A stretch of 64,000 bases of DNA, taken from contig NW_024883040.1 of the NCBI RefSeq assembly GCF_019059575.1, forward strand, positions 62,001 through 126,000, in the 5' to 3' direction. Of the stretch, positions 1-64,000 are shown one piece after another; position 1 is the stretch's first letter, and each line of letters opens with the position of its first letter. The stretch comes from Amphibalanus amphitrite. Lineage: Eukaryota; Arthropoda; Thecostraca; Balanomorpha; Balanidae. The notes beneath the pieces were generated by a model that had not been told where the DNA came from, ran no database searches, and worked only from the letters and a program-made list of their open reading frames with translations. A program made the translations under genes and the position numbers.

Positions 1-1654
1 CTCTCACTAAGGGATAGCCGCCCTAAGCACTCTACCTCCTCTAATAGCATCAAACTTTGCAAACTTGGCTGGCTGCTTAGTGACCTACCTTGTTTGACGT
101 TGGATTCAACCATCTGACCATGATTGGTTGGTATTAGTCTTACCCGGATTCAGCAGTTTCTAAAAGACTTTTTGATCGATTTCAGCGGACCCCTGGCCGC
201 AGACTACACCTGAAGACCTATCCACCACCCTGAGAACTGACCTCAGTTTTGGGCAGCACGGACGGGTGGTCCCAGAATAGCCACCCGTCCAGCCGTCCGG
301 TCGGCACTGGTCCGTGCGAGCCGGAACAGGTGCTGCCGGAGGCGATTACCTCTGTCTCGATGAGTGATGTCCGGCCGTCCTGGTTGGCCGGCCGAGCCGC
401 ACCGCCTCCGAAACGGGCGCGTGCCGCCGCACCCCTCGCCCGGCACTGCCGCTTCCCTGACGACCGGTTTGGATGGATGGTCAGTTGGGGTCGAAGAGAG
501 GAAGATAAACAGATGAGGGGCGCGTTGAACCCTAATGATGTCTACGCCTGTCGGAAGGCTTGAAGAAATTCTGTAAGAAGAAAACAATCGTGTGCAGTAG
601 GCTTCAAAACATTATACTTAAGTGGTGTTGGAGCCAGCATTAAAAACTCAACGTCACGAAACAATTGATGGGCTGGAGTTGAGCCGCTCATTTTCAGCTG
701 TGGCTCCGCTGCTGACTGTGGGCCCGTGCGACAAATTAGGCCCATGCGTCTCGGCCAGTTGGCCTTCAAAGTGGTCATTCGGCGGCGGAGGGGCGGCGGC
801 GCGTGTGTCGTCCGTTCCGCCTGCTCGCCGGCCCGCGCCGGCCGGCCATCCATCGTCAGCCCAGCGCCTCCGCCGGAACGGAGTCTGTCCGCAGCGGCCG
901 ACAGTTCCGGCCGTGTCGGCGACCGAGGTCGTTTCGCGAGAGGTGCTCGGCGCGGATCGCCACCGTTACTGGCGCACCCGGCCGACCGCCGCGGCGCGCG
1001 CGGGAGGCACTCAGCCGCCCTTCTGTGCAGACCTGGCAACCATGACGACATGACAGCGCCCTCCGAGCCCCGTGGCACACCGACGCCGCGCCACAGAGCC
1101 GCTCTGCGACCTCCGGCGCCGCTGCGGCCGGCGCCGCGGGCCATTTACCGCTGCAGTGTCGCGAGGCGGTCTCGGCTGGCGCCGCGCGCGACGCGTCCGC
1201 CCCAGTCGCGTTCAGCGGCTATTTTTGCGGCCGCCGACCGCGACTGCCGTCGGACGGGTGCGGTCTCTTCAGGGAGCGGTGACAGATCGCCGACACGGTG
1301 CCGCGACACGGCGGGGAGGTCCGCCGACAGCGGAAGAACGCTGGAGAGCTCGGACCGCGGCACAACGGCGGCCCGCCGCCAGCCGGAGCTCGGCGGAAAA
1401 ACAGAGACCGGGAGCCGCCGCTGTGCTGGCGGTGCGTCGCTCGGCGGCGGCGGAGCGGAGGCGAGAGCGGGGCTTCGTGCGCTGTTTGTGCCGCCCGGAA
1501 GCTGCATGATTGCACGGTGCCGCATGCGACGCTCGGTGTGCTTTATTTTGCCGTGTGAGAGCGGTGCTGTGCCGCTCGATGTGACCTTGGTGCCGGCTAA
1601 GTACCGGTTCGGTGTCGAATGGAGAGGTCACGGCCCGCGCCTCCCGGCAACGGA
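1..1654. other. GC-rich intergenic stretch, no supported gene
   Basis: From about 250 onwards the sequence is strongly GC- and CpG-rich. Open frames run on both strands through the same bases, as expected when stop codons are rare. Their translations are Arg/Ala/Pro/Gly-rich and show no domain. It may be a CpG-rich promoter island, but nothing fixes a transcription start or strand. Confidence 0.5.
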
Positions 1655-1787
1655 GGTCACCGGGGGTCTGCGGGGGCGGCAGGGGCGGCAGGGGCGACGG
1701 GCACTGCTGGAGGGCGGCAGGAGACTGCTGGAGGGCGGCAGGGGCGGCGGGCGCTGCTGGAGGGCGGCAGAAGACTACTTGAGGGCG
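1655..1787. repeat. GC-rich minisatellite, GGGCGGCAGG-type units
   Basis: Degenerate direct repeats of a roughly 30-35 bp unit containing CTGCTGGAGGGCGGCAG occur about three times, mixed with shorter GGGGCGGCAG units. The repeat explains the Gly/Arg-rich open frames that cross it. No function is implied. Confidence 0.7.
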
Positions 1788-4700
1788 GGCTATCCCTTTC
1801 TCTGCAGGAGGCCGTCGCGGACAGCCGCTGCGGTCGCCGCCGCCGACGATGATTTGTGTTTTAGTGCCGTCGGCGGCGGCGGGTCATCTGGCGGCCACTC
1901 GGAGAGAGGAGTCACTCCCTCCTCCTCCCCTCCCCTCCCCAGCTGTCCTCAGGGAGGTTGGCACGTCTGAACGGGTCTGGACGGTGGATATTTTCGTCCG
2001 CTGCGCTGTTTACGTTCGCAGCTTCTCAGGCTTTGATTTCCCAATAACGCAGCAAACGGCAAAGGGCCGCAGTAATGAGAGCGTAAAACTGGGCGCAAAG
2101 TTTTATTGGCGAAGGTAAAAGAGTCCCCCTTTCAGTGTTACGGTTGAACTGAGAAAAAGACTGAGACCTTGTAACCCTCAGGGAAATGTCAGACTGGTCA
2201 CGCGAGCCATGGTGGTCGCCCGTGCGGCGGTCATGGTTACTGGACTCTGGGGCAGGGTTCCATATGATGCGATTGATCGTGTCATGCGTTGAAGAAGGTA
2301 ATGGTACGGTTTCAGAAAACCAACGTTTCAGAAAACCAACGTTGCTGGCGCCCGACACGGGCGGAATGAACATGTATTGTTCAAAACAATAAACATAACG
2401 CGCCCAGACTGACCCGGCGAGCGGTCGGGTCACCGCCGCTCGCCGGGCCAGCGCCGCCCGTGGCGGGCGCCGCAACTACGGTTATTTAGAAGATCATGAA
2501 TGCCTCTTTCGTTTCTCAGATAACGAGAACTAGATGAAAAACATTCAAATCTCCTTGAACTTTGAGTGGAAACTGCAATGCGGCACAAGACAGTAGCACA
2601 ACCGCTGCTCGTTACTGCGCTATCGGTTTCATATTTTTCCAATATGTAAAAAGCAAGAAGTGCAGACCTCAGGGTCACATCATCATAGGCCAGCGTAGTG
2701 GTTACCATTGATGATGCAGTCTGCAGACATGAGCCTAAGTTACATTGCCAGACCTTTGTAGAATGCTACCGATTCGCTGGTTGGTGCAGGTGTGGCCGAC
2801 TCAGCACCTCTGCATCTGCAGACCCCCGTGTCGCTGCCGGTGCCGGTGCCGGTGCCGCTGGGTCCACTGTTTATCGGCCGGTCGGTGACGTCAGCGGTCG
2901 GCTGGACCGTCGGCCGGTCCGACGGCCGTTCCCCGTCGCCGGCGGCGCGTCGACCCGGCCACAAAGAGCCACCGGCTATTTTAGGTCAGCCGCCGCCGAC
3001 CAGCTCCGGCCCCCGGGTACAAACAACCCGCATCGGCCAGTCCGGTCGACTGCCGCTACCGCTGGCTCCGCTGCCCGCTCAGTGGAGCTGGCGATAGCGT
3101 TGTGGCTGCCGCTGCTGCTTCCCCGGCGGCTGGTACTACGATTTGCATGATATACAACTTTGCATATTAGTAAGGCATAAATATAGGTTAAGACGTTGGC
3201 TCGTCTAAAATCAACTTTAAGCCCACTGCTCGAAGAGAAATTAATGCTTACGTCGAGCGTCATACACAAATAAAATTGAGCCGATTTTGATTGCTAATAA
3301 TGTGAAGTCAACACTAGGTGGGCAATACGATAAGAAAATTTGCAGTCTTCAGATATGGCTCTAAAGCCACGTCATTTTCAGGCTACACCTTCGGCTGTCT
3401 TCTAAATCGTGTCCCCATAGCCGAACTATTACTCAGCTCGTGTTTGTTCGATGCTCGTCAAAGAACATTATTCATTTAATTAGTGTGTGTTCCTCCGGTT
3501 CTGGCCGTTAATGTGTTTGAACTCCAGCCGGAGTTGGCCGCGGTCCTCCAATCTGTTGGCGCCGTGCTCGACACGATACCAGCAGCCAAGTCCAGCACGG
3601 CTGGGGACAGACGGTCACCTGTAACGACCTCACTGCGTGTCACGCGTCCACACCTCGGCTGTGGGCTGCCTGGTGAGCCGCTGCACCCAGCCGGGGTTTG
3701 ACCTGGCGCTGGTCTGGCCCGCCGCTCCCGTCTGCTTTCCTAGACTGATCTGGAACCCCCAGCAGGGCGGTATGGCCCTCCTCGCGGGCAGCCTAAGCAC
3801 CTCGTCTTCCTGTTTTGCCGTGACCGGAGAGTGGCCGCTCGGAGGTGCCGCTGCCAAAGCCAACAGTGCTGGCGGCCGGCCGTGCGGCCTGCCCCGCCAT
3901 CGGCCACCCTAACGAGGGTAGTTACCGGCGCGTCGGAGGCGGCGGAGGCGGCGGAGGCGGCGGGGGCGGCGGGGTGGGTGAGCACAGAGCAGGGCTAGGT
4001 GTGGGGACGGCTGGTACTCGTCAGGCAGTGGAGGCCAGAAACCTGGACTGCTTGATGAACCTTGGAAATTACTGCAGGGTTTGAAGTCCGTTCAAAGCAC
4101 TAAGAGCATTACAGTGAAAGGCGATGAGAGCAACAGCAGCATTCAGTCAGAAATGTTCTTTTCTGTCTTAGTCGCTGCACTGTTTGAAATCTCATGTGCT
4201 CAAATCATAACCTATGTTTTCGGACGGTGCTCAGCGCTAACTGGTAACCTTCATGGTTTACAAGCTTATGAAGCATGAAGCATAAATAAGGCATAAATCA
4301 GCCACGTGAGACTGTTTCGGTCCTGTGTTTCCTCTACTGTCAGTCTCTAGCTCTGCAGGTCCTGAAGGCCCCCTCTTGCACCAGCAGGGCGCCATCGATG
4401 ATGCATATGTTCCACGAAGCCAGCGTATGAACAATGAGATCAGCGGCCACAGAGAGGGACGGCGCACAGGGGGTTATTTCTGGGTGGAACTGAGTGTCGC
4501 TGTTCTGAGTGAGCGGGCTAGCCCACCGGGCCACCCGGAGGTCAGAAAGGATCCATCCAATCAAACGCGACTGGCCCGTCCAATCAGCCTCGACGGGAAG
4601 TCCGTCTCTGACCAAATATGTGCCGTCTGGACCGTGACAAAAACACAACTTCTTGCCACCGAACTATTCGGCATTCGATGGGCCGCGTTTTTGTTGATCG

Positions 4701-6049
4701 TTTTCTGCGGCGACTCTGCGCTGTCTGATTAGAGACCGAGGGGCCATCGGTCATCGGGGCGGCGCTCCGTGTCGGGAGGTGCGCCAGTGGACCACCGGGG
4801 GACCGGCGACTAACTTCTTCAGCAGGCCTCCTGACGCAGCCGGATCGACCTCCCGCGGGTCACGAGTCAGCCTCCTCAAGTCGCTTACATCCGTGCCGCG
4901 TCGTTCTTTCAAACCACCAGGTCCTTGTATGCCGGTTGAACGTCAGACAGCAGCTCTCCACCCGCTGCTGACTCTTCAAACCGAGCTCTTCTCTCCGACG
5001 GCTACGCCCTTTTCTCGCAGTCCGTCCTCAGTCCATCCGCCCTCCCTCCCTCCCCACCGCCGAGCCGGCCCGGCCCCGGTCCGGCCGTCTCCAAATGTTA
5101 GTGTTGGACCGTGTATATACAGAGGCGTCGGCGACGGTGCTGACGTTCGCGACGACTGACCGCTGCGTGGGGTTCGTCGACGTCGACGGCCGACCTCGGC
5201 GTGGGGTCGCCGGCGCTGTGTATGTCCGTCGTCCCGGCACCGACAGCTTCCTGGTAGCGGGCCGGCCATCTGGAGGGGTACCGCCCGCCGCCCCGGTCCG
5301 GAACGACCCTGGCGAGTGAGGCATGCCAGCGCGGCATACTGGCGGCGCAAGAAGAAGGCTTTGTGCCAGGGGCGGGATGAAAGGTCACCACCGCTTGACG
5401 AGAGCGAGAGAATGCGCCGGCGATCGTCTCCTGGAATTTCGGTGCCTCTGCAGAGCCGCCGATGCGGATCGGCGCCGATGACTTTATCGCCGCCGCCGGC
5501 CGTCTCTGGCCGGCCCATAAAATATTCGGCACTGATCTGTGTCGTCGGGTCGCCTCGTAGCGCCGGACCGAACCTTTGATCCGACCCCATCGCTTTACGC
5601 GCCTGGCTGACCCGGTTCGCCGGAGTCGGCCGGGCCGTCCTTCATCCCGCTCGTCTGTTCTCCCCGGTCAAAATCTGCACCCGTTCAGTGGAATCCACTC
5701 ATCGTCTTCTCATCTTGACTTCGCCATTTCAAAAGCTGCCTGAATATTGTTAAATTTTGACAGCAAGCCGAAATGGGAGCGTCAGTCGTTACACAATTTG
5801 AATGCCATTGATATGCACTTAAGTAAAACTGCACCAGTTCAAACGCCTTTCAATATACTGCGATGTCTCTTTACAAAGGCATCAGATTTATCTTTCTATG
5901 GCGTACCTATACAATTATGTAACAGCTGTAATCCACCTATCGTCAAACCATCGCGCGTGCCGGACGGCCGACTCAAACAAAGCATCCACCCTAAGCCCTC
6001 GGTCGCCCGTTCGCCGCCGTGTCGCCCGTTTCCCGGTCACGCCGACTGT
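1788..6049. other. Intergenic DNA, GC islands among AT-rich gaps, no gene
   Basis: I see no convincing coding region. Small repeats include a 16-bp direct duplication at 2311-2342 (TTCAGAAAACCAACGT twice), GGTGCC units near 2838-2858 and a GGCGGA/GGCGGC tract at about 3934-3975. Frames of 100-200 codons around 4.3-5.6 kb overlap one another on both strands and have no recognisable motif. Some may be promoter islands, but that is inference from base composition alone. Confidence 0.45.
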
Positions 6050-6078
6050 GGGGGGGGGGGGAGCGGTCGCCCCCCCCC
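6050..6078. repeat. G-run / C-run hairpin
   Basis: Twelve G (6050-6061) are followed after eight bases by nine C (6070-6078). The two runs can pair as a hairpin, and the G run alone could form a quadruplex. Similar facing G and C runs mark the TTAA elements at 34.0, 35.0 and 61.8 kb, but no other part of that family is visible here. Confidence 0.7.
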
Positions 6079-6354
6079 TTCCGGCGACAGCGCGCGCCGG
6101 CGCCGATACGATCGCGCGCCGCGCGCGCCACACATCGCCGCCAGGACGCGGGCGCTCGCGCAAAAACCGCGCGCACCCTATCTCAAAGAGGCATCGCCGC
6201 GCACCAACTCGACGGCCGAGTTATGACGACTTGAGGGAAAACACGGGCATAAATAGCGGCTGGGCGCACCGGTCGCCGCTGCCGGCGCCGCCGCGGGAGG
6301 GCATTCTCCGAGACGGTCACGGCAGCTCGCCGACACGGACGGTCGTGTCACGGC

Positions 6355-6509
6355 TGACCTCAGGTCACGGGAGGGTCACAGCGGGTCACAGCTGACCTCA
6401 TGGTACATGAGGGGCCGCTGCGGTTCTGCTGATTTTAGGGCACGGGAAGCTTGTTCACTGATGACCTCAGGTCATGGGAGGGTCACAGCGGGTCACAGCT
6501 GACCTCATG
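6355..6509. repeat. Duplicated 48-bp unit rich in AGGTCA half-sites
   Basis: Two copies of a 48-bp unit lie at 6355-6402 and 6462-6509, differing by one base in my reading and spaced 107 bp apart. Each contains TGACCTCAGGTCA, which is two AGGTCA half-sites back to back around one base, followed by GGGTCACAG repeats and a final TGACCTCA. More decayed relatives continue to about 6700. AGGTCA is the core half-site of nuclear receptors; whether any receptor binds here is not shown. Confidence 0.75.
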
Positions 6510-6885
6510 AACAGGAGGCCAGGACACCCACCGCTCACCTTAGGTGAGCGGCTGGTTCAGTGCTGAGCGAACGTCAGAGGACGCTGCACTGGGTCATGGC
6601 TAGCCTCACGTCACGGGAAGTCAGTTCTCTACAGATCTTAGGTCACGGGAGACAGCAGGTCACATCTGACCTCGGGTAATGTGAGGCTTGACCGTTGGCT
6701 ACCTTGCAGGTTATCGAATCGCGTGTCATGGCTGATCACGTGCCACGAAAGGACAATGAATAATGATGTGTCACGCGGACTACATCGGTCAACAGCTGGA
6801 CGTATTACTGTGATGCTTTAGAGTTTAGAAACATCTATTCCCTGTTCCTTCAACAAAATCATATACTAGTAGACGGCATCTAAAT

Positions 6886-8653
6886 TAGAGTTGCAAAATT
6901 TCCCTACCGCACTACCGGCATACCGGTAATTTTTCACTACCGCAGGTTTTTTCGTGGTATCTGGCATGTCTTGCCGGTAGCATGCCGGTATTTTTGACAT
7001 TGTGCAAAAAAAAAAATATATCAGCATATGATGCAAACTTTGGACACTAAGAGGCTCTCAAATTGTAATAACAGCAATATTAGCCACTGCAAGATACATT
7101 TTGTGGTAGAAGTTCCATTGCTAAAGGTAGGAATAACACATGGACCTCAGCATTTCATAGGCTTGGTTATAATTAGAATTGTCAAGAATCTACTGTGGTC
7201 TATAAAAGGAAGAATACTCATACATGTTGCAAAAGCACGATCAATTAGTAAGTCTAATGGTAGGTAATACTTGGGTAATACATATAACACAATAAAATAA
7301 ATAAATGTTCATGACAACATTCCCTAGGGGAAAAAGCAGAATCAAAACACACAAAAAAAAACACATTGTTTGAAAACTGGCCTTGAGTCCTGAGCTCATG
7401 AGATGTGGTCTGAGAAACTCTACAAAGAATTTGACACTGAAAATCCAGCTGAAAAGGCAGGTGTTAGGTAGCCCTGAGCCTGACTTTGGTCCCATAATTA
7501 AATCAAAATGGATTTGAACTGGCATTTTGTCTTATCTTTACAAGAAAACACAGAAAACACATTATGCAGGCAAAATTGACACAAAGTGGCGCACTAATAA
7601 TTTGACCAATTTGACAACCAAGGATTACTTTAAAGATTCTCTCTCCGATAATGAATGGATGATGTAATCTGATGACGTATTATTTATTCATATGCCCTTT
7701 TGGTTAAATAACTGAAGAGAAATGAATTTTCTTGTAGTTAATTAGACTCACAATGTTGATTTCATTATAATTTAATATTGTGTTGGATGATTTTTATCAA
7801 TATAATCATTCACGAGGCAGTGGCTTGCAGTCGTAAAACTTTTTTTGCAGCGTTTTAATCAGCTGGTTAAAGCCTCTGTTATGGCGCATCTGTTTCGAAA
7901 TTCTTGATAACCTTGAACCTTGTGTTTGTTCCTGTTTGAGCTTGGAGAGGGAAGATATCGTTTTTATACATATTATTTGGTGACTGTTCTCAGGACCAGT
8001 GAGTTATTAACACATTTTTACATGATTCATATCTTATTCACGAACCAGCAAGCCATAGTGAACTAGGAAACAATAGATGTTGATCTCGCTTCCTCAGTTA
8101 GGAAAATGGCCGAATCTGTGCTTGTTTATGTTTTTACCATCTAGATTTTGAACATTTGGCTGGTGCCTGCAACATTTTAGGAAAATGTGGAAAAGTAGAA
8201 CACCTGTGAAATGTAAATGTGATTACTGCTCACTGTCCAGTCTTCAGAAACACATTTCAGTAATTCAAGTTCTTTTTCTCCTCGCCTTTTTTATGAATGT
8301 GTTAGTTTTTTTTTGTAGGCAATACTTCTTTGATTACAGGTGATATTTTAACAGTTATAGATTGGAATTGAGTTTCAAAATTGTGGGTATTTGTGGGGCC
8401 AACTCAGTCAAAATCAGCCTGCTGGTATTTGTGGTTAAACAATGGATGGCTGCTGGGTGGGACGAGTACTGAAACAGCCAAAATGTGGCATCTCTTGTAG
8501 GGGTAAGCTAGAATCAAGAATACAGGTTTTTTAATATGCCGGTAATTTGGCGGTTTTTTGGCTTGGGGTGTGGTAGCATGCCGGTATCCCAGAAAATTTT
8601 TGTGGGGCGGGGCGGTGCCGGTAGCAGCCTTTGGGGAAAACTTTGCAACTCTA
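6886..8653. mobile_element. hAT-type non-autonomous DNA transposon, 1.77 kb
   Basis: Terminal inverted repeats read TAGAGTTGCAAAATTT at 6886 and, on the other strand, TAGAGTTGCAAAGTTT ending at 8653. A perfect 8-bp target duplication ATCTAAAT flanks the element (6878-6885 and 8654-8661). TIRs of this kind and 8-bp duplications are the hallmark of the hAT superfamily. Inside the ends, both arms carry several CCGGTA/TACCGG words, including GCATGCCGGTA, which probably act as sub-terminal transposase sites; that role is inference. The interior is AT-rich, its longest frames are under 100 codons, and no transposase is seen, so it would need an enzyme supplied elsewhere. The intact ends and perfect duplication argue for moderate youth. 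Confidence 0.93.
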
Positions 8654-8661
8654 ATCTAAAT

Positions 8662-9534
8662 ATCAGGCATGCTATCAGTCATCGTTTACCAGGCAATACC
8701 TCCGTACCAAAAACCACTAGACTTTTAGGCACTGAGTACTTCGAGGGAAGTGTAAACACATACTTATTTTTAGAATCCATTTGGTCATTAATAGCCTAGC
8801 TTTAAAGTTAGTCCGAAGGTAGGTATTCAATGTCAATATTGTCGCACTGCGTGTCAGCGTAAATAAAACTATTTCCATCTCCTTGTGGACCACCAAGCCT
8901 TTCTAGCCTGCAGACTTCGTTATGACTTGTGTGTTGATTTTTGCCAGTCTCGAAGAGAAGGAAATTGGCATATCTTTTTGAAGGAGGCTCATATCGGCTG
9001 AATCGCTACACTCAGAACTCAGTATGTAGTTGGAATGGTTCAGAACACATAACAGTCTTGTTACCCAGAACACTGAGGAAAGTGGGCTGGGACACTCAGG
9101 TTTAATGTGGCCCAGGGCACATGTCAGGGGGCGACTCAGGATGCTCAGGTGATGGGGACAACCCAGGACGTTCAGGTAGGTGCTCCTGCGCTGGTTGGCC
9201 ATCACGTCATCATTTGTCAGCGGTGCGTTTCCCAGGCATTTGTCGTGTTGCCTGATCTGAATACTGAGGAGGGTGATCCCGGTTGGCGGCGTGCTGACGG
9301 CAGAGGCGGTGTCAGACGCGAATACCGGGGAGTTCCGCTAGGATTGAGATTGAGTGGAAGGAATAATCTACGATCTATATATATCATGAAGTGCTGGGGA
9401 CTGGTCTGGGCGCCATACGATCGGCAAGGGATGAGAGAAGGTTTTTGATAAGCATTTTACAACGCATGTAAGAGGGATCTGAGCAGCCCACAACCTTTTC
9501 CCACGAATTTGTATGCACGTACGTTAGTATTCAG
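8662..9534. other. Intergenic DNA, no supported gene
   Basis: Mixed-composition sequence. Degenerate words like GACTCAGGATGCTCAGG and CCCAGGACGTTCAGG recur around 9090-9180 and create a Gln/Ala/Thr-rich reading starting at a GTG. No start context or domain supports a gene. Confidence 0.45.
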
Positions 9535-9647
9535 TAATATGTTCCTCCTCTCTCCTCTGTCTCTTCTCTCCTGAGTATTCACTATTCAGTAATCTTCTCC
9601 TCCTCATCCCCTGTCCTTCTCCTCCATCTTCGTCTCTCTCGCCAGCT
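9535..9647. repeat. Polypyrimidine tract with partial internal duplication
   Basis: A strongly CT-rich run on the + strand. The word TATTCAGTAAT followed by TCCTCCTC-type sequence occurs twice about 50 bp apart, so the tract seems to have grown by local duplication. Long pyrimidine tracts can form triplex DNA; nothing else can be said. Confidence 0.6.
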
Positions 9648-12600
9648 GACCATGACTGAGCTCTCGCTGACCGCTGATGCGACTTTGAATAGGTGACTTG
9701 TAACGCCGCTGAAAGCTCAGCCGATTGGAGCCGGCTGACGAGTTTTGGAGGCCGCGAATTCCCGAAACCGGCTCATGAATGAGCCCGCGCCGACTGAGAG
9801 GCGCGTAAAAACGGCATTGTTGAGGCGCCGGGACCCGCTCAGACCGTGCCGCTGACAGCCCACTTCATGCCGCATGTCAGCGCTGATGCTGAGTGACCTC
9901 CCTCGCCGTCGTATGACCTCCCAGGTAACTTACCTGGCGACGGGTCTGCGGAGCTGACCTTCCCCAACGCGGGCCGGCTGCCGCACCTCTGCTACCGTGC
10001 AGGTCAGGCGCGGTGTCAGCGCCACCACCGCGGGGGTCGTGTCGGGACGCCCTCAGCCCGAGGAGAGAACGGTCTGAGTTAGCCGGCTCGCGCGCTAATC
10101 TGACGTAATGGCGCGCCCGAATGGCGCGAGCAGCGCGTTTTTGTGGCACGTGGCCGGAGGAACGGCGGGCCGCCAGCCGCGGGAACACGAAGGCGACTGG
10201 CGACAGTCGTTTGTTTCTCTGAACGGTGCAGCCATGGCGTGACCGACATGCAACAGCTCTGTGCGTGTTTTTTTTTCTTCAGTGTTTGAGGATTGAAATG
10301 CAGATTTGATTGAAGATGAAACGGGGACGTTCAGCAATATGCAAGTTGTTGCATATTGTAATGAGTAGAAATTTAATATTCATTTGCATGCTTATCAGTT
10401 CAGCAGTCCAACACCCCCGACATTCATATCATATGGGTCACAAAATGGTTAAGTCTTTCGAGCAGGATAACACAGTGTTGTTTCGCAACCGGAATGCAAA
10501 CCTCAATCAAAAGTAATACGAATGTGCCAATCACCTTGATGAGGACCTCCCGGACAACCAGTGAAGTGGACCGTTTATCCCCTCCATCTCTGCACGGCTA
10601 TCCTCAGCTCTGCTCGGGTGGACCATGGACGCCAGTCGCAGCTGTTCGCCCCCCTCACAGGACCCCCCCCCCCCCCTAAAACGGACGGGCCGGCTGGCAC
10701 GGCCGTCACTGGACGTCACCAGGTATAATTTGTCCGCGCCGACCGCTTTCACTGGGACGAGCCGATTATTTGTTGGTTTTGTGCGCGGCTCGACTGAGGG
10801 TGCGGGGGGCCGACGGTCGAGGACGACGCCGGGCTCCCGGCGATTTTATATAAAACCCTTTGGCCATTGGGTCCTTTGAGGGGTGCGGCGGGGAGTCAGA
10901 CGGCTGTCGCTGGTCGCCGGTGGGACGCCGAAGGCCAGTGCCGAGACCACTGAAGGGCCAGACGGCAGCGAATCGCCGGCTAACGGTGTGTGACCAGAAC
11001 AGGGTGGTGGGAGAGATTCTAATTTCGTAGAGAGATAAAATATGGGGTTCTGCAAATAATATCAACCCTTGGATGCCTAAACACTTCCAAGCTTTCGAGT
11101 GAGATATAAATGAAATATTTAGTCGCAAGTATGATTTTTAGTTTTTCCGTCCTTTTAAACAGAGTTTTCTTTCAGACTCCGCACATCTATACATACATAT
11201 ATGCGGATTAAGCGTTGCCACTTTCATATCGATCCGCTTCTAAAACATCTGCTCTTCTTCACCTGTGTAAATGTATATCCAGCTGAGAAGCGGACGGCAG
11301 TTCGGAACAGATGAGGTCACTTACCCAACTGACAAAGCAAAATTAAGAGTTTTTTCCTAAAACTAGGACCAAAGGCAAGCTGAAAAATGTATAATAACCC
11401 TGAGGGCTGGGAGAGCGCTACAAAGAAAAAAAATGAATAGAGAAAACATTCAATTTATACTTTACCTGCATTTTTGACGTCTAAAAGCGTGCACAAAATG
11501 TGTAAAAGCGAACAGTTTTATCGTCTTTTTTGCCCGCAATGAAAGAGCTGAGCAGCGATCTGATCATTGGTGACCTATGTTAAACCTGGAAGTGGAGATC
11601 TTATGCGCTTGCTATCGCGTTCTCCGTTTTTCCTAGGGCGTGAATCTTATCAGGTATTTTTCGCCGTTTGGAACTATTTGGCGAAATCGCTGTTCATCGC
11701 ATGGCTTGTTGCTTTCATGTCGTAGTACCTATAATCACCTGTGACCTGAGCTGCAAATGAGGCAGCCAACCAAATGACAAATATTTATTTTTAATGTTTG
11801 AATGTTTGCTACTCTTCCCTCCAAATCCAAAGAACTTGAAATAATAATGATAATAATAGTAATTACAGCAGCCGCTTCGTCCTCACGGGAAGGATTACAT
11901 GCTACACAGAAGTAGACGGTAAAGGTGAAAGGAGGCGATATGCCAAAGTGCAAAAATCACACGTTTGAGTGGGGCGAAATGATAAGGAGCCAAATGTGGC
12001 GACACATATGCAGCTAGTGATGCCTATTGAAGCGCTGTTTCCGTGAACATTGGTAACACAGGTGTTATTGGCGATATACAGCATATTAGGTACATGGCGC
12101 ACCTTTGTGGGGGAAGACATCGCATTAGGAGTGTTTGGGACACAGCTGTGTAGCCGCACTTGTTGAATGTTAGTCTTCTTAGTAAATAGGACGAATACCA
12201 TTACGGGATTAATTTATAGACCCCAATGAATGAGCTCCCAATTTTCCTGACGGCGTGGGTGCTGCACCCTAGCGGTGACCTTTTGAAGCTGTCTGATCAG
12301 TGACTCTAAAAAGGACAGCAAAACCGGCGGCGCATGGCTATCGATAACAGGACGGCTGATGAATGGGTCTCCTGGTGGTCCGCCGGCAGTCGACATTCTT
12401 TGTTTGAGCGCAGAAAGCAACTATGGAATCGAAACACTCGCCATAGCGAAAAATGTCCGACAAAAACGCATGCCACTGGCGAGGTGAAAAGAATCAAATG
12501 GTCATTAGATCTTTTTGTCCACAGCATTCTGTAATCTATATTAACCTTGGGTCAGCTAATCGGTCTTTTATTGTAATCAGGTTTTAAAATATTTACAAGT

Positions 12601-13440
12601 CAAATTCGATGAAAAACAATCACCAGACATTGTCCGTGGATTAGCATAGGATATCGATTTTAATTGGCCGGTCGTCCGGAGCTGGTCCGTGGACGGTGGT
12701 TTGACCTCTGACTCCGGATCTCTAGTTACCAAAGCGCAGGCGACCCGGCTCATCTCCGCATTATTCCTTCCCGATAATTTATCTGACTGGAGAGCGGAGA
12801 GCTTATGGCCAGCACGCGTCCAATCAGTGTGTGCTCGCACGGTGACCCGAAAACCAACAGCACCATGAATTAGGGAAATCAGACGCTCTGCTGGATAACA
12901 ACAGGCCTGTCGATAAAATGTCCAAACATCAAATGAGCTCTATATCAAACATGAAAATCAGCCTAGAATACTCCTGAGGAGGTTTCATCCATGGCGTGTC
13001 TCGGCGAAGTCAAGAAAGCCAACGCTCGGAAAAAACGTCTTTAATTATATCTTTTTGCTTCATTTCTATCTCTGGATCTTTACCGCTAATACTATGGTCA
13101 TGCATGGAAGGGTGTGTTGTGGTTCGCAACGCCAGGTCACATCATCTTTTTGTTCACAATCGACGTTTTTTTCTCAGGACAAGATTGATAAGACGGGCAA
13201 TGGATTGAACTGAGAGGGACGTTGCAAGGCTCTAGAGAAGAAAATTTTGAACAATCCACGGATCCCAACCGCAAGGCTCAATGGTCTGACTTTGGTTAAC
13301 CAGTAAGTAAAACATACGCTGAAAATGAATTAAAAGTCAGTGAGCATCGGAGTGAACAGGCTCTTGCACATTTTCACATTATATCTCCAATATCTTTTTT
13401 AATGGTCATTTTATATGATCATAAGTCAGTTGGAAGCAAA
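9648..13440. other. Intergenic DNA with GC island at 9.7-10.2 kb, no gene
   Basis: The GC-rich part at 9.7-10.25 kb has only chance frames. A nine-C run lies near 10669. From 11.0 to 13.4 kb the sequence is AT-richer, with a short ATAATAATGATAATAAT tract near 11838-11860. The longest frames are about 120 codons, unrelated to anything I recognise and overlapped by others on the opposite strand. Confidence 0.45.
10847..10855 (+). promoter_or_regulatory. Possible TATA box
   Basis: TATATAAAA matches the consensus well and lies inside a GC-rich setting, which makes it stand out. No clear initiator or downstream coding exon can be paired with it, so it is only a candidate core promoter element on the + strand. 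Confidence 0.25.
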
Positions 13441-13534
13441 TCCAATCAAATCCAGCAGCTGGCATCAGCGTCTCCCTTTCTGCCCGGACCCACGGCACCC
13501 ATGTTCCATGCCTTCCCCCCTGGCGTACCCCCTC
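13441..13534 (+). CDS. Possible coding fragment (Pro/Ala-rich), unidentified
   Basis: The + frame across this stretch reads as a Pro-rich peptide containing PFLPGPTAPMFHAFPPG, followed by VPPQQ. It looks more protein-like than the surrounding frames and resembles the low-complexity linkers of transcription factors or RNA-binding proteins. A CAG just upstream of the segment could be a splice acceptor, but it lacks a good pyrimidine tract, and no strong donor follows. I do not recognise the gene, and chance is a real alternative. Confidence 0.18.
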
Positions 13535-13540
13535 AGCAGC

Positions 13541-15615
13541 TGTGTCGTATCGTCAGATTGGTAGCTCGCGCTGTCAGACCACTTCCTGTTTGATGGGCGC
13601 CGGGAAATCTCGCCAAAGTGGTGCACACTTCTCGTACATGGCCGACTTCCGTTATATCGACTGCACCCTCGCCTGCTACCGGGAACGCCCCAGCCCCCCC
13701 CCCCTCCCTCGGACCCGTCCCACTGCTCTCTCCCCCTGCTCCCGGTCCCGTCTACTCCCCCCCCCACACTCCTCTCAAAGACCCATCAAAACGGAACGGG
13801 AGAGTGAATATGCGGGTGATAGGCGAATGCCGTCACATGCTCGTGGCGTCGTGCTTATACCTTTCCTAAAATGGCTAACGCTTTTTTACTGCAATGCAAC
13901 AATGCAGCTACCGACTCAAGTTTTTTCCTTTTTCTTTGAGCAGCCAAGCTTTGATACGAGACTACCGTTTAGTTCAAGCACCTGTCCATAAATGCGACCA
14001 TTGGAAACCACAGGCACTTTGTACTTCGTTCTAACTCGGCTGAATGTTTTAGAAGGGACACTCCGTCTCAACGGCGTGGTGGTAGCCGCCGCGCCGGCCG
14101 GCCTGAGAGAGCATCCCGGCGGCAGCGGCGGTCCCGCTGTCGAAACCGTCACAACAGTGGCGTCTGGAGCGACTCAGTATCGCCGCCGGTACCGACGGCC
14201 GCCCTCACTTGTCGCTGTCCTCTGGGGCAGATGCCGCGGTCTGCGACCATCACCAGAGCTAATTGGTCCTCCGAGACACCGCCGGTCTCCACCGGACCCC
14301 TCCGATAGAGACGTGAGAATGTGGAGACGCGGGTATAGTGGCAAGGCCTGGGAATACGGCTAAGACACCTGGCTCACGGCAGTCAGTAATTGGTCCAGTG
14401 TTTGACAGAACTGGTGGCGGCTGTCAGGACTGAGAGCTATGGCGCTGCCGTGGTTTTTACACCTTCTGGGTGCTGTTACATCACTCATGCAGGAGGTATG
14501 CGCGTCCGGAGAGCAAATGGTTTTGTAAAGCGATGGTCGTGATCCTTTTAGTGAAAAAAGACGGCACCATGTATTTTTTGGCAGCACCTGGTTCGAATGA
14601 ATCTAGGATATGCGGCACTGCAAATTGAGACATCCGCCGACTGATGCATGTTCAGTCTTCATTCTTCTTCAGTGATGAAAGCAACCGAAGCTTGGCGTGA
14701 ACGTTCTGACTAAAATTGCATGCATTCGAAATTGATGCATAGTTTTCTTAATTTGTTGGTTATTATACATATGTGTAATAGCGCGTACGTTTAAAGGATT
14801 CCCGAGAGGGGCGACATCAGCTTGCACCGACGGACACGAGAGGCCATTTTATGCCACGGTACTGGCCACGAGGGCCCACGGGGGCCACGTGTGACCACAG
14901 AGGGGCCACATGTGACCACAGAGCCGCGCTGCCGGCCACGGGGCCACGTCAGCGTCCCCGGCGGCGGAGCGGGCGGCCGATGCGTCAGTCCGACATCGCG
15001 GCCACATGTGCACTTGTGCAGCATGTCATTTGGTCGGTGCTGGCCGCGGCGCCGGCGGCTCCAGAGGGGTGGCGGCGACACAAGTGTTCCGGACAGGACA
15101 GCGACACAAGAACATCGCCGACAGGCGGCCAGCCGCTGCCCACCGTCCCCGCCCCCGCCCCCGCCCCCGCCGCCGCCCCGGCCGGTCGGCCGCGCCACAA
15201 GTGTCCCCAGCCGCCGCTCCGGTACACCGCCGTCGTTTTTGCCGTGCCGTCGTGTCCGATATTCATTTTGACGTCGGAGCGCCGGTAAACGAGCGCTCGG
15301 CCCGCGGCCGCGCCGGAGCGCCGTCTGTTTTGCATAATAAATTGCCATGGCCCCAGTGTACGGTGAGTATTTATTGTGAGCTGGTGCGGTCGACGGCGGA
15401 CCGGCTGACCTGTGGTGGTTCGGGTGACCCCTGGTGACCTTTTTGGTTACCTCAGGTGACTTCAACTGACCCCTGGTGAGCCGGCGTTGCCGACAATTCG
15501 TTCGCTGGTTTGTCTTAGCGCGACAGTGACTGGGGACGAAGTCCGACGGACCGAGGGGATGCGTGGTCCAAGACCTGCGGGCTAGGGACCGGAGGGACCA
15601 ACCATGGGTCTGTGG
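13541..15615. other. Mixed intergenic DNA with C-runs and short tandem units
   Basis: C-rich runs lie near 13690 and 13753. Around 14860-14925 the unit GGCCACRTGTGACCACAGAG appears twice in tandem, and (CCGCCC)n-like sequence sits at 15145-15180. Frames of 140-220 codons at 14.8-15.5 kb occur in several registers on both strands and reflect the repeats. No gene is supported. Confidence 0.45.
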
Positions 15616-15916
15616 CAGGGCTGCGGAGTCGGAGTCGGAGTCGGAGTCGGAGTCGGTCGGAGTCGACAGTTGTAACCGGAGTCGGAGTCGGAGTCGGAGT
15701 CGATTTTAGAAACCCGAGCCGGAGTCGGAGTCGAAGTCACCGAAAATCTGTCGACTCCGCAGCCCTGCTAGGTCTGCGGAGTCGGAGTCGGGAGTTGGAG
15801 TCGCTCGGAGTCGACAATTCTGCCCGGAGTCGGAGTCGGAGTCGGAGCTGGTTTTTGAAAGCCGGAGTCGGAGTCGGAGTCGGAGTCGCCGAAAATCCAT
15901 CGACTCCGCAGCCCTG
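15616..15916. mobile_element. Dimeric hAT MITE with GGAGTC repeats
   Basis: CAGGGCTGCGGAGTCGG opens the element at 15616 and CGACTCCGCAGCCCTG closes it at 15916. The flanking 8-bp duplication GTCTGTGG is perfect (15608-15615 and 15917-15924). CAGGG-type ends with 8-bp duplications are typical of hAT elements. A second internal end, CGACTCCGCAGCCCTG closing at 15766, is followed almost at once by a fresh GGTCTGCGGAGTCGG start, so the unit is a head-to-tail dimer of about 150 bp each sharing one outer duplication. The body is largely GGAGTC tandem repeat, which translates as Ser-Arg or Asp-Ser runs on the two strands; those frames are not genes. Confidence 0.9.
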
Positions 15917-15924
15917 GTCTGTGG

Positions 15925-18900
15925 GATGGCCCGCGAATTACCCGGACGAGCAGGAATCAGTTCCGGTGGCTGAGACCCACGACAAATCAATCACGACCAA
16001 TTTATTTCGTTTTTCCCCTTGTCGAAGAGCAATAAATGTCTATCCTTCGGCCTGTTGATATAAATAAGGTATTTGAATCTCGGATGCTGGTAGAATCGAA
16101 CGTATAATCCCTCCTGAGCATCCGACCTCACTAGACCAAGCGAACGTTTATAGTACGAAATAAGTGATCCTGATCGGACGAATTGTGAAACATTTAGCCG
16201 CTGTTTTCAAATCTGACTCTCCCTATAAAACGTTGATCGAGCAGCTCAGATGCCATACACGCGTCAATCAGGCGGTCGGTGCGAGTAAGCTGTATTCTAG
16301 GGGCGGTAAACGATCCAGCCAGCCAGTATCGGACTACTGCCAGTCATCAGCGGCACACATGTCCGCCAGCTGAGCTGATGTGGCCACGCTTTTTATCCAG
16401 CGGCTCCTGGCACCCTGCCCCGCTCCCTGGCGCCGCCAGCCAGCCTCCCCCGGGGGAGGGGGCTCCCCGGGGTCACGCTCGAGCGCGTCGCCTTTTTAGC
16501 CGCCATCCCGGGCTGGACCGGCGCCGATCCGTCTCTGGACGTCATCCGGTGCCGATGACGCCCTTGTCATGCTAATGACGGCCGCGGCCTCTGCTGTGGA
16601 CGCCATCACCGGTCGCCCAGCTCGCCAGTGACGTCATCAGATGAACAGTAGTGACGCCATCAGAAGCTTTCCGGTGATGTTCTGACTGTTCTCCATTCGT
16701 GATCTTACCGGGTATCTTGTAGGTACGGTTGACAAGTGACGGACGTCTTTCGTGAGACATTACGCGAGCTTCGGTGCTGGTTAGGAGATGATGGGTCGGT
16801 TTTGCGGCCCTTGACAGAAACAGAGCATGAAAATGGCAAGGCGCACGATCGGTGAGAGATTTAGAGACGCTCGTCTGCTCGGAGTCGGGCAGGCCGCACA
16901 TGAAAACGGTCCGTATCAGTTGTGGAGCATGACGACTTCACGTCACCACATGCAAACTAGCGGGAAAGCTGCCGGAACGAACATCGCGCCTCGAAAAGCA
17001 TCACCGGGTCGTGGCTAGTGTTCAAAAGAGCAAGCTTATGTCTGTCGAAAGGCACCGATGGTTTAACTTACGAATATTTCAGCTACAATGAATAATGTCA
17101 GGCGCAAGATAAGATGAAGGGATGGCGTCAGAAGTGGACAGTTCCTGATGACCCCTGAGGGTAGGGATCGTTGTATGTATGTCCACTGATTGGTCATGAT
17201 CCTCTAATGACCCGTAGAGGGGACTGGTACGTACCCCCCCCCCCCCCGCCTTTCTCCTCGTCACTGTCACTACGGCGCCGTCCAGTGACAAAAAAGGCAC
17301 CATCGGCGTCCAGTCTGCGCCACAATAGTGGCATCTGCGCCAGATGTGGCGCGAAGGGCGGCGCCGCGCGCTCCAGAGCCCAGTCCACGCACGGGGACAG
17401 ACGTATTTTTGGCATGATTTATGACGTGGCCCCGGCGCAGCGGCTGTGCAAAGCGGAGGGGTGGACCTTTGTGGTTAGAGGTGGCCACGCCAGAGCTGTA
17501 AGCTTCAATGGATGTCCAACTAAAAAGTGAAGATTGATTTGGGATGTATTGTTCTGTGATCAGAGATATGAGATGCTGCTGCCGATCAAAAAATGAAAGT
17601 TAATGCTGGACTTTCCAAGAATGATGGCATGAAACAATGATGTAATGGACTTGCATCATTCCAAAGGAATGATAGAAACATTAGATTGCGAATGTGGTGG
17701 AAACTGTACAGCGCATGAAATATAAAAAAAAAAACATTCAACCTGATGTCTACCACCATCGAAACTTATAGGTACCTACCAAATTGCCTCTCTCATCTCT
17801 CCCGGTTCGAAGTCGGGCTCGGACCGGACTATCACGAGATCGGACTAGTACCGGACCACCATCGGACCACCGTCGGAGACCATCACAGTGCTCTGTCTTG
17901 GTCCGCCGCAGCGCTGCTGGCGGGGTTAATTTCACCGACCAGGTCAGCAATGTATTGGTTAACGTAACACACGGGGCCAGCGTGGCGCACTGTAGGCCAT
18001 TTCGGCGCCGCTCTCCAGGCCAGTGTGTGGCTATTCAGCGATATAGGTGCCCCACTGGGAGGTGGCAGCGTTATTAGAAGCGGGGGAGGGAGGGTGATCG
18101 GTGGGTCAGCTCGTCTCTCCCCGGGGGTGGTGTGTGGACGATGAGGAAAGCCATCCATGCACCAGAGATCGGTGGCTGGCGCTAAATGAAGGAGCAAGGT
18201 CATGGAGGTGACCTGATTACTCTGAGGCTACCTGATGGAGGTGCATGGAGGTGCTGAGGTGACCTGATTACTCCCTGTTGTTTTATTATTTGTGGGCATT
18301 TTTTCAAGAGCAAGAGCAAACGCTACCTCAGGATTTGCCATTGAGGACGCTCGTTTTCCTCTCAGTATTTAACGCATGAGTAGTGCCATTATCCTTATAT
18401 TATTATTCATATGCGAGCTTTCAAATTGCAACTAACAGGAGGAAACTTGACAATGGCATTACACGCGATAAAGACCTTCGCTGGGACGTTTTACAATGCT
18501 TATATCGAAACTCAATAGGGTGGCAAACTCACGCCTTTGTGCAACGCTTGCTGATAGTCTTCTCGTAATTCCTTTGCTGTATTGCATTCCAGACATTCCA
18601 TCGCGTCACGTAGGTTGGAGAACAAGCCCATTTGAATAAATGCACTGTGAGAAATAAGTTTGTTAATAGAGTTAGTTAATGAGCTACGACAATTTTCTGC
18701 CACTAAATTATGGCTAGCTTGTCAGCCTGAGTAGTGAGTAGGCTCTGTCACTAACCGACATAAATGGAATACGGCGACACATGAAATAGTCGCCAAAAAT
18801 GGCCCCTACGTGTTCCCTCAGGCTAAACTGCAAAAGTGACACGGAGACAAGTGGTTACAAAACTGCTACACAGCTGTTCCAGGAATATTTCAAAATGAGT

Positions 18901-19087
18901 TTCAGTTGAAGGTTCAATATCATCACGGTTGTCCGTAGTAGTTACGGAGAACCGCTCTTTCGTTGCTCTCGTAATTAGCATTCTGTGTTGCGAAGGGTTT
19001 CATTTGAATGTAATATTGTCAAACGTTGAACGCTGCACGCTTCGAAACGCACCATTCTGAAACGTTTCTCAAGTAATTGATTAGTGA
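15925..19087. other. Intergenic DNA, no supported gene
   Basis: GC-rich patches at 16.4-16.6 and 17.2-17.5 kb alternate with AT-rich DNA. A C-run of about 14 lies near 17228-17241. The phrase GGAGGTGACCTGATTACTC occurs twice about 50 bp apart near 18205 and 18256. A frame at 17.2-17.5 kb has two cysteine pairs (CARCG) but no recognisable domain. Confidence 0.45.
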
Positions 19088-19135
19088 CAAGTTGTTGGCT
19101 GATGGGTGCGCGAGCACCCATCAGCCAACAACTTG
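19088..19135. repeat. Perfect 22-bp hairpin with 4-base loop
   Basis: CAAGTTGTTGGCTGATGGGT plus GC (19088-19109) is matched exactly by its reverse complement at 19114-19135, with only GCGA between them. Perfect long arms with such a small loop decay or are deleted quickly, so this probably formed recently, for example by snap-back copying. It could also be a sequencing or assembly artefact. No similar arms occur elsewhere in the window, so it is not a transposon end that I can see. Confidence 0.9.
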
Positions 19136-19149
19136 ATCCCGTGGCTGCT

Positions 19150-19262
19150 CGCAATAGCAGCTTGCAGCTCCTCTCCCTCCCTAACTCGCAGCTCGCAGCT
19201 CCTGCCCTCCCCAGTTCGCAGCTTGCCAGCCTTCAGTCACGCCCGAGCTTGGCCAGCCTTCC
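19150..19262. repeat. Degenerate GCAGCTC / CTCCCTCCC repeats
   Basis: Words such as CTCGCAGCTCGCAGCTCCTGC, AGTTCGCAGCTTGCC and CAGCTTGCAGCTCC recur in direct orientation just right of the hairpin. The unit is roughly 25-30 bp and poorly conserved. Nothing suggests a coding role. Confidence 0.5.
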
Positions 19263-20996
19263 ACTGAAGCGAAACGACGGCGTCTGGCCGAAAAACACTC
19301 CACCCACAATGGGCCGACCCGCCCGGCCCACCAGCGACAGGGTGCGAAAGTCACATGTCTCTCGCTTACTTTTCGCGACTCTTTTCGGGTCTGACTCAGC
19401 GTGTTTGTGTGCACTTTTGCAGGGTATTTTTGTCGCAACGCTACAGTTGTCACCTGAAGCGCGGGTGGTAATTTTTATAATAGACTTCTGAGCGGTGTAA
19501 TTAACCATTCACGGTCGGCATTGTGGCGTTTTTCTTTGTGAAATGGAGTATGGGCGCTGGCCAAGGTCACGTGAGATGCCGAGATAAGTCAGCGGCTGCA
19601 TGCCGGGTGGGGTAATTACGCTGTTGCAGTGTTGGCACTGACAGTATCGCTCCTGCACATCACGGTGGAGGGGGGAGGGGGCGGGGTTAGCCTCGGTGAC
19701 AATACCAACCACCCGAGGTGACGTTATGGTGACAGGATGGGTGCGTGTGTTGCAGGGATCGACAGAAGCATTGATGGATGGAGGAGTGGTATTTGTCATT
19801 TCGCTACTTAGTGAATGGGTTTGATAAATAAAAAATAACAACTGTATCATAACTACATAATTATATGTTATACTGCCGTTAAACGAACGAGAAGTCATGC
19901 ATTTCTTTTATCTACTACATAAATGATTTGTTTACCTAACGGAAAAAAAACAAATTTTCTCGTGAAAACTATACAGCTGTTCCAGTGTTTTATACACTCC
20001 TTCGATAATAACTCTGCTCAACAAATACCTACTTTTATTTGTTCGTTGGTGCATCTCATAAACCCGCAATCAAGGTGAATATATAGCTATCATATACCTG
20101 TAGCAGTGCAGCATCAACAAATGACCATAAACCCATAACATCCCGCTGAAATCCACTGACGCGTGCCGTTTAGCACGCGACGGATATCAATTAGCTCACC
20201 ACCGGCACTGGACGAAGCCGTGCCCGCGGCGCGACCCTCTGACGACACGGTTCGAGGAGCAGTCTCCCGCTCGCCGACGGGCCTGCCTCGGTGTCATCAG
20301 CACCGCCCGACGGGCCCGACTCTGACCGGCGCCCTAAATTGTCGACCTCATCGGGAGAGTGGCTGCGAGATGACCTCTGACCTCAGTGTGATGGGCCGGC
20401 GGGCGAGCCGACCGAGTGGCCGCCGCCCGCGGCCCACCGCCGCTCTCGAATTACGACTTTATTTCAACGCATAATTGCGGCCGGACATTTTAATTGCTGG
20501 AAGAAAACGAGCCAGGCGATGAGTTCAAGTTGTTACCCTGGAGAGGTAAGACACATCGAGATGCCCTAACAAGACTTCGTGGGAAAGACCCATATGAGGA
20601 GCGGAAATCTTCATGGGCTCATGTCATGCCACACATTCCATTCAGAGATGATATAGCTAAGCCGCTCGGCTATACCATTCATGTGGCGCTCTGCACCGGT
20701 GATCGTGCTGTTGCCTACATTTAGCCGTTAGTACTGACCAGTGATCTGAGTGGGGTGTCTGGTCGGGATGCACCGTCTCTACCGGCTGTGATCGGTGGTA
20801 TGGCGATGACAGTAATCACCTGTAGGCTAATCGGTCGCTCATCGGACCATTAAACGCCAATTAGCTACCGGGAGATGGTCACAGGATGACTCAGACAAGC
20901 GTCCAAGCGAGCAGCAGGTTACGAAGAAGACGGGAGGTATCCCGGTGAGATGCAGAGATTTAGGCGAGATTTAACCGGAAGCTGCAAATAAATGAG
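19263..20996. other. Intergenic DNA, one weak protein-like frame
   Basis: Mostly unique AT-rich DNA with a GC-rich patch at 20.16-20.47 kb. The + frame at 20494-20724 reads fairly protein-like (LLPWRGKTHRDALTRLRGKD near its start) and contains an AG|GTAAGA donor-like site, but I recognise no family and see no paired acceptor. It is left uncalled. Confidence 0.4.
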
Positions 20997-22233
20997 ATTA
21001 TAGTACATTTTTGCCGCCGACGCATGTTAAAAAAGTTCAGTTAAATTTTTGTATAAAGGTGGCCTGCTGAAAGCCAGAAGCGCGAGAGACGGTTAATTTC
21101 AGTCGACGCCAAAACTCGGAAATGCCTATCAAAACCCATGCATAAAAACACGGCGGTTAATTTCATTATACGGCAGTTTTCTTCTCTTCAAAAGCTCCCT
21201 GTTAAACAATGCGTTCGATGACTGAAACTTCAATAAAAGTCCGGTCAATCGGTCATAGAAGTTTGCAGCTTGGAATAGAGTAAATTGCGAAACAGGTTGA
21301 CAGGTGAATTTTGAAAAGAACACAGCCTTAATGTAATGACTTATCGTATGCATTTCAAAGATATGGCTTGGCAGGTTACGCAGAAATTTAGAAGGCAGAT
21401 TTCGAGGTACGTTCTCAAGAGCCAGTGAAAATAACAATTGAAGATGAACCTTACAAAACGGGAAGAACAGCACTGCCAGGAGCCAGTGTCTGTAGTAAGA
21501 TCGACGTTTGTTATCATACCTTCATGGATATTGGATGTCAAAATATAGAACGCAACGACATTTTCCCACTTATGAGGACAAAGCATGTCTCCGCAACGCC
21601 TACTCCTCACTCGCAATTGCTTCGTAGCATGAATGTCTAATAAAAGTAACAGACGCGTCTCGCATGTTTACCAGGAAATATCTGAGAAATGAGGGATGAA
21701 TTTCAAGCAAAATACGACGTGGTAGGCAATTTACAATTTGTATACGTATACTGAAACCAAGTGGTAGATTAATTACATTATTCGCCCATCGTGTGTTAAA
21801 GTCCATTGGCAATAATTTTCATTATATACGCCCAAAGCTGTACCAATTTGCTGCCCCCCCCCCCATCTTCCATGCCCATCCTTGATGTCGAAGCCCAAAA
21901 GCGAACCCTTTCTCAGAGATGCGTTGGTGCTCGGTGCCAAAAATTTACTATAATAAATTTAATTACCCGGTCCGAATACTATACCAGCCATGATACGGTC
22001 GCTTTTCCTCAAGGGTGTTTTCATTGAATGTGCTCGCAGGCTCGCACATTCAATGCGAAAATTGCACTCATTTCATTCGTGCAATTTTCGAAAATAGCAT
22101 CCTCACTCCGTTCGGACGCTATTTTCGATAAAATAATGTCCTCACTTCGTTCGGACATTATTTTAAAACACCCTTGGGAAAGCGACCGAAATAATGTCTG
22201 GTATAGTGCTCGGACCGGGCAATTAAATATATA
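20997..22233 (+). repeat. Left inverted arm of the 6-kb element
   Basis: This arm mirrors 25760-26998. Its outer end starts with ATTATAGTACATTTTTGCCG. Its inner end coincides with the end of the four-hairpin cassette at 22228, and similarity to the other arm stops a few bases later. The near-identity over more than 1.2 kb means the arms arose, or were homogenised, very recently compared with other repeats here. A run of 11 C at 21854-21864 is the only length difference noticed. Confidence 0.93.
21958..22228 (+). mobile_element. Four-hairpin cruciform cassette, left copy
   Basis: An imperfect outer stem of about 60 bp runs from TTAATTACCCGGTCCGA (from 21959) to AAGGGTGTTTT (22011-22021). It pairs with AAAACACCCTT (22165-22175) through TCGGACCGGGCAATTAA (to 22226). 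Inside lie four back-to-back hairpins: 22022-22055, 22056-22090, 22089-22127 and 22130-22164. Their 12-14 bp stems differ completely in sequence between some hairpins, while the loops of the last three are related (TCATTTCATTC, TCACTCCGTTC, TCACTTCGTTC). A TTAA sits at each outer end, so a TTAA target site is possible. It may be an independent MITE or the inner end of the long arm. No coding capacity is visible. Confidence 0.88.
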
Positions 22234-23545
22234 TTATGCGCGTCTTGCCGAGTGTATTGCCTGCACTAGTAAAAAAGTCTACTTGCCCATTTGTATCTTA
22301 AAGTGAGATTTGTTTATTTGATTGTCGAAATTATCTTTCATACAAAGGGCAAGGAATCATTAACTTGCATCACTTTCTCTGATGCTTATGAAGCACAGAT
22401 GACAGCGAGATGCGCAGTGTGAGGCCAGGTGACTGGTCAGCTGTGTCTTTTCCGGGCAGCTGCACTCGACAGGGCAGTGGTCACCGTCGCAGCAAATGCA
22501 GCGGTCAGGTGTCCCTCAGAGTTCGTGGGAGCTGACCAGATGTGACGGTAGTGTTCTTTCCGCTTTTGGAGCCTTGTCAGAAGCTGCCGTATAACTTTTT
22601 TTGTCTGACCCATAACCTGCCCAAATAAAATTTGCCATCACTGCATGCCTGACTCAGCCGTTAGCACAAAATCTCATTTATTTTAATGTGCAGCACGGTC
22701 CTGATTTAAAATGAATTGCATTTGCATCTAAAAAAGGCCGCTCCTATGTATTACCAGCAGCTTTCATTGCAATTACAAAAACGTTTTTACGTAGGTACAC
22801 CAAATTTTGGATCTATGGCTTTGGAGCTGAATCCCAAGACGAAATAAAATGAGCAGCAAATCTATGTAGATACCTACCAATGATGAATACCAACACGAAA
22901 TATGTAAACCATCCCGTTGGTCTATCCGTTTCCTTCTTGTGTCACCTTGGAAGTGCACTGTGAACCGCATCAACGCCACCCAAGGCTCCGACGAATACCA
23001 AGCCGGTGACTGGCCGGAACCCCTGACCACTGCCACAGGCTAGGGCTTGTGTGGCTGCAGGCAGACTGACCGCAGATTCCTTCAGGCAGGGGGCCAACTG
23101 GGAGAGGTGACGTTACCTACGCACTCGTAGAGACCAACGCAGCCCGCGGCGCGACGCTGGGTCAGATAGAATTACTCACCAGAGAGGACTGGATGGAGAA
23201 ACACATCTCAAAAGAGGCTGACATTAGTGAATTACAATTAAAGAAGTTTAATAGACCGATACATGAAAATAATCTGAATGCTGAAAAGGAGTAACTTGAC
23301 CAATGAAAGGTGGCACGCAGGCGTGAGCCGACTCTATAGCTCACCAGCGCATATCAGCACCATCGTCTCGAAGCAACTAACTATATGAATATCATATTAT
23401 GTTGCAATTTACGGCAACTCCGATAGAATGACACGTGGGTTTCGGCAGTAAAAACTCCCCCATCCACCCCCTGCTGAGCCCCCCCCCTCCCCCGCATCGC
23501 CTGCGGGTAGATGTTGGTGGGCGCTGACCGCCCCCCTCCCCCATA
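22234..23545. other. Left part of the spacer inside the 6-kb element
   Basis: Mostly unique sequence. A C-rich part lies at 23457-23545 (CCCCCCCTCCCCC-type runs). On the minus strand a Cys/His-rich frame at 22360-22515 is described separately. Other minus frames at 22773-23036 and 23162-23344 are under 90 codons and unrecognised. Confidence 0.4.
22360..22515 (-). CDS. Cys/His-rich open frame, possible terminal exon fragment
   Basis: Between an in-frame TGA and a TAA, 51 sense codons on the minus strand encode a Cys/His-rich peptide: CICCDGDHCPVECSC near the start, then a His pair (HLASHC) and CHLC near the end. The spacing C-x-C-C-x4-C-x3-C-x-C and then H-x3-H-C-x3-C-x2-C looks like metal-binding knuckles. 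A CTGAG|GG acceptor-like site lies just at the open end, so it could be the last exon of a longer gene, possibly of the surrounding element. I recognise no family, and chance cannot be excluded for so short a frame. Confidence 0.22.
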   Translation of the reverse strand, partial: GTPDRCICCDGDHCPVECSCPEKTQLTSHLASHCASRCHLCFISIRESDAS

Positions 23546-25460
23546 CACAGCTGGGGCATTCCACGATAGATCGTACCACTTTTTTCCAATTTGACACCCT
23601 CATCTCTCGGAATTTGACGAGAATTGGTCTCAGGGGTAATCAGGGACTCTGAATCCACCTGTAACAATTTCAGGCTTATCAGATAAGTATTTTTTGAGTT
23701 ATGGTGTATAACATTTTTGGATCTTGCTTTGCAGCGCTAAGTTTGGCGGGCTGTAACTCTAAGACGGATTATTCAAATGCCAAATGTTATATAACATTGA
23801 ACTTGCAATGAAACAGAGATTAATATGTATTTTTGAAATTTCGAAAAATACGCTGTTTTTTATATATGCCATATCGAGTTTTCTTTCATTTGTATTTTTT
23901 GGACTTTGGGACCATTTTTTTTTTGAATTTTTATTTCTTTAAAAAAATATTTGGCTTATTGTTAAGAAGTATGCAAACAATTAGGAAGGTGTTCTTTCTA
24001 AAAATGTATTTATTTTACGTCACGATTACGGTTTCGAATAGTGATTTCGGGAGGGGAGCTTACAAATGGCGTGGTAAAGCTGCCTAGTGACATCACGGGT
24101 TACTGAAATTTCAATTTAAGTCTGAGTCATCTGAAAAAAAGTGAAAAGAGGGTTCATTCAACCCTCTTTCCTATAAGCGCGAGGGTGAAAAAGGCTGTTT
24201 GGTTCTGACATTGTTTTGGACGCCAATGACCATAGCTGTCCGAGATGAAAGTTACAGGACGCATACATGGTGTCCTCCAGAGGTCTCACAACTTGTATAT
24301 CTGGGAATTTTTCAAGGTTACATGAGGTCAGGTCGGTCACGTGACATCACTGTTATAAATCAATGGGGAAATATAAAAACTGTTATTTTGGCGCCGAGAT
24401 TGATCTAAAACTATCCCACGTACATGGTATCGTGATTTCATGCACTTCTTGCAAAGCCCAATGCTTTACTTTTACATTGTTAACCTTGCGTGACGTCATT
24501 TATGAAGTCACTAGGGTCGTACGAGTTTTTCGTCAATAACTCCCGATCAAATGGAGCTAGAGAGTCGGGAAAGCCACCAATGGACTCGGGAAGACCTTCC
24601 GAATCGAATGATATGCCATATGATACCCTTTGCCCAGTTTCGTGACCTGAGGGGCTCTGACCTGACTTTGACCCGAGGTCAACTACTTAAGTTGACCGCA
24701 CCCTAGCAAAAAGTATACCATTCGATGCACCTGAGCTAGGCGAACACAATGATGCCAAAAATTGCGGCTCTGCGGCCATTTTTCGCGAAGTTATTGACTA
24801 AAAACCGAACCCGTAACTTCAGTCACGTGACCTGACCTCAGACGCTACCGGTTAACCTGAGACCTTAAAATCGGGTACCAATCGCTGCGACTTTTAACAG
24901 CACATACGCTCGTTTTTTCCGCGAGGCTCTAGCTCTATTAGAAGCGAAACGGCGTGCTGGGGTCGTATCAACCCCTCCGAAACCCATTTTGTTTGCGGGA
25001 AAATGAGGAACTTATAGAAAGAACACCTTTCTAATTTTTTGCATGTCGATTTGCAATGATATGAAGATTATTTTGAAAAAATAAAAATGTGAAAAATTTT
25101 GGTCCCAAAAGTCATTAGAGGTAAATGAAAAAAGATTAAGGTTTTTGCTCAACAATGAAATTTTTTCTTTGGAATTTTTAAATAGTAATATTAATTTTTG
25201 ATTCATCGCAAGATTAGTGTTGTTTACTTTTTGTTGGTTGCTTAACCCGTTCTTGAGTTATAAGCCATCAAACTCACCGTTACATACCGAAGTTAAAAAA
25301 ATGTAATGCAATATAACTCAAAAAGTTTTGATCTGAGAAGTCTGATATTTTGCCAGGCGTCTTTGGGGCCTATGATTACCCCTAGGACCGATTTTCATTA
25401 AAATCTGAGAGATGAGGGTGACGGGCCTGGTACGATCTATCGTGGAATGCCCCAGCTGTG
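23546..25460. mobile_element. 1.9-kb foldback element with CACAGCTGGGG ends
   Basis: The ends CACAGCTGGGGCATTCCACG (from 23546) and its reverse complement (to 25460) match perfectly for at least 30 bp, through GATAGATCGTACC. Weaker pairing continues inward, for example CTCATCTCTC against GAGAGATGAG and GGGGTAATC against GATTACCCC. A second inverted pair, AGGAAGGTGTTCTTTCT (23984-24000) against AGAAAGAACACCTTTCT (25017-25033), brackets the centre. The central part is a diverged TTAA-element block. No clear target duplication was found, and the superfamily is unknown. Confidence 0.72.
24150..24990 (+). mobile_element. Diverged TTAA-element body within the foldback element
   Basis: Colinear with 34070-34985 of the intact TTAA element. 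Shared landmarks in order: GTATATCT-GGATTTTTC-type sequence, ATGAGGTCAGGTC, TCAATGGGGAAA, TGGCGCCG, TGACGTCATTTATGA, GTTTTTCGTCAATAACTC, GAATCGAATGATATGC, and ACCTTAAAATCGGGTACCAA followed by CGCTCGTTTTTTCCGCG. The terminal CCCTCGCCGG repeats and the long G/C runs are absent or unrecognisable, so either this is an older copy that lost its ends or the foldback element is a relative built on the same core. Confidence 0.75.
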
Positions 25461-25551
25461 AGTGGTCGGGATAGGGGTGGGCGGTCTGCTGTCCGATAGT
25501 GGTACGGCAGCTGCATGTGTTTCACCAATACGGGGAACGCTGGTCTGAACG

Positions 25552-25582
25552 CTTGTGTTCGGCACTAACAGGCGAACACAAG
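25552..25582. repeat. Small 10-bp hairpin
   Basis: CTTGTGTTCG and CGAACACAAG are separated by 11 bases. It lies between the foldback element and the right arm and has no other copy in the window. Confidence 0.6.
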
Positions 25583-25759
25583 TGATACATTACCCAAATA
25601 CTGTCTTCCTTTCAAATAACTTATTCTTCTTATGTCATGAACAAACAAAAAATAGAAGACACGATCTTGAAAAAAAATACGAATAAAGGAGTTCGACGAA
25701 AACAAATTCACCCAAGCTTACCCAGATATCAAGCATGCACAATGCACATAATGCAATAG

Positions 25760-26998
25760 TATATATTTAATTGCCCGGTCCGAGCACTATACCAGACATT
25801 ATTTCGGTCGCTTTCCCAAGGGTGTTTTAAAATAATGTCCGAACGAAGTGAGGACATTATTTTATCGAAAATAGCGTCCGAACGGAGTGAGGATGCTATT
25901 TTCGAAAATTGCACGAATGAAATGAGTGCAATTTTCGCATTGAATGTGCGAGCCTGCGAGCACATTCAATGAAAACACCCTTGAGGAAAAGCGACCGTAT
26001 CATGGCTGGTATAGTATTCGGACCGGGTAATTAAATTTATTATAGTAAATTTTTGGCACCGAGCACCAACGCATCTCTGAGAAAGGGTTCGCTTTTGGGC
26101 TTCGACATCAAGGATGGGCATGGAAGATGGGGGGGGGGGGGCAGCAAATTGGTACAGCTTTGGGCGTATATAATGAAAATTATTGCCAATGGACTTTAAC
26201 ACACGATGGGCGAATAATGTAATTAATCTACCACTTGGTTTCAGTATACGTATACAAATTGTAAATTGCCTACCACGTCGTATTTTGCTTGAAATTCATC
26301 CCTCATTTCTCAGATATTTCCTGGTAAACATGCGAGACGCGTCTGTTACTTTTATTAGACATTCATGCTACGAAGCAATTGCGAGTGAGGAGTAGGCGTT
26401 GCGGAGACATGCTTTGTCCTCATAAGTGGGAAAATGTCGTTGCGTTCTATATTTTGACATCCAATATCCATGAAGGTATGATAACAAACGTCGATCTTAC
26501 TACAGACACTGGCTCCTGGCAGTGCTGTTCTTCCCGTTTTGTAAGGTTCATCTTCAATTGTTATTTTCACTGGCTCTTGAGAACGTACCTCGAAATCTGC
26601 CTTCTAAATTTCTGCGTAACCTGCCAAGCCATATCTTTGAAATGCATACGATAAGTCATTACATTAAGGCTGTGTTCTTTTCAAAATTCACCTGTCAACC
26701 TGTTTCGCAATTTACTCTATTCCAAGCTGCAAACTTCTATGACCGATTGACCGGACTTTTATTGAAGTTTCAGTCATCGAACGCATTGTTTAACAGGGAG
26801 CTTTTGAAGAGAAGAAAACTGCCGTATAATGAAATTAACCGCCGTGTTTTTATGCATGGGTTTTGATAGGCATTTCCGAGTTTTGGCGTCGACTGAAATT
26901 AACCGTCTCTCGCGCTTCTGGCTTTCAGCAGGCCACCTTTATACAAAAATTTAACTGAACTTTTTTAACATGCGTCGGCGGCAAAAATGTACTATAAT
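25760..26998 (-). repeat. Right inverted arm of the 6-kb element
   Basis: Reverse complement of 20997-22233. It contains a 13-base G run at 26129-26141 where the left arm has 11 C. It ends outward with AAAAATGTACTATAAT at 26998, next to unrelated flanking sequence. Confidence 0.93.
25765..26035 (-). mobile_element. Four-hairpin cruciform cassette, right copy
   Basis: Mirror copy of the cassette in the left arm. The four hairpins lie at 25829-25863, 25866-25904, 25903-25937 and 25938-25971. The stems and loops are identical to the left copy in my comparison, so the pair gives no independent evidence on how the stems evolved. Confidence 0.88.
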
Positions 26999-28133
26999 GC
27001 AACTTATTTTTTAAGGTTAGTGATTGGTTAAGACACATTTTCAATTTTTGATGAAAAGAACCATAAATGAATTGAAGACAATAAAACAAAGGGAAATAAG
27101 GAAAATTTGATTTGAACTCTTTCTACCTCATTTTCGCCCTTACGTGATACGAGTATATCTGGGGCATTGGTGAATTTAAATGTGCTGATACTTATCACAA
27201 TGTTCGCCACCGGTCACGCTTCTAAACAATTTCAAAAGTAAATATATTTACTTGCATTTTCGCCATTTTCCTGTTCTCCAAAGAAATATTCCCAGCCATT
27301 CCCAGCCGGTGGTAGGCTGGTTGGTACCTGTCATCCCTCACCTCTCCTCCCCCTCCCCTACCCCATCAATCCCCATACTCGGCCCACGGTAACACCACCG
27401 ATGTAACGCTGTCGATGTAACGCTGTCGATTTGGCTGACTGTACAGATCGTGGGCGCTTTGTCCGATGGAACGACCAAGTGGCCCGTCACTGCACCAAGC
27501 ACCGACACTTGTGTGGAGTTGCCGATAGAAAATGGGCCACACCTGAGGCATATAACGCGGACAGGGAGGGGAACGATAGAAGGGGGGGTCTGCTGGTTAG
27601 GTCTGTTGGTTTGTCTATTATTTACGCTTGTCCACCTTTTTGATTGCCAGATGATTAAAGTGTCTCTGTTGTTTCGGGACGTTCTGCGATTCGTTTTATA
27701 TGTTATAGTTTGATTCTGTAACATACAAAGATAAAATAATGTGATTGGTCAATAAGCCCCTGGAGGCTGGACACATCTTAAGTTCCTAATAATTTTTGGT
27801 AAATAGTTGCATTGCTCCGTTTGTAAATCGAGGTATAATTTTCTGTCTTGTGCAAGTGTCATAGCGGTCACCATCTCCACTTCTAAGATTTCCTATGCAA
27901 CAATGCACTCTCATATAGGACACAACACATTTGATTATCGTTAAAATTTTGGTGAGCCCCGGGATTAATCGGATGACAAAGCGTTTCGTGGCCGTGGGGA
28001 GAACATCGATAACTGATCGATAATTGTCGCATCAATGATAGTCATTGTATTCCTCCTCATCGCTTAATTTACTGCATATAAAATATTCAGCAATCAGCAT
28101 GCAGCGTAATACGTTGCAAAAAGGAATTAATTA
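26999..28133. other. Intergenic DNA, no supported gene
   Basis: AT-rich apart from 27.3-27.6 kb. CGATGTAACGCTGT is duplicated in tandem near 27397-27425. Frames of 60-130 codons at 27.3-27.7 kb lie on both strands and show no domain. Confidence 0.45.
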
Positions 28134-28794
28134 CGGAGCGAGCGAAGCGAGCGGAGTCTTACGTAGAATAACGGAAATTTCTGAGTATGAGCGGCCGGCC
28201 GGCCGGCCGGCCGGCCGTGCGGACGCTTTTGCGAGGCTTATATCTCAGCAACCACTTGACCGATTTACATGCGGTAATTTTTGTAGGGTAGCTTCATTCC
28301 TTCTACCAAGTATTGGACTATTCCCGATGCATGTGGGTGACCCCTTAAGCACGTGCCACGTGCAAAACGAAGAGGTGTCACTTTTGTAATTGTTGCAATA
28401 TCTCGGTAACTACTTGGCCGATGGCGCTGAAAGTTGGCATGTAGGTAGGCACCCACTAGGCGCTGCATATCCATGTGCCAGAGTTGGGGTGCTGCTGCAC
28501 GTGCGCACGTGCAGGGGTCGTTTCCAGATCTCGAGAACGGCTGGACCGATGGCGCTCAAATTTGGTACACGGTTAGGGACCAGTTAGTAGGGTGCCGTGC
28601 ACAAGTCAGTTGGGACCCATTTTGCACGTGCGCACGTGCAGGGTGCCGCTTCCAGATCTCGAGAACGGCTGGGCCGATTGTGCTGAAATTTGGCACATCG
28701 CTAGAGACCAGTTAGTAGGGTGCCGTGCACAAGTCAGTTGGAGGTACCCCCTCGAAATTTCGCACGTGCAAGGATCCCCCTCTCGCTCGCTCCG
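28134..28794. mobile_element. Repeat element with 12-bp ends and 128-bp tandem units
   Basis: CGGAGCGAGCGA at 28134-28145 and TCGCTCGCTCCG at 28783-28794 form short terminal inverted repeats; no target duplication is clear. Inside are a GGCC run (about 28191-28217) and four related units starting at 28240, 28398, 28526 and 28654, the last three at an exact 128-bp period. Each unit carries ATCTCG-x2-AAC-x5-GG-CCGAT-x5-CTGAAA-like sequence, and two carry the palindrome GCACGTGCGCACGTGC (28497-28512, 28624-28639). Frames over it (ISRTAGPIVLKFGT) are products of the repeat. The period is not a multiple of three, so the peptide changes frame between units. Probably a non-autonomous DNA element; superfamily unknown. 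Confidence 0.65.
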
Positions 28795-28939
28795 TTACTC
28801 GCCCCAAAAGGCGTTATACTGGTTTTACGTTTGATGTGATACATCTTATAGCAATGATTATTATTTGTTGCCTTAGCTAAAGACCTTGTGAATCGATTCG
28901 ATAACTCTGTATGCATATGCGTTCTCCGATCGAGCAGGC

Positions 28940-29387
28940 GCGTCTCTCAGTTTGACTGTCGGCTCCTGTGACCCCGACCCGACCGGAGCGCGGCCCGCCG
29001 CAGACCTGTGCCGCCGGCGGCGGCGGCTGCCGTCGGTGGCTCGTCGGTGGGCCGGCGGTCGGCCGTCGCTCGTCGGCGGCGGCCGCAGGTGGGACGCTGG
29101 TCGGCGCGCAGGTCACCGTCGGCGACCGGCCGCCCCCCGTCGGTGGGCCGGCCGGCGGGCGGCCATGCCGGCCCGCCGCCGCCGCCGCCGTCGCCGGCCG
29201 CTGGCCGCCGTCGCGCCGGCCGCCGGCCAGTCGAGTCGCCGCCGCCCGGCCGCGCTGACGCGCCCGCCGCCGCCGAGCCGAGCCGAGCCGCCGAGCCGTC
29301 CCGACATGCCCACTGGGGCTCGCTGACCGCGCACAGACTTTGATCGCGAGTGCAGCGACGGCACCAGCCAGTGGCCACGTGGCCAAT
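28940..29387 (+). promoter_or_regulatory. CpG-rich island, likely promoter/5' UTR
   Basis: Extremely GC-rich with dense CpG, GCCGCC and GGCCGG words. It ends immediately before a plausible first coding exon with a consensus splice donor. Six or more overlapping open frames on both strands have low-complexity Arg/Pro/Ala translations and are not credible proteins. The simplest reading is a CpG-rich promoter and untranslated leader for a + strand gene. No TATA box is visible, as is common in such promoters. Confidence 0.4.
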
Positions 29388-29445
29388 ATGAGGAAGAAGA
29401 TGCCGCCTTCGATGCGGATCCTGCAGGAGAGCCAGCCGGACCAGG
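29388..29445 (+). CDS. Candidate first coding exon, gene unidentified
   Basis: ATG at 29388 opens MRKKMPPSMRILQESQPDQ and runs into CCAGG|GTGAGT, a strong splice donor, at 29446. It gives 19 codons plus one base. Two further in-frame Met codons follow, so the true start may be one of these. The peptide is free of the Arg/Pro runs seen in the chance frames upstream, and the position at the edge of a CpG-rich island suits a first exon. If real, the next exon is far away, because more than 2 kb of AT-rich non-coding DNA follows. I do not recognise the protein. Confidence 0.4.
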
Positions 29446-31664
29446 GTGAGTACCGACTGAGCGGCGCCCGGGGCGGGACGGCCGGGTCACAGGGGTGGCG
29501 GCGGGGGCGGGAAACTTGTCCGGGCCTGTGACGAGTGACACGTCCGGGCCTTCCCCTTCATCATTTCATAAGTTTTAGCTGTTACGTGTTTCTTTGACTA
29601 CCATTTTTTTACGAATGGTGATAGGCTGTTGAAATTATTGCTGCTTTTTATGTTGGGTCATAGCTTGCTTACTCGTAGTCCCGGAGAACGAGTTTCTCCT
29701 TATGGTTTAGGTGTTGACAAATGCAGTTTATTGTAAGCAAGCTCTCGAAACTATTCCTTTCGTCAAACCAGCAAGAAGCCATATATTTTGTTGGGCATTT
29801 TTAAAATGCTGTCCTTATTTTAGTGCATTCTTTGGTACACAAATAAAGGAGAACCGGTTACGTTGCCCTGCTTGTATTTGGAAGCATTTAGAAATGTTGC
29901 TCAGTCCTAGTTTCTAGATAAATTAGTTTTGCATTCGTGCCTCACTAGTTACTTTTGATACCAGATCATATGTTGTGGTATATGTATTGCTAAGGACAAA
30001 TGTGTATTTCCTACACAATTTGATATTTGTGTGATGCTCAGACAATTGCGTGCTAAACATAAAATAGAGTATTGATCTCTATTCACAGCGTTGCTACTTG
30101 CACTCTGACATATTTACTGAACAATATTTGGAAGACATCCTGAAGACTTTGGTTTATTTTTGTTAGTTCATAAATATCACCTACATAATTATGTATTCTT
30201 ATAACCCATTGTAATATGAATGCGTGATAACAATTTGTATATAGGTTGTTGCAATGGAAAATGTTCACTTTCCCCTCTCTCTGGAGGCAAAATGTTTCAG
30301 TTCAGATAAAACACTCAGCCAAAATAGTATGAGCTTTATTTTTCCGATGAGGAAGACTTTTTATTGACATGCGAAGCACGGATATAATTGTACTTCAATT
30401 TGATGTTTTACATTACAGCTACCAGTGAGAAGTATGGTTTTGTTTGTTTTCTTCAAGTAGGTTTGATCTGATGCACTGACTATGTCATTTTATGTGGAAA
30501 ATATTTTTTTCAGAAACTTTACCGTAGCGTCTCATCATGCTTAATTACTTGCGCAATAATAATAATAATTGCGCTGGCGTAATTACTTGATTTTTTTTCA
30601 ACTGTTTGGAGAAGAAAACGAGATGTAACAAATTGCTATGATGTTTCTCGTCCACAAAAAACTATGCCTATTTTCCGTCATTTGCGCTTATCCATTCGTA
30701 TCAAACTGATCGATTTAGTGGACATTTTAGTCTTCAGAACCTAATGCTCATTTTACAAGTACAGTAATGAAAACGACTAAATACCGTCAAATTTTGTGTC
30801 CACCATTATCGGAAACAAAGTTTGAGACGCCTGTTAATCTTTTGGAACGTGAAATTAGATAAACGTTTACGCTAGACAAAAAAAAAAGATTTTTAGAACA
30901 AAACACAGGTGAAGGAACGTTATTTGGTTCTATTTATATTGCATTAAAATTATTTTACCTCGTCAGATAGGATTTTGAGGTTCTTGTATTTTGGGGACTT
31001 CAAACGGTAGCCGTCTCTTTGTTTATCAGCTTGTGATTCAAACTGTTTGAATGCAAACCAATAAAATTTTGATTTTTGCACTGCTCAATATGCTTCTATT
31101 GAGCCGGGAAAACATCAACTATAAATTACTTTCCACAGCAAATTATGTTTGTTAAGCTATCGACATTTTTTGTTTACCTTTGCTCTTTTTGAATTATCAG
31201 TTCATTTAAATTAGTCGTATCTTCTTATTGCCTATCAAATAATTTTAAACACTATTTTCCGTATTACAATACAACACCTTAAAGTGTTTGAGTAGCAGCG
31301 TATAGTATTTGGGCAAATTTAAGGTTCACATATCTCTCCATGGTGACGGTTAAGTCGCTGGTGCTTTCCTGCAGCTGTCAAAGTTAGCTTATGTTGCGAT
31401 CAAAGTGCATCATTGCAAATCATCCAACTGTCCCTACGACTGTTTTTAGAGCAAATTATCATTAATAAATTATTTGCTTCAGCTAAAACTGGTATGATTT
31501 AATTGACATGACCACTAATATATCAGGCACAGTTGTTAGCTTAAACTGTTTTCAGTTGCTGTAAGCTCTAACTAGATTAAACACTGATTGATTATGAGAC
31601 TTTGGCAAATACGTCGCTCTAGGTCACAGTATGTGTCATTAAAAGGGTATCTTCTCCGAAATAG

Positions 31665-31797
31665 ATGAAAGGGGTTTTCAAGATCATAAGCGAGGCTTCA
31701 TTTAGCGCACTACCTGACATCGCGAAACGATGCGGTCACTGGATGTTCTTATTCCTTTATATTTGCCCTGTGGCAAATGCAGGCAATGATTTCGAAG
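31665..31797 (+). CDS. Possible exon encoding a signal-peptide-like segment
   Basis: The + frame from ATG 31665 runs to GAAG|GTAAGC, a strong donor at 31798. The second Met, at 31743, would start MFLFLYICPVANAGNDFE, which resembles a short hydrophobic signal sequence with an A-x-A cleavage site (ANA|G). With the first Met the N-terminal part would be 26 residues longer. Few other frames in this AT-rich stretch end so neatly at a donor. No homology is recognised, and if real it belongs either to an alternative first exon or to a separate gene. Confidence 0.22.
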
Positions 31798-32013
31798 GTA
31801 AGCGAGCGAAACCTTGTTTGTTATTAAATGTTACTTACATCTTCCAAGTAGCTCTTGGACAAGCTGACCATTGACTATGTCATTATGACAATAAGGAAGG
31901 TGCCGATTTGCTAATAAGTTAAAAATAGGTTCTATGGCTAGAGGCGTGAAGGTAAAGCATGTATGAAAGCTAGATTTCGCTTCATTTTTTTCCGTGGCCT
32001 AAGGCATTTTTTT

Positions 32014-32102
32014 TCTCAAAATCAAAGGTTTTGACCTTTGATTTGATTTGACCATGACCATGACCAATTTCAATTTTTTTATTTGACCATGACCAATTTT
32101 AC
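32014..32102. repeat. Degenerate TTTGACCATGACC repeats
   Basis: TTTGACCATGACCA-type words recur three or four times between AT-rich spacers, preceded by a small CAAAGGTTTTGACCTTTG hairpin near 32025. Confidence 0.5.
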
Positions 32103-32200
32103 AAGATTCAAAGTTAAATGATTCTTTGAAGTCATCAACTGAGTCGTTATGTGACGGAGCCGTTTTCAAAAAGACGTTTTCCTCCACAAATTTGCATGAA

Positions 32201-32245
32201 TCTATCCTTTCTATCCTTTTCTATCCTTACTCTATCCTTTCTTTC
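32201..32245. repeat. CTATCCTTT microsatellite
   Basis: Four to five imperfect units of CTATCCTTT in tandem, the last drifting to CTATCCTTTCTTTC. Confidence 0.75.
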
Positions 32246-33974
32246 TTGTCAACGGAAACGGTAACACGCTAACGGGGTAATTAAAACAGTCATGGAAATG
32301 ACCTCAGCCTTCCAAAATCTGTTTTCATTTTCTCCCTCGCACTGACCAGCTGCCACTGTCAGTCATCAGCCATCATCGGCCTATCATCAGCAGTCAGCGT
32401 TCATCAGCGATGGGCGGTCCTCTCAGAGCAGGGGTCAGCGGTCAGAGGAGGTTAGCATTCCACTCTGTCAGCGGGGATCACTGGTCAGCCGCCTGTCTCG
32501 GCGGGTAGGGTCGGCCGTCAGCGTTCCTCTCTGGACAGGGGTCACTCACTGGTCCTCCCCCACTCCGTCCCGCGGCGGTGAGGGCCGTCCCGTCCCGCTG
32601 TCCCTCCTCTCGACATTCCACCTGCCCGCCTCGTGTCGACGCCGAGCGGTCCGTCCCGGCGGCTGACCCCGGCGACCCGGCGCGGCGGTCATCCCTGCCG
32701 CGGCGGTGATCCAGTTACAGCGGCAGCTGGTGCCGCTGCGGGTCCAAGGCTGGCCGCCGCTCTCGGCCGTTCACCGAGACCCACCCTGGGAACGGGCACC
32801 CGGCGGCCAGCAGAGAGGGGCGGGGGACGATCCCGGCGACGGTCCTGCCACCCCACAACGAGAGCAGACCGGGGACTGCCCGCCCGGCGCCCCGGGACGC
32901 GTCATGTCCACCACTTGCACAAACTGGGCCGCTCTCCGGCGTCCGGCCGATTGTGTGCTGTTTTGGCCGAGAGGAGAGCTGGCGCGGTGGGCCGCGACGG
33001 ACCTTTGTCAGCCGCGGCCGGGCCGCCAAAAATAGGGCACCCATCCCGCCGGCCGAACATGCCCGATCTAGATAAACAGGCAGCATCAAAGGTGGCATTC
33101 AGCCGGCTCCGCGCCGCCCCGGCCAGATATGGTCAGTGCGCGACCATTGTCGACTTGTTTTGCATATTTTGATGGTTGTTTTGTCGCCGGTTCGCGTTGG
33201 AAACGAGCAGGGGACGGCGGGACGGTCGGTCGGCCGGGCGGGCGCTCCCTTCAATCATTTCCAATTTACATGAGAAGGCTGCGTGGCCAGTGGGACTCGT
33301 TCCGTATTCATTGCTGGCTAAACTGAGTCCGTGGTGGACGGTGGTGAGTTTGTCTGCATCAACGGCGATGCGGTGGTCTGAGTTGCCGAAGGGATGCTCA
33401 CTGCTCACGCACAGACTGCAGTCTCCGCGGTTGCCGGCACGATTGAGGGAGCTGTGTGGTCCGCCCGGCGGAGCTGCGGGTCCGAGGACAGCTCCGCAGC
33501 TCTCCAGCTCACCAAACTAAGCGGTCTGCGGTCGGTGATCGGTCGTGATGCCCTCCGCAGCTGCAGCCAGCGGTCCAAACAGAGCTCAGGTGCACACGCA
33601 GATCCATCCGAAATTACTGTTTGTGGCGGCGCGCTGTGTGTGCCAGGCGGAGACCTTGGTAGCGAGCCAGGATGGAGCAGAGGACCGCTGCGGTATCACG
33701 CGGATGGGCCCGGGACTATCAGCAACAGCCCCAATCATCGGGCGGTAGGCACACGCCGCACGCAACAATGCATACTGCAGGTCGTGGGAGTGAAACACTC
33801 CTGCTGCTTTATTATTCAATCGAGATAAGAAAAATTTGATAGCTACATGCATCTACACCGAGCACATGTGAACTTCACGTCACATGATTTGATAAAACAG
33901 ACACATGTTATTCCGCGCGATAGCGGTGAAACATTTGTTGCACATCATTTGAATTTATTCATGAATAATGTTTC
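32246..33974. other. GC-rich island and flank, no supported gene
   Basis: 32.35-33.1 kb is GC-rich and begins with CATCAGCAGTCAGC-type short repeats. Frames of 110-180 codons run on both strands over the same bases. From 33.4 to 33.75 kb several frames contain ordinary-looking residues, but none shows a domain or a splice-bounded structure. A promoter island is possible. Confidence 0.4.
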
Positions 33975-34073
33975 AAACTACTAGGGTTGACTATTAAGTA
34001 ATGGAAGTGCCTTAACCCTCGCCGGCCGAGGGGGGGGGGGGCGGGTGCCGCCCCCCCCCATAGGGTTTTTTCG

Positions 34074-34120
34074 CGATAGCTCCGAACACGCTGGCGATAG
34101 AGAGCTGAAACTTGGCATAC
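34074..34120 (+). repeat. Shared 45-bp motif inside the TTAA element
   Basis: GCGATAGCTCCGAACACGCT begins a motif that continues GGCGATAGAGAGCTGAAACTTGGCATA. It aligns without gaps, or nearly so, to the 128-bp tandem units at 28398-28445 and, reverse-complemented, to 53190-53238 in a Transib-type element. The surrounding sequences are unrelated. Confidence 0.6.
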
Positions 34121-34516
34121 CTGACCTTTGATCCAAGCCGGATCTTTTGACACCAACCGCATTTTTGGGTCAGGTCAGGTCACTGACCTATGACGTCATA
34201 AGTGAACCTCTGCACGGTCTTCAGATGTCGCAACTTCGCAACGCCCTCACTGCCAGAGGAGATGTCACAGGGAAATGAAACTTGCAGGATCTAGTATCCA
34301 TTATGAGTCTCACAACTTGTATATCTCGGATTTTTCCTAAAGGTCATATGAGGTCAGGTCATTTTCGTGACCTCACCATTATAAGTCAATGGGGAAAAAT
34401 TCAAACTGCTATTCTGGCGCCGGGAACGATCTCCAACTATCTCAAGCACACAGAATCGTGATTTGATGCACTCCTTGCAAGGTTAGATGCGTCACTTTTG
34501 CAATGTTGACCTTGCG

Positions 34517-34536
34517 TGACGTCATTTATGACGTCA
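34517..34536. promoter_or_regulatory. Paired CRE palindromes within a TTAA element
   Basis: TGACGTCATTTATGACGTCA contains two full TGACGTCA palindromes separated by four bases. The same arrangement is intact in the copy at 62305-62324 and one base off in the second palindrome at 24491-24510. TGACGTCA is the binding site of CREB/ATF bZIP proteins. Use by the host is not shown. Confidence 0.5.
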
Positions 34537-35821
34537 TCAAGGTCAAATTAGTTTTTCGTCAATAACTCTTGATCAAATTGAGCTAGCGAGTCGGGAAAGG
34601 CACCAATGGACTCAGGAAGGCCTGCCGAATCGAATGATATGCGACATGACCTCTTTCGACCAACTTCGTGACCTGGGAGTGCTGACCTGACCTTGACCTG
34701 AGGTCAACACCCCAAGTTGACCTGACCCGGACAAAAAGTATATCATTCGACGCGCCTGAGCGAGGCGAACACGATGCTGCCAAAATCGGCGCTCTGCGGC
34801 CGTTTTTTGCGAAGTTATTCACCAAAAACTGAACCGTACCCTGGGGCACTTGACCTGACCTCAGAGGTCACCGGTTGACCTAGGACCTTAAAATCGGGTA
34901 CCAATCTCTGCGTCTCGTAACGGCGCACACGCTCGTTTTTTCCGCGACGCGCTAGCTCCACCAGGGGCGAAACGGCGAGGGGGGGGTCGTACCCGCCCCC
35001 CCCCCCCCTCGGCCGGCGCGTATGTAGAAAACCAATAGGTCCGGCGAGGGTTAAGCAATTAAACGGGTTTGCACGTGCACACATTATTTAGGTGTCATTT
35101 CATGCGCCGATCTTTTTTCTATCCAATGGTGAAGACCACATGTCCCTAGCTACTTTTTGCTATAAGCTATCGTCGTTTTCCCAAGAGATCTCCCGAACCT
35201 GTGGCGCACCACCTGGCAATGGCCAAACCGCGCGCCAGCGCCGAGTGCAAGGTCATTAGAGCTCAGTTTGTCGTAGGGAAAAGGCCTACCAATATCAGAA
35301 AATTTATTTTCTAAGTGTATGGAGCGATGCAGCCTCCCCACAGACGATGTGTCGCATGGTTTCATCGGTTTGAGAAAGAAAGCGCCGATCAGTCTTCTGT
35401 CGGCGTTCCAGGAGTGGGTCAAGACGAGGCTGGAATGGTGTGTGATGCTTGAAGGCGATTATGCGGAGTAGTGTATGCTGTCATTTATCGTGCCAATGTG
35501 TATTGTTTTGATGAAAATATAGAAATTGTCCATTGTGTAGCCATAACAATAAGCCAATAAGCTCTGATGACCTCGCGCTGGCGCTTGGCGCGCGATTTTG
35601 GCCATTGCCAGACTCCTTTTTCATGGTGCGCCGCAGGTTCGGGTGGTCTCTTGGGAAAACGACGATAGCTTGGAGCAAGAAGTCGCTAAGGACATGTGGT
35701 CTTCACCATTGGATAGAAAAAACATCGGCGCATGAAATGACACCAAGAAAACATGTGCACGTGCAAAAACGTTTAATTGCTTAAGGCACTTCCATTACTT
35801 AATAGTCAACCCTAGTAGTTT

Positions 35822-38309
35822 TTTAAACTGCTTCATATTTCACATTCTAAGTAGCCGAGCTGCATATAAATTCACTTGACGGATTTGACGAGACAAGACT
35901 TGGCCTGGGATGACCACGAAACATGTTTCCAGCTTCCTAAATAGCGGAGGGCAATAAGGCATTCCTCGCGTATAGCCTGGCTTATGCCAAGGTATACGAG
36001 TAATCATCCCACAACTAGCATTACCTAACCTACCCAACCCTTTCCGTCTGCCCCCGGTCCAAAACTGCTCGGTCATACCCACCACAGTACCTAACCCTTC
36101 CGACGGTGGCTGGCCGGCGGCGAGAGCCCCATTTATGCTGTGTGCGAGCCGGGCCATTACATTCAATTATCGCCATTAGCCGGGACGGGTGCGGCCGCTG
36201 ATACGGGGGGAGTGGGAGGGCGGCACGGGCCGTCCCGCTGCTTTGTAGAGACACTTTTTGTCTCCGCTCTTACCCACCTGGACAGTGGCCGGTAGCTGGT
36301 AGCGCGGTACTATTAGTCGGCAGCCGGTGGTCGGTATCTCGCACCTGGTAATTTACCTCTGGTCAGCGGTGTCAGGTGACCGGTATTTTACCACGGGGTG
36401 TTGGTAATTGGGAACGTGAGTGTATTTCGGGACGGAGCTGGGCACGGATCCGACTGCAGTGGGAGGGGGGAGGGCTGCGCGAGGGGGGTGACCGTGACGC
36501 GAGCCGGCACCCTCAGTGCTGTCAGTGGTGACACTATCAGGCCATCAACTGACGCCTTTATTGTCGGGCCGGATGGCCGTTGACGGCAGGAGTCGAGTGC
36601 ACGGCTCCCGTGCTACGCCGGCTGACTCGCGGTTCTTACGTGCACTGCACCCCGTGGCGGCACGCCGAAAGGATTGCACGGTTGGCAACGTACCCGCCAT
36701 GAAAGCCACATCAAGACGCGCCGCAAACTATTTCATTTCTTCTCAGAATAAGCTCCTATTCCAGCATTCTTCATACCAACGCGACCCAATAACGGTAATC
36801 CTAAACCGGCAGCTGAACCAAAATGGAATGCGAGCAAATCTGGCGTCGGTGCGTTTTTTGTGACCTTCATGTCGCGCCTGGCGGTGGGAACGGACCGTGT
36901 CCGGCCGGCCGGGGTTTCGTCTGATCCGGGCTCCGGCCGGGTCGGGTTAGGACAGGGGTGTCCTGACGGACAGGTGGGACAGCACCCCTCGCCGGCTGTC
37001 CGTTCGACGCGGCTCCCAGACGGTCTAATCCGCTCCCAGCGGGCCGGAGCGGCGGCCGGGACCGCGGGGAGGCGGGTCGGGTCCCCTCTGAACTGGGCCG
37101 GCCCACATCTCTGAGCCGACAGCCGCTGACCGCCGTGTTATTCTATTTATCCGGATGTCCTCCGTTGGCCCTCCCTCCTCTCCCCTGTGGGACCGGCCAG
37201 CCTCTCTGTGAAGACCGGAGAGCGGGGAGGGGAGCGGTCGCCACCATGGTCAGGCGCGACTAGAACCCTTTCCTCCCCCTCCGACCGGCCGGCCGGCCGG
37301 TCGGTGCTTTGTTGGTTTTTCAATGGGTAAAAACTCTTTGAATGGCGAAAGGGTTGGTGACCGTTTTTCCCGCGAGGGGAGACGCGAACAAAAATAGCTG
37401 GGTAATTAGAAAGGCTGGGGCGCACGCGGTGTGATCTGTACTGGTCGGTCCGGGGCTTATCTCCCCTTGATCTTGCAATGGACCACCCGTGGTTATCCTT
37501 AGCTGATCTGTTCGCCTTATCTGTCATGTTATGAGGTGTCCTTAGGGTCTGATCTGTCCACTGATCTGGTTCGTCTGTCCTGCTCTGATCTGTTCTGATC
37601 TGGCCCGGATGGCACCAAATGAAGCGTAAACATTTACGTCCATGGCACGGAGAACCAAGTTCAGTTGGATCATTCAGTTTGCAATGATACTTTTCCGACA
37701 TGCTGATGTGACTGGCGTAATTCTGACGTACCACTGGTGTTCTCTGATGTAACCTGCAATATACCTCGGTGTCGGTGGATTGCAGAACATTGGCTATAGC
37801 AAGCTTAGCGCTCTACTGATACGCAATATCACACATCAAACTGTTATCGTCACTAGCTGTGACAGGACGAGCTGTTTCTATCATGACAGGAACATGCAAT
37901 TGCAGTTTACTTAACCCACTGATCGTGTCTATCAGTGGTGGCTACTGCCGTTATAGCCACATACCACACCTGCCCTGTCACTCATCCCCTGTCCCCCGCC
38001 CCTGCTCCCAGTGCAGTTTACACTGGTCAGTTGTCACGGCCACTCTGGGCAGCAGTGGACCGCCGCACAGTGGATATAAATCACTCTAACACCGCCCGGA
38101 CTGTCCGGCGGCGCACAATGGGTGTCCAGAACAAGTGTCGGACTAACGCGCTGATCAGCCGCGCCTGCCACCGGTCACCGCGAGGGGATGGGCCGGTCGT
38201 CACCTGTCACTGATAGGGACCGACACGTGAGGTCGGACCGGGGGGGAGGGAGCATACCACTCTGCAGGGGACGTATGACCGACAGACTGACCGGCTGGGC
38301 TGTGTGACG
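35822..38309. other. Intergenic DNA with GC patches, no supported gene
   Basis: GC-rich patches lie at 36.4-36.6 and 36.85-37.3 kb, the latter with a CCGG run near 37280-37300. TGGATATAAATC near 38070 resembles a TATA box but has no recognisable transcript. A minus frame at 37147-37734 (195 codons) is Asp/Arg/Thr-rich from repeated CTGATCTG words and is not convincing. Confidence 0.4.
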
Positions 38310-38600
38310 GCTGGTGAAGACTGGTGATGGCTGATGACGTGTGATGACGGTCAGTGCCGCGTGGTGAGGGATAGCGAGCCTTGGTGACGTTTGGTGACGG
38401 CGAATGATACCTGGTACATACCTGTTGACGTTTGGTGATGGCTTGATGACGGCTGATGACGGACGATTGATTTTTACGTCTTATGACATCTAGTGATGGC
38501 TAGTGACTACTGATCCATGTTGATGACGTCTGTTGACGCCTGGTGACACCTGGTGACGCTTGGTGGCTCCTGGTGACGATCTATTGACGGTCTGATAACG
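38310..38600. repeat. Degenerate minisatellite of TGGTGACG / TGATGACG units
   Basis: About twenty imperfect units of roughly 10-12 bp built on TGRTGACGNC, for example TGGTGACGTTTGGTGACGG and TGATGACGGCTGATGACGG. Many contain the TGACG core, so the tract is a dense set of half-CRE-like words. Frames over it are repeat products. Confidence 0.7.
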
Positions 38601-38819
38601 AAGGTGGCTACTGCGAGGCAGTGAGACCGCCTGCCCAGTCCGGTCCAGCCTGCCGCGATAGCGCCGAATGGGGTTGGCGAGCGGCAAACATCGGGAAAGG
38701 GTCTGTCCACCCGAGCGGCCCGCGTGAGCCCAGGTGCGCGTGAGGGGAGATATGGGTAGATCGGGGAGTGCGGGGGAGGTGCGGGGAGGTGTCGGGGGAG
38801 GTGTTGGAAGGGTACTTAC

Positions 38820-39081
38820 TAGAGATGTCAATCGGATACCAACTTTTTGGTATACCGATACCAAACCGATACCAACTTGGTATTTGGTATTTCAATCGTA
38901 ATGTGTTTGGTATTTTGTTGGTATCATAAGCCCTCACTAATGTATTAGAGGCTAAGAAATCGGTAAAAAGTTGGTATTTCCCTCAGTTTCCCAAGTTGGT
39001 TTGGTTTCGGTATTCTCCCGTGGTTTTAGTTGGTATTTGGTTTGGTATCGGTATTCCGATTTTCCGTGATTGACATCACTA
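38820..39081. mobile_element. hAT MITE, 262 bp
   Basis: The ends are TAGAGATGTCAATC (38820) and GATTGACATCACTA (to 39081), one mismatch in 14. The 8-bp duplication GTACTTAC is perfect at 38812-38819 and 39082-39089. The interior is made of repeated TTGGTAT/GATACCAA words on both strands, so much of it can fold. It has no coding capacity. The clean duplication marks a fairly recent insertion. The internal TTGGTAT iterations probably serve as sub-terminal binding sites, by analogy with other hAT elements. Confidence 0.95.
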
Positions 39082-39089
39082 GTACTTAC

Positions 39090-40782
39090 GCACCGGGAGG
39101 GAGAGAGTGAGGGAGGGAGGGAAGCGGAGCGGAAGGGTCGCCGATGAATGGACGCACGGTATGACCCTGTGCGGCATACCAAGCGGACCGTATTTTCGTT
39201 TTCGTTTGGTGGCTCGGAAGCGCGCTAGAAAGGGAAGGCGTGAGCTGATCAGTGATGCCTCACTGGCGACGGATGGTGTTATGCGCTCCGTGTGCGGGTC
39301 ATAGGTGTCGAGGTATGGTGAGTTACATTCAGCAGATCTGCGGTTAGATGTTGTTTACGGAAGTGGGCGATGATTTATCCCGTTTTCTGTTCGTTAGCTG
39401 ACCCACTACCGGCTCGATGTGCTCATCACGCACTGCGAGTTTCACAGAAGCGATGATAAAAATTCCAATAAACCTCTGTCATCTTTCTCAGCTGGTGGTT
39501 TGGCTCTGACCGGCTGGCCTGAGACGCTGCCGATCGGTAAACAATGGTCGGAACGGCCGCTCGGAATGCTCAATTGGGGCGCTCGGTATGACCGGCCAAT
39601 TTATGGATGCCGGCGGCTCCGGCCGACATTGTATGGTGATCGGATGTCCGAGCGATGCTGATCGACTTCAGTAGGTCCACTGCTGCCAGCAGCACGGACT
39701 TTGGCCGTGCCCCTGCCCCCTCAGCCCCCGCTCCTGCCCCGCTGGGTCTGCTCTCCCGTCCGTCGTCCGCCCCCGCCGCCGCCGCCGCTGTTCGCCACTC
39801 GGCCTCTGATGTCACCTCTGACAGCTCTCATTTGCTGTTCCTCTCACTGCTCTGCTCTGCCCTGTTTCCGCCCAGCCGCTCCGACGCGTCGCCGCTCCGT
39901 CTTCTCCCCCCCCCCCCCCCCCAGACCGTCGTCGCCCTGCCCCTCGCCGTCGGTATAAATCCGCGTCCAGCGGCCATATTTTGACTCGGTCGCATTGTGA
40001 CCGTCGCGACGATAAGGCGTTCGCCCCATAGATCATCGAAGCCGGCCGTTTCCCATGGCTGTCGGGCTTCAATGCGCGTCGCCGCGCCGCGCACAAAAAC
40101 CGTCCTGCTGGCCACCGTCCCTGCGCCGGGCAAAAACATACACAACTCACGCTTGGTGGCACTGGACCGCTCTGTCCGGTGGGCCGGGGTCGGAGTCGGC
40201 CCTCGGTCGCCCGGCCGGCTGGCCAGCGCTGAATGGGGGCCGTTTAGTCTGCTTTGTGCGGGCGCTGCCGGGCCGACGTCTCTTCAGCTGGAGGGCACAG
40301 AGACGGGCGTCTCTCGGCGGCTCTCCCGTGGCGCCGACCGGCGACCGCTCTCCTTCCCTGGGAGCGGAGCGGTGCTGACCCACGTCCTCATGTCAGAGAG
40401 GAGAGGTCGTGAGAGGTCGACAGGAGGACTGGTGAGGAGAGGAGGAGCGGACCGGACTAGAACTATCCTCAGAGGATTCCTTAGACAAGAGCATGCACAT
40501 TTCGCGTGGAATCCGTCAACTCCCGGCCGCTGGTCGGACCGCCGATTTTAATTCCGCATCGGCGCGTGAATTTACATGGCTGCGACCACCTCAAGGCGCC
40601 ATTACAAATTAAAAATAGCCGCTCAGGCGTCGGTGGCCGGCTGTGCGGCGGTAATTTTTCGCCATGGAGATGAGCGCCGACCCTGCTGAACGACCCTGCT
40701 GAATATGAATGGCGTCCGCGCCTATCGGTCGGTCCGCCCGCATTGGTCCGCCTGTCTGACCGTACCGGACCGGACGGGGCCG
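39090..40782. other. GC-rich intergenic DNA with a possible core promoter
   Basis: A run of 17 C lies at 39906-39922. Long overlapping frames at 39.6-40.6 kb on both strands are compositional. No splice-bounded exon was recognised. Confidence 0.4.
39954..39960 (+). promoter_or_regulatory. Possible TATA box
   Basis: CGGTATAAATCCGCG is a good TATA match set in GC-rich DNA. GACTCGGTCGCATTG, about 27 bp downstream, could hold the start site. The + frame beginning at 39997 has no recognised domain, so the promoter call is weak. Confidence 0.25.
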
Positions 40783-40862
40783 ACATACGGACGGACGGAC
40801 GGACGGATGGACGGACGGACGGACGGACGGACGGACAGACGGACAGACGGACAGACGGACAG
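40783..40862. repeat. (GGAC)n microsatellite
   Basis: About twenty GGAC units with a few GGAT and AGAC variants. It makes the minus-strand frame read as a repeated Val-Arg-Pro-Ser peptide and the plus-strand frame as Gly-Arg-Thr-Asp. Neither is a gene. Confidence 0.95.
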
Positions 40863-40934
40863 GCGTAAGGGCGGACGGATGGAACCTCAATCGCGGGCGT
40901 TCCTTTGGAGGGGCAGACAGGATCCCTGCAAAGA

Positions 40935-41003
40935 AAAGAAAAACGAAATGAAAACGAAAAAGAAAAAAGAAACAGAAACAGAAAAAGGAAAAGAAAAAGG
41001 ATC
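40935..41003. repeat. Purine-rich GAAAA / GAAAC tract
   Basis: An A- and G-only run apart from a few C, built of AAAAGAAAAACGAAA-like words. It explains the Lys/Glu-rich frame on + and the Phe/Ser-rich frame on minus. Confidence 0.85.
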
Positions 41004-44000
41004 AGTGACCACTGACCAGCACCGATCTATCTCACCTGTCAGTCTCCTCCCCAGCCCTCCCAATTCGATGGTTCGGACATGGGAGCGTGCTGGATAGGCT
41101 CTGACGCACCCTGACCAGGCTCGATTTGCTAGGTTTGCTCCTGGGCAGTGCTGCGTAACCGAGCGTGGCCGTTCCAGTTCCACCTCCCTCACCGTCTGTC
41201 TGTCTGTCCGTGTCTGGCTGGACTAACATCGGGGGTGGTGAGGGGAGGGGGTATTATTGGCTATCGGCTATAAAACATCAAAACATTTTTCAGCCTCCGA
41301 TACCTTAGTAGATGTCATGACTGCGTTGGGTTATGTCTGCGCAGCATTTGGTCACGTCTCCTGTAGTCCTACTCTCTTGCTTGATGCTTCCATAGTTCGG
41401 TGGGGTAGCCTCTATTCCTGCCTCTCTCCTGGTCCTGGTCCAGTCCTTGGTCCCTAGTCCATCGGTCTCATCCCTTGGTCCTCTGGTCCGCCCCGCTGAG
41501 CGCGCGACAGCGCGCTGGCCGGCGGCGCTGCGCCAATTGCCCGGATTGCTCGTTTGACTCAATTACCGTCATCAGAGACCGCCGGCACTCCATCGCCGGC
41601 TCTTCATTAGTCACGTGACCACACACTGCCCGCTGGCCATGGGTCACGTGCTCAATGGTGGGTCAGAGGGGGAGGGCGGTGAGGGCCGAGGGGGCCTGAT
41701 AGATGCGGCAAGTCACGGCTGTGACGGTGATGTAACGGTGACGTCACGTAGTGTTACGGAGTGGGTGCTGTGTGACGGTTCGAGCTTGTACGGTGGAGGT
41801 GTGTGTGACGGTGGCGGGCGGAGGCGGGGCGGCGACTCCAGGCTCTGTTGACCTGCCCGCCCAGCGCGCCAGACTCCGGCCCGCCCTCCGTCCGGCCGCG
41901 GCCTTTCCAGCTCGAGAGTTTTTGCCTTGACGCCGGCTGGCTCAAGTGAATAATGTAGCCTAATGATGAATCGGACAAATCCGCTGTCACGCCGGCCGGC
42001 GAGGCTTGCGGAAGGTCAGCTATTGGCTGCGGCCAGTTTTTCGCCTCTAGTCCGCCTCTTTTCAGCGGATCTGCGGCCGAAAAAAGCGCCACAGCTCGCC
42101 GCCGGAACACGCCTGCGCCGTTTTTGTATTCGCGGTGCGCCTTATTTGCGGCGCGGCGCGCGCCGAGTTAAGCAGCGGCACGCCGCGGTCGTCAGCGCGC
42201 GCCGCGCCGGGCAGATGCGCCGCTCTGTGGTCATAAATCGCTCGTGGCCAGCGGCGCGGCCGGCGCTCCCAGGTCGCCGGGATCTGACCCCGCTGCCGGC
42301 AAACAGTCGCCGCACCTGGCCGCCACACGGCGCTGCGTTGCTTTACGAGTTGTTGGCGGCGAGGAGCGGCGCGCGGCGACCAGCGCGGCGCGGCCGCCAC
42401 GCGCGCCTTTATGGTGTTTACCCGGCGGAGGCGCTGGCGGGATTCAAGGCCCGGCCGGCCACGGCCGATGGTAAATCATGCGGCAAGCGGGGACTTTCAC
42501 TGCCGCAGACGGTACCGCCTTGAACCGGGAGCCCCGGAGGGCCGAGAGCCTCCACTGGGTCAGTGGTGGACGCCGCGGGGCGTACAGGTCAGCCCCGGGT
42601 CAGCCTAGGGTCAGCCAAGGGTCAACCAAGGGTCAGTGGTAGGGTCACAGGCGAAGGTATGGATGGAACGCTGAAGGAACCCCGGCTCGTAATGTAAGGA
42701 AAACAAGGGACTTTGATTGACAAATTGGTAAACTTACCCATATACCTATCTAGTAAGGATGTTAGAAGTCCGCACTCATCTGCTTTGATTTTGCATGTGG
42801 CTTACATTCAGGCCTCCGCCATGAGCCAGTTTGCATGTGAATGGCAGCATGCTCCAACATAGTGAGGACTCGTGCACTTGACTTGTCCGGGGAGCGTTTG
42901 CGGTCTCGCTGACGATACTCCCGGGTGCACGGGTCCCAGATCGCACCTGAACCGACGGAATAAGTGCACGAGGCACGCGCCGATCAGCCGGGACACCTGT
43001 CCTCGGTACTGGCCCTCTCAGAGTGCAGGTTAGTGAGCGAATACGTATAACAAGAGCATGTCATTATTCAGTGCCTATCGTCCTCAGGAAACAACAAGAT
43101 GAAAAAGATCTGTTGCGAAGCTCATGTGTCAGCCTGTTGTCACTGCGTATCAGAAAGCGTAAATGCATCATAATTGCATCATATCTACCATTGTTCCAAG
43201 ATCAAAACTCTAATTCCTTTTATACCGTAATATGCGCGGTGATCCACCCCAACCACGCAAATTCGTCATTTATGCCAAATCTTGCACAATACATATCACA
43301 TTAAACGTTCATTATGTACGGCTTGAATACAAAGCATCCGCATCTAATTATTTCTGCGTGCTATCCATTACACGCGTCGCTGTCACGCAGTAGCGTGCTC
43401 TGTGCTGCTGACAAACACCGGGGCTGCTGCGGCGGCCTGTGGGTGCTGCACCGTGACTGGGTGACCTCGCACCGCCTCGGGGCACTGTTTCGTGTCACGG
43501 GCGAGGTCGCTGGCAGTGTCACTGAACTGTGCAGTGTGCAGTGTGCAGTAGTAACTGCAGCGGTCAGAGACAGTCAATATTCTCACTTTTAGGCGTCTTA
43601 TGTCTCTAAGGGGACTGTCTACTGTCTGTTGTCTAGGGGCTGTGGAGTCGTCAGCTGGGAATTTATAGACTGCGTAGGATTCTGCAATCCATCAGCTGAC
43701 TTACCAACCGCTGGCAGACCAGGAGCGCGCAAAGATTCCTTGAGGTTACGTTCAGGTCACGAGAGGTCACCAGATCACCGGGTCATGGCCGCAGATTTCC
43801 CCGTGATTTTTGAAAGTTCGCCAGTACCTATGTGACGTACCGATATAATTCCTGGTTACCAGATCCGTATGTTTCAAGTTTAACAAATTCTAACGTTACT
43901 CCTAAATCGTGCTATTTCAGGGAATTGTATTCGCTACACTGGGAATCCTCCGTATTCCTGATATCGAGCCAAAGCAACCAGAAAGCGCTTGCAGGGAATT

Positions 44001-47000
44001 CCGACATTGACACCTGCAATAGGTATACTCGTGGTATCTGCGATGGTGTTGCATAAGGCCCCAGTATCCGGGCAGTGATTCCGCAGTCCGCACCTATGGA
44101 GTTCTCATTTTCACTCGGATACTGCGCTCTAAATGGCATAAAGCGGCGCCCAGTGATCGGTTTTTCATATTTTTCATATAAGGCAACAAATGCAAACCAA
44201 ACTCAGGGGAACATTAGAACGGACGGACATGTTAGCGACACTAAACAAATTGGCGGAAATCCAGAAAGGCTGTGAAAATCAAGCAAAAATGATAATCCTG
44301 ACTGAGCTTTTGAAAGTTTTATAGTTTTAATATTTGTATATCACACGGTCCATATCAACTCAATCATTTGTCAATGAAGCTATGCACAGCCCAACATTCT
44401 CGTTAACCCTCTAACTGGCATATGACGTATGTATTCCGTGTAAGACGGTCCTGTAAACTACCCTATGATGAGCCGGTACGCTGCTGCACTCTGTGGTGCT
44501 CACTGCGGCCCGTCCGTGTCTTGTTTCGTTACTTTACACGGCTGTTTACTGGCGGGCGCGGCTGTTAATTACGCTCGGCTGGCCCGCCCGGCAGCGCGGC
44601 CGGCTGGGCGCGGCTCAAGGTCTGTTCAGACGGCTCACCTGTAAGGGGCAGTGGGTAGGATGGGTATGATTATATAGAGGTCATATGATCATATGGACCA
44701 TGCATAGGCGCACAGAAGCATGGTGTGACGGACGGACGGACACTCACTTGTGATGGATAGAGGCGAGCAATGCGTATCACTGAAGTGACTAGCCCCTGTT
44801 TGCATCATGCCTGCAACATCAACCGTTTAAAATAAACAATGATAATTACAATGATAATTAATTGGCCAGACGATTAAAGGCCCCATCAGAGTGTGAGGTC
44901 CCTATCGGAATCAGTATTGGTGACTAGCCGCTGGAATTCCAATTCTATCGAATGTTTGCCGCTTTCCGCTCCACTTTGCGGCCTGTGTGCGCCGATACGC
45001 CAATGTCACGGTCACTTCCTGCTGTTGGGTGGGGGTGGCAACCATGAGGGGTGGGGAGGGGGCATGTGCGTGACCCGCTGGTTTTGGTGGTCGCGATCAG
45101 TCCTGTGGACATTGTGGAGGTATATGGGCGGCGGCCGGACCCGATCCGCGGTGACCGGCAGACCTGTCCGCCAATGGGACACGCACACGCCATAGCCTGG
45201 GGGCGCGAAGGGCACAAAGGTCACAATGCGGTCACTGAGATCACGCAGGAAAGGAGGTGATATGGACACAAATGTTGCAGTGAAGGGGATTTTGTTATTA
45301 AGCTTGGCAGAAGGATGATCTCTAGTAGTTTCGCTCACTAGAAATCCTTTGATCTATCAATCTTTTACGTTGACTTTCTTTTACGTTAACAATAAAATTC
45401 GTAAATGAAATAAATTTACGGGCAGTGTTGTTCACACGACTACAAACATACAAAGTTGATGTGTTGATCATTCTGAGAGCATCAACGCACTCACATGTGA
45501 GACGGCTTTCTCTTCTGGCATAAAACCCAGGCCACTCGAATAAAACCGCAGTTAAACGCCCTCTCAGCGCCTCGAGTGAGACCTTGCAGGCCATCCGTGC
45601 ATCTCCATGCATTTACACACTCCAAGCTGTCCATCCCTCCCCGCGTGACCTGTGTATCCTTCGAAATGACACGGTCTCCCTCCCCGGGTCACCCACCCAG
45701 GCGGCACAGGTGTTTGTCTGCGTGTCTGTGGCGCTGTCGGCGGGAGGAGCTCCGTGTGAGGACCACCCGAATTTGACGTCCCGGCTGTTGGAGCCAGTCA
45801 GCCGGCTGGGAAGACACAGGGAGTGGGTAAATAAGGACCGTGGGCGATCCAGTCCTGCCCACGGAGTGCCTGTCTCACGGCGCCGCACGTCCGCCCGCGG
45901 TACCGATCACGGCTCGGCTACACGTCGAGGCGATGTGCAGGGAGATAGGTCGACGAAACTGAGGAGCGGTCCTCACAAACGCATCCCGACAGCCGAACAC
46001 AGACAGACAGGGTGGAGCGACGCGTCTGTCCTCCACACACAGAGACGCATCGACAAATATGGGGTCAGATGTTGCAGCAATGCAGATTAAATTTGCATGT
46101 GTCTTTGTTGGGTGTTTTCAGCGCGGTAGGAAGAGGCCTTTCACAGGTAGCTGCATCAATGCGGGGGTAATGTGTCGGCCTTGGTGTCAGAGGGAGCGAT
46201 CGTTTCTGCAGCCTAACTACTAACTAGCCAGCTCGGCGGTCCAGGTCCTTTGTGGAGTCGTTTGTCTCTGTCCGTTCTGGTGTCAGTAATATCGTATAGA
46301 CGAGGACAGAGCCGAGGTCAATGCTCGTTAGTCCTCACCACACCGCAGCCTGCAGGTTGCAACACCGCGCGGTCTTTATTTGCGAACAGCCGATCATGCT
46401 TCCTCGGCTATCGTTCGGGATGCGTCACTAATGCGTGCAGAGCTGCGTGATTCCAGTGCGCGGCCCGGCGGCCCCCGCCTGGCGCGGTGCGTGACCCTGT
46501 GGCCGCCCCAGAGCGGCGCAATGCGTGGGACGACCTCTGTCAGTCGACCTGGCCTCGCGCAGAGGCGGTGCGCCGCTCACGCATATCTGAGCCCACCGCC
46601 GGGCGCCGGCGCGGCCCGCTCACGACCTGGTGTGGTCGGTGACCTCTGACCGCGCCCGGTGACCTCTGACCTCGCCATTCAGCGCCGCCGGCCGGTCGTG
46701 ACAGACTGACCTGGAGCGACGGACGGTTCCCAGCGGGCCGGCCGGCCGGTGGTCAGTTCCGTCCACCGCGGGTCAGCGCGGGTCACAGCGGCCGGGTCAG
46801 GGGTCGGGCCGGACTCCCAGACGTCCGGACGCCGCGCGGCCGGACGTGGGACCACGCGGTATTGGCACTGGCGCTCCATATCGCCCCCCGTTCGCGGCGC
46901 GGCACCGGGCGGCGCGAGCAAACAGTGGTGCGCCGCAGCCCGCCGCCGGCGCGCCGCTGTTGTCGCCAGGTGTTTGTGCGCTGACGCGGCCGGACGGGCC

Positions 47001-47576
47001 GGACAGCCGAGGCAGGCCCGACGGCCGGCCGGCGCTGTTTTGATAGCGCGCCGCGACACAGCGCGCCGAGCACCGGACGCCGGTCAGCCGCGTGGTGCTG
47101 TGACAGCAGCCGCAGCGGCAGTCAGTCGCAGTCACAGTCAAAGTCAACGCCACAGAAACAGTCGCAGTCACAGCTGTAGTCACGCATACAACGGCGCCTG
47201 TAGTCTCAGGTGATGTCACAGTTCTGTTACAAGCATAGAGTTATAGATCGCAATCACACAATGCGTCACAACTACGAGTTCAAACTGCCCTTCGCATGAA
47301 GCATGTGAACCAAATCCACCACCGTCCTGGATTGGTCATGGTAGGCTATACCTCTTTCACGCCGAGTCGCTGCCAATCCACCCAGGGTGGGAGTCTCAGC
47401 CTCCCGCTCCCGTTGGAATGCTGGGCGTCGGCTGTCGGGAGGTCGGCCGGTGTAATTACCTGGGGTAGGCCGGCCACCGCGTGGGTGACGGCCGACACGG
47501 GACTATCTCAGTGAGACTGAGTGGCTGAGAAACCGTGGAGGGGGTATTCTGGCGGATGGACTGTAGACTGGACGGC
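41004..47576. other. Long gene-poor stretch of GC islands and AT-rich DNA
   Basis: GC-rich islands at 41.8-42.5, 45.6-46.05 and 46.4-47.2 kb have many overlapping frames on both strands without domains. 43.0-44.4 kb is AT-rich. Small repeats: GTGCAGTGTGCAGTGTGCAG near 43530-43550, (GGAC)3 near 44730, and degenerate CAGTCA/CAGTCG words at 47105-47190. The frame of 168 codons at 45584-46090 is the least repetitive but resembles nothing I know. Regulatory islands are possible; no gene can be supported. Confidence 0.4.
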
Positions 47577-47690
47577 GGACCGCCACCTCTGGACCATCCC
47601 CGGACCACCGGACCACCGGACCGCCACCTCTGGACCATCGCCCAGACCATCGGACCACTGTGGACCGTCCACCGGAGGACCGGGACCAAA
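47577..47690. repeat. Degenerate minisatellite of CCACCTCTGGACCATC units
   Basis: GGACCACCGGACCACCGGAC and two copies of CGCCACCTCTGGACCATC are the core, with further GGACC-rich variants. Pro/Gly/Trp-rich frames on both strands come from this repeat. Confidence 0.75.
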
Positions 47691-48946
47691 CCAAGCCGCC
47701 GCCACCGGACGTCGGCCGGCCAGGCATGGCCATTGTTGTCCGTTGGATGGTGGGGCATTTCCGCCGGCCGGGAGAGATTCGGTGGCGTTTCTGAGACGAT
47801 ATGACAGGTGTCAAACTTGGTAGCTCGTCAGGCGGACGGACACCGCGGTCACGCTCCTTTGACTTCGTCACAATGGTCGCTCTGGATAGTCCCCGGGCCG
47901 ACCTGGGTCTCAGCCGTCCCTCTCAGTGGGAGACATTCAGAGACAAATGACTGCCTGTGAGTGATGATTGTTTGGCTGTCTGTGGCCCGCACGGCGCCGG
48001 GTGGCGAGGGTGGTGTGCTGCAGAAGCGGCTGGCGGTGAACGGGTTCGTTAGCACGCCTGGGGTGGCATCTGGAGGGTACCGCACCGCTCCCCGGGCCTC
48101 TGAGCCCCTGCTACCGCCTACCGGTGCTGTATTTACGTTTGCCGCTGGCAGCTCACCGCACTGAATCAAGCCCAGCAGTGATTTACGGTGGTGGCCAGCG
48201 CGTTTAGATTTAGCGCGCCGACACTTGAAAGGTGATTTCTCACCGTCGCCGTCCGGCCAGCCGAGCCGCTCGTGCCTTGCTGCCCAGTCCTGAGCTGACG
48301 GACCGGACCAGGCCTGGTCTCGGAGTCTGGTCCCTGCTCAGGACCGCACGGCTTTGTGCTGGCGGTCGGAACGCTGGTGGTCCGCGGCCGGTGGCGGAAC
48401 GTGTGGATCCATGAATGAGCCCTGACCGGCGGCTATTGTGCCCCCCCCCCCCCCGACCACTGACCGGAGTTCGACCCGTCCCCCCTCCGCCAATACCACC
48501 GTCGGCACACCTCGTCTGCCCGGAAACGGTAGCCTTCGTCCGACGATGAACCACCCCCTCTCACTCTCGCCATCGAAGGCGTGTGCATTTCCATATGACG
48601 GCAGCGAAACCCTGACAATTTGGCCCGGCCGCCGGCGGCGAAACGCTTCCGGCACCTTTGTCAAGCCATACCGTGTGCTGTGGTCTGCCGGCCGGCCGGG
48701 CGAGCCTCGGTCCGTCTCTCTCGAGCTAGCGGACAGAACCCGACACGGCCACCATTGTTGGCCGCTGAGGTGGTAATGGATATAAGTGGCCAATGCCGGT
48801 GACCTTGGCGTGGCCCCCGTGACCCGTGATGGGCCGACTGGTGACCAGCGGACGGCCCTGGCGGTCCCCAAATCGGTCCGTCCTGTACCGACTAATTGGC
48901 TGGCGCTGGACGGCGATTGTTCGTACTGGCACTCCACCCAGTATAG
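47691..48946. other. GC-rich intergenic DNA, no supported gene
   Basis: It contains a C-run at about 48440-48453. Overlapping frames of 100-230 codons reflect GC content and, at the right end, the GAGT repeat. Nothing bounds an exon. Confidence 0.4.
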
Positions 48947-49010
48947 AGTGGAGTGAGTGAGTGGAGTGAGTGAGTGAGTGAGTGAGTGAGTGAGCGACTG
49001 AGTGAGTGGA
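48947..49010. repeat. (GAGT)n microsatellite
   Basis: About fourteen GAGT units, some interrupted by GGAGT. It produces a Thr-His-Ser-Leu repeat in the minus frame that continues into 48338-49030, which is therefore not a gene. Confidence 0.95.
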
Positions 49011-51082
49011 CTATCACCGTCAATCCACACAACACAGACTAGTGAGCGGATTATTCCAGGCTAGTGCCAACTGCCAGATGCACATGACGGCCTACAAGTA
49101 AGGAAACCACAACTAGCACAATGATCACAACCAAAACCACCGAGCTGATAAATCATTGCCGATGAGTCTCGTTTTTAATCATTGATCAGTCTTGAACATT
49201 TATCTCTGATCTGGTACATACTGGATTTCGTCTGGAATGCCACGGCCTACACCTTGAACTATTAGTCTGCATATGGCCTGCGCTAATAGCACCATAACCT
49301 GTTGCGCAACTGTAACGGCTATGGGCCGGCTCGTGGCTGAAAGACCACCTGCTGTGGCCTATGCAGTCAGCAACAAGTGCCCGCTGCTGGTGGCATTGAC
49401 CGTGACGGCGTGGACTGATGGAGGAATCGGCACTGACGGCTGTTGTATCTCTTGTATTTATAGCCGCGGCTACTGCTGTTACGTCTTCTGGACGGATATT
49501 CGTGAATCGAAACATTGATTTGTGTCGGACAGATTTGTATCACTCAAGTCACTCTCTGTTCTATCAATGGCACTCGCCGTGCCCGTCTGTTACTGTACCT
49601 GTCACGGAGCAGCCGTCTCCGTCACCTCCGTGACGGTCCGGCCGTCTCGCGTTGTTTGTGACGATTGTGACGCGTCCGTGACGCGCCTGTGGCCGGTGCG
49701 GCCGGACGTCGACCGGAACGGCCGGGCCACATGAATGGCATGCCCGGCGCTATTGTGTGGCCGGCGGCACACAGCTGGATTGTTTAGCCGGTCGGCGTTT
49801 TCCATAACAAGCTCTTCACACATGGACGGCTGGCGATCGTCCAGCCGCGCCGTGCCGTCTTGGCGAGACGCGTCTGTAGAGTCACGGTAGAGTCATGTGG
49901 AGTCACGGGGCAGTCGTGTGTCGAGTCATGGTAGAGTCGTAAGACGACATGCTTCCCAACTACTAATGCTCATGTGTGTCCCAGATTAGTGATATTATTT
50001 TTAGCCGGCTGTGGATGGAAAATTCACCGGCTGCCGGTGGCATGCCGGGCTGCGCTGGGGCGGATGACGGACTCTGGGTCGGATTGTGCCATTGGGTGGG
50101 ATAGGGTGACGGACCCCGTGGCATGACTGGTCAGAGCCGACGGTCACGGGTGCGCTGGGTCCACTGAGCATCAGGTGCGACGATTTAACGGCCTTACGGC
50201 CGAGTGGCTTCAACTTTCAACTTCTGAACCCAACGACTTGGCTATGGTCAGGTGGGCTGATGGCGGTGTGAGGTTCAGGCTGAGGTCAATGTTTGAAATC
50301 GTCCAGAATGTAACATTCTGAACTTGAAGTATGTGCTTTGTTCTTTTGGCCGGCACACCTAGTAACAAGAACTGTTAAACAAGCTTCATTTTTTTTTTTT
50401 AGACAATGAAGCTGGGTGTTCAGGATGGCTGGCTGCGATTAAAGCCAAGGAAGGGAGAGTCCTAAATAATAGGCGAAAGCCCCCATATTCCGAGTGTCCG
50501 CCGGCCGGCCGACCTGGGCTGAGGTGGCGTGTCCTGACCGCCAGGAAACGTTTCTCGGTGCCTGGCGACTTCCGGCGCTTTCACGGCGCGGCAGCCACTG
50601 TCCCTTCCTGCCGCCCGGTGACCGCGCTGACCCCTGACCTCTGACCTCTGACCCGTGACCCGGCGGCCGGCTGACCGCCCTGACCCAGCTGCGCCCCGGA
50701 GGTGCTGACCGCCGGCCCCGGCCGCCCGGCTGGACGCCAGTTTATGACGTGTAATGGTGATACTGCACCGTATCAGTGTCCACATCCGACCCGCTACAGA
50801 CCCGCTCTGCCGACCTCACACCGGTTAGCAGGGCGTCCCGCTTCTTTGGAGAGCACTTTCTCCTTCCCCAGCAACCCTTACCATCTCGCTGCTTCTGTAG
50901 CAGCCCTATCTTGGTCATCATCTTGCCCCAGCAGTCGACCCGCGGAGACACAGCAGCATCTCTAGAGATGTTCATCCCTTCTTACTGCTCCGCCGTCACT
51001 TCAGACAGTGATAACGGCGCTCTGAACCGACCCACACTCTGCCAGTAAACAGACCGGCACGTAGTCTGTGTCAGAATCGGAC
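49011..51082. other. Intergenic DNA with short degenerate repeats
   Basis: GTAGAGTCATG-like units recur at about 49873-49940. TGACCYC units recur at 50629-50665 (CCCTGACCTCTGACCTCTG). A small hairpin AGCTTCATT ... AATGAAGCT around a T run lies near 50383-50415. No gene is supported. Confidence 0.45.
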
Positions 51083-51701
51083 CACCGCACTATGGTTGGA
51101 AACGGCCTCACGGATGGCCGTGGGCAATTTCGGAATATATGTATATTTGGGGTGTCATTCTGTTGCAAATTGATGAAATGTTTTGAATTGGGCAGAAAAA
51201 ATTATTTAGTTGCGCATTTAGTCTCCATTATTGTACGTGGAATCGGGAGTTTCTGACAGTGACTTTTTTGGTGCGCCGTCAAAGGTTTAAACAACCTTTG
51301 ATGTGGAGTACCTCCATGACGTTGTAAAACTGGATTATTATATATCAAAATAATCCTTGTTATGTTGGCTATCGAGTGGAGTGACTCTTTTTCCCATGCG
51401 TGTTCAAAATCAGGAACGGCATTGCATTCTGTTTGCAGTGTCACCACAGCAATATTTGCAAAATTGCGTTTATGTTTCATTGGACATACAAAAAGTTCTC
51501 CATCGACCTCCATTGAGCTTTTTGGCAGAATAAATCGCTGTTCAATTCTGCGTAAGGGGAACGTAAAAGCAGACTGCGCACTTGTGCGCAAAATCGTCCG
51601 TGAAGCGTCATCTCCCGAGGCGTACCTACCCGTCGCTTCGTTAGCACCAGGTCGGCTCGTCAGTCTTGCAATCGCTTATCCTTATAAATGATGGTAAGAA
51701 G

Positions 51702-51985
51702 CAGGGTTGCGGAGTCGTGGTGGCGCCAAATCCGACTCCGACTACGACTCCGACTCCTGACTCGTTGCCATGACTCCGGCCGACTCTGTCTCCGACTCCG
51801 GACCCCTGCCAGTGTTTCGGAGTCGCGATGGAGCTGTTCCGATTCGGACCGACTCCGACTTCCACTGCGGGCTCCTGACCGACCCCGACTCCGACTCCGA
51901 CTCCTGGCTCGTTGCCACGACTCTGGGCGACTCTGACTCCGACTCCGACTCCGACTCCGACTCTGACTTCGACTCCGCACCCCTC
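51702..51985. mobile_element. hAT MITE with GACTCC repeats, nested in the Transib element
   Basis: It begins CAGGGTTGCGGAGTCG and ends CGACTCCGCACCCCTC, with the 8-bp duplication GTAAGAAG at 51694-51701 and 51986-51993. It is the same family as the dimer at 15.6 kb, with matching TIR and GGAGTC tandem body, but more diverged and in monomer form. Frames with Ser-Arg or Asp-Ser repeats on the two strands are by-products. Confidence 0.93.
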
Positions 51986-51993
51986 GTAAGAAG

Positions 51994-52379
51994 TAACTGC
52001 TCGCCCCTGCACCTGGAGTATGAATATCGTGCAAACGTGTATGGATATCCTGGAGTATGGATATGGATATCCACTGACAGAACAGACATACAGACATGCT
52101 GTAAACTCCATTACACTGCCAATACCATGGCAAATCAAATGGCTATCTATGGTTTTTGATCATCGTTCTACAGTTTCCAAAATCTTGAACTGAATGTTGG
52201 CAATTTCTCGTGACTACTTCACGACCATGACGCATGCATTTCTGAAATTGATCTTTTTTCAACCAGCCACGTACTCGTATGATAAAATGAATGTCACCAT
52301 CGTGTTCTACGCCCAAAAGTACCCATAAAACATGTGTCATGCATGGGCTGCGGATAGGTACCAGTTTTAATTTTCGGGG
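51994..52379. other. Transib interior, unique sequence
   Basis: A minus frame at 52143-52340 reads fairly protein-like (GDIHFIIRVRGWLKKDQFQ) but is only 65 codons and unrecognised. It could be a remnant of a coding part of the element. GGATAT words near 52040-52070 form a short repeat. Confidence 0.35.
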
Positions 52380-52845
52380 TTATGTGCTTACCTGATTGAC
52401 CTGACTTTGACCCTGGCCAGTGGCCTATGCTTGACTGACCCCTACATTGATCTGACACTCTTTTAGCACTTATATGAAGGGTTGTGACAGTTGTGACAGT
52501 TGTGACAGATTGTTTAGGACCAACTGATGACTGAATTTATTTAGGACCAACTGATGACGATATAATCGAAACGCGAAACGCGAGGCACCGATTGCGAGGT
52601 TCTAAAGTCCATGCTACTGAAAGCCCGATTTCAAGTGTTTGACCTGACCTTGACCCGACCTGTGACCTCGAAATTCAGCTTTAAAGTATTCATGTGAATC
52701 GTCTCGTCGCGTTCTTCTTTCGTTTGCCGCGCCTCGTGCGTTTCGCTGCGCCTATTTGTTCGCGAGTTATCGGCTGGGGGCGTTGAACGCCCCCCCCCCG
52801 GCAAACGGCGGATGGGGAAATGCCCCAGCAACTGCCGGGTTAATC
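52380..52845 (-). mobile_element. One end of a second TTAA-type element
   Basis: Read on the minus strand it begins TTAACCCGGCAGTTGCTGGG, a TTAA followed by CCC and a short palindrome. A run of ten G, GTTATCGGC-like sequence and clusters of AGGTCA half-sites follow, the same order of parts as the end of the 34-kb element but with different sequence. The opposite end was not found; the block fades near 52380. Small duplications (TTGTGACAG three times near 52485-52510, TTTAGGACCAACTGATGAC twice near 52513-52560) lie within it. Its membership of the TTAA family is inference. Confidence 0.4.
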
Positions 52846-53189
52846 TGACGCATGTTTTGTCATTTGATCGTCATTTTATTTCTTACTTTTTTGCCTAATC
52901 TAAAAAAAAAATCATAAATACTCTTTCTCCAAATTTGTGACCCTTTATGACCAATAGTAAGACACTGTGCGTCACTACGTTGATATTTCTCGCCCTAAAG
53001 CATAACAACAATATCCATTCAGTAATAGCAGTATTCAAAACATGTTCAAAATGCCTCACGATATCGATAACATAACGAAAGACATAGGCGACTTATGACA
53101 TACTTGCAATGATGACGTCACACACGCGTGACGTGACGTGACCTCGTCATTTCTGAGTTACTGTATGATGCACGAAAGACACTGGTATA

Positions 53190-53238
53190 CCTATGCAAAG
53201 TTTCATCGCAGTCGGTCTACGCATTAACAAGTTATGGG
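53190..53238 (-). repeat. Shared 45-bp motif in the Transib-type element
   Basis: On the minus strand this reads CCCATAACTTGTTAATGCGT, then AGACCGACTGCGATGAAACTTTGCATA. It matches, position by position at most informative bases, the motif at 34074-34120 and in the 128-bp units at 28.4-28.7 kb. Confidence 0.55.
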
Positions 53239-53354
53239 CAAAACATTTTTTCGCGTTGACCCCCGGCCATCCGTGAGGCCGTTTCCAACCATAGTGCACC
53301 GTCACTTGCGTCACCCCTGAGGGGGCGACTGTGCCATGGTCGACTCGGCGGGGC

Positions 53355-53452
53355 GCTGGTGTTGGTGTTGGTAGGTGGTGTTGTGTCAGTGTGTCAAGTG
53401 TCAGTGAGTCAGTAGGTATTGGTGTGTCAGTATTTTAGTGTCAGTAGTGATG
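53355..53452. repeat. Degenerate GTGTTGGT and GTGTCAGT repeats
   Basis: GGTGTTGGTGTTGGTAGGTG is followed by four or five GTGTCAGT-like units. It is short and imperfect, and lies just upstream of the candidate microexon. Confidence 0.65.
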
Positions 53453-53491
53453 GTGGGCGACCCACTGACGATATCGTTTTACCTGTTGCAG

Positions 53492-53536
53492 GGATGCTGC
53501 TGCTGCACGAAGCCATCTGCTGTCAGGGCAACTCTG
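53492..53536 (+). CDS. Candidate 45-nt internal microexon, gene unidentified
   Basis: TTTTACCTGTTGCAG precedes the segment (good pyrimidine tract and acceptor) and CTCTG|GTGAGT follows (strong donor at 53537). The length is 15 codons exactly, so inclusion keeps frame. In the register that starts after two bases it encodes MLLLHEAICCQGNS, a natural-looking peptide; the other registers give Cys or Ala runs. I do not recognise the protein. If real it belongs to a + strand gene. Chance pairing of two good splice sites in 64 kb is possible. Confidence 0.33.
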
Positions 53537-54055
53537 GTGAGTACCTAGTATGGAAAGTGCAGACCCCGATGCCTGGTTTAGGAAACGGTCTGGAAAAGTT
53601 TCATAGGTTAAAAGAGGTTCTTTTTGTTTTCAACGGGTATATCATTTGAAATCAATGAGCCAAAATTCGTCCTTACCCGTTACCGTATAACCATCGATCA
53701 AGCAGCGCAATCCCAACTGTAGTTGCATTATTGTCCACTAGATGGCACTGAGAACGAGCGCCTGCAGCTAGACTGTGCTGCAAGGCTTGAACGCTCCGGG
53801 CCGAGCGCACTGGACACTCCCTCAAGGAGCGAACGACATGGCCTTCCTCCATGGCTCGTAGGGAAGCGCATTTTTATTCCACCGACCAGGGTGACGCCCT
53901 CTCACAGGCCACAGGCCGCCTCCACCGCCACGCTCAAAACAGCGTCACTACCGGCCACCGGAGCCGATTGGCCATCGTTACGGCTCTGTTGACCTTCGTG
54001 ACGGGGGTGTGACAAAGCGGGCGGCCGGCGGGCCGGGCCGGCCGCCCGGTCACCA
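53537..54055. other. Unique DNA between the two Transib elements
   Basis: Probable intron if the microexon is real. A GC-rich patch with GGCCGG words lies at 54020-54050. A + frame at 53723-53992 (89 codons) has no recognised domain. Confidence 0.35.
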
Positions 54056-54060
54056 CAATG

Positions 54061-55396
54061 CACTATGGGTCCGATGCACGATTTAGCACGCCAAAAATAA
54101 TTTAGGTGACTTTCTCAAAATGGCTTGAAATGTGACACAAACGACGTAAAAATGTCCATATTTTGCGAACACAGCAGTAATTTTTGCCAAAAATGTCACA
54201 TGTACCCAATATTTCATCGCAAACTGACACATATCATGGAACGCCATTGCCTTGTCCACGTCCGAGAGAAAAGGGACGTCGGAATTACCCGAGTATAGGC
54301 GGTTCTAAATAATAGTTAAACGGAAATATTTGGTCAAAACTAATAAGTTGAAGCTTGGGCAATGTGATGAATGCAAAAAAGTCAGCTGTGTCATTGCTTG
54401 TTTATTGTCACAGCTAATTTAAATGTCCATGTCACAGATGTGTGTGCAATGCTTCAAGAGACTTACAAATACAGAGCAATACTAAATGCCCCCCAATGCC
54501 CCCCGGTATTTTTGATATTACCTTGCTCCCCAATACTTGCCTGACCAGAAACAAGGTCAGTTAGCTGCGTCCACCTGCGACGAAGCAAGTTATGAAGCTT
54601 TTTTCCGATGATGTCCGTGCGCTTAGCTGCGGCTGTGACATACCGGCGAGCGCTGCGGCAGGGTCACAAAGGCAAAAATACCAGGGTATTGGTGGATACG
54701 AATAATGTTTTATAGACATCTATGACAGAAACTCATAACTGATGGCTTTGCAAAAAAAGCAGTTCTTTCGGGTTAGCGGTCCGAATTCCGGACATTCCAG
54801 CACTAGTCTGGCGACCTGGCCCTCAGGCGGTTTGACCGCGTGCCCGGCCCACTGTACCCACGTGGCCGGGGTAGTTTGAGCTTGACGATTGTAGCGAGCG
54901 CACGTATATTCTTGTCGTTCCATCACTAGCAAAACAGGCAGATAAGCAATGTGTATTGCTTACAAAGCCATTCTTGACATCGTCTTGACCAGTGCAGATG
55001 GTGTAGGGCCGGTTCAAGTATAAGGATTTTTCAGCTAGCATTGCTCGTATTTTGAATGCTTAATTGACGACTGATGACATTTGAGCACTGGGAAAGCTGC
55101 TTAACAAGTTAAAGGAAAAATGAATAGCCGCTAATCGCAATGAAGATCGCTTTCTGTCAAGAAACCGAAATTGGACTCAGCTGACATTTTGTCTGTCAGA
55201 GCCTGCACCCTGAAAACGGTTGACATAAAAACGTCCAGCACTACTATATAGGTACACACGTCACATCTCACATGTCACACGGTACCTACATGTTTAGAAA
55301 TCACGCAAAATCCATTTCGGATGTTCTGGCTTTCATCTCTGGTGTAAAGGCAGTTATTATTTTTGGCGTGCTAATTCCTGCATCGGACCCATAGTG
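54061..55396. mobile_element. Second Transib-type element, 1.34 kb
   Basis: The 41-bp terminal inverted repeats (54061-54101 and 55356-55396) start CACTATGGGTCCGATGCA and differ at two positions. The 5-bp duplication CAATG is perfect at 54056-54060 and 55397-55401. After the shared CACTATGG the ends differ from those of the 51-kb element, so these are two families of one superfamily. The interior is AT-rich, with a GC-rich part near 54.8 kb on the minus strand; frames are under 75 codons and no transposase is seen. The few mismatches between the ends suggest it is not very old. Confidence 0.88.
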
Positions 55397-55401
55397 CAAT
55401 G

Positions 55402-58400
55402 GGTCGAACTCGACCCGCCGCTGCCGGCAGCCCAGCTATATCGCCCACTCGACCCCGCTCTTCAGCGGGCCGACGCGGGCGCTCTACGGGAAACTGTGGT
55501 GCTCTCTATTTATAGTCACCGTGGTGCTCTCGACCTGAGGGGCCAGCCGACAATGTAGAAACACGCGGCGGCATGGAGATGCCCGCCGCCCGCTTTTCTC
55601 CGAAAATGGCTCCTTTTTCGTGGTATGCGGTATTTTTAGTGGAGTGGGTTTATTCAAGACAAGAGTTCCCACAGCAGAACTGACAGCGGGAAAGTTTGGC
55701 TGTTGGAGCCACAGCCCAGCGCACAAACTTGGTGATGATGTTACCATGCCTCAGGTCGTTTGTTAAGTGTCGGGAATTACCTTGCTGTTCATTGGGATAT
55801 CTATTTAAGTAAGCAGGTTAGTAAGCAAGAATTTAGCCAAATTCTGCAGCTGTTTCTGCTGCCTAAATAGGATTATCGAACGCATTTCCGAGGGATTCCC
55901 TTCTGGCATGTAAACAGTTTGGACAACACAACTCACAGTCTGTCAGTCGTCCCAAACTCGCCTGTCCGATACACATCTTCCTCCTTGTACGATCCGTGTT
56001 CGGGCGCGTCCGGCGACTCATTAACGCTCTCCATCGATGGGCGCGCACTGCTCCAATCAGTGTAACATCCTCCTCCGTCCCTCTCTCTCTCCTCGTCTCC
56101 TCTCTCCGGAGCGTCTGCCGCCGCCGGGCGGAGTCGGCCGCTCATCGGATCAAGGCGAACGGAGCGGAGCGAGAGTCGCGACCCAGCGGGGTGGCCGGTT
56201 TTTGCTGGAGTGACCGTGGCCACAGCTGGTGACCCCAAAGGCGACCTTGTGATCCAGACCGTCAGCTGGGGAACCATAACAATGGAGGGGAGGGGAGGGG
56301 GCTGGGGAGAGGCGGGAACGTCATGCATGCGGATGCCATGGGCGGTTTGGACATCCGTGTATTAGCATTACGCGCTATGGTTCACACGCGCCACTGTTCA
56401 GTGAACACTCGATGGATGGTTGTAATGCGCTCACTATTCGCTTTATTGGTTTTCGTGGTACCCCGTTAATGACAATTAATCGTTAAGCACCCAAGTCAAA
56501 TGAAAATATTCTGGAATCCCAACGACCACCAGTATTTCATTGTTCTGATTATAAACAAATAACCTGGGTTAACAAGAAACCAGGCAATACCTGCAGCGGG
56601 TTATGGTCAAATAACCTCATTAGTCCGACGTTGGCGACCGGCAGGCCTAGAAAACGGAATCAGTGGAGGCTGGGGCTTCGTGACCTCGCTTAATTGGCCT
56701 CTGGTCTCTGAATTATGGCCGACTCGGTCCAAATCAAATAGCCAATAAAATTATGACGACCTTAACGGCCGAATCTACCGCGCACGCAAGTGAAACCCAA
56801 AAGAAACAGACTTGATGCAGACGTGGGTGGTGTGATGTTTTAAACGCTTAAATTGAATTTTGGGCTGTATTAATGCAATATTTCTCAAATCTCCCATCGC
56901 GAAATGTGTTTGGGCATTCATATTTCCACATTCCGCACGCAGATTCATTTTTCTCTGAGGAAAAAAACTGGCCCTGTCTGGCTACAAAATTATATATCAC
57001 ACTATAAGGTGATATATCATTTTGCAAAGGTCCGCAGCCATTCACCGCGCTGGCCACCGCTCCTTCACGGGTCAGCCAACCTGAGGCGTCTGGCGTCCTT
57101 CGATATGGACTAGAGCCGCCGCCGGCCCGGCAAATAGTCATAAATCTGGCGACGGATGGTGCGGCGGCCGACCGCCTATCGGTGGCCGGATTTGAGCGGA
57201 TTTGTCTGCGAATACGGCCGGCGGGAGGTCCTGTGCTCGGTGCCCTACTGGCCCCCGTGGCCTCATGACGTACAGGTCACTCCCCCGGATCAGCGACCAT
57301 TGCTCTTGATAGCTGATAATCGCACGTGAGAAGGACTGGGAGCGTACTGATATACTTGTTTTATTTGATAAAAGAAGCCTCATCATCAGTAACTCCTCGG
57401 TATAGGCTATAGCTACGATTTTACGCTTAATTAGGATGTTGTTAATTTTTTATCAAATATCTCGAAGGTTTATCATCATGTAAATTAAATGCACCAACAA
57501 CCAAGTGACAAAGGCTAAACGGTTTCCACTACCCAGGATAAGCAAGTGTTACCGCATGCCCTAAAGACGAGCATTGTGTCCAAATCTCAACGCTCGAGGT
57601 GCCGCTCTTTCGGCGATGGGTTGTGGATCAAAAGTCATTGATGGGTCAGTGGGGAGTCACTGGTCGGTCAGCAATGGCTCAGCTGTGGGTCAAAGATGGG
57701 TCAGCAGTAGGCCCCGTGCCTCTGCGTCACGGCCATCCCATCGTGCCGTGCCCACCGTCTCCCGGCGTCCCAAACAGGGTCATTACGGGTGCGCCGCTCT
57801 GCCTTTGTGCCCTCCGCCGCGCCGACAGGCCTTCCGACGTGAGATTAGCATCGGCGCGTCGTTTGCAACCGAGGTTCATTAGCTGCGTTCGGCACGCGGC
57901 AGCCAGTTACCGTTCTGCGGACGCTGTCTTCCGGCCCGGATGGCGAGCCACCGTACCGGCGGCCAATGATGTGTTTGTCGTGTTTGTCGCGCGCTGTTTG
58001 TGTGGTTTGTGTATGGGGGACAATGAAAATGTTTCACACAATGTAGTGGTGACACGACACTTTGCAATCTGCACCCGGTCGGTGCTTTTTCGACATGATA
58101 ATGCATGCACATCGCACGAGGGATGTGCACCTGAAGTGTTATTCTACTCGTAAACGTCACGATATGCACGAATGTGGCACAAATGTGCAGCATGACGGAG
58201 ATAACGTATTTTCTTAGGCGCTGTCTGCTCCGTTAGGTTCCACGGTAGCGCAGTTGGTGTTCCAGGAATGTGTGACAGTTTTCGCCGTGTCGGCGGCGCG
58301 TCGTCTCATGTCGAGCACGGCGGTATCATGCCGGTGATGTCGGCACATCGCGACAGTCGTTATCAGGTGGTGCTGTCGCGCGGAGCCTCCGTCGGGGGTC

Positions 58401-59514
58401 TGGCCGAGACCGGCCGATCTCGGCGGTCACAGCTAATCTGCCGGCCCGCCGCCGCGACACCATTTATCACCGATCATTGGCCGGGTCGGGGAGGACCGTC
58501 GGACGGGGGGAGGGAGACACAGGGCGGCCGGCGGTCCCACTGACCCGCTGTGATGTGTCGCTTGGGAAACGATGTCCGGTCGGTCACGGTTTGATGCTAA
58601 TGACCTGCGGTCGCCAGTGGTCCCCAGATGACCCTTGGTGGGTCCACAGCCACTCGTCCACAGGGGGCCGGCGACATCGTTAATTTCAGCGGAGGTCATC
58701 TCGGGTCAACAATGGCCGGTGCTGAGATAACAAGCCTGTTTGGTTGCCCTGCTACCCGCGGTCGCCGAGACGCCGGCAACCAGCAGCGGCCGTACAAAGG
58801 CAGATGGCTCCAAACGATTTGTAAACGATCCGCCCCGGCCCTGTGTGGGAATGCTGCCGGCATGTCTGCAGAGGGAGCGATGAAAAGACGGCGCTCAATG
58901 CCGGTATGCGCCCCTGCTCGGAATGCGCCCTCCTGAAGAAACAGCTGGGCTTCCGCCCGGCTGAGCACGGTCTGCTCAGCTCGCCCGGCCGGTCGAGAGC
59001 ACTCGAAACTAAATCATCCCGAAAATGGCCGGCCGTCGGACGCCGCGCCGTCCGCAGCAATCCCGGCGCGGCCGGCGACAATCGCGGCGCATTATGGCCT
59101 CATCGGTAGCGTCTCTGTATCCGCGACTGGCCGGTGGCCAACAATTCATTCGTCGTCCGTCTGCCGGCTCAAAGGAGCGGCAATCAATTACTCTGAGATG
59201 GAGTCTCCCTCAGTGGACAATGGAGTCGGTGCGGCGCGGCGAGCAGCGACGCGCCGAGCGCCGCCGCCGCGCCACAGACGTCCCCTTGTGACCGCCTCAC
59301 TGTCGCTAATCAGCCACAATGACCAGACGGCCGAAACGCACGTAAAATATGCTGCGGCAGGCCTAAAGACGCCCGAATTACTTGAGGTTTAGACGTTTAG
59401 TTGTGTGGCGGACCATAGCCTAATGGGGTCTGGCTATGACCACTGGTGAAGTGGGTCTATCGGATAATTACGAATGGAAACTATGCTGTATTTGAGGTCA
59501 TAACAAGCTGGCAG
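55402..59514. other. Gene-poor DNA with several GC islands
   Basis: GC-rich parts at 55.4-55.6, 56.0-56.3, 57.6-57.95 and 58.3-59.3 kb alternate with AT-rich DNA at 56.3-57.0 and 57.35-57.55 kb. CTCTATTTATAGTCACC near 55503 could be a TATA box. GTAGCGCAGTTGGTG near 58244 resembles a tRNA A box but has no B box or cloverleaf. No gene is supported. Confidence 0.4.
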
Positions 59515-59586
59515 AGTTATTATTTTGTTATTATTTTTGTTATTATTTTTATTACAGTTATTTTGTTACAGTTATTGTTTTTGATA
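59515..59586. repeat. TTATT-rich minisatellite
   Basis: Repeated TTATTATTTTTGTTATTATT and TTACAGTTATTTTG words make an Ile/Val/Leu-rich + frame that could be mistaken for a membrane segment. Confidence 0.85.
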
Positions 59587-61788
59587 AAAAAGAGGCTTAC
59601 GGCATGCTTATCCTTGGAGCTCCACTAGCTTCGGTTGACATGGATTGATCAGATCATTTATCACCGAAATAATAAGATGATTGAGTGAAAATGGCAATCA
59701 TCCGCAACAGCACATGAACAGAAACAAGTCTAACGCTATAAAGTCGAAACCTAAAAATGTTCCCTTATAACACTTTTCGACAACGAATTAGGTACTGAGG
59801 AAGTAGAAATCCTTCTTCAGTCCGTGTCTGGTGGACGTATCCGACTTTGTCCGACGTGAGTGGCGTCCGTCGTCCTGTCATGTCGCCAGATGGCTGCCGC
59901 TATCATCCAGCCCAGCTGCGCCAGCCCGCCGTCCGTTCCCTGACCGATGGGCCTGCCCCGCCAATGCCGGTCGGCAGCGACAGCAACCCATGATGTCCAG
60001 CTCTAGACTGTCCCAGACACCCTCCGGACACCCCGGCACCCCCGCGGGCACCCCACGGACACCCGCGGCGTGTCCGGAGGGTCCGCCAGCCCGGAGAATT
60101 CAGAGAGAATTAGCCGGGCATTCTGCGGTTGGACGGGCCGCCGCCGGTCCGTCGGCAGGACACCGGTCGCCGTCGCCGCCGGCGCAGACAGCGCCATTCG
60201 ACGCTTTGTGCGCGCCGTCTTATCTCGGCGACGATCCCGGGTGCAAAAAAATGTCGTCTGCGGGCGCCCCGGCACCCCTCGAGGGCGCTCGGCCGGACGA
60301 CACCTCGCCGCTCGGTCACTGATGATGCATTGGGAGCGGCGCCTCAATGCCCGCCTCTGTAAAAAGCCGCCGGATTAGGGGGATGGCGCCGGCGCCCCGG
60401 TAAAAACTGAGCACCTGGCCGGCCGCCGGTCGCCGGCCGCTCTCCTCTCAGATGGCCGCGCGGCGCTGGTCCTCCTTTGTGGAGGGAATCGGCGTGGATT
60501 CGGCGGCCGTTCCGTGCCCGCCGTCCGGCCGTCCCGACCGCCCCCAGTCGCCCCTGGTCGCCCATAGCCGCCCCGCATTAGGCATTTGAAAGCGATCGCG
60601 CTTGTATGAGTTACTGCACGCTCGCCACGCCGGCGACATAAATTTCCTCGTGGGAATCGCATAGATATTCTCGGTATGTGCGTTGTTGGCTGTGACAAGG
60701 CCGTAAAGTGTGGCCGAGCCGGTCGCCCCCCGCGCCGAGCGACAGCCGGCCGACGCCGTTTACAGATGTGAAAATATCAAATGACCGGCGAACAACGGGG
60801 CAAATTTGAATGCGGAGCAGATCGGGGCCGCATCGGAGCGGGGTCGGACGGCCGACAAAACAGACCGACGCAGCTGCCGCCGGCCGGCGCGCGCTAGCTG
60901 GCCGCGTGTTTTATTTGAGCGGACCGACGGGCAGCTGGCAGAGAGTGGTCATATCATAATTACTCGGCATTGTGGCCGCGGCCGGCCCCTCGCCGCCGCC
61001 GGCTCCGGCGCCGCGAAGCGCGGTGACGGCCAGTTTTGATCAATGGCTGGCTGACTGGCGACACCCGGTCCGGTCCCCTAGTTGTGGAGCCGGCCCGCAG
61101 CGTCCGAATGGCGGTCGGACGAGTTGGAGGAAGTCCAGCCACGAGCAGCGAGCTCACAGAGAGAAGTTGTTGGTTGGGAGGCGGCGGAAGTTTGAACCCA
61201 ACTCGGACGATGGGATGTGAGCTCAACAGGGGAGAAGCTGGCCAGAAGCGGTCAGCCTGAAGAGACGGTGAACCAAATTGCCTCATCAGCACGGATTTCG
61301 GACAGCTTATGAACGACAGCTCGCACCATGCTTACATACATGAAACATCAAAGCCTTAATCTCTCCGTCTTACCTATGTAAGTGACAGTTGAGTTATGCG
61401 AGCCCTGTCAGAGGCGGCAAATAAAGCTCAGTAGAAGCCAGCCACATTCTTTATAGTGACACGACATTAGTCCTCCGCAAACAAACTGACCACAGGACAG
61501 ATTTTTCGTGTCACCGTCATTGACCATCCACCTCATCAGTCTGACCAGCGCAGTCTGGTCAGTCTCACCCTCAGATCTGGCCCATGTATCCCGGGTCACG
61601 TATTGACCGGCGGTCATCGGTCGCGGCGGCAGCGGCGGCGGAGGCGGCGGCGCGTTAGCCACGCCGAACTGGCCACCAATGAGTGCGCCGGCGCACAGTG
61701 TGGCCGAAGACCAGTTTAGCGCGAATTTAATCCCAGCGCCGCTCGGATCCACTGAAAATGGTTCTCTGGTTCCAAAACTGACGTTTAC
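59587..61788. other. GC-rich intergenic DNA, no supported gene
   Basis: Overlapping frames of 60-165 codons on both strands at 59.8-60.7 and 60.8-61.3 kb are compositional. GGCGGCAGCGGCGGCGGAGG-type sequence sits near 61625-61650. Confidence 0.4.
60002..60078. repeat. Degenerate CACCCCGGACAC minisatellite
   Basis: Five or six imperfect 11-13 bp units such as CCGGACACCCCGGCACCCCC. The Pro/Gly/Thr-rich frame over it is a repeat product. Confidence 0.7.
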
Positions 61789-62410
61789 CCCTCACCGGAC
61801 CTATTGGTTTTCAAAATACCCCCCCTTCGCCGGCCGAAGGGGGGGGGGGTACGACCCCCGTCGCTGTTTGGCCCTTGATGAAGCTAGAGCCTCGCGGAAA
61901 AAACGAGCGTGTGTGCCGTTACGAGACGCAGCAACTGGTATCCGATTTTAAGGTCTCAGGTTAACCTGTGACCTCTGAGTTCAGGTCAAGTGGCCCAAGG
62001 CACGGATTCGTTTTTTATTAATAACTTCGCGAAAAAATGCCGCAGAGTCCGCAATTTTGGCATCATCGTGTTCGCCTCGCTCAGGTGCGTCGAATGGTAT
62101 ACTTTTTGTTCGGCTGAAGTCAACTTAAGGTGTTGACCTCGGGTCAAGGTCAAGTTAGAGCCCCCCAGATCACGAAGTTGGTCGAAGGAGGTCATGTTGC
62201 ATATCATTCGATTCGGCAGGTCTTCCTGAGTCCATTGGTGGCTTTCCCGACTCGCTAGCTCAATTTGATCAGGAGTTATTGACGAAAAACTCTTATTATC
62301 CTAGTGACGTCATAAATGACGTCACGTAAGGCCAATAATGCAAAAGTGAAGCATCGAACCTTGCAAGGAGTGCATGAAATCACGATTCCGTGTGCTTGAG
62401 ATAGTTTATT
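61789..62410 (-). mobile_element. Truncated reverse copy of the TTAA element
   Basis: Reverse-complement match to about 34435-35050. Reading from the left: the CCCTCACCGG end (one base different), ACCTATTGGTTTTC, the palindrome TCGCCGGCCGA between C and G runs, then CGCGGAAAAAACGAGCG, GACCTTAAAATCGG-type sequence, the half-site clusters and the paired TGACGTCA palindromes (62305-62324), stopping after GTGCTTGAGATAGTTT. Identity to the 34-kb copy looks like 80-85%, so it is older. No TTAA is present at its left edge. The missing part is the other third of the element. Confidence 0.88.
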
Positions 62411-63539
62411 AGGCTGGAGCCTGTTCGGCCGCGCCGCCCCCCACCTTGGTCAGGTCACGCCGGGCGGCCGACTAGACATGTTCAAAGCTGAATTGACGGC
62501 AAATAGGCAAAAAGTGGCAGCTGAAACTTGCTCGCTTATGTTCAGAAATGTGCGTAGAGTTCAGCCATGCCCTATTCGTCATATCCATTTTTATCCATTT
62601 TGACATTTTCCAACTTCTTTATGAAATACTATTGTGAGAACGATACACATGCAGGGCTCCTGTTCTAACTCATTAAACTCAGAAACCATTCATTGAAAAG
62701 CTACCATGATAGCAGAAACAGCTTCATCATGAATTGTGCTATCCGGTGATATGCTATTTTCTCATATATCTTCTCGAAGCTTCCGTAAAATTTACATTGA
62801 AAACTGGACATATTTCTCAGTACCATAGCCCGATTTCAGGAACCGGAGCGTGGGTCTACTTTCGGCAGGGATATAAGTCCTCAAATGATAAAGTGGCTTA
62901 AAAATAAGGTTCTATCCGATAACTTCGGACAATTTCCTACCCATTGATAGGTATAAATAACAGTTTATCGAAAGTCGGGTTTTTGATTAAATTCGCGCTA
63001 ATCTGGTATTCGGCAAGACTGTGCGGCGGGCGCCGCTCCATCACGCGATTTTATCTGGACACCGGCCGGGCGGCGCGCCGTTTAACATCGCTGCCATGCG
63101 GCGCCGATCGGACACGGCTCGTAAGGCGCTGGGGAGGAGTGGGAGGGAGGGGAGGTCAGCGCCGGTGCTCCATCACGGAGTCGGGCCGCCGCCCGCCGCT
63201 CCACAGCGACAATGGGCGCCGCGCCGCGACCGCCGCCGCTGCGCCGACTCTTGTCCAGCGGCGCGGCTGACCGGTGCCCGCCGAGGGGCGGCGGCGCCCC
63301 GCCCGACGCCCCCGCCGACGCCCCCGCCGACGCCCCCGCGACGTGGCGCACCCAGCAGGTCGCACGAAGGTCAAGCGCGGCGAGTCGACCTTCGAAGGCG
63401 CGCACGACCGCCTCTCCTCGCCCCGGGTGTTTGCGGTAGGCTCTTTTTGCCGACAGTTCGGCTGGTGTCTGCTGTCATGCCAGGAGCCTGGGAATGGCTG
63501 GAGGTCGGGAACTTCACTGTCCGTCCAACAGTGGCCACC
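62411..63539. other. AT-rich DNA then a GC island, no supported gene
   Basis: 62.5-63.0 kb is AT-rich and unique. 63.03-63.4 kb is very GC-rich with CCCCGCCGACGC repeats (about 63300-63345), and frames of 75-215 codons overlap on both strands there. A promoter island is possible, but nothing sets its strand. Confidence 0.4.
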
Positions 63540-63845
63540 GGGTATTGTTACCGCTGTTTCTCCCACTGGAGAGGGGACCGGGTGCGCGCAGGTGGACACC
63601 GGACACAGGGGTCAGTACCATGGGAGAGGGGACCGGACCGGTACGGGGACCGGTCACTGAAGTAGCCGCCGATACAGGTGGACACGGGAGCCAGGTGGCC
63701 GGCCGGTGGACAGACGGGTCACAGGTGGACAGGGTCACACGCACACTGGAGCACAGGTGGACACTCGGCTGGACAGTGGGGGACAAAGCCACCCAGGTGG
63801 TCACTGAGGGAGGGTGAGGGGCGGGTCACAGGTGGTCGGGTCAAA
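63540..63845. repeat. Degenerate ACAGGTGGACAC minisatellite
   Basis: Words such as GCAGGTGGACACCGGACACA, ACAGGTGGACAC and GGGTCACAGGTGG recur with variable spacing. The frames over it are Gly/Thr/Trp-rich repeat products. Confidence 0.65.
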
Positions 63846-64000
63846 GGGGCGGGTGAGTGGCAGTGAGTGACACTGACCGCTGTCCTGTCCAGCTGTCCAC
63901 CAGTTTCAGCCTCCACTGGCACAGACGATATGATAACGGTAACTGATTGATGTAGATAAAGCACACCAATTCTGTAAAACGTTTCAAATTAAGGGAATGA
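63846..64000. other. Window end, nothing recognised
   Basis: Short unique sequence, AT-rich at the edge. Confidence 0.4.

Follow-up and report, generated by a model that had tools for sequence, protein, structure and literature searches.

The window analyzed here, a 64,000-nucleotide stretch of contig NW_024883040.1 from Amphibalanus amphitrite, contains two copies of a repeated element of about 1.24 kb, the 3′ part of which is a cassette of four hairpins enclosed by an imperfect outer stem (Table 1). Every part of the cassette that the first-pass annotation had described (the four hairpins, the outer stem, its 11-bp pair and the loops) is present in the window. That annotation took the cassette itself to be the unit, however; while the structure is real, what is repeated is longer, running from 20997 to 22237, and the cassette is its 3′ end. 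Judged by their size, the window copies are nonautonomous.

Table 1. Features of the four-hairpin element, in window positions
Feature	Positions	Strand	Basis or remark
Family 1 element, copy 1, about 1.24 kb, ATTAT/AGTAC to ATATAT/ATTAT	20997..22237	+	Bounds of similarity between copies; flanks differ
5′ core ATTAT, left end	20997..21001	+	Distinct family 1 left ends: ATTAT 27 of 29, GTTAT 2
5′-terminal sequence, inverted relative to the pre-cassette arm	20997..21015	+	Alignment; family 2 analogue found where predicted
Inner pre-cassette arm, inverted relative to the 5′ end	21918..21954	+	
Four-hairpin 3′-terminal cassette	21950..22237	+	Sequence, RNA fold, alignment of copies
Outer stem, 5′ arm, imperfect, ending in AAGGGTGTTTT (22011-22021)	21958..22021	+	
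Hairpin 1, loop TCGCAGGCTC	22022..22055	+	
Hairpin 2, loop TCATTTCATTC	22056..22090	+	
Hairpin 3, loop TCACTCCGTTC	22089..22127	+	CG in common with hairpin 2; one mispair
Hairpin 4, loop TCACTTCGTTC	22130..22164	+	
Outer stem, 3′ arm, beginning with AAAACACCCTT (22165-22175)	22165..22227	+	
3′ core ATTAT, right end	22233..22237	+	38 distinct ends, by position: A 38, T 35, T 36, A 36, T 29
Family 1 element, copy 2, inverted	25756..26998	-	99.4% identity to copy 1; flanks different

Folded as RNA, positions 21950 to 22236 reach a predicted -141.8 kcal/mol, against a mean of -58.3 for shuffled sequences (z = -17.2; 0 of 200 shuffles as low). Under DNA energies, positions 21958 to 22228 give z = -16.8 for the top strand and z = -19.2 for the bottom strand (0 of 200 shuffles each), and the bottom strand of the cassette is predicted to be the more stable (-96.2 versus -88.8 kcal/mol). 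The fold is that of a branched palindrome of about 270 to 280 bp. A covariance model of the cassette, run on the window, matched only the two element copies, on both strands. Across the window, no Rfam family reached its gathering threshold, and a search for tRNA and tmRNA found none.

Copies and extent of the element

A search of the 807.6-Mb assembly with the cassette identified at least 40 places at 94% identity or more, among 107 candidates, which we refer to as family 1; 39 of the 40 were examined (C76:1012427 was left out). In 38 of these 39 rows, the family 1 body lies directly to the left of the cassette, the exception (L044) being interrupted there, and in 33 it can be traced to the 5′ end, in seven of them with an interruption. 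The 5′ end was not reached in the other six, among which L029 meets the end of a contig. Two pairs of rows (L022/L023 and L042/L043) have flanks in common and are not independent. On the right, similarity ends at ...AAATATATATTAT, beyond which the flanks differ; the left boundary is ATTAT-AGTACATTTTTGCC, at 20997. The cassette is therefore the last quarter of the 1.24-kb element, with the body shared on its left and similarity stopping sharply on its right. A genome search with the body only also returned bodies that no listed cassette adjoins (e.g., C5:1541430).

Three families with paired stem changes

A genome-wide count of one loop plus its closing pairs, CCTCACTYCGTTCGG, came to 180, whereas the reversed control gave 0; of the 180 occurrences, 100 were listed and examined. 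Twenty further loci yielded two additional families, family 2 with at least 40 places at 94% or more (among 105 candidates) and family 3 with 8 places at 98% or more. Damaged copies apart, all three families possess the outer stem and the four hairpins in identical order.

The covariation alignment comprised 17 cassettes (7, 8 and 2 from families 1, 2 and 3, respectively), drawn from the 39 rows and the 20 further loci, some of which are partial. In it, 97.3% of cells are paired, both sides have changed in 35 of 97 pairs, and the covariation score is 0.324, compared with 0.131 for shuffled and at most 0.069 for slid alignments. Further pair types, which make up one of the five measures, were no more numerous than in shuffled alignments (52 versus 57.0, with 499 of 500 shuffles reaching as many). 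When the consensuses of families 1 and 2 are compared, 69 of the 97 pairs are unchanged, both members differ in 25, a single member differs in 3 and no pair is broken; the corresponding counts are 65, 24, 2 and 6 for families 1 and 3 and 68, 23, 0 and 6 for families 2 and 3, all of them read from a structure derived from these same sequences. Nearly all stem changes between families, then, keep the pairing, although they represent few lineages or events, as there are only three families. G-T pairs number 3, 0 and 1 of 97 in the consensuses of families 1, 2 and 3. The first-pass annotation had proposed a search for many copies with compensatory stem changes; there are indeed many copies, and the families differ in a two-sided manner while the loops are nearly constant.

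Within family 1, mean pairwise diversity (22 of the 39 rows, full-length copies only) is 0.054 in the body, 0.021 in the cassette and 0.018 in the first 60 bases. The four hairpin windows (21997-22196), at 0.017, 0.007, 0.011 and 0.009, are the least diverse part; the windows at the edges of the cassette stand at 0.033 and 0.051, the outermost (22197-22246, 0.051) being as diverse as the body. The constrained parts of family 1 are the hairpins and the 5′ end.

One family 2 cassette (L046, C7:1841250-1841750) carries hairpin 4 in reverse orientation, with an undamaged stem. Such a flip is what the resolution of a hairpin or cruciform in DNA might leave; besides L046, no other neighboring pair of opposite-strand loops was seen among the 100 listed pattern matches. 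A family 3 cassette (L051, C93:979450-980000) has an upstream body unlike that of other family 3 copies, and it may be flipped or solitary, because its left edge resembles the usual 3′ end reversed.

A palindrome can also persist through copying, with one arm templating the other during replication or gene conversion and no selection for the fold. Arm-to-arm correction would produce two-sided changes with scarce G-T intermediates, as seen between families, and the flipped hairpin of L046 is compatible with it as well. Nevertheless, it is the hairpins that are least diverse within family 1, the loops and the CC/GG closing pairs are kept across families, and in families 1 and 2 the 5′ terminus, some 1 kb away, also matches the inner arm. 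We therefore regard maintenance by copying as unlikely.

A linked tyrosine recombinase gene

A frame of 616 amino acids, counted from stop to stop, lies in the family 3 copy on contig C220, its end some 0.8 kb short of the cassette. The first 306 residues of this frame resemble a tyrosine recombinase (YR). Phage_integrase was matched above its cut-off (E = 2.1e-7), and a comparison with the PDB returned XerA (E = 1.2e-4). The remaining matches all stayed under their cut-offs: XerA of NCBIfam (E = 2.7e-7) by a wide margin in bits, DUF3504, the recombinase type of the animal Crypton lineage, with 18.7 bits where 29.7 are required (E = 0.0019), and QRICH1 with E = 0.16. By eye, we spotted GYRGRE, HCIR and EWYTS in the frame, which we take to be the R-H-R-Y motif of tyrosine recombinases.

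Used as a query, the YR frame found 67 matches in the genome. Twelve loci are at least 65% identical to it, and at 10 of these a listed cassette follows downstream in the same orientation (the only arrangement queried), at 1.2 to 2.0 kb from the matched part in nine and at 5.7 kb in one. The other two, on C225 and C696, have no listed cassette in that position, nor is one listed for a selection of ten more distant YR loci (28 to 48% identity). Five of the seven family 3 YR loci (C220, C1680, C1551, C1171 and C1746) have a common downstream flank and a common transposon inserted before the YR frame, and they accordingly count as one insertion, which leaves at most six independent YR-cassette loci: the C220 group, C445 and C561 for family 3, C291 and C561 for the family 2 type, and C583. 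At the two family 2-type loci the YR is 69% identical to the query; these two may be related, because their cassettes break off at the same place. On C583, the YR is broken and the cassette lies 5.7 kb away. The YR gene and the cassette move as one unit in several loci.

Both C291 and C561 have a 5′ end of the family 2 type (one mismatch) upstream of their YR genes, at distances of 11 kb and 22 kb, respectively. We infer that these ends belong to the same elements as the YR genes, in which case YR-bearing elements may be 13 kb or longer. The gene belongs to family 2-type and family 3 members and is absent from the window copies; our searches found no YR partner specific to family 1 and confirmed no YR relatives in viral contigs. 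These results do not support the suggestion that the cassette is a self-contained, MITE-like unit: it closes a longer element on the 3′ side, and larger relatives of that element carry a YR gene upstream of the cassette.

The insertion before the C220 frame (about 11956-13677; L070:1-1378) is an apparent TIR transposon of about 1.7 kb with 136-bp inverted ends and many copies elsewhere. Downstream of the C220 family 3 element lies a repeat that recurs at 98 to 100% identity on C1680, C1551, C1171, C1746, C1753, C1172 and C1293; the same seven contigs hold an 89% partial copy of it 50 to 100 kb off, a pattern suggestive of repeated duplication of a large region.

Loops as candidate DNA hairpin caps

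Read on the bottom strand, the loops of hairpins 3 and 4 are GA-AC-GRA-GT-GA, the base that differs between families being the N of GNA, and that of hairpin 2 is GA-AT-GAA-AT-GA. The hairpin 1 loop is GA-GC-CT-GC-GA in families 1 and 2 and GA-GT-TT-AC-GA in family 3. In these consensuses, GA..GA is constant, two inner pairs vary in a complementary manner between hairpins and families, and the tip is either GNA or two bases; the closing CC/GG pairs are likewise kept across families. The first-pass notion of a loop kept while the stem is free to change holds for GA..GA, but not for the two inner loop pairs. Tandem G·A pairing occurs beside GNA triloops. GNA triloops with a sheared G·A pair, as in C-GNA-G, are described as very stable DNA mini-hairpins (PMC4686876, PMC6479982); those are known from oligonucleotides, whereas here the same arrangement would lie within a transposon end and be flanked by GA/GA. 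Under the DNA energies used, closing the inner loop pairs of hairpins 2 to 4 is not favored, costing 0.1 to 0.6 kcal/mol on either strand.

When the second closing pair of the loop is altered, 6 matches result, against 16 for the reversed control, and there is therefore no further hairpin class of that kind. In viral contigs, the 15-base loop pattern occurs in at least 120 stretches, a number for which chance could account. At least one further pair flanks it at 82 of 124 sites, compared with 113 of 372 slid controls, and at least three further pairs at 47 of 124, compared with 6 of 372, although the sites are not independent because several of the contigs are plainly related. We also tallied other hairpins with 11-base loops in these same viral contigs (1.03 Mb), with the seed loops removed. 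At stems of 6 or more, GA..GA makes up 15 of 718 (both strands) and is the commonest class of loop ends, tied with its mirror TC..TC, with two inner pairs in 11 of the 15; at stems of 7 or more it makes up 7 of 256 and is not the commonest (others reach 8), and at 8 or more it makes up 3 of 76 and is tied. Among 10-base loops it accounts for 3 of 714, none with inner pairs. These class counts are only suggestive, because the contigs had been chosen for containing the seed.

Taken as sequence patterns, these observations suggest that the loop caps DNA hairpins in general, instead of being a protein signal peculiar to one family, and that DNA, specifically its bottom strand, is the form that matters. 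As a separate observation, IMG/VR contig L109 (3560-3790) contains a run of short hairpins with differing stems and the loops TCACTCCGTTC, TCGCTTTGCTC and TCGCTCCGCTC, all of which fit GA-NN-NNN-N'N'-GA on the opposite strand.

The first-pass annotation had also entertained a structured RNA, which could be the 3′ untranslated region or terminator of a YR mRNA or a source of double-stranded RNA. The cassette does lie downstream of the YR gene on the same strand in the 10 linked cases (only such cases were tabulated), and its predicted RNA fold is strong. RNA structures are expected to hold more G-T pairs, however, and these are almost absent here; moreover, the caps can be read as G·A and GNA only on the strand opposite that of the YR gene, small elements lacking the gene keep the pairing of their cassettes, and the window matched no Rfam family at threshold. 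An RNA role thus appears quite improbable.

Ends, core and empty sites

The element's own 5′ terminus recurs in inverted form just inside the cassette, as ATTATAGTA(C/A)ATTTTTG in family 1 and as ATTATAACGACTTTGCGCCGTTC in family 2. For family 2, the 5′ end was predicted from the inner arm and then located in five loci; its pattern has 46 forward and 45 reverse matches genome-wide (control, 5), mostly as facing pairs. A family 3 5′ end predicted in the same way was not found genome-wide: of the 22 matches (control, 32), 7 are exact and correspond to the inner arms, and the other 15 are chance-like. Because the 5′ terminus is inverted at the inner arm, the 5′ end lengthens the cassette's outer stem in a circle or a tandem, and the core comes to lie within that stem.

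Core sequences were counted in distinct ends, with one copy of the L010 tandem entered twice and its partner omitted; in addition to the family 1 ends (Table 1), all five family 2 left ends have ATTAT, and 13 family 2 right ends comprise ATTAT (7), ATTAA (4), AATAT (1) and ATTGT (1). On C443 (L010), two family 1 elements stand in tandem with a single ATTAT in common, and on C561 a family 3 end meets a family 2-type start at 193115. Joined-flank queries (30, of which 29 were distinct) revealed uninterrupted paralogous sites for two loci, after two of the four spanning matches had been discounted as the L010 tandem matching itself. That of L013 has ATTAA in a paralogue 97% identical; that of L026 has ATCAT, and its paralogue, 86% identical, lies in the window at 7633-7973. 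In L013, the left core ends with the element's T and the right core with the target's A, which is what a single crossover inside a common core would leave. Another kind of transposase, one that makes a fixed 4-bp target duplication of ATTA, would account for the ATTAT ends as well, and we refer to ATTAT as the probable crossover core.

The outermost ends are not inverted repeats of each other. Beyond the core, their longest shared word averages 3.62, compared with 3.47 after shuffling (102 of 500 shuffles as high), and with the core included it averages 4.72, compared with 4.59 (32 of 500). A TIR MITE of the DDE kind was rejected because its ends would be mutually inverted; here, it is the 5′ end that has an inverted copy, before the cassette.

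At first, we favored a rolling-circle element, namely, a nonautonomous Helentron (HINE) with an oversized 3′ palindrome, moved by RepHel. Helentrons, HINEs and DINE-1, as described in PMC4067079, present the same order of parts (a 5′ subterminal inverted repeat, an inverted copy of it before the 3′ end and a 3′ palindrome), and RepHel genes are abundant in the genome (148 matches). However, no RepHel match lies near a listed cassette (compared by eye; 100 of the 180 loop matches were listed). The two have only contigs C1, C4, C22, C76 and C105 in common, where they are about 300 kb or more apart; a family 1 body at C5:1541430, which no listed cassette adjoins, is 21 kb from a RepHel match. The genes that are linked to cassettes encode a YR, ATTAT-like cores stand at both element ends, and the palindromes of HINEs are given as only 5 to 10 bp and their preferred targets as TT or T-rich (PMC4067079), against a branched palindrome of about 270 bp here. 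We dropped this reading because RepHel genes are unlinked and the YR gene is linked, and consider it very improbable. Several RepHel matches are near-identical copies with open frames of 1800 to 1960 amino acids, and Helitron-type activity in this genome has apparently been recent.

That the cassette is an independent MITE which landed beside several elements is scarcely credible: the family 3 cassette of L051 on C93, with its differing upstream body, would suit such an origin, but the family 1 body adjoins the cassette in 38 of 39 rows and reaches the 5′ end in 33, most family 2 pattern matches pair a 5′ end with an inner arm, and the cores are located at the ends of the whole element.

Discussion

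We propose that the cassette is the 3′ terminus of Crypton-type tyrosine recombinase transposons whose recombination site folds, an explanation that we favor with moderate confidence. Its parts differ in strength: the ends, the core, the linkage of the YR gene and the paired changes are observed, and the circle, the folding in vivo and recognition by the YR are proposed. The cassette is very probably the end of a YR transposon, and an earlier guess that it serves as a transposase substrate fits the evidence obtained since. Whether it would also be a folded recombination site seems to us a nearly even question, leaning slightly toward no. More tentative still, and to our minds doubtful, is an analogy with integrons, by which this would be a eukaryotic counterpart of attC: the YR might recombine a folded, branched single strand or an extruded cruciform, recognizing shape and the GA/GNA caps instead of stem sequence. 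The assignment to Cryptons draws on YR-bearing members that have been partly read, and autonomous members may encode a reverse transcriptase, which Cryptons lack, and so be DIRS-like; DIRS and Ngaro elements combine a YR with a reverse transcriptase and with split or inverted repeats.

In the mechanism that we envisage, the YR would form a circle by connecting the 3′ terminus, ATATAT-ATTAT, with the 5′ terminus, ATTAT-AGTAC, giving the expected junction AAATATAT-ATTAT-AGTAC. The ATTAT core of the circle would then recombine with a similar 5-bp genomic site, leaving ATTAT-like cores at both ends of the element. In the circle, the 5′ terminus would continue the outer stem, so that the whole becomes a single large, branched palindrome with the crossover core in its basal stem. 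The arms of this palindrome would be capped on the bottom strand by G·A pairs and a GNA or two-base tip. This fold, if it forms in vivo, whether in single-stranded or in extruded DNA, could be recognized by the recombinase or by an accessory protein, much as the integron integrase recognizes attC.

Integron attC sites are bacterial, consist of one imperfect hairpin, are recombined by a tyrosine recombinase as a folded single strand and are recognized through extrahelical bases. The present element resembles them in its association with a tyrosine recombinase, a structure that outlasts sequence, a predicted bottom-strand fold and a crossover that would lie in the basal stem; it differs in having four capped arms, and the use of a single strand is a proposal here. 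The element may work like attC in that its structure outlasts its sequence and its crossover would be placed in a basal stem, but we do not class it as an attC site.

Several traits tie the element to Cryptons. As reported for the CryptonA and CryptonI elements of animals, there is a YR gene, and nonautonomous derivatives outnumber autonomous ones (PMC3212892). The same source gives terminal direct repeats of 4 to 6 bp for fungal and oomycete Cryptons, comparable to the ATTAT of families 1 and 2, and mentions a circular intermediate proposed for Cryptons. The recombinase with the presumed R-H-R-Y motif is found in the family 2 and family 3 relatives. Cryptons lack terminal inverted repeats; in the present element the two outermost ends are not mutually inverted, yet the 5′ end does have an inverted copy ahead of the cassette. 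For animal Cryptons, by contrast, PMC3212892 reports no terminal repeats, whereas ATTAT cores occur here at both ends; the word stem "palindrom" is absent from that paper, whereas this element has a 280-bp branched palindrome and an inverted pair formed by its 5′ end and inner arm. The titles and abstract openings of the literature that we surveyed contain no Crypton joined with such a palindromic end.

Because no terminal repeats are reported for them in PMC3212892, the ends of animal Cryptons and their choice of crossover site have lacked a handle. In the present group, both ends are known for families 1 and 2, the crossover core has a probable identity, empty sites exist in two paralogous sequences, several loci link a recombinase gene to the element, and paired changes in the fold are numerous. 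It thus becomes directly testable whether a tyrosine recombinase of a eukaryote uses folded DNA as its substrate. The cap pattern, moreover, offers a reason for the conserved loops, because the occurrence of the same loop on unrelated stems in viral contigs exceeds the control.

Other repeats were encountered along the way. One that contains CTCGCTTCGCTCG, the complement of which holds GCGAAGC between GA and GA, occurs in L034 (at about 1990 and 4480) and in L044 (at about 2900); a family 1 element begins right next to one of them in L034, and in L044 the repeat lies at the interrupted junction. The window itself harbors a dispersed repeat of about 0.6 kb at 24314-24962, 34340-34985 and 61855-62407, in both orientations and 80 to 91% alike, as well as an inverted repeat at 35051-35784, with 161-nucleotide arms that are 90% complementary and separated by 412 nucleotides, which is possibly a foldback element.
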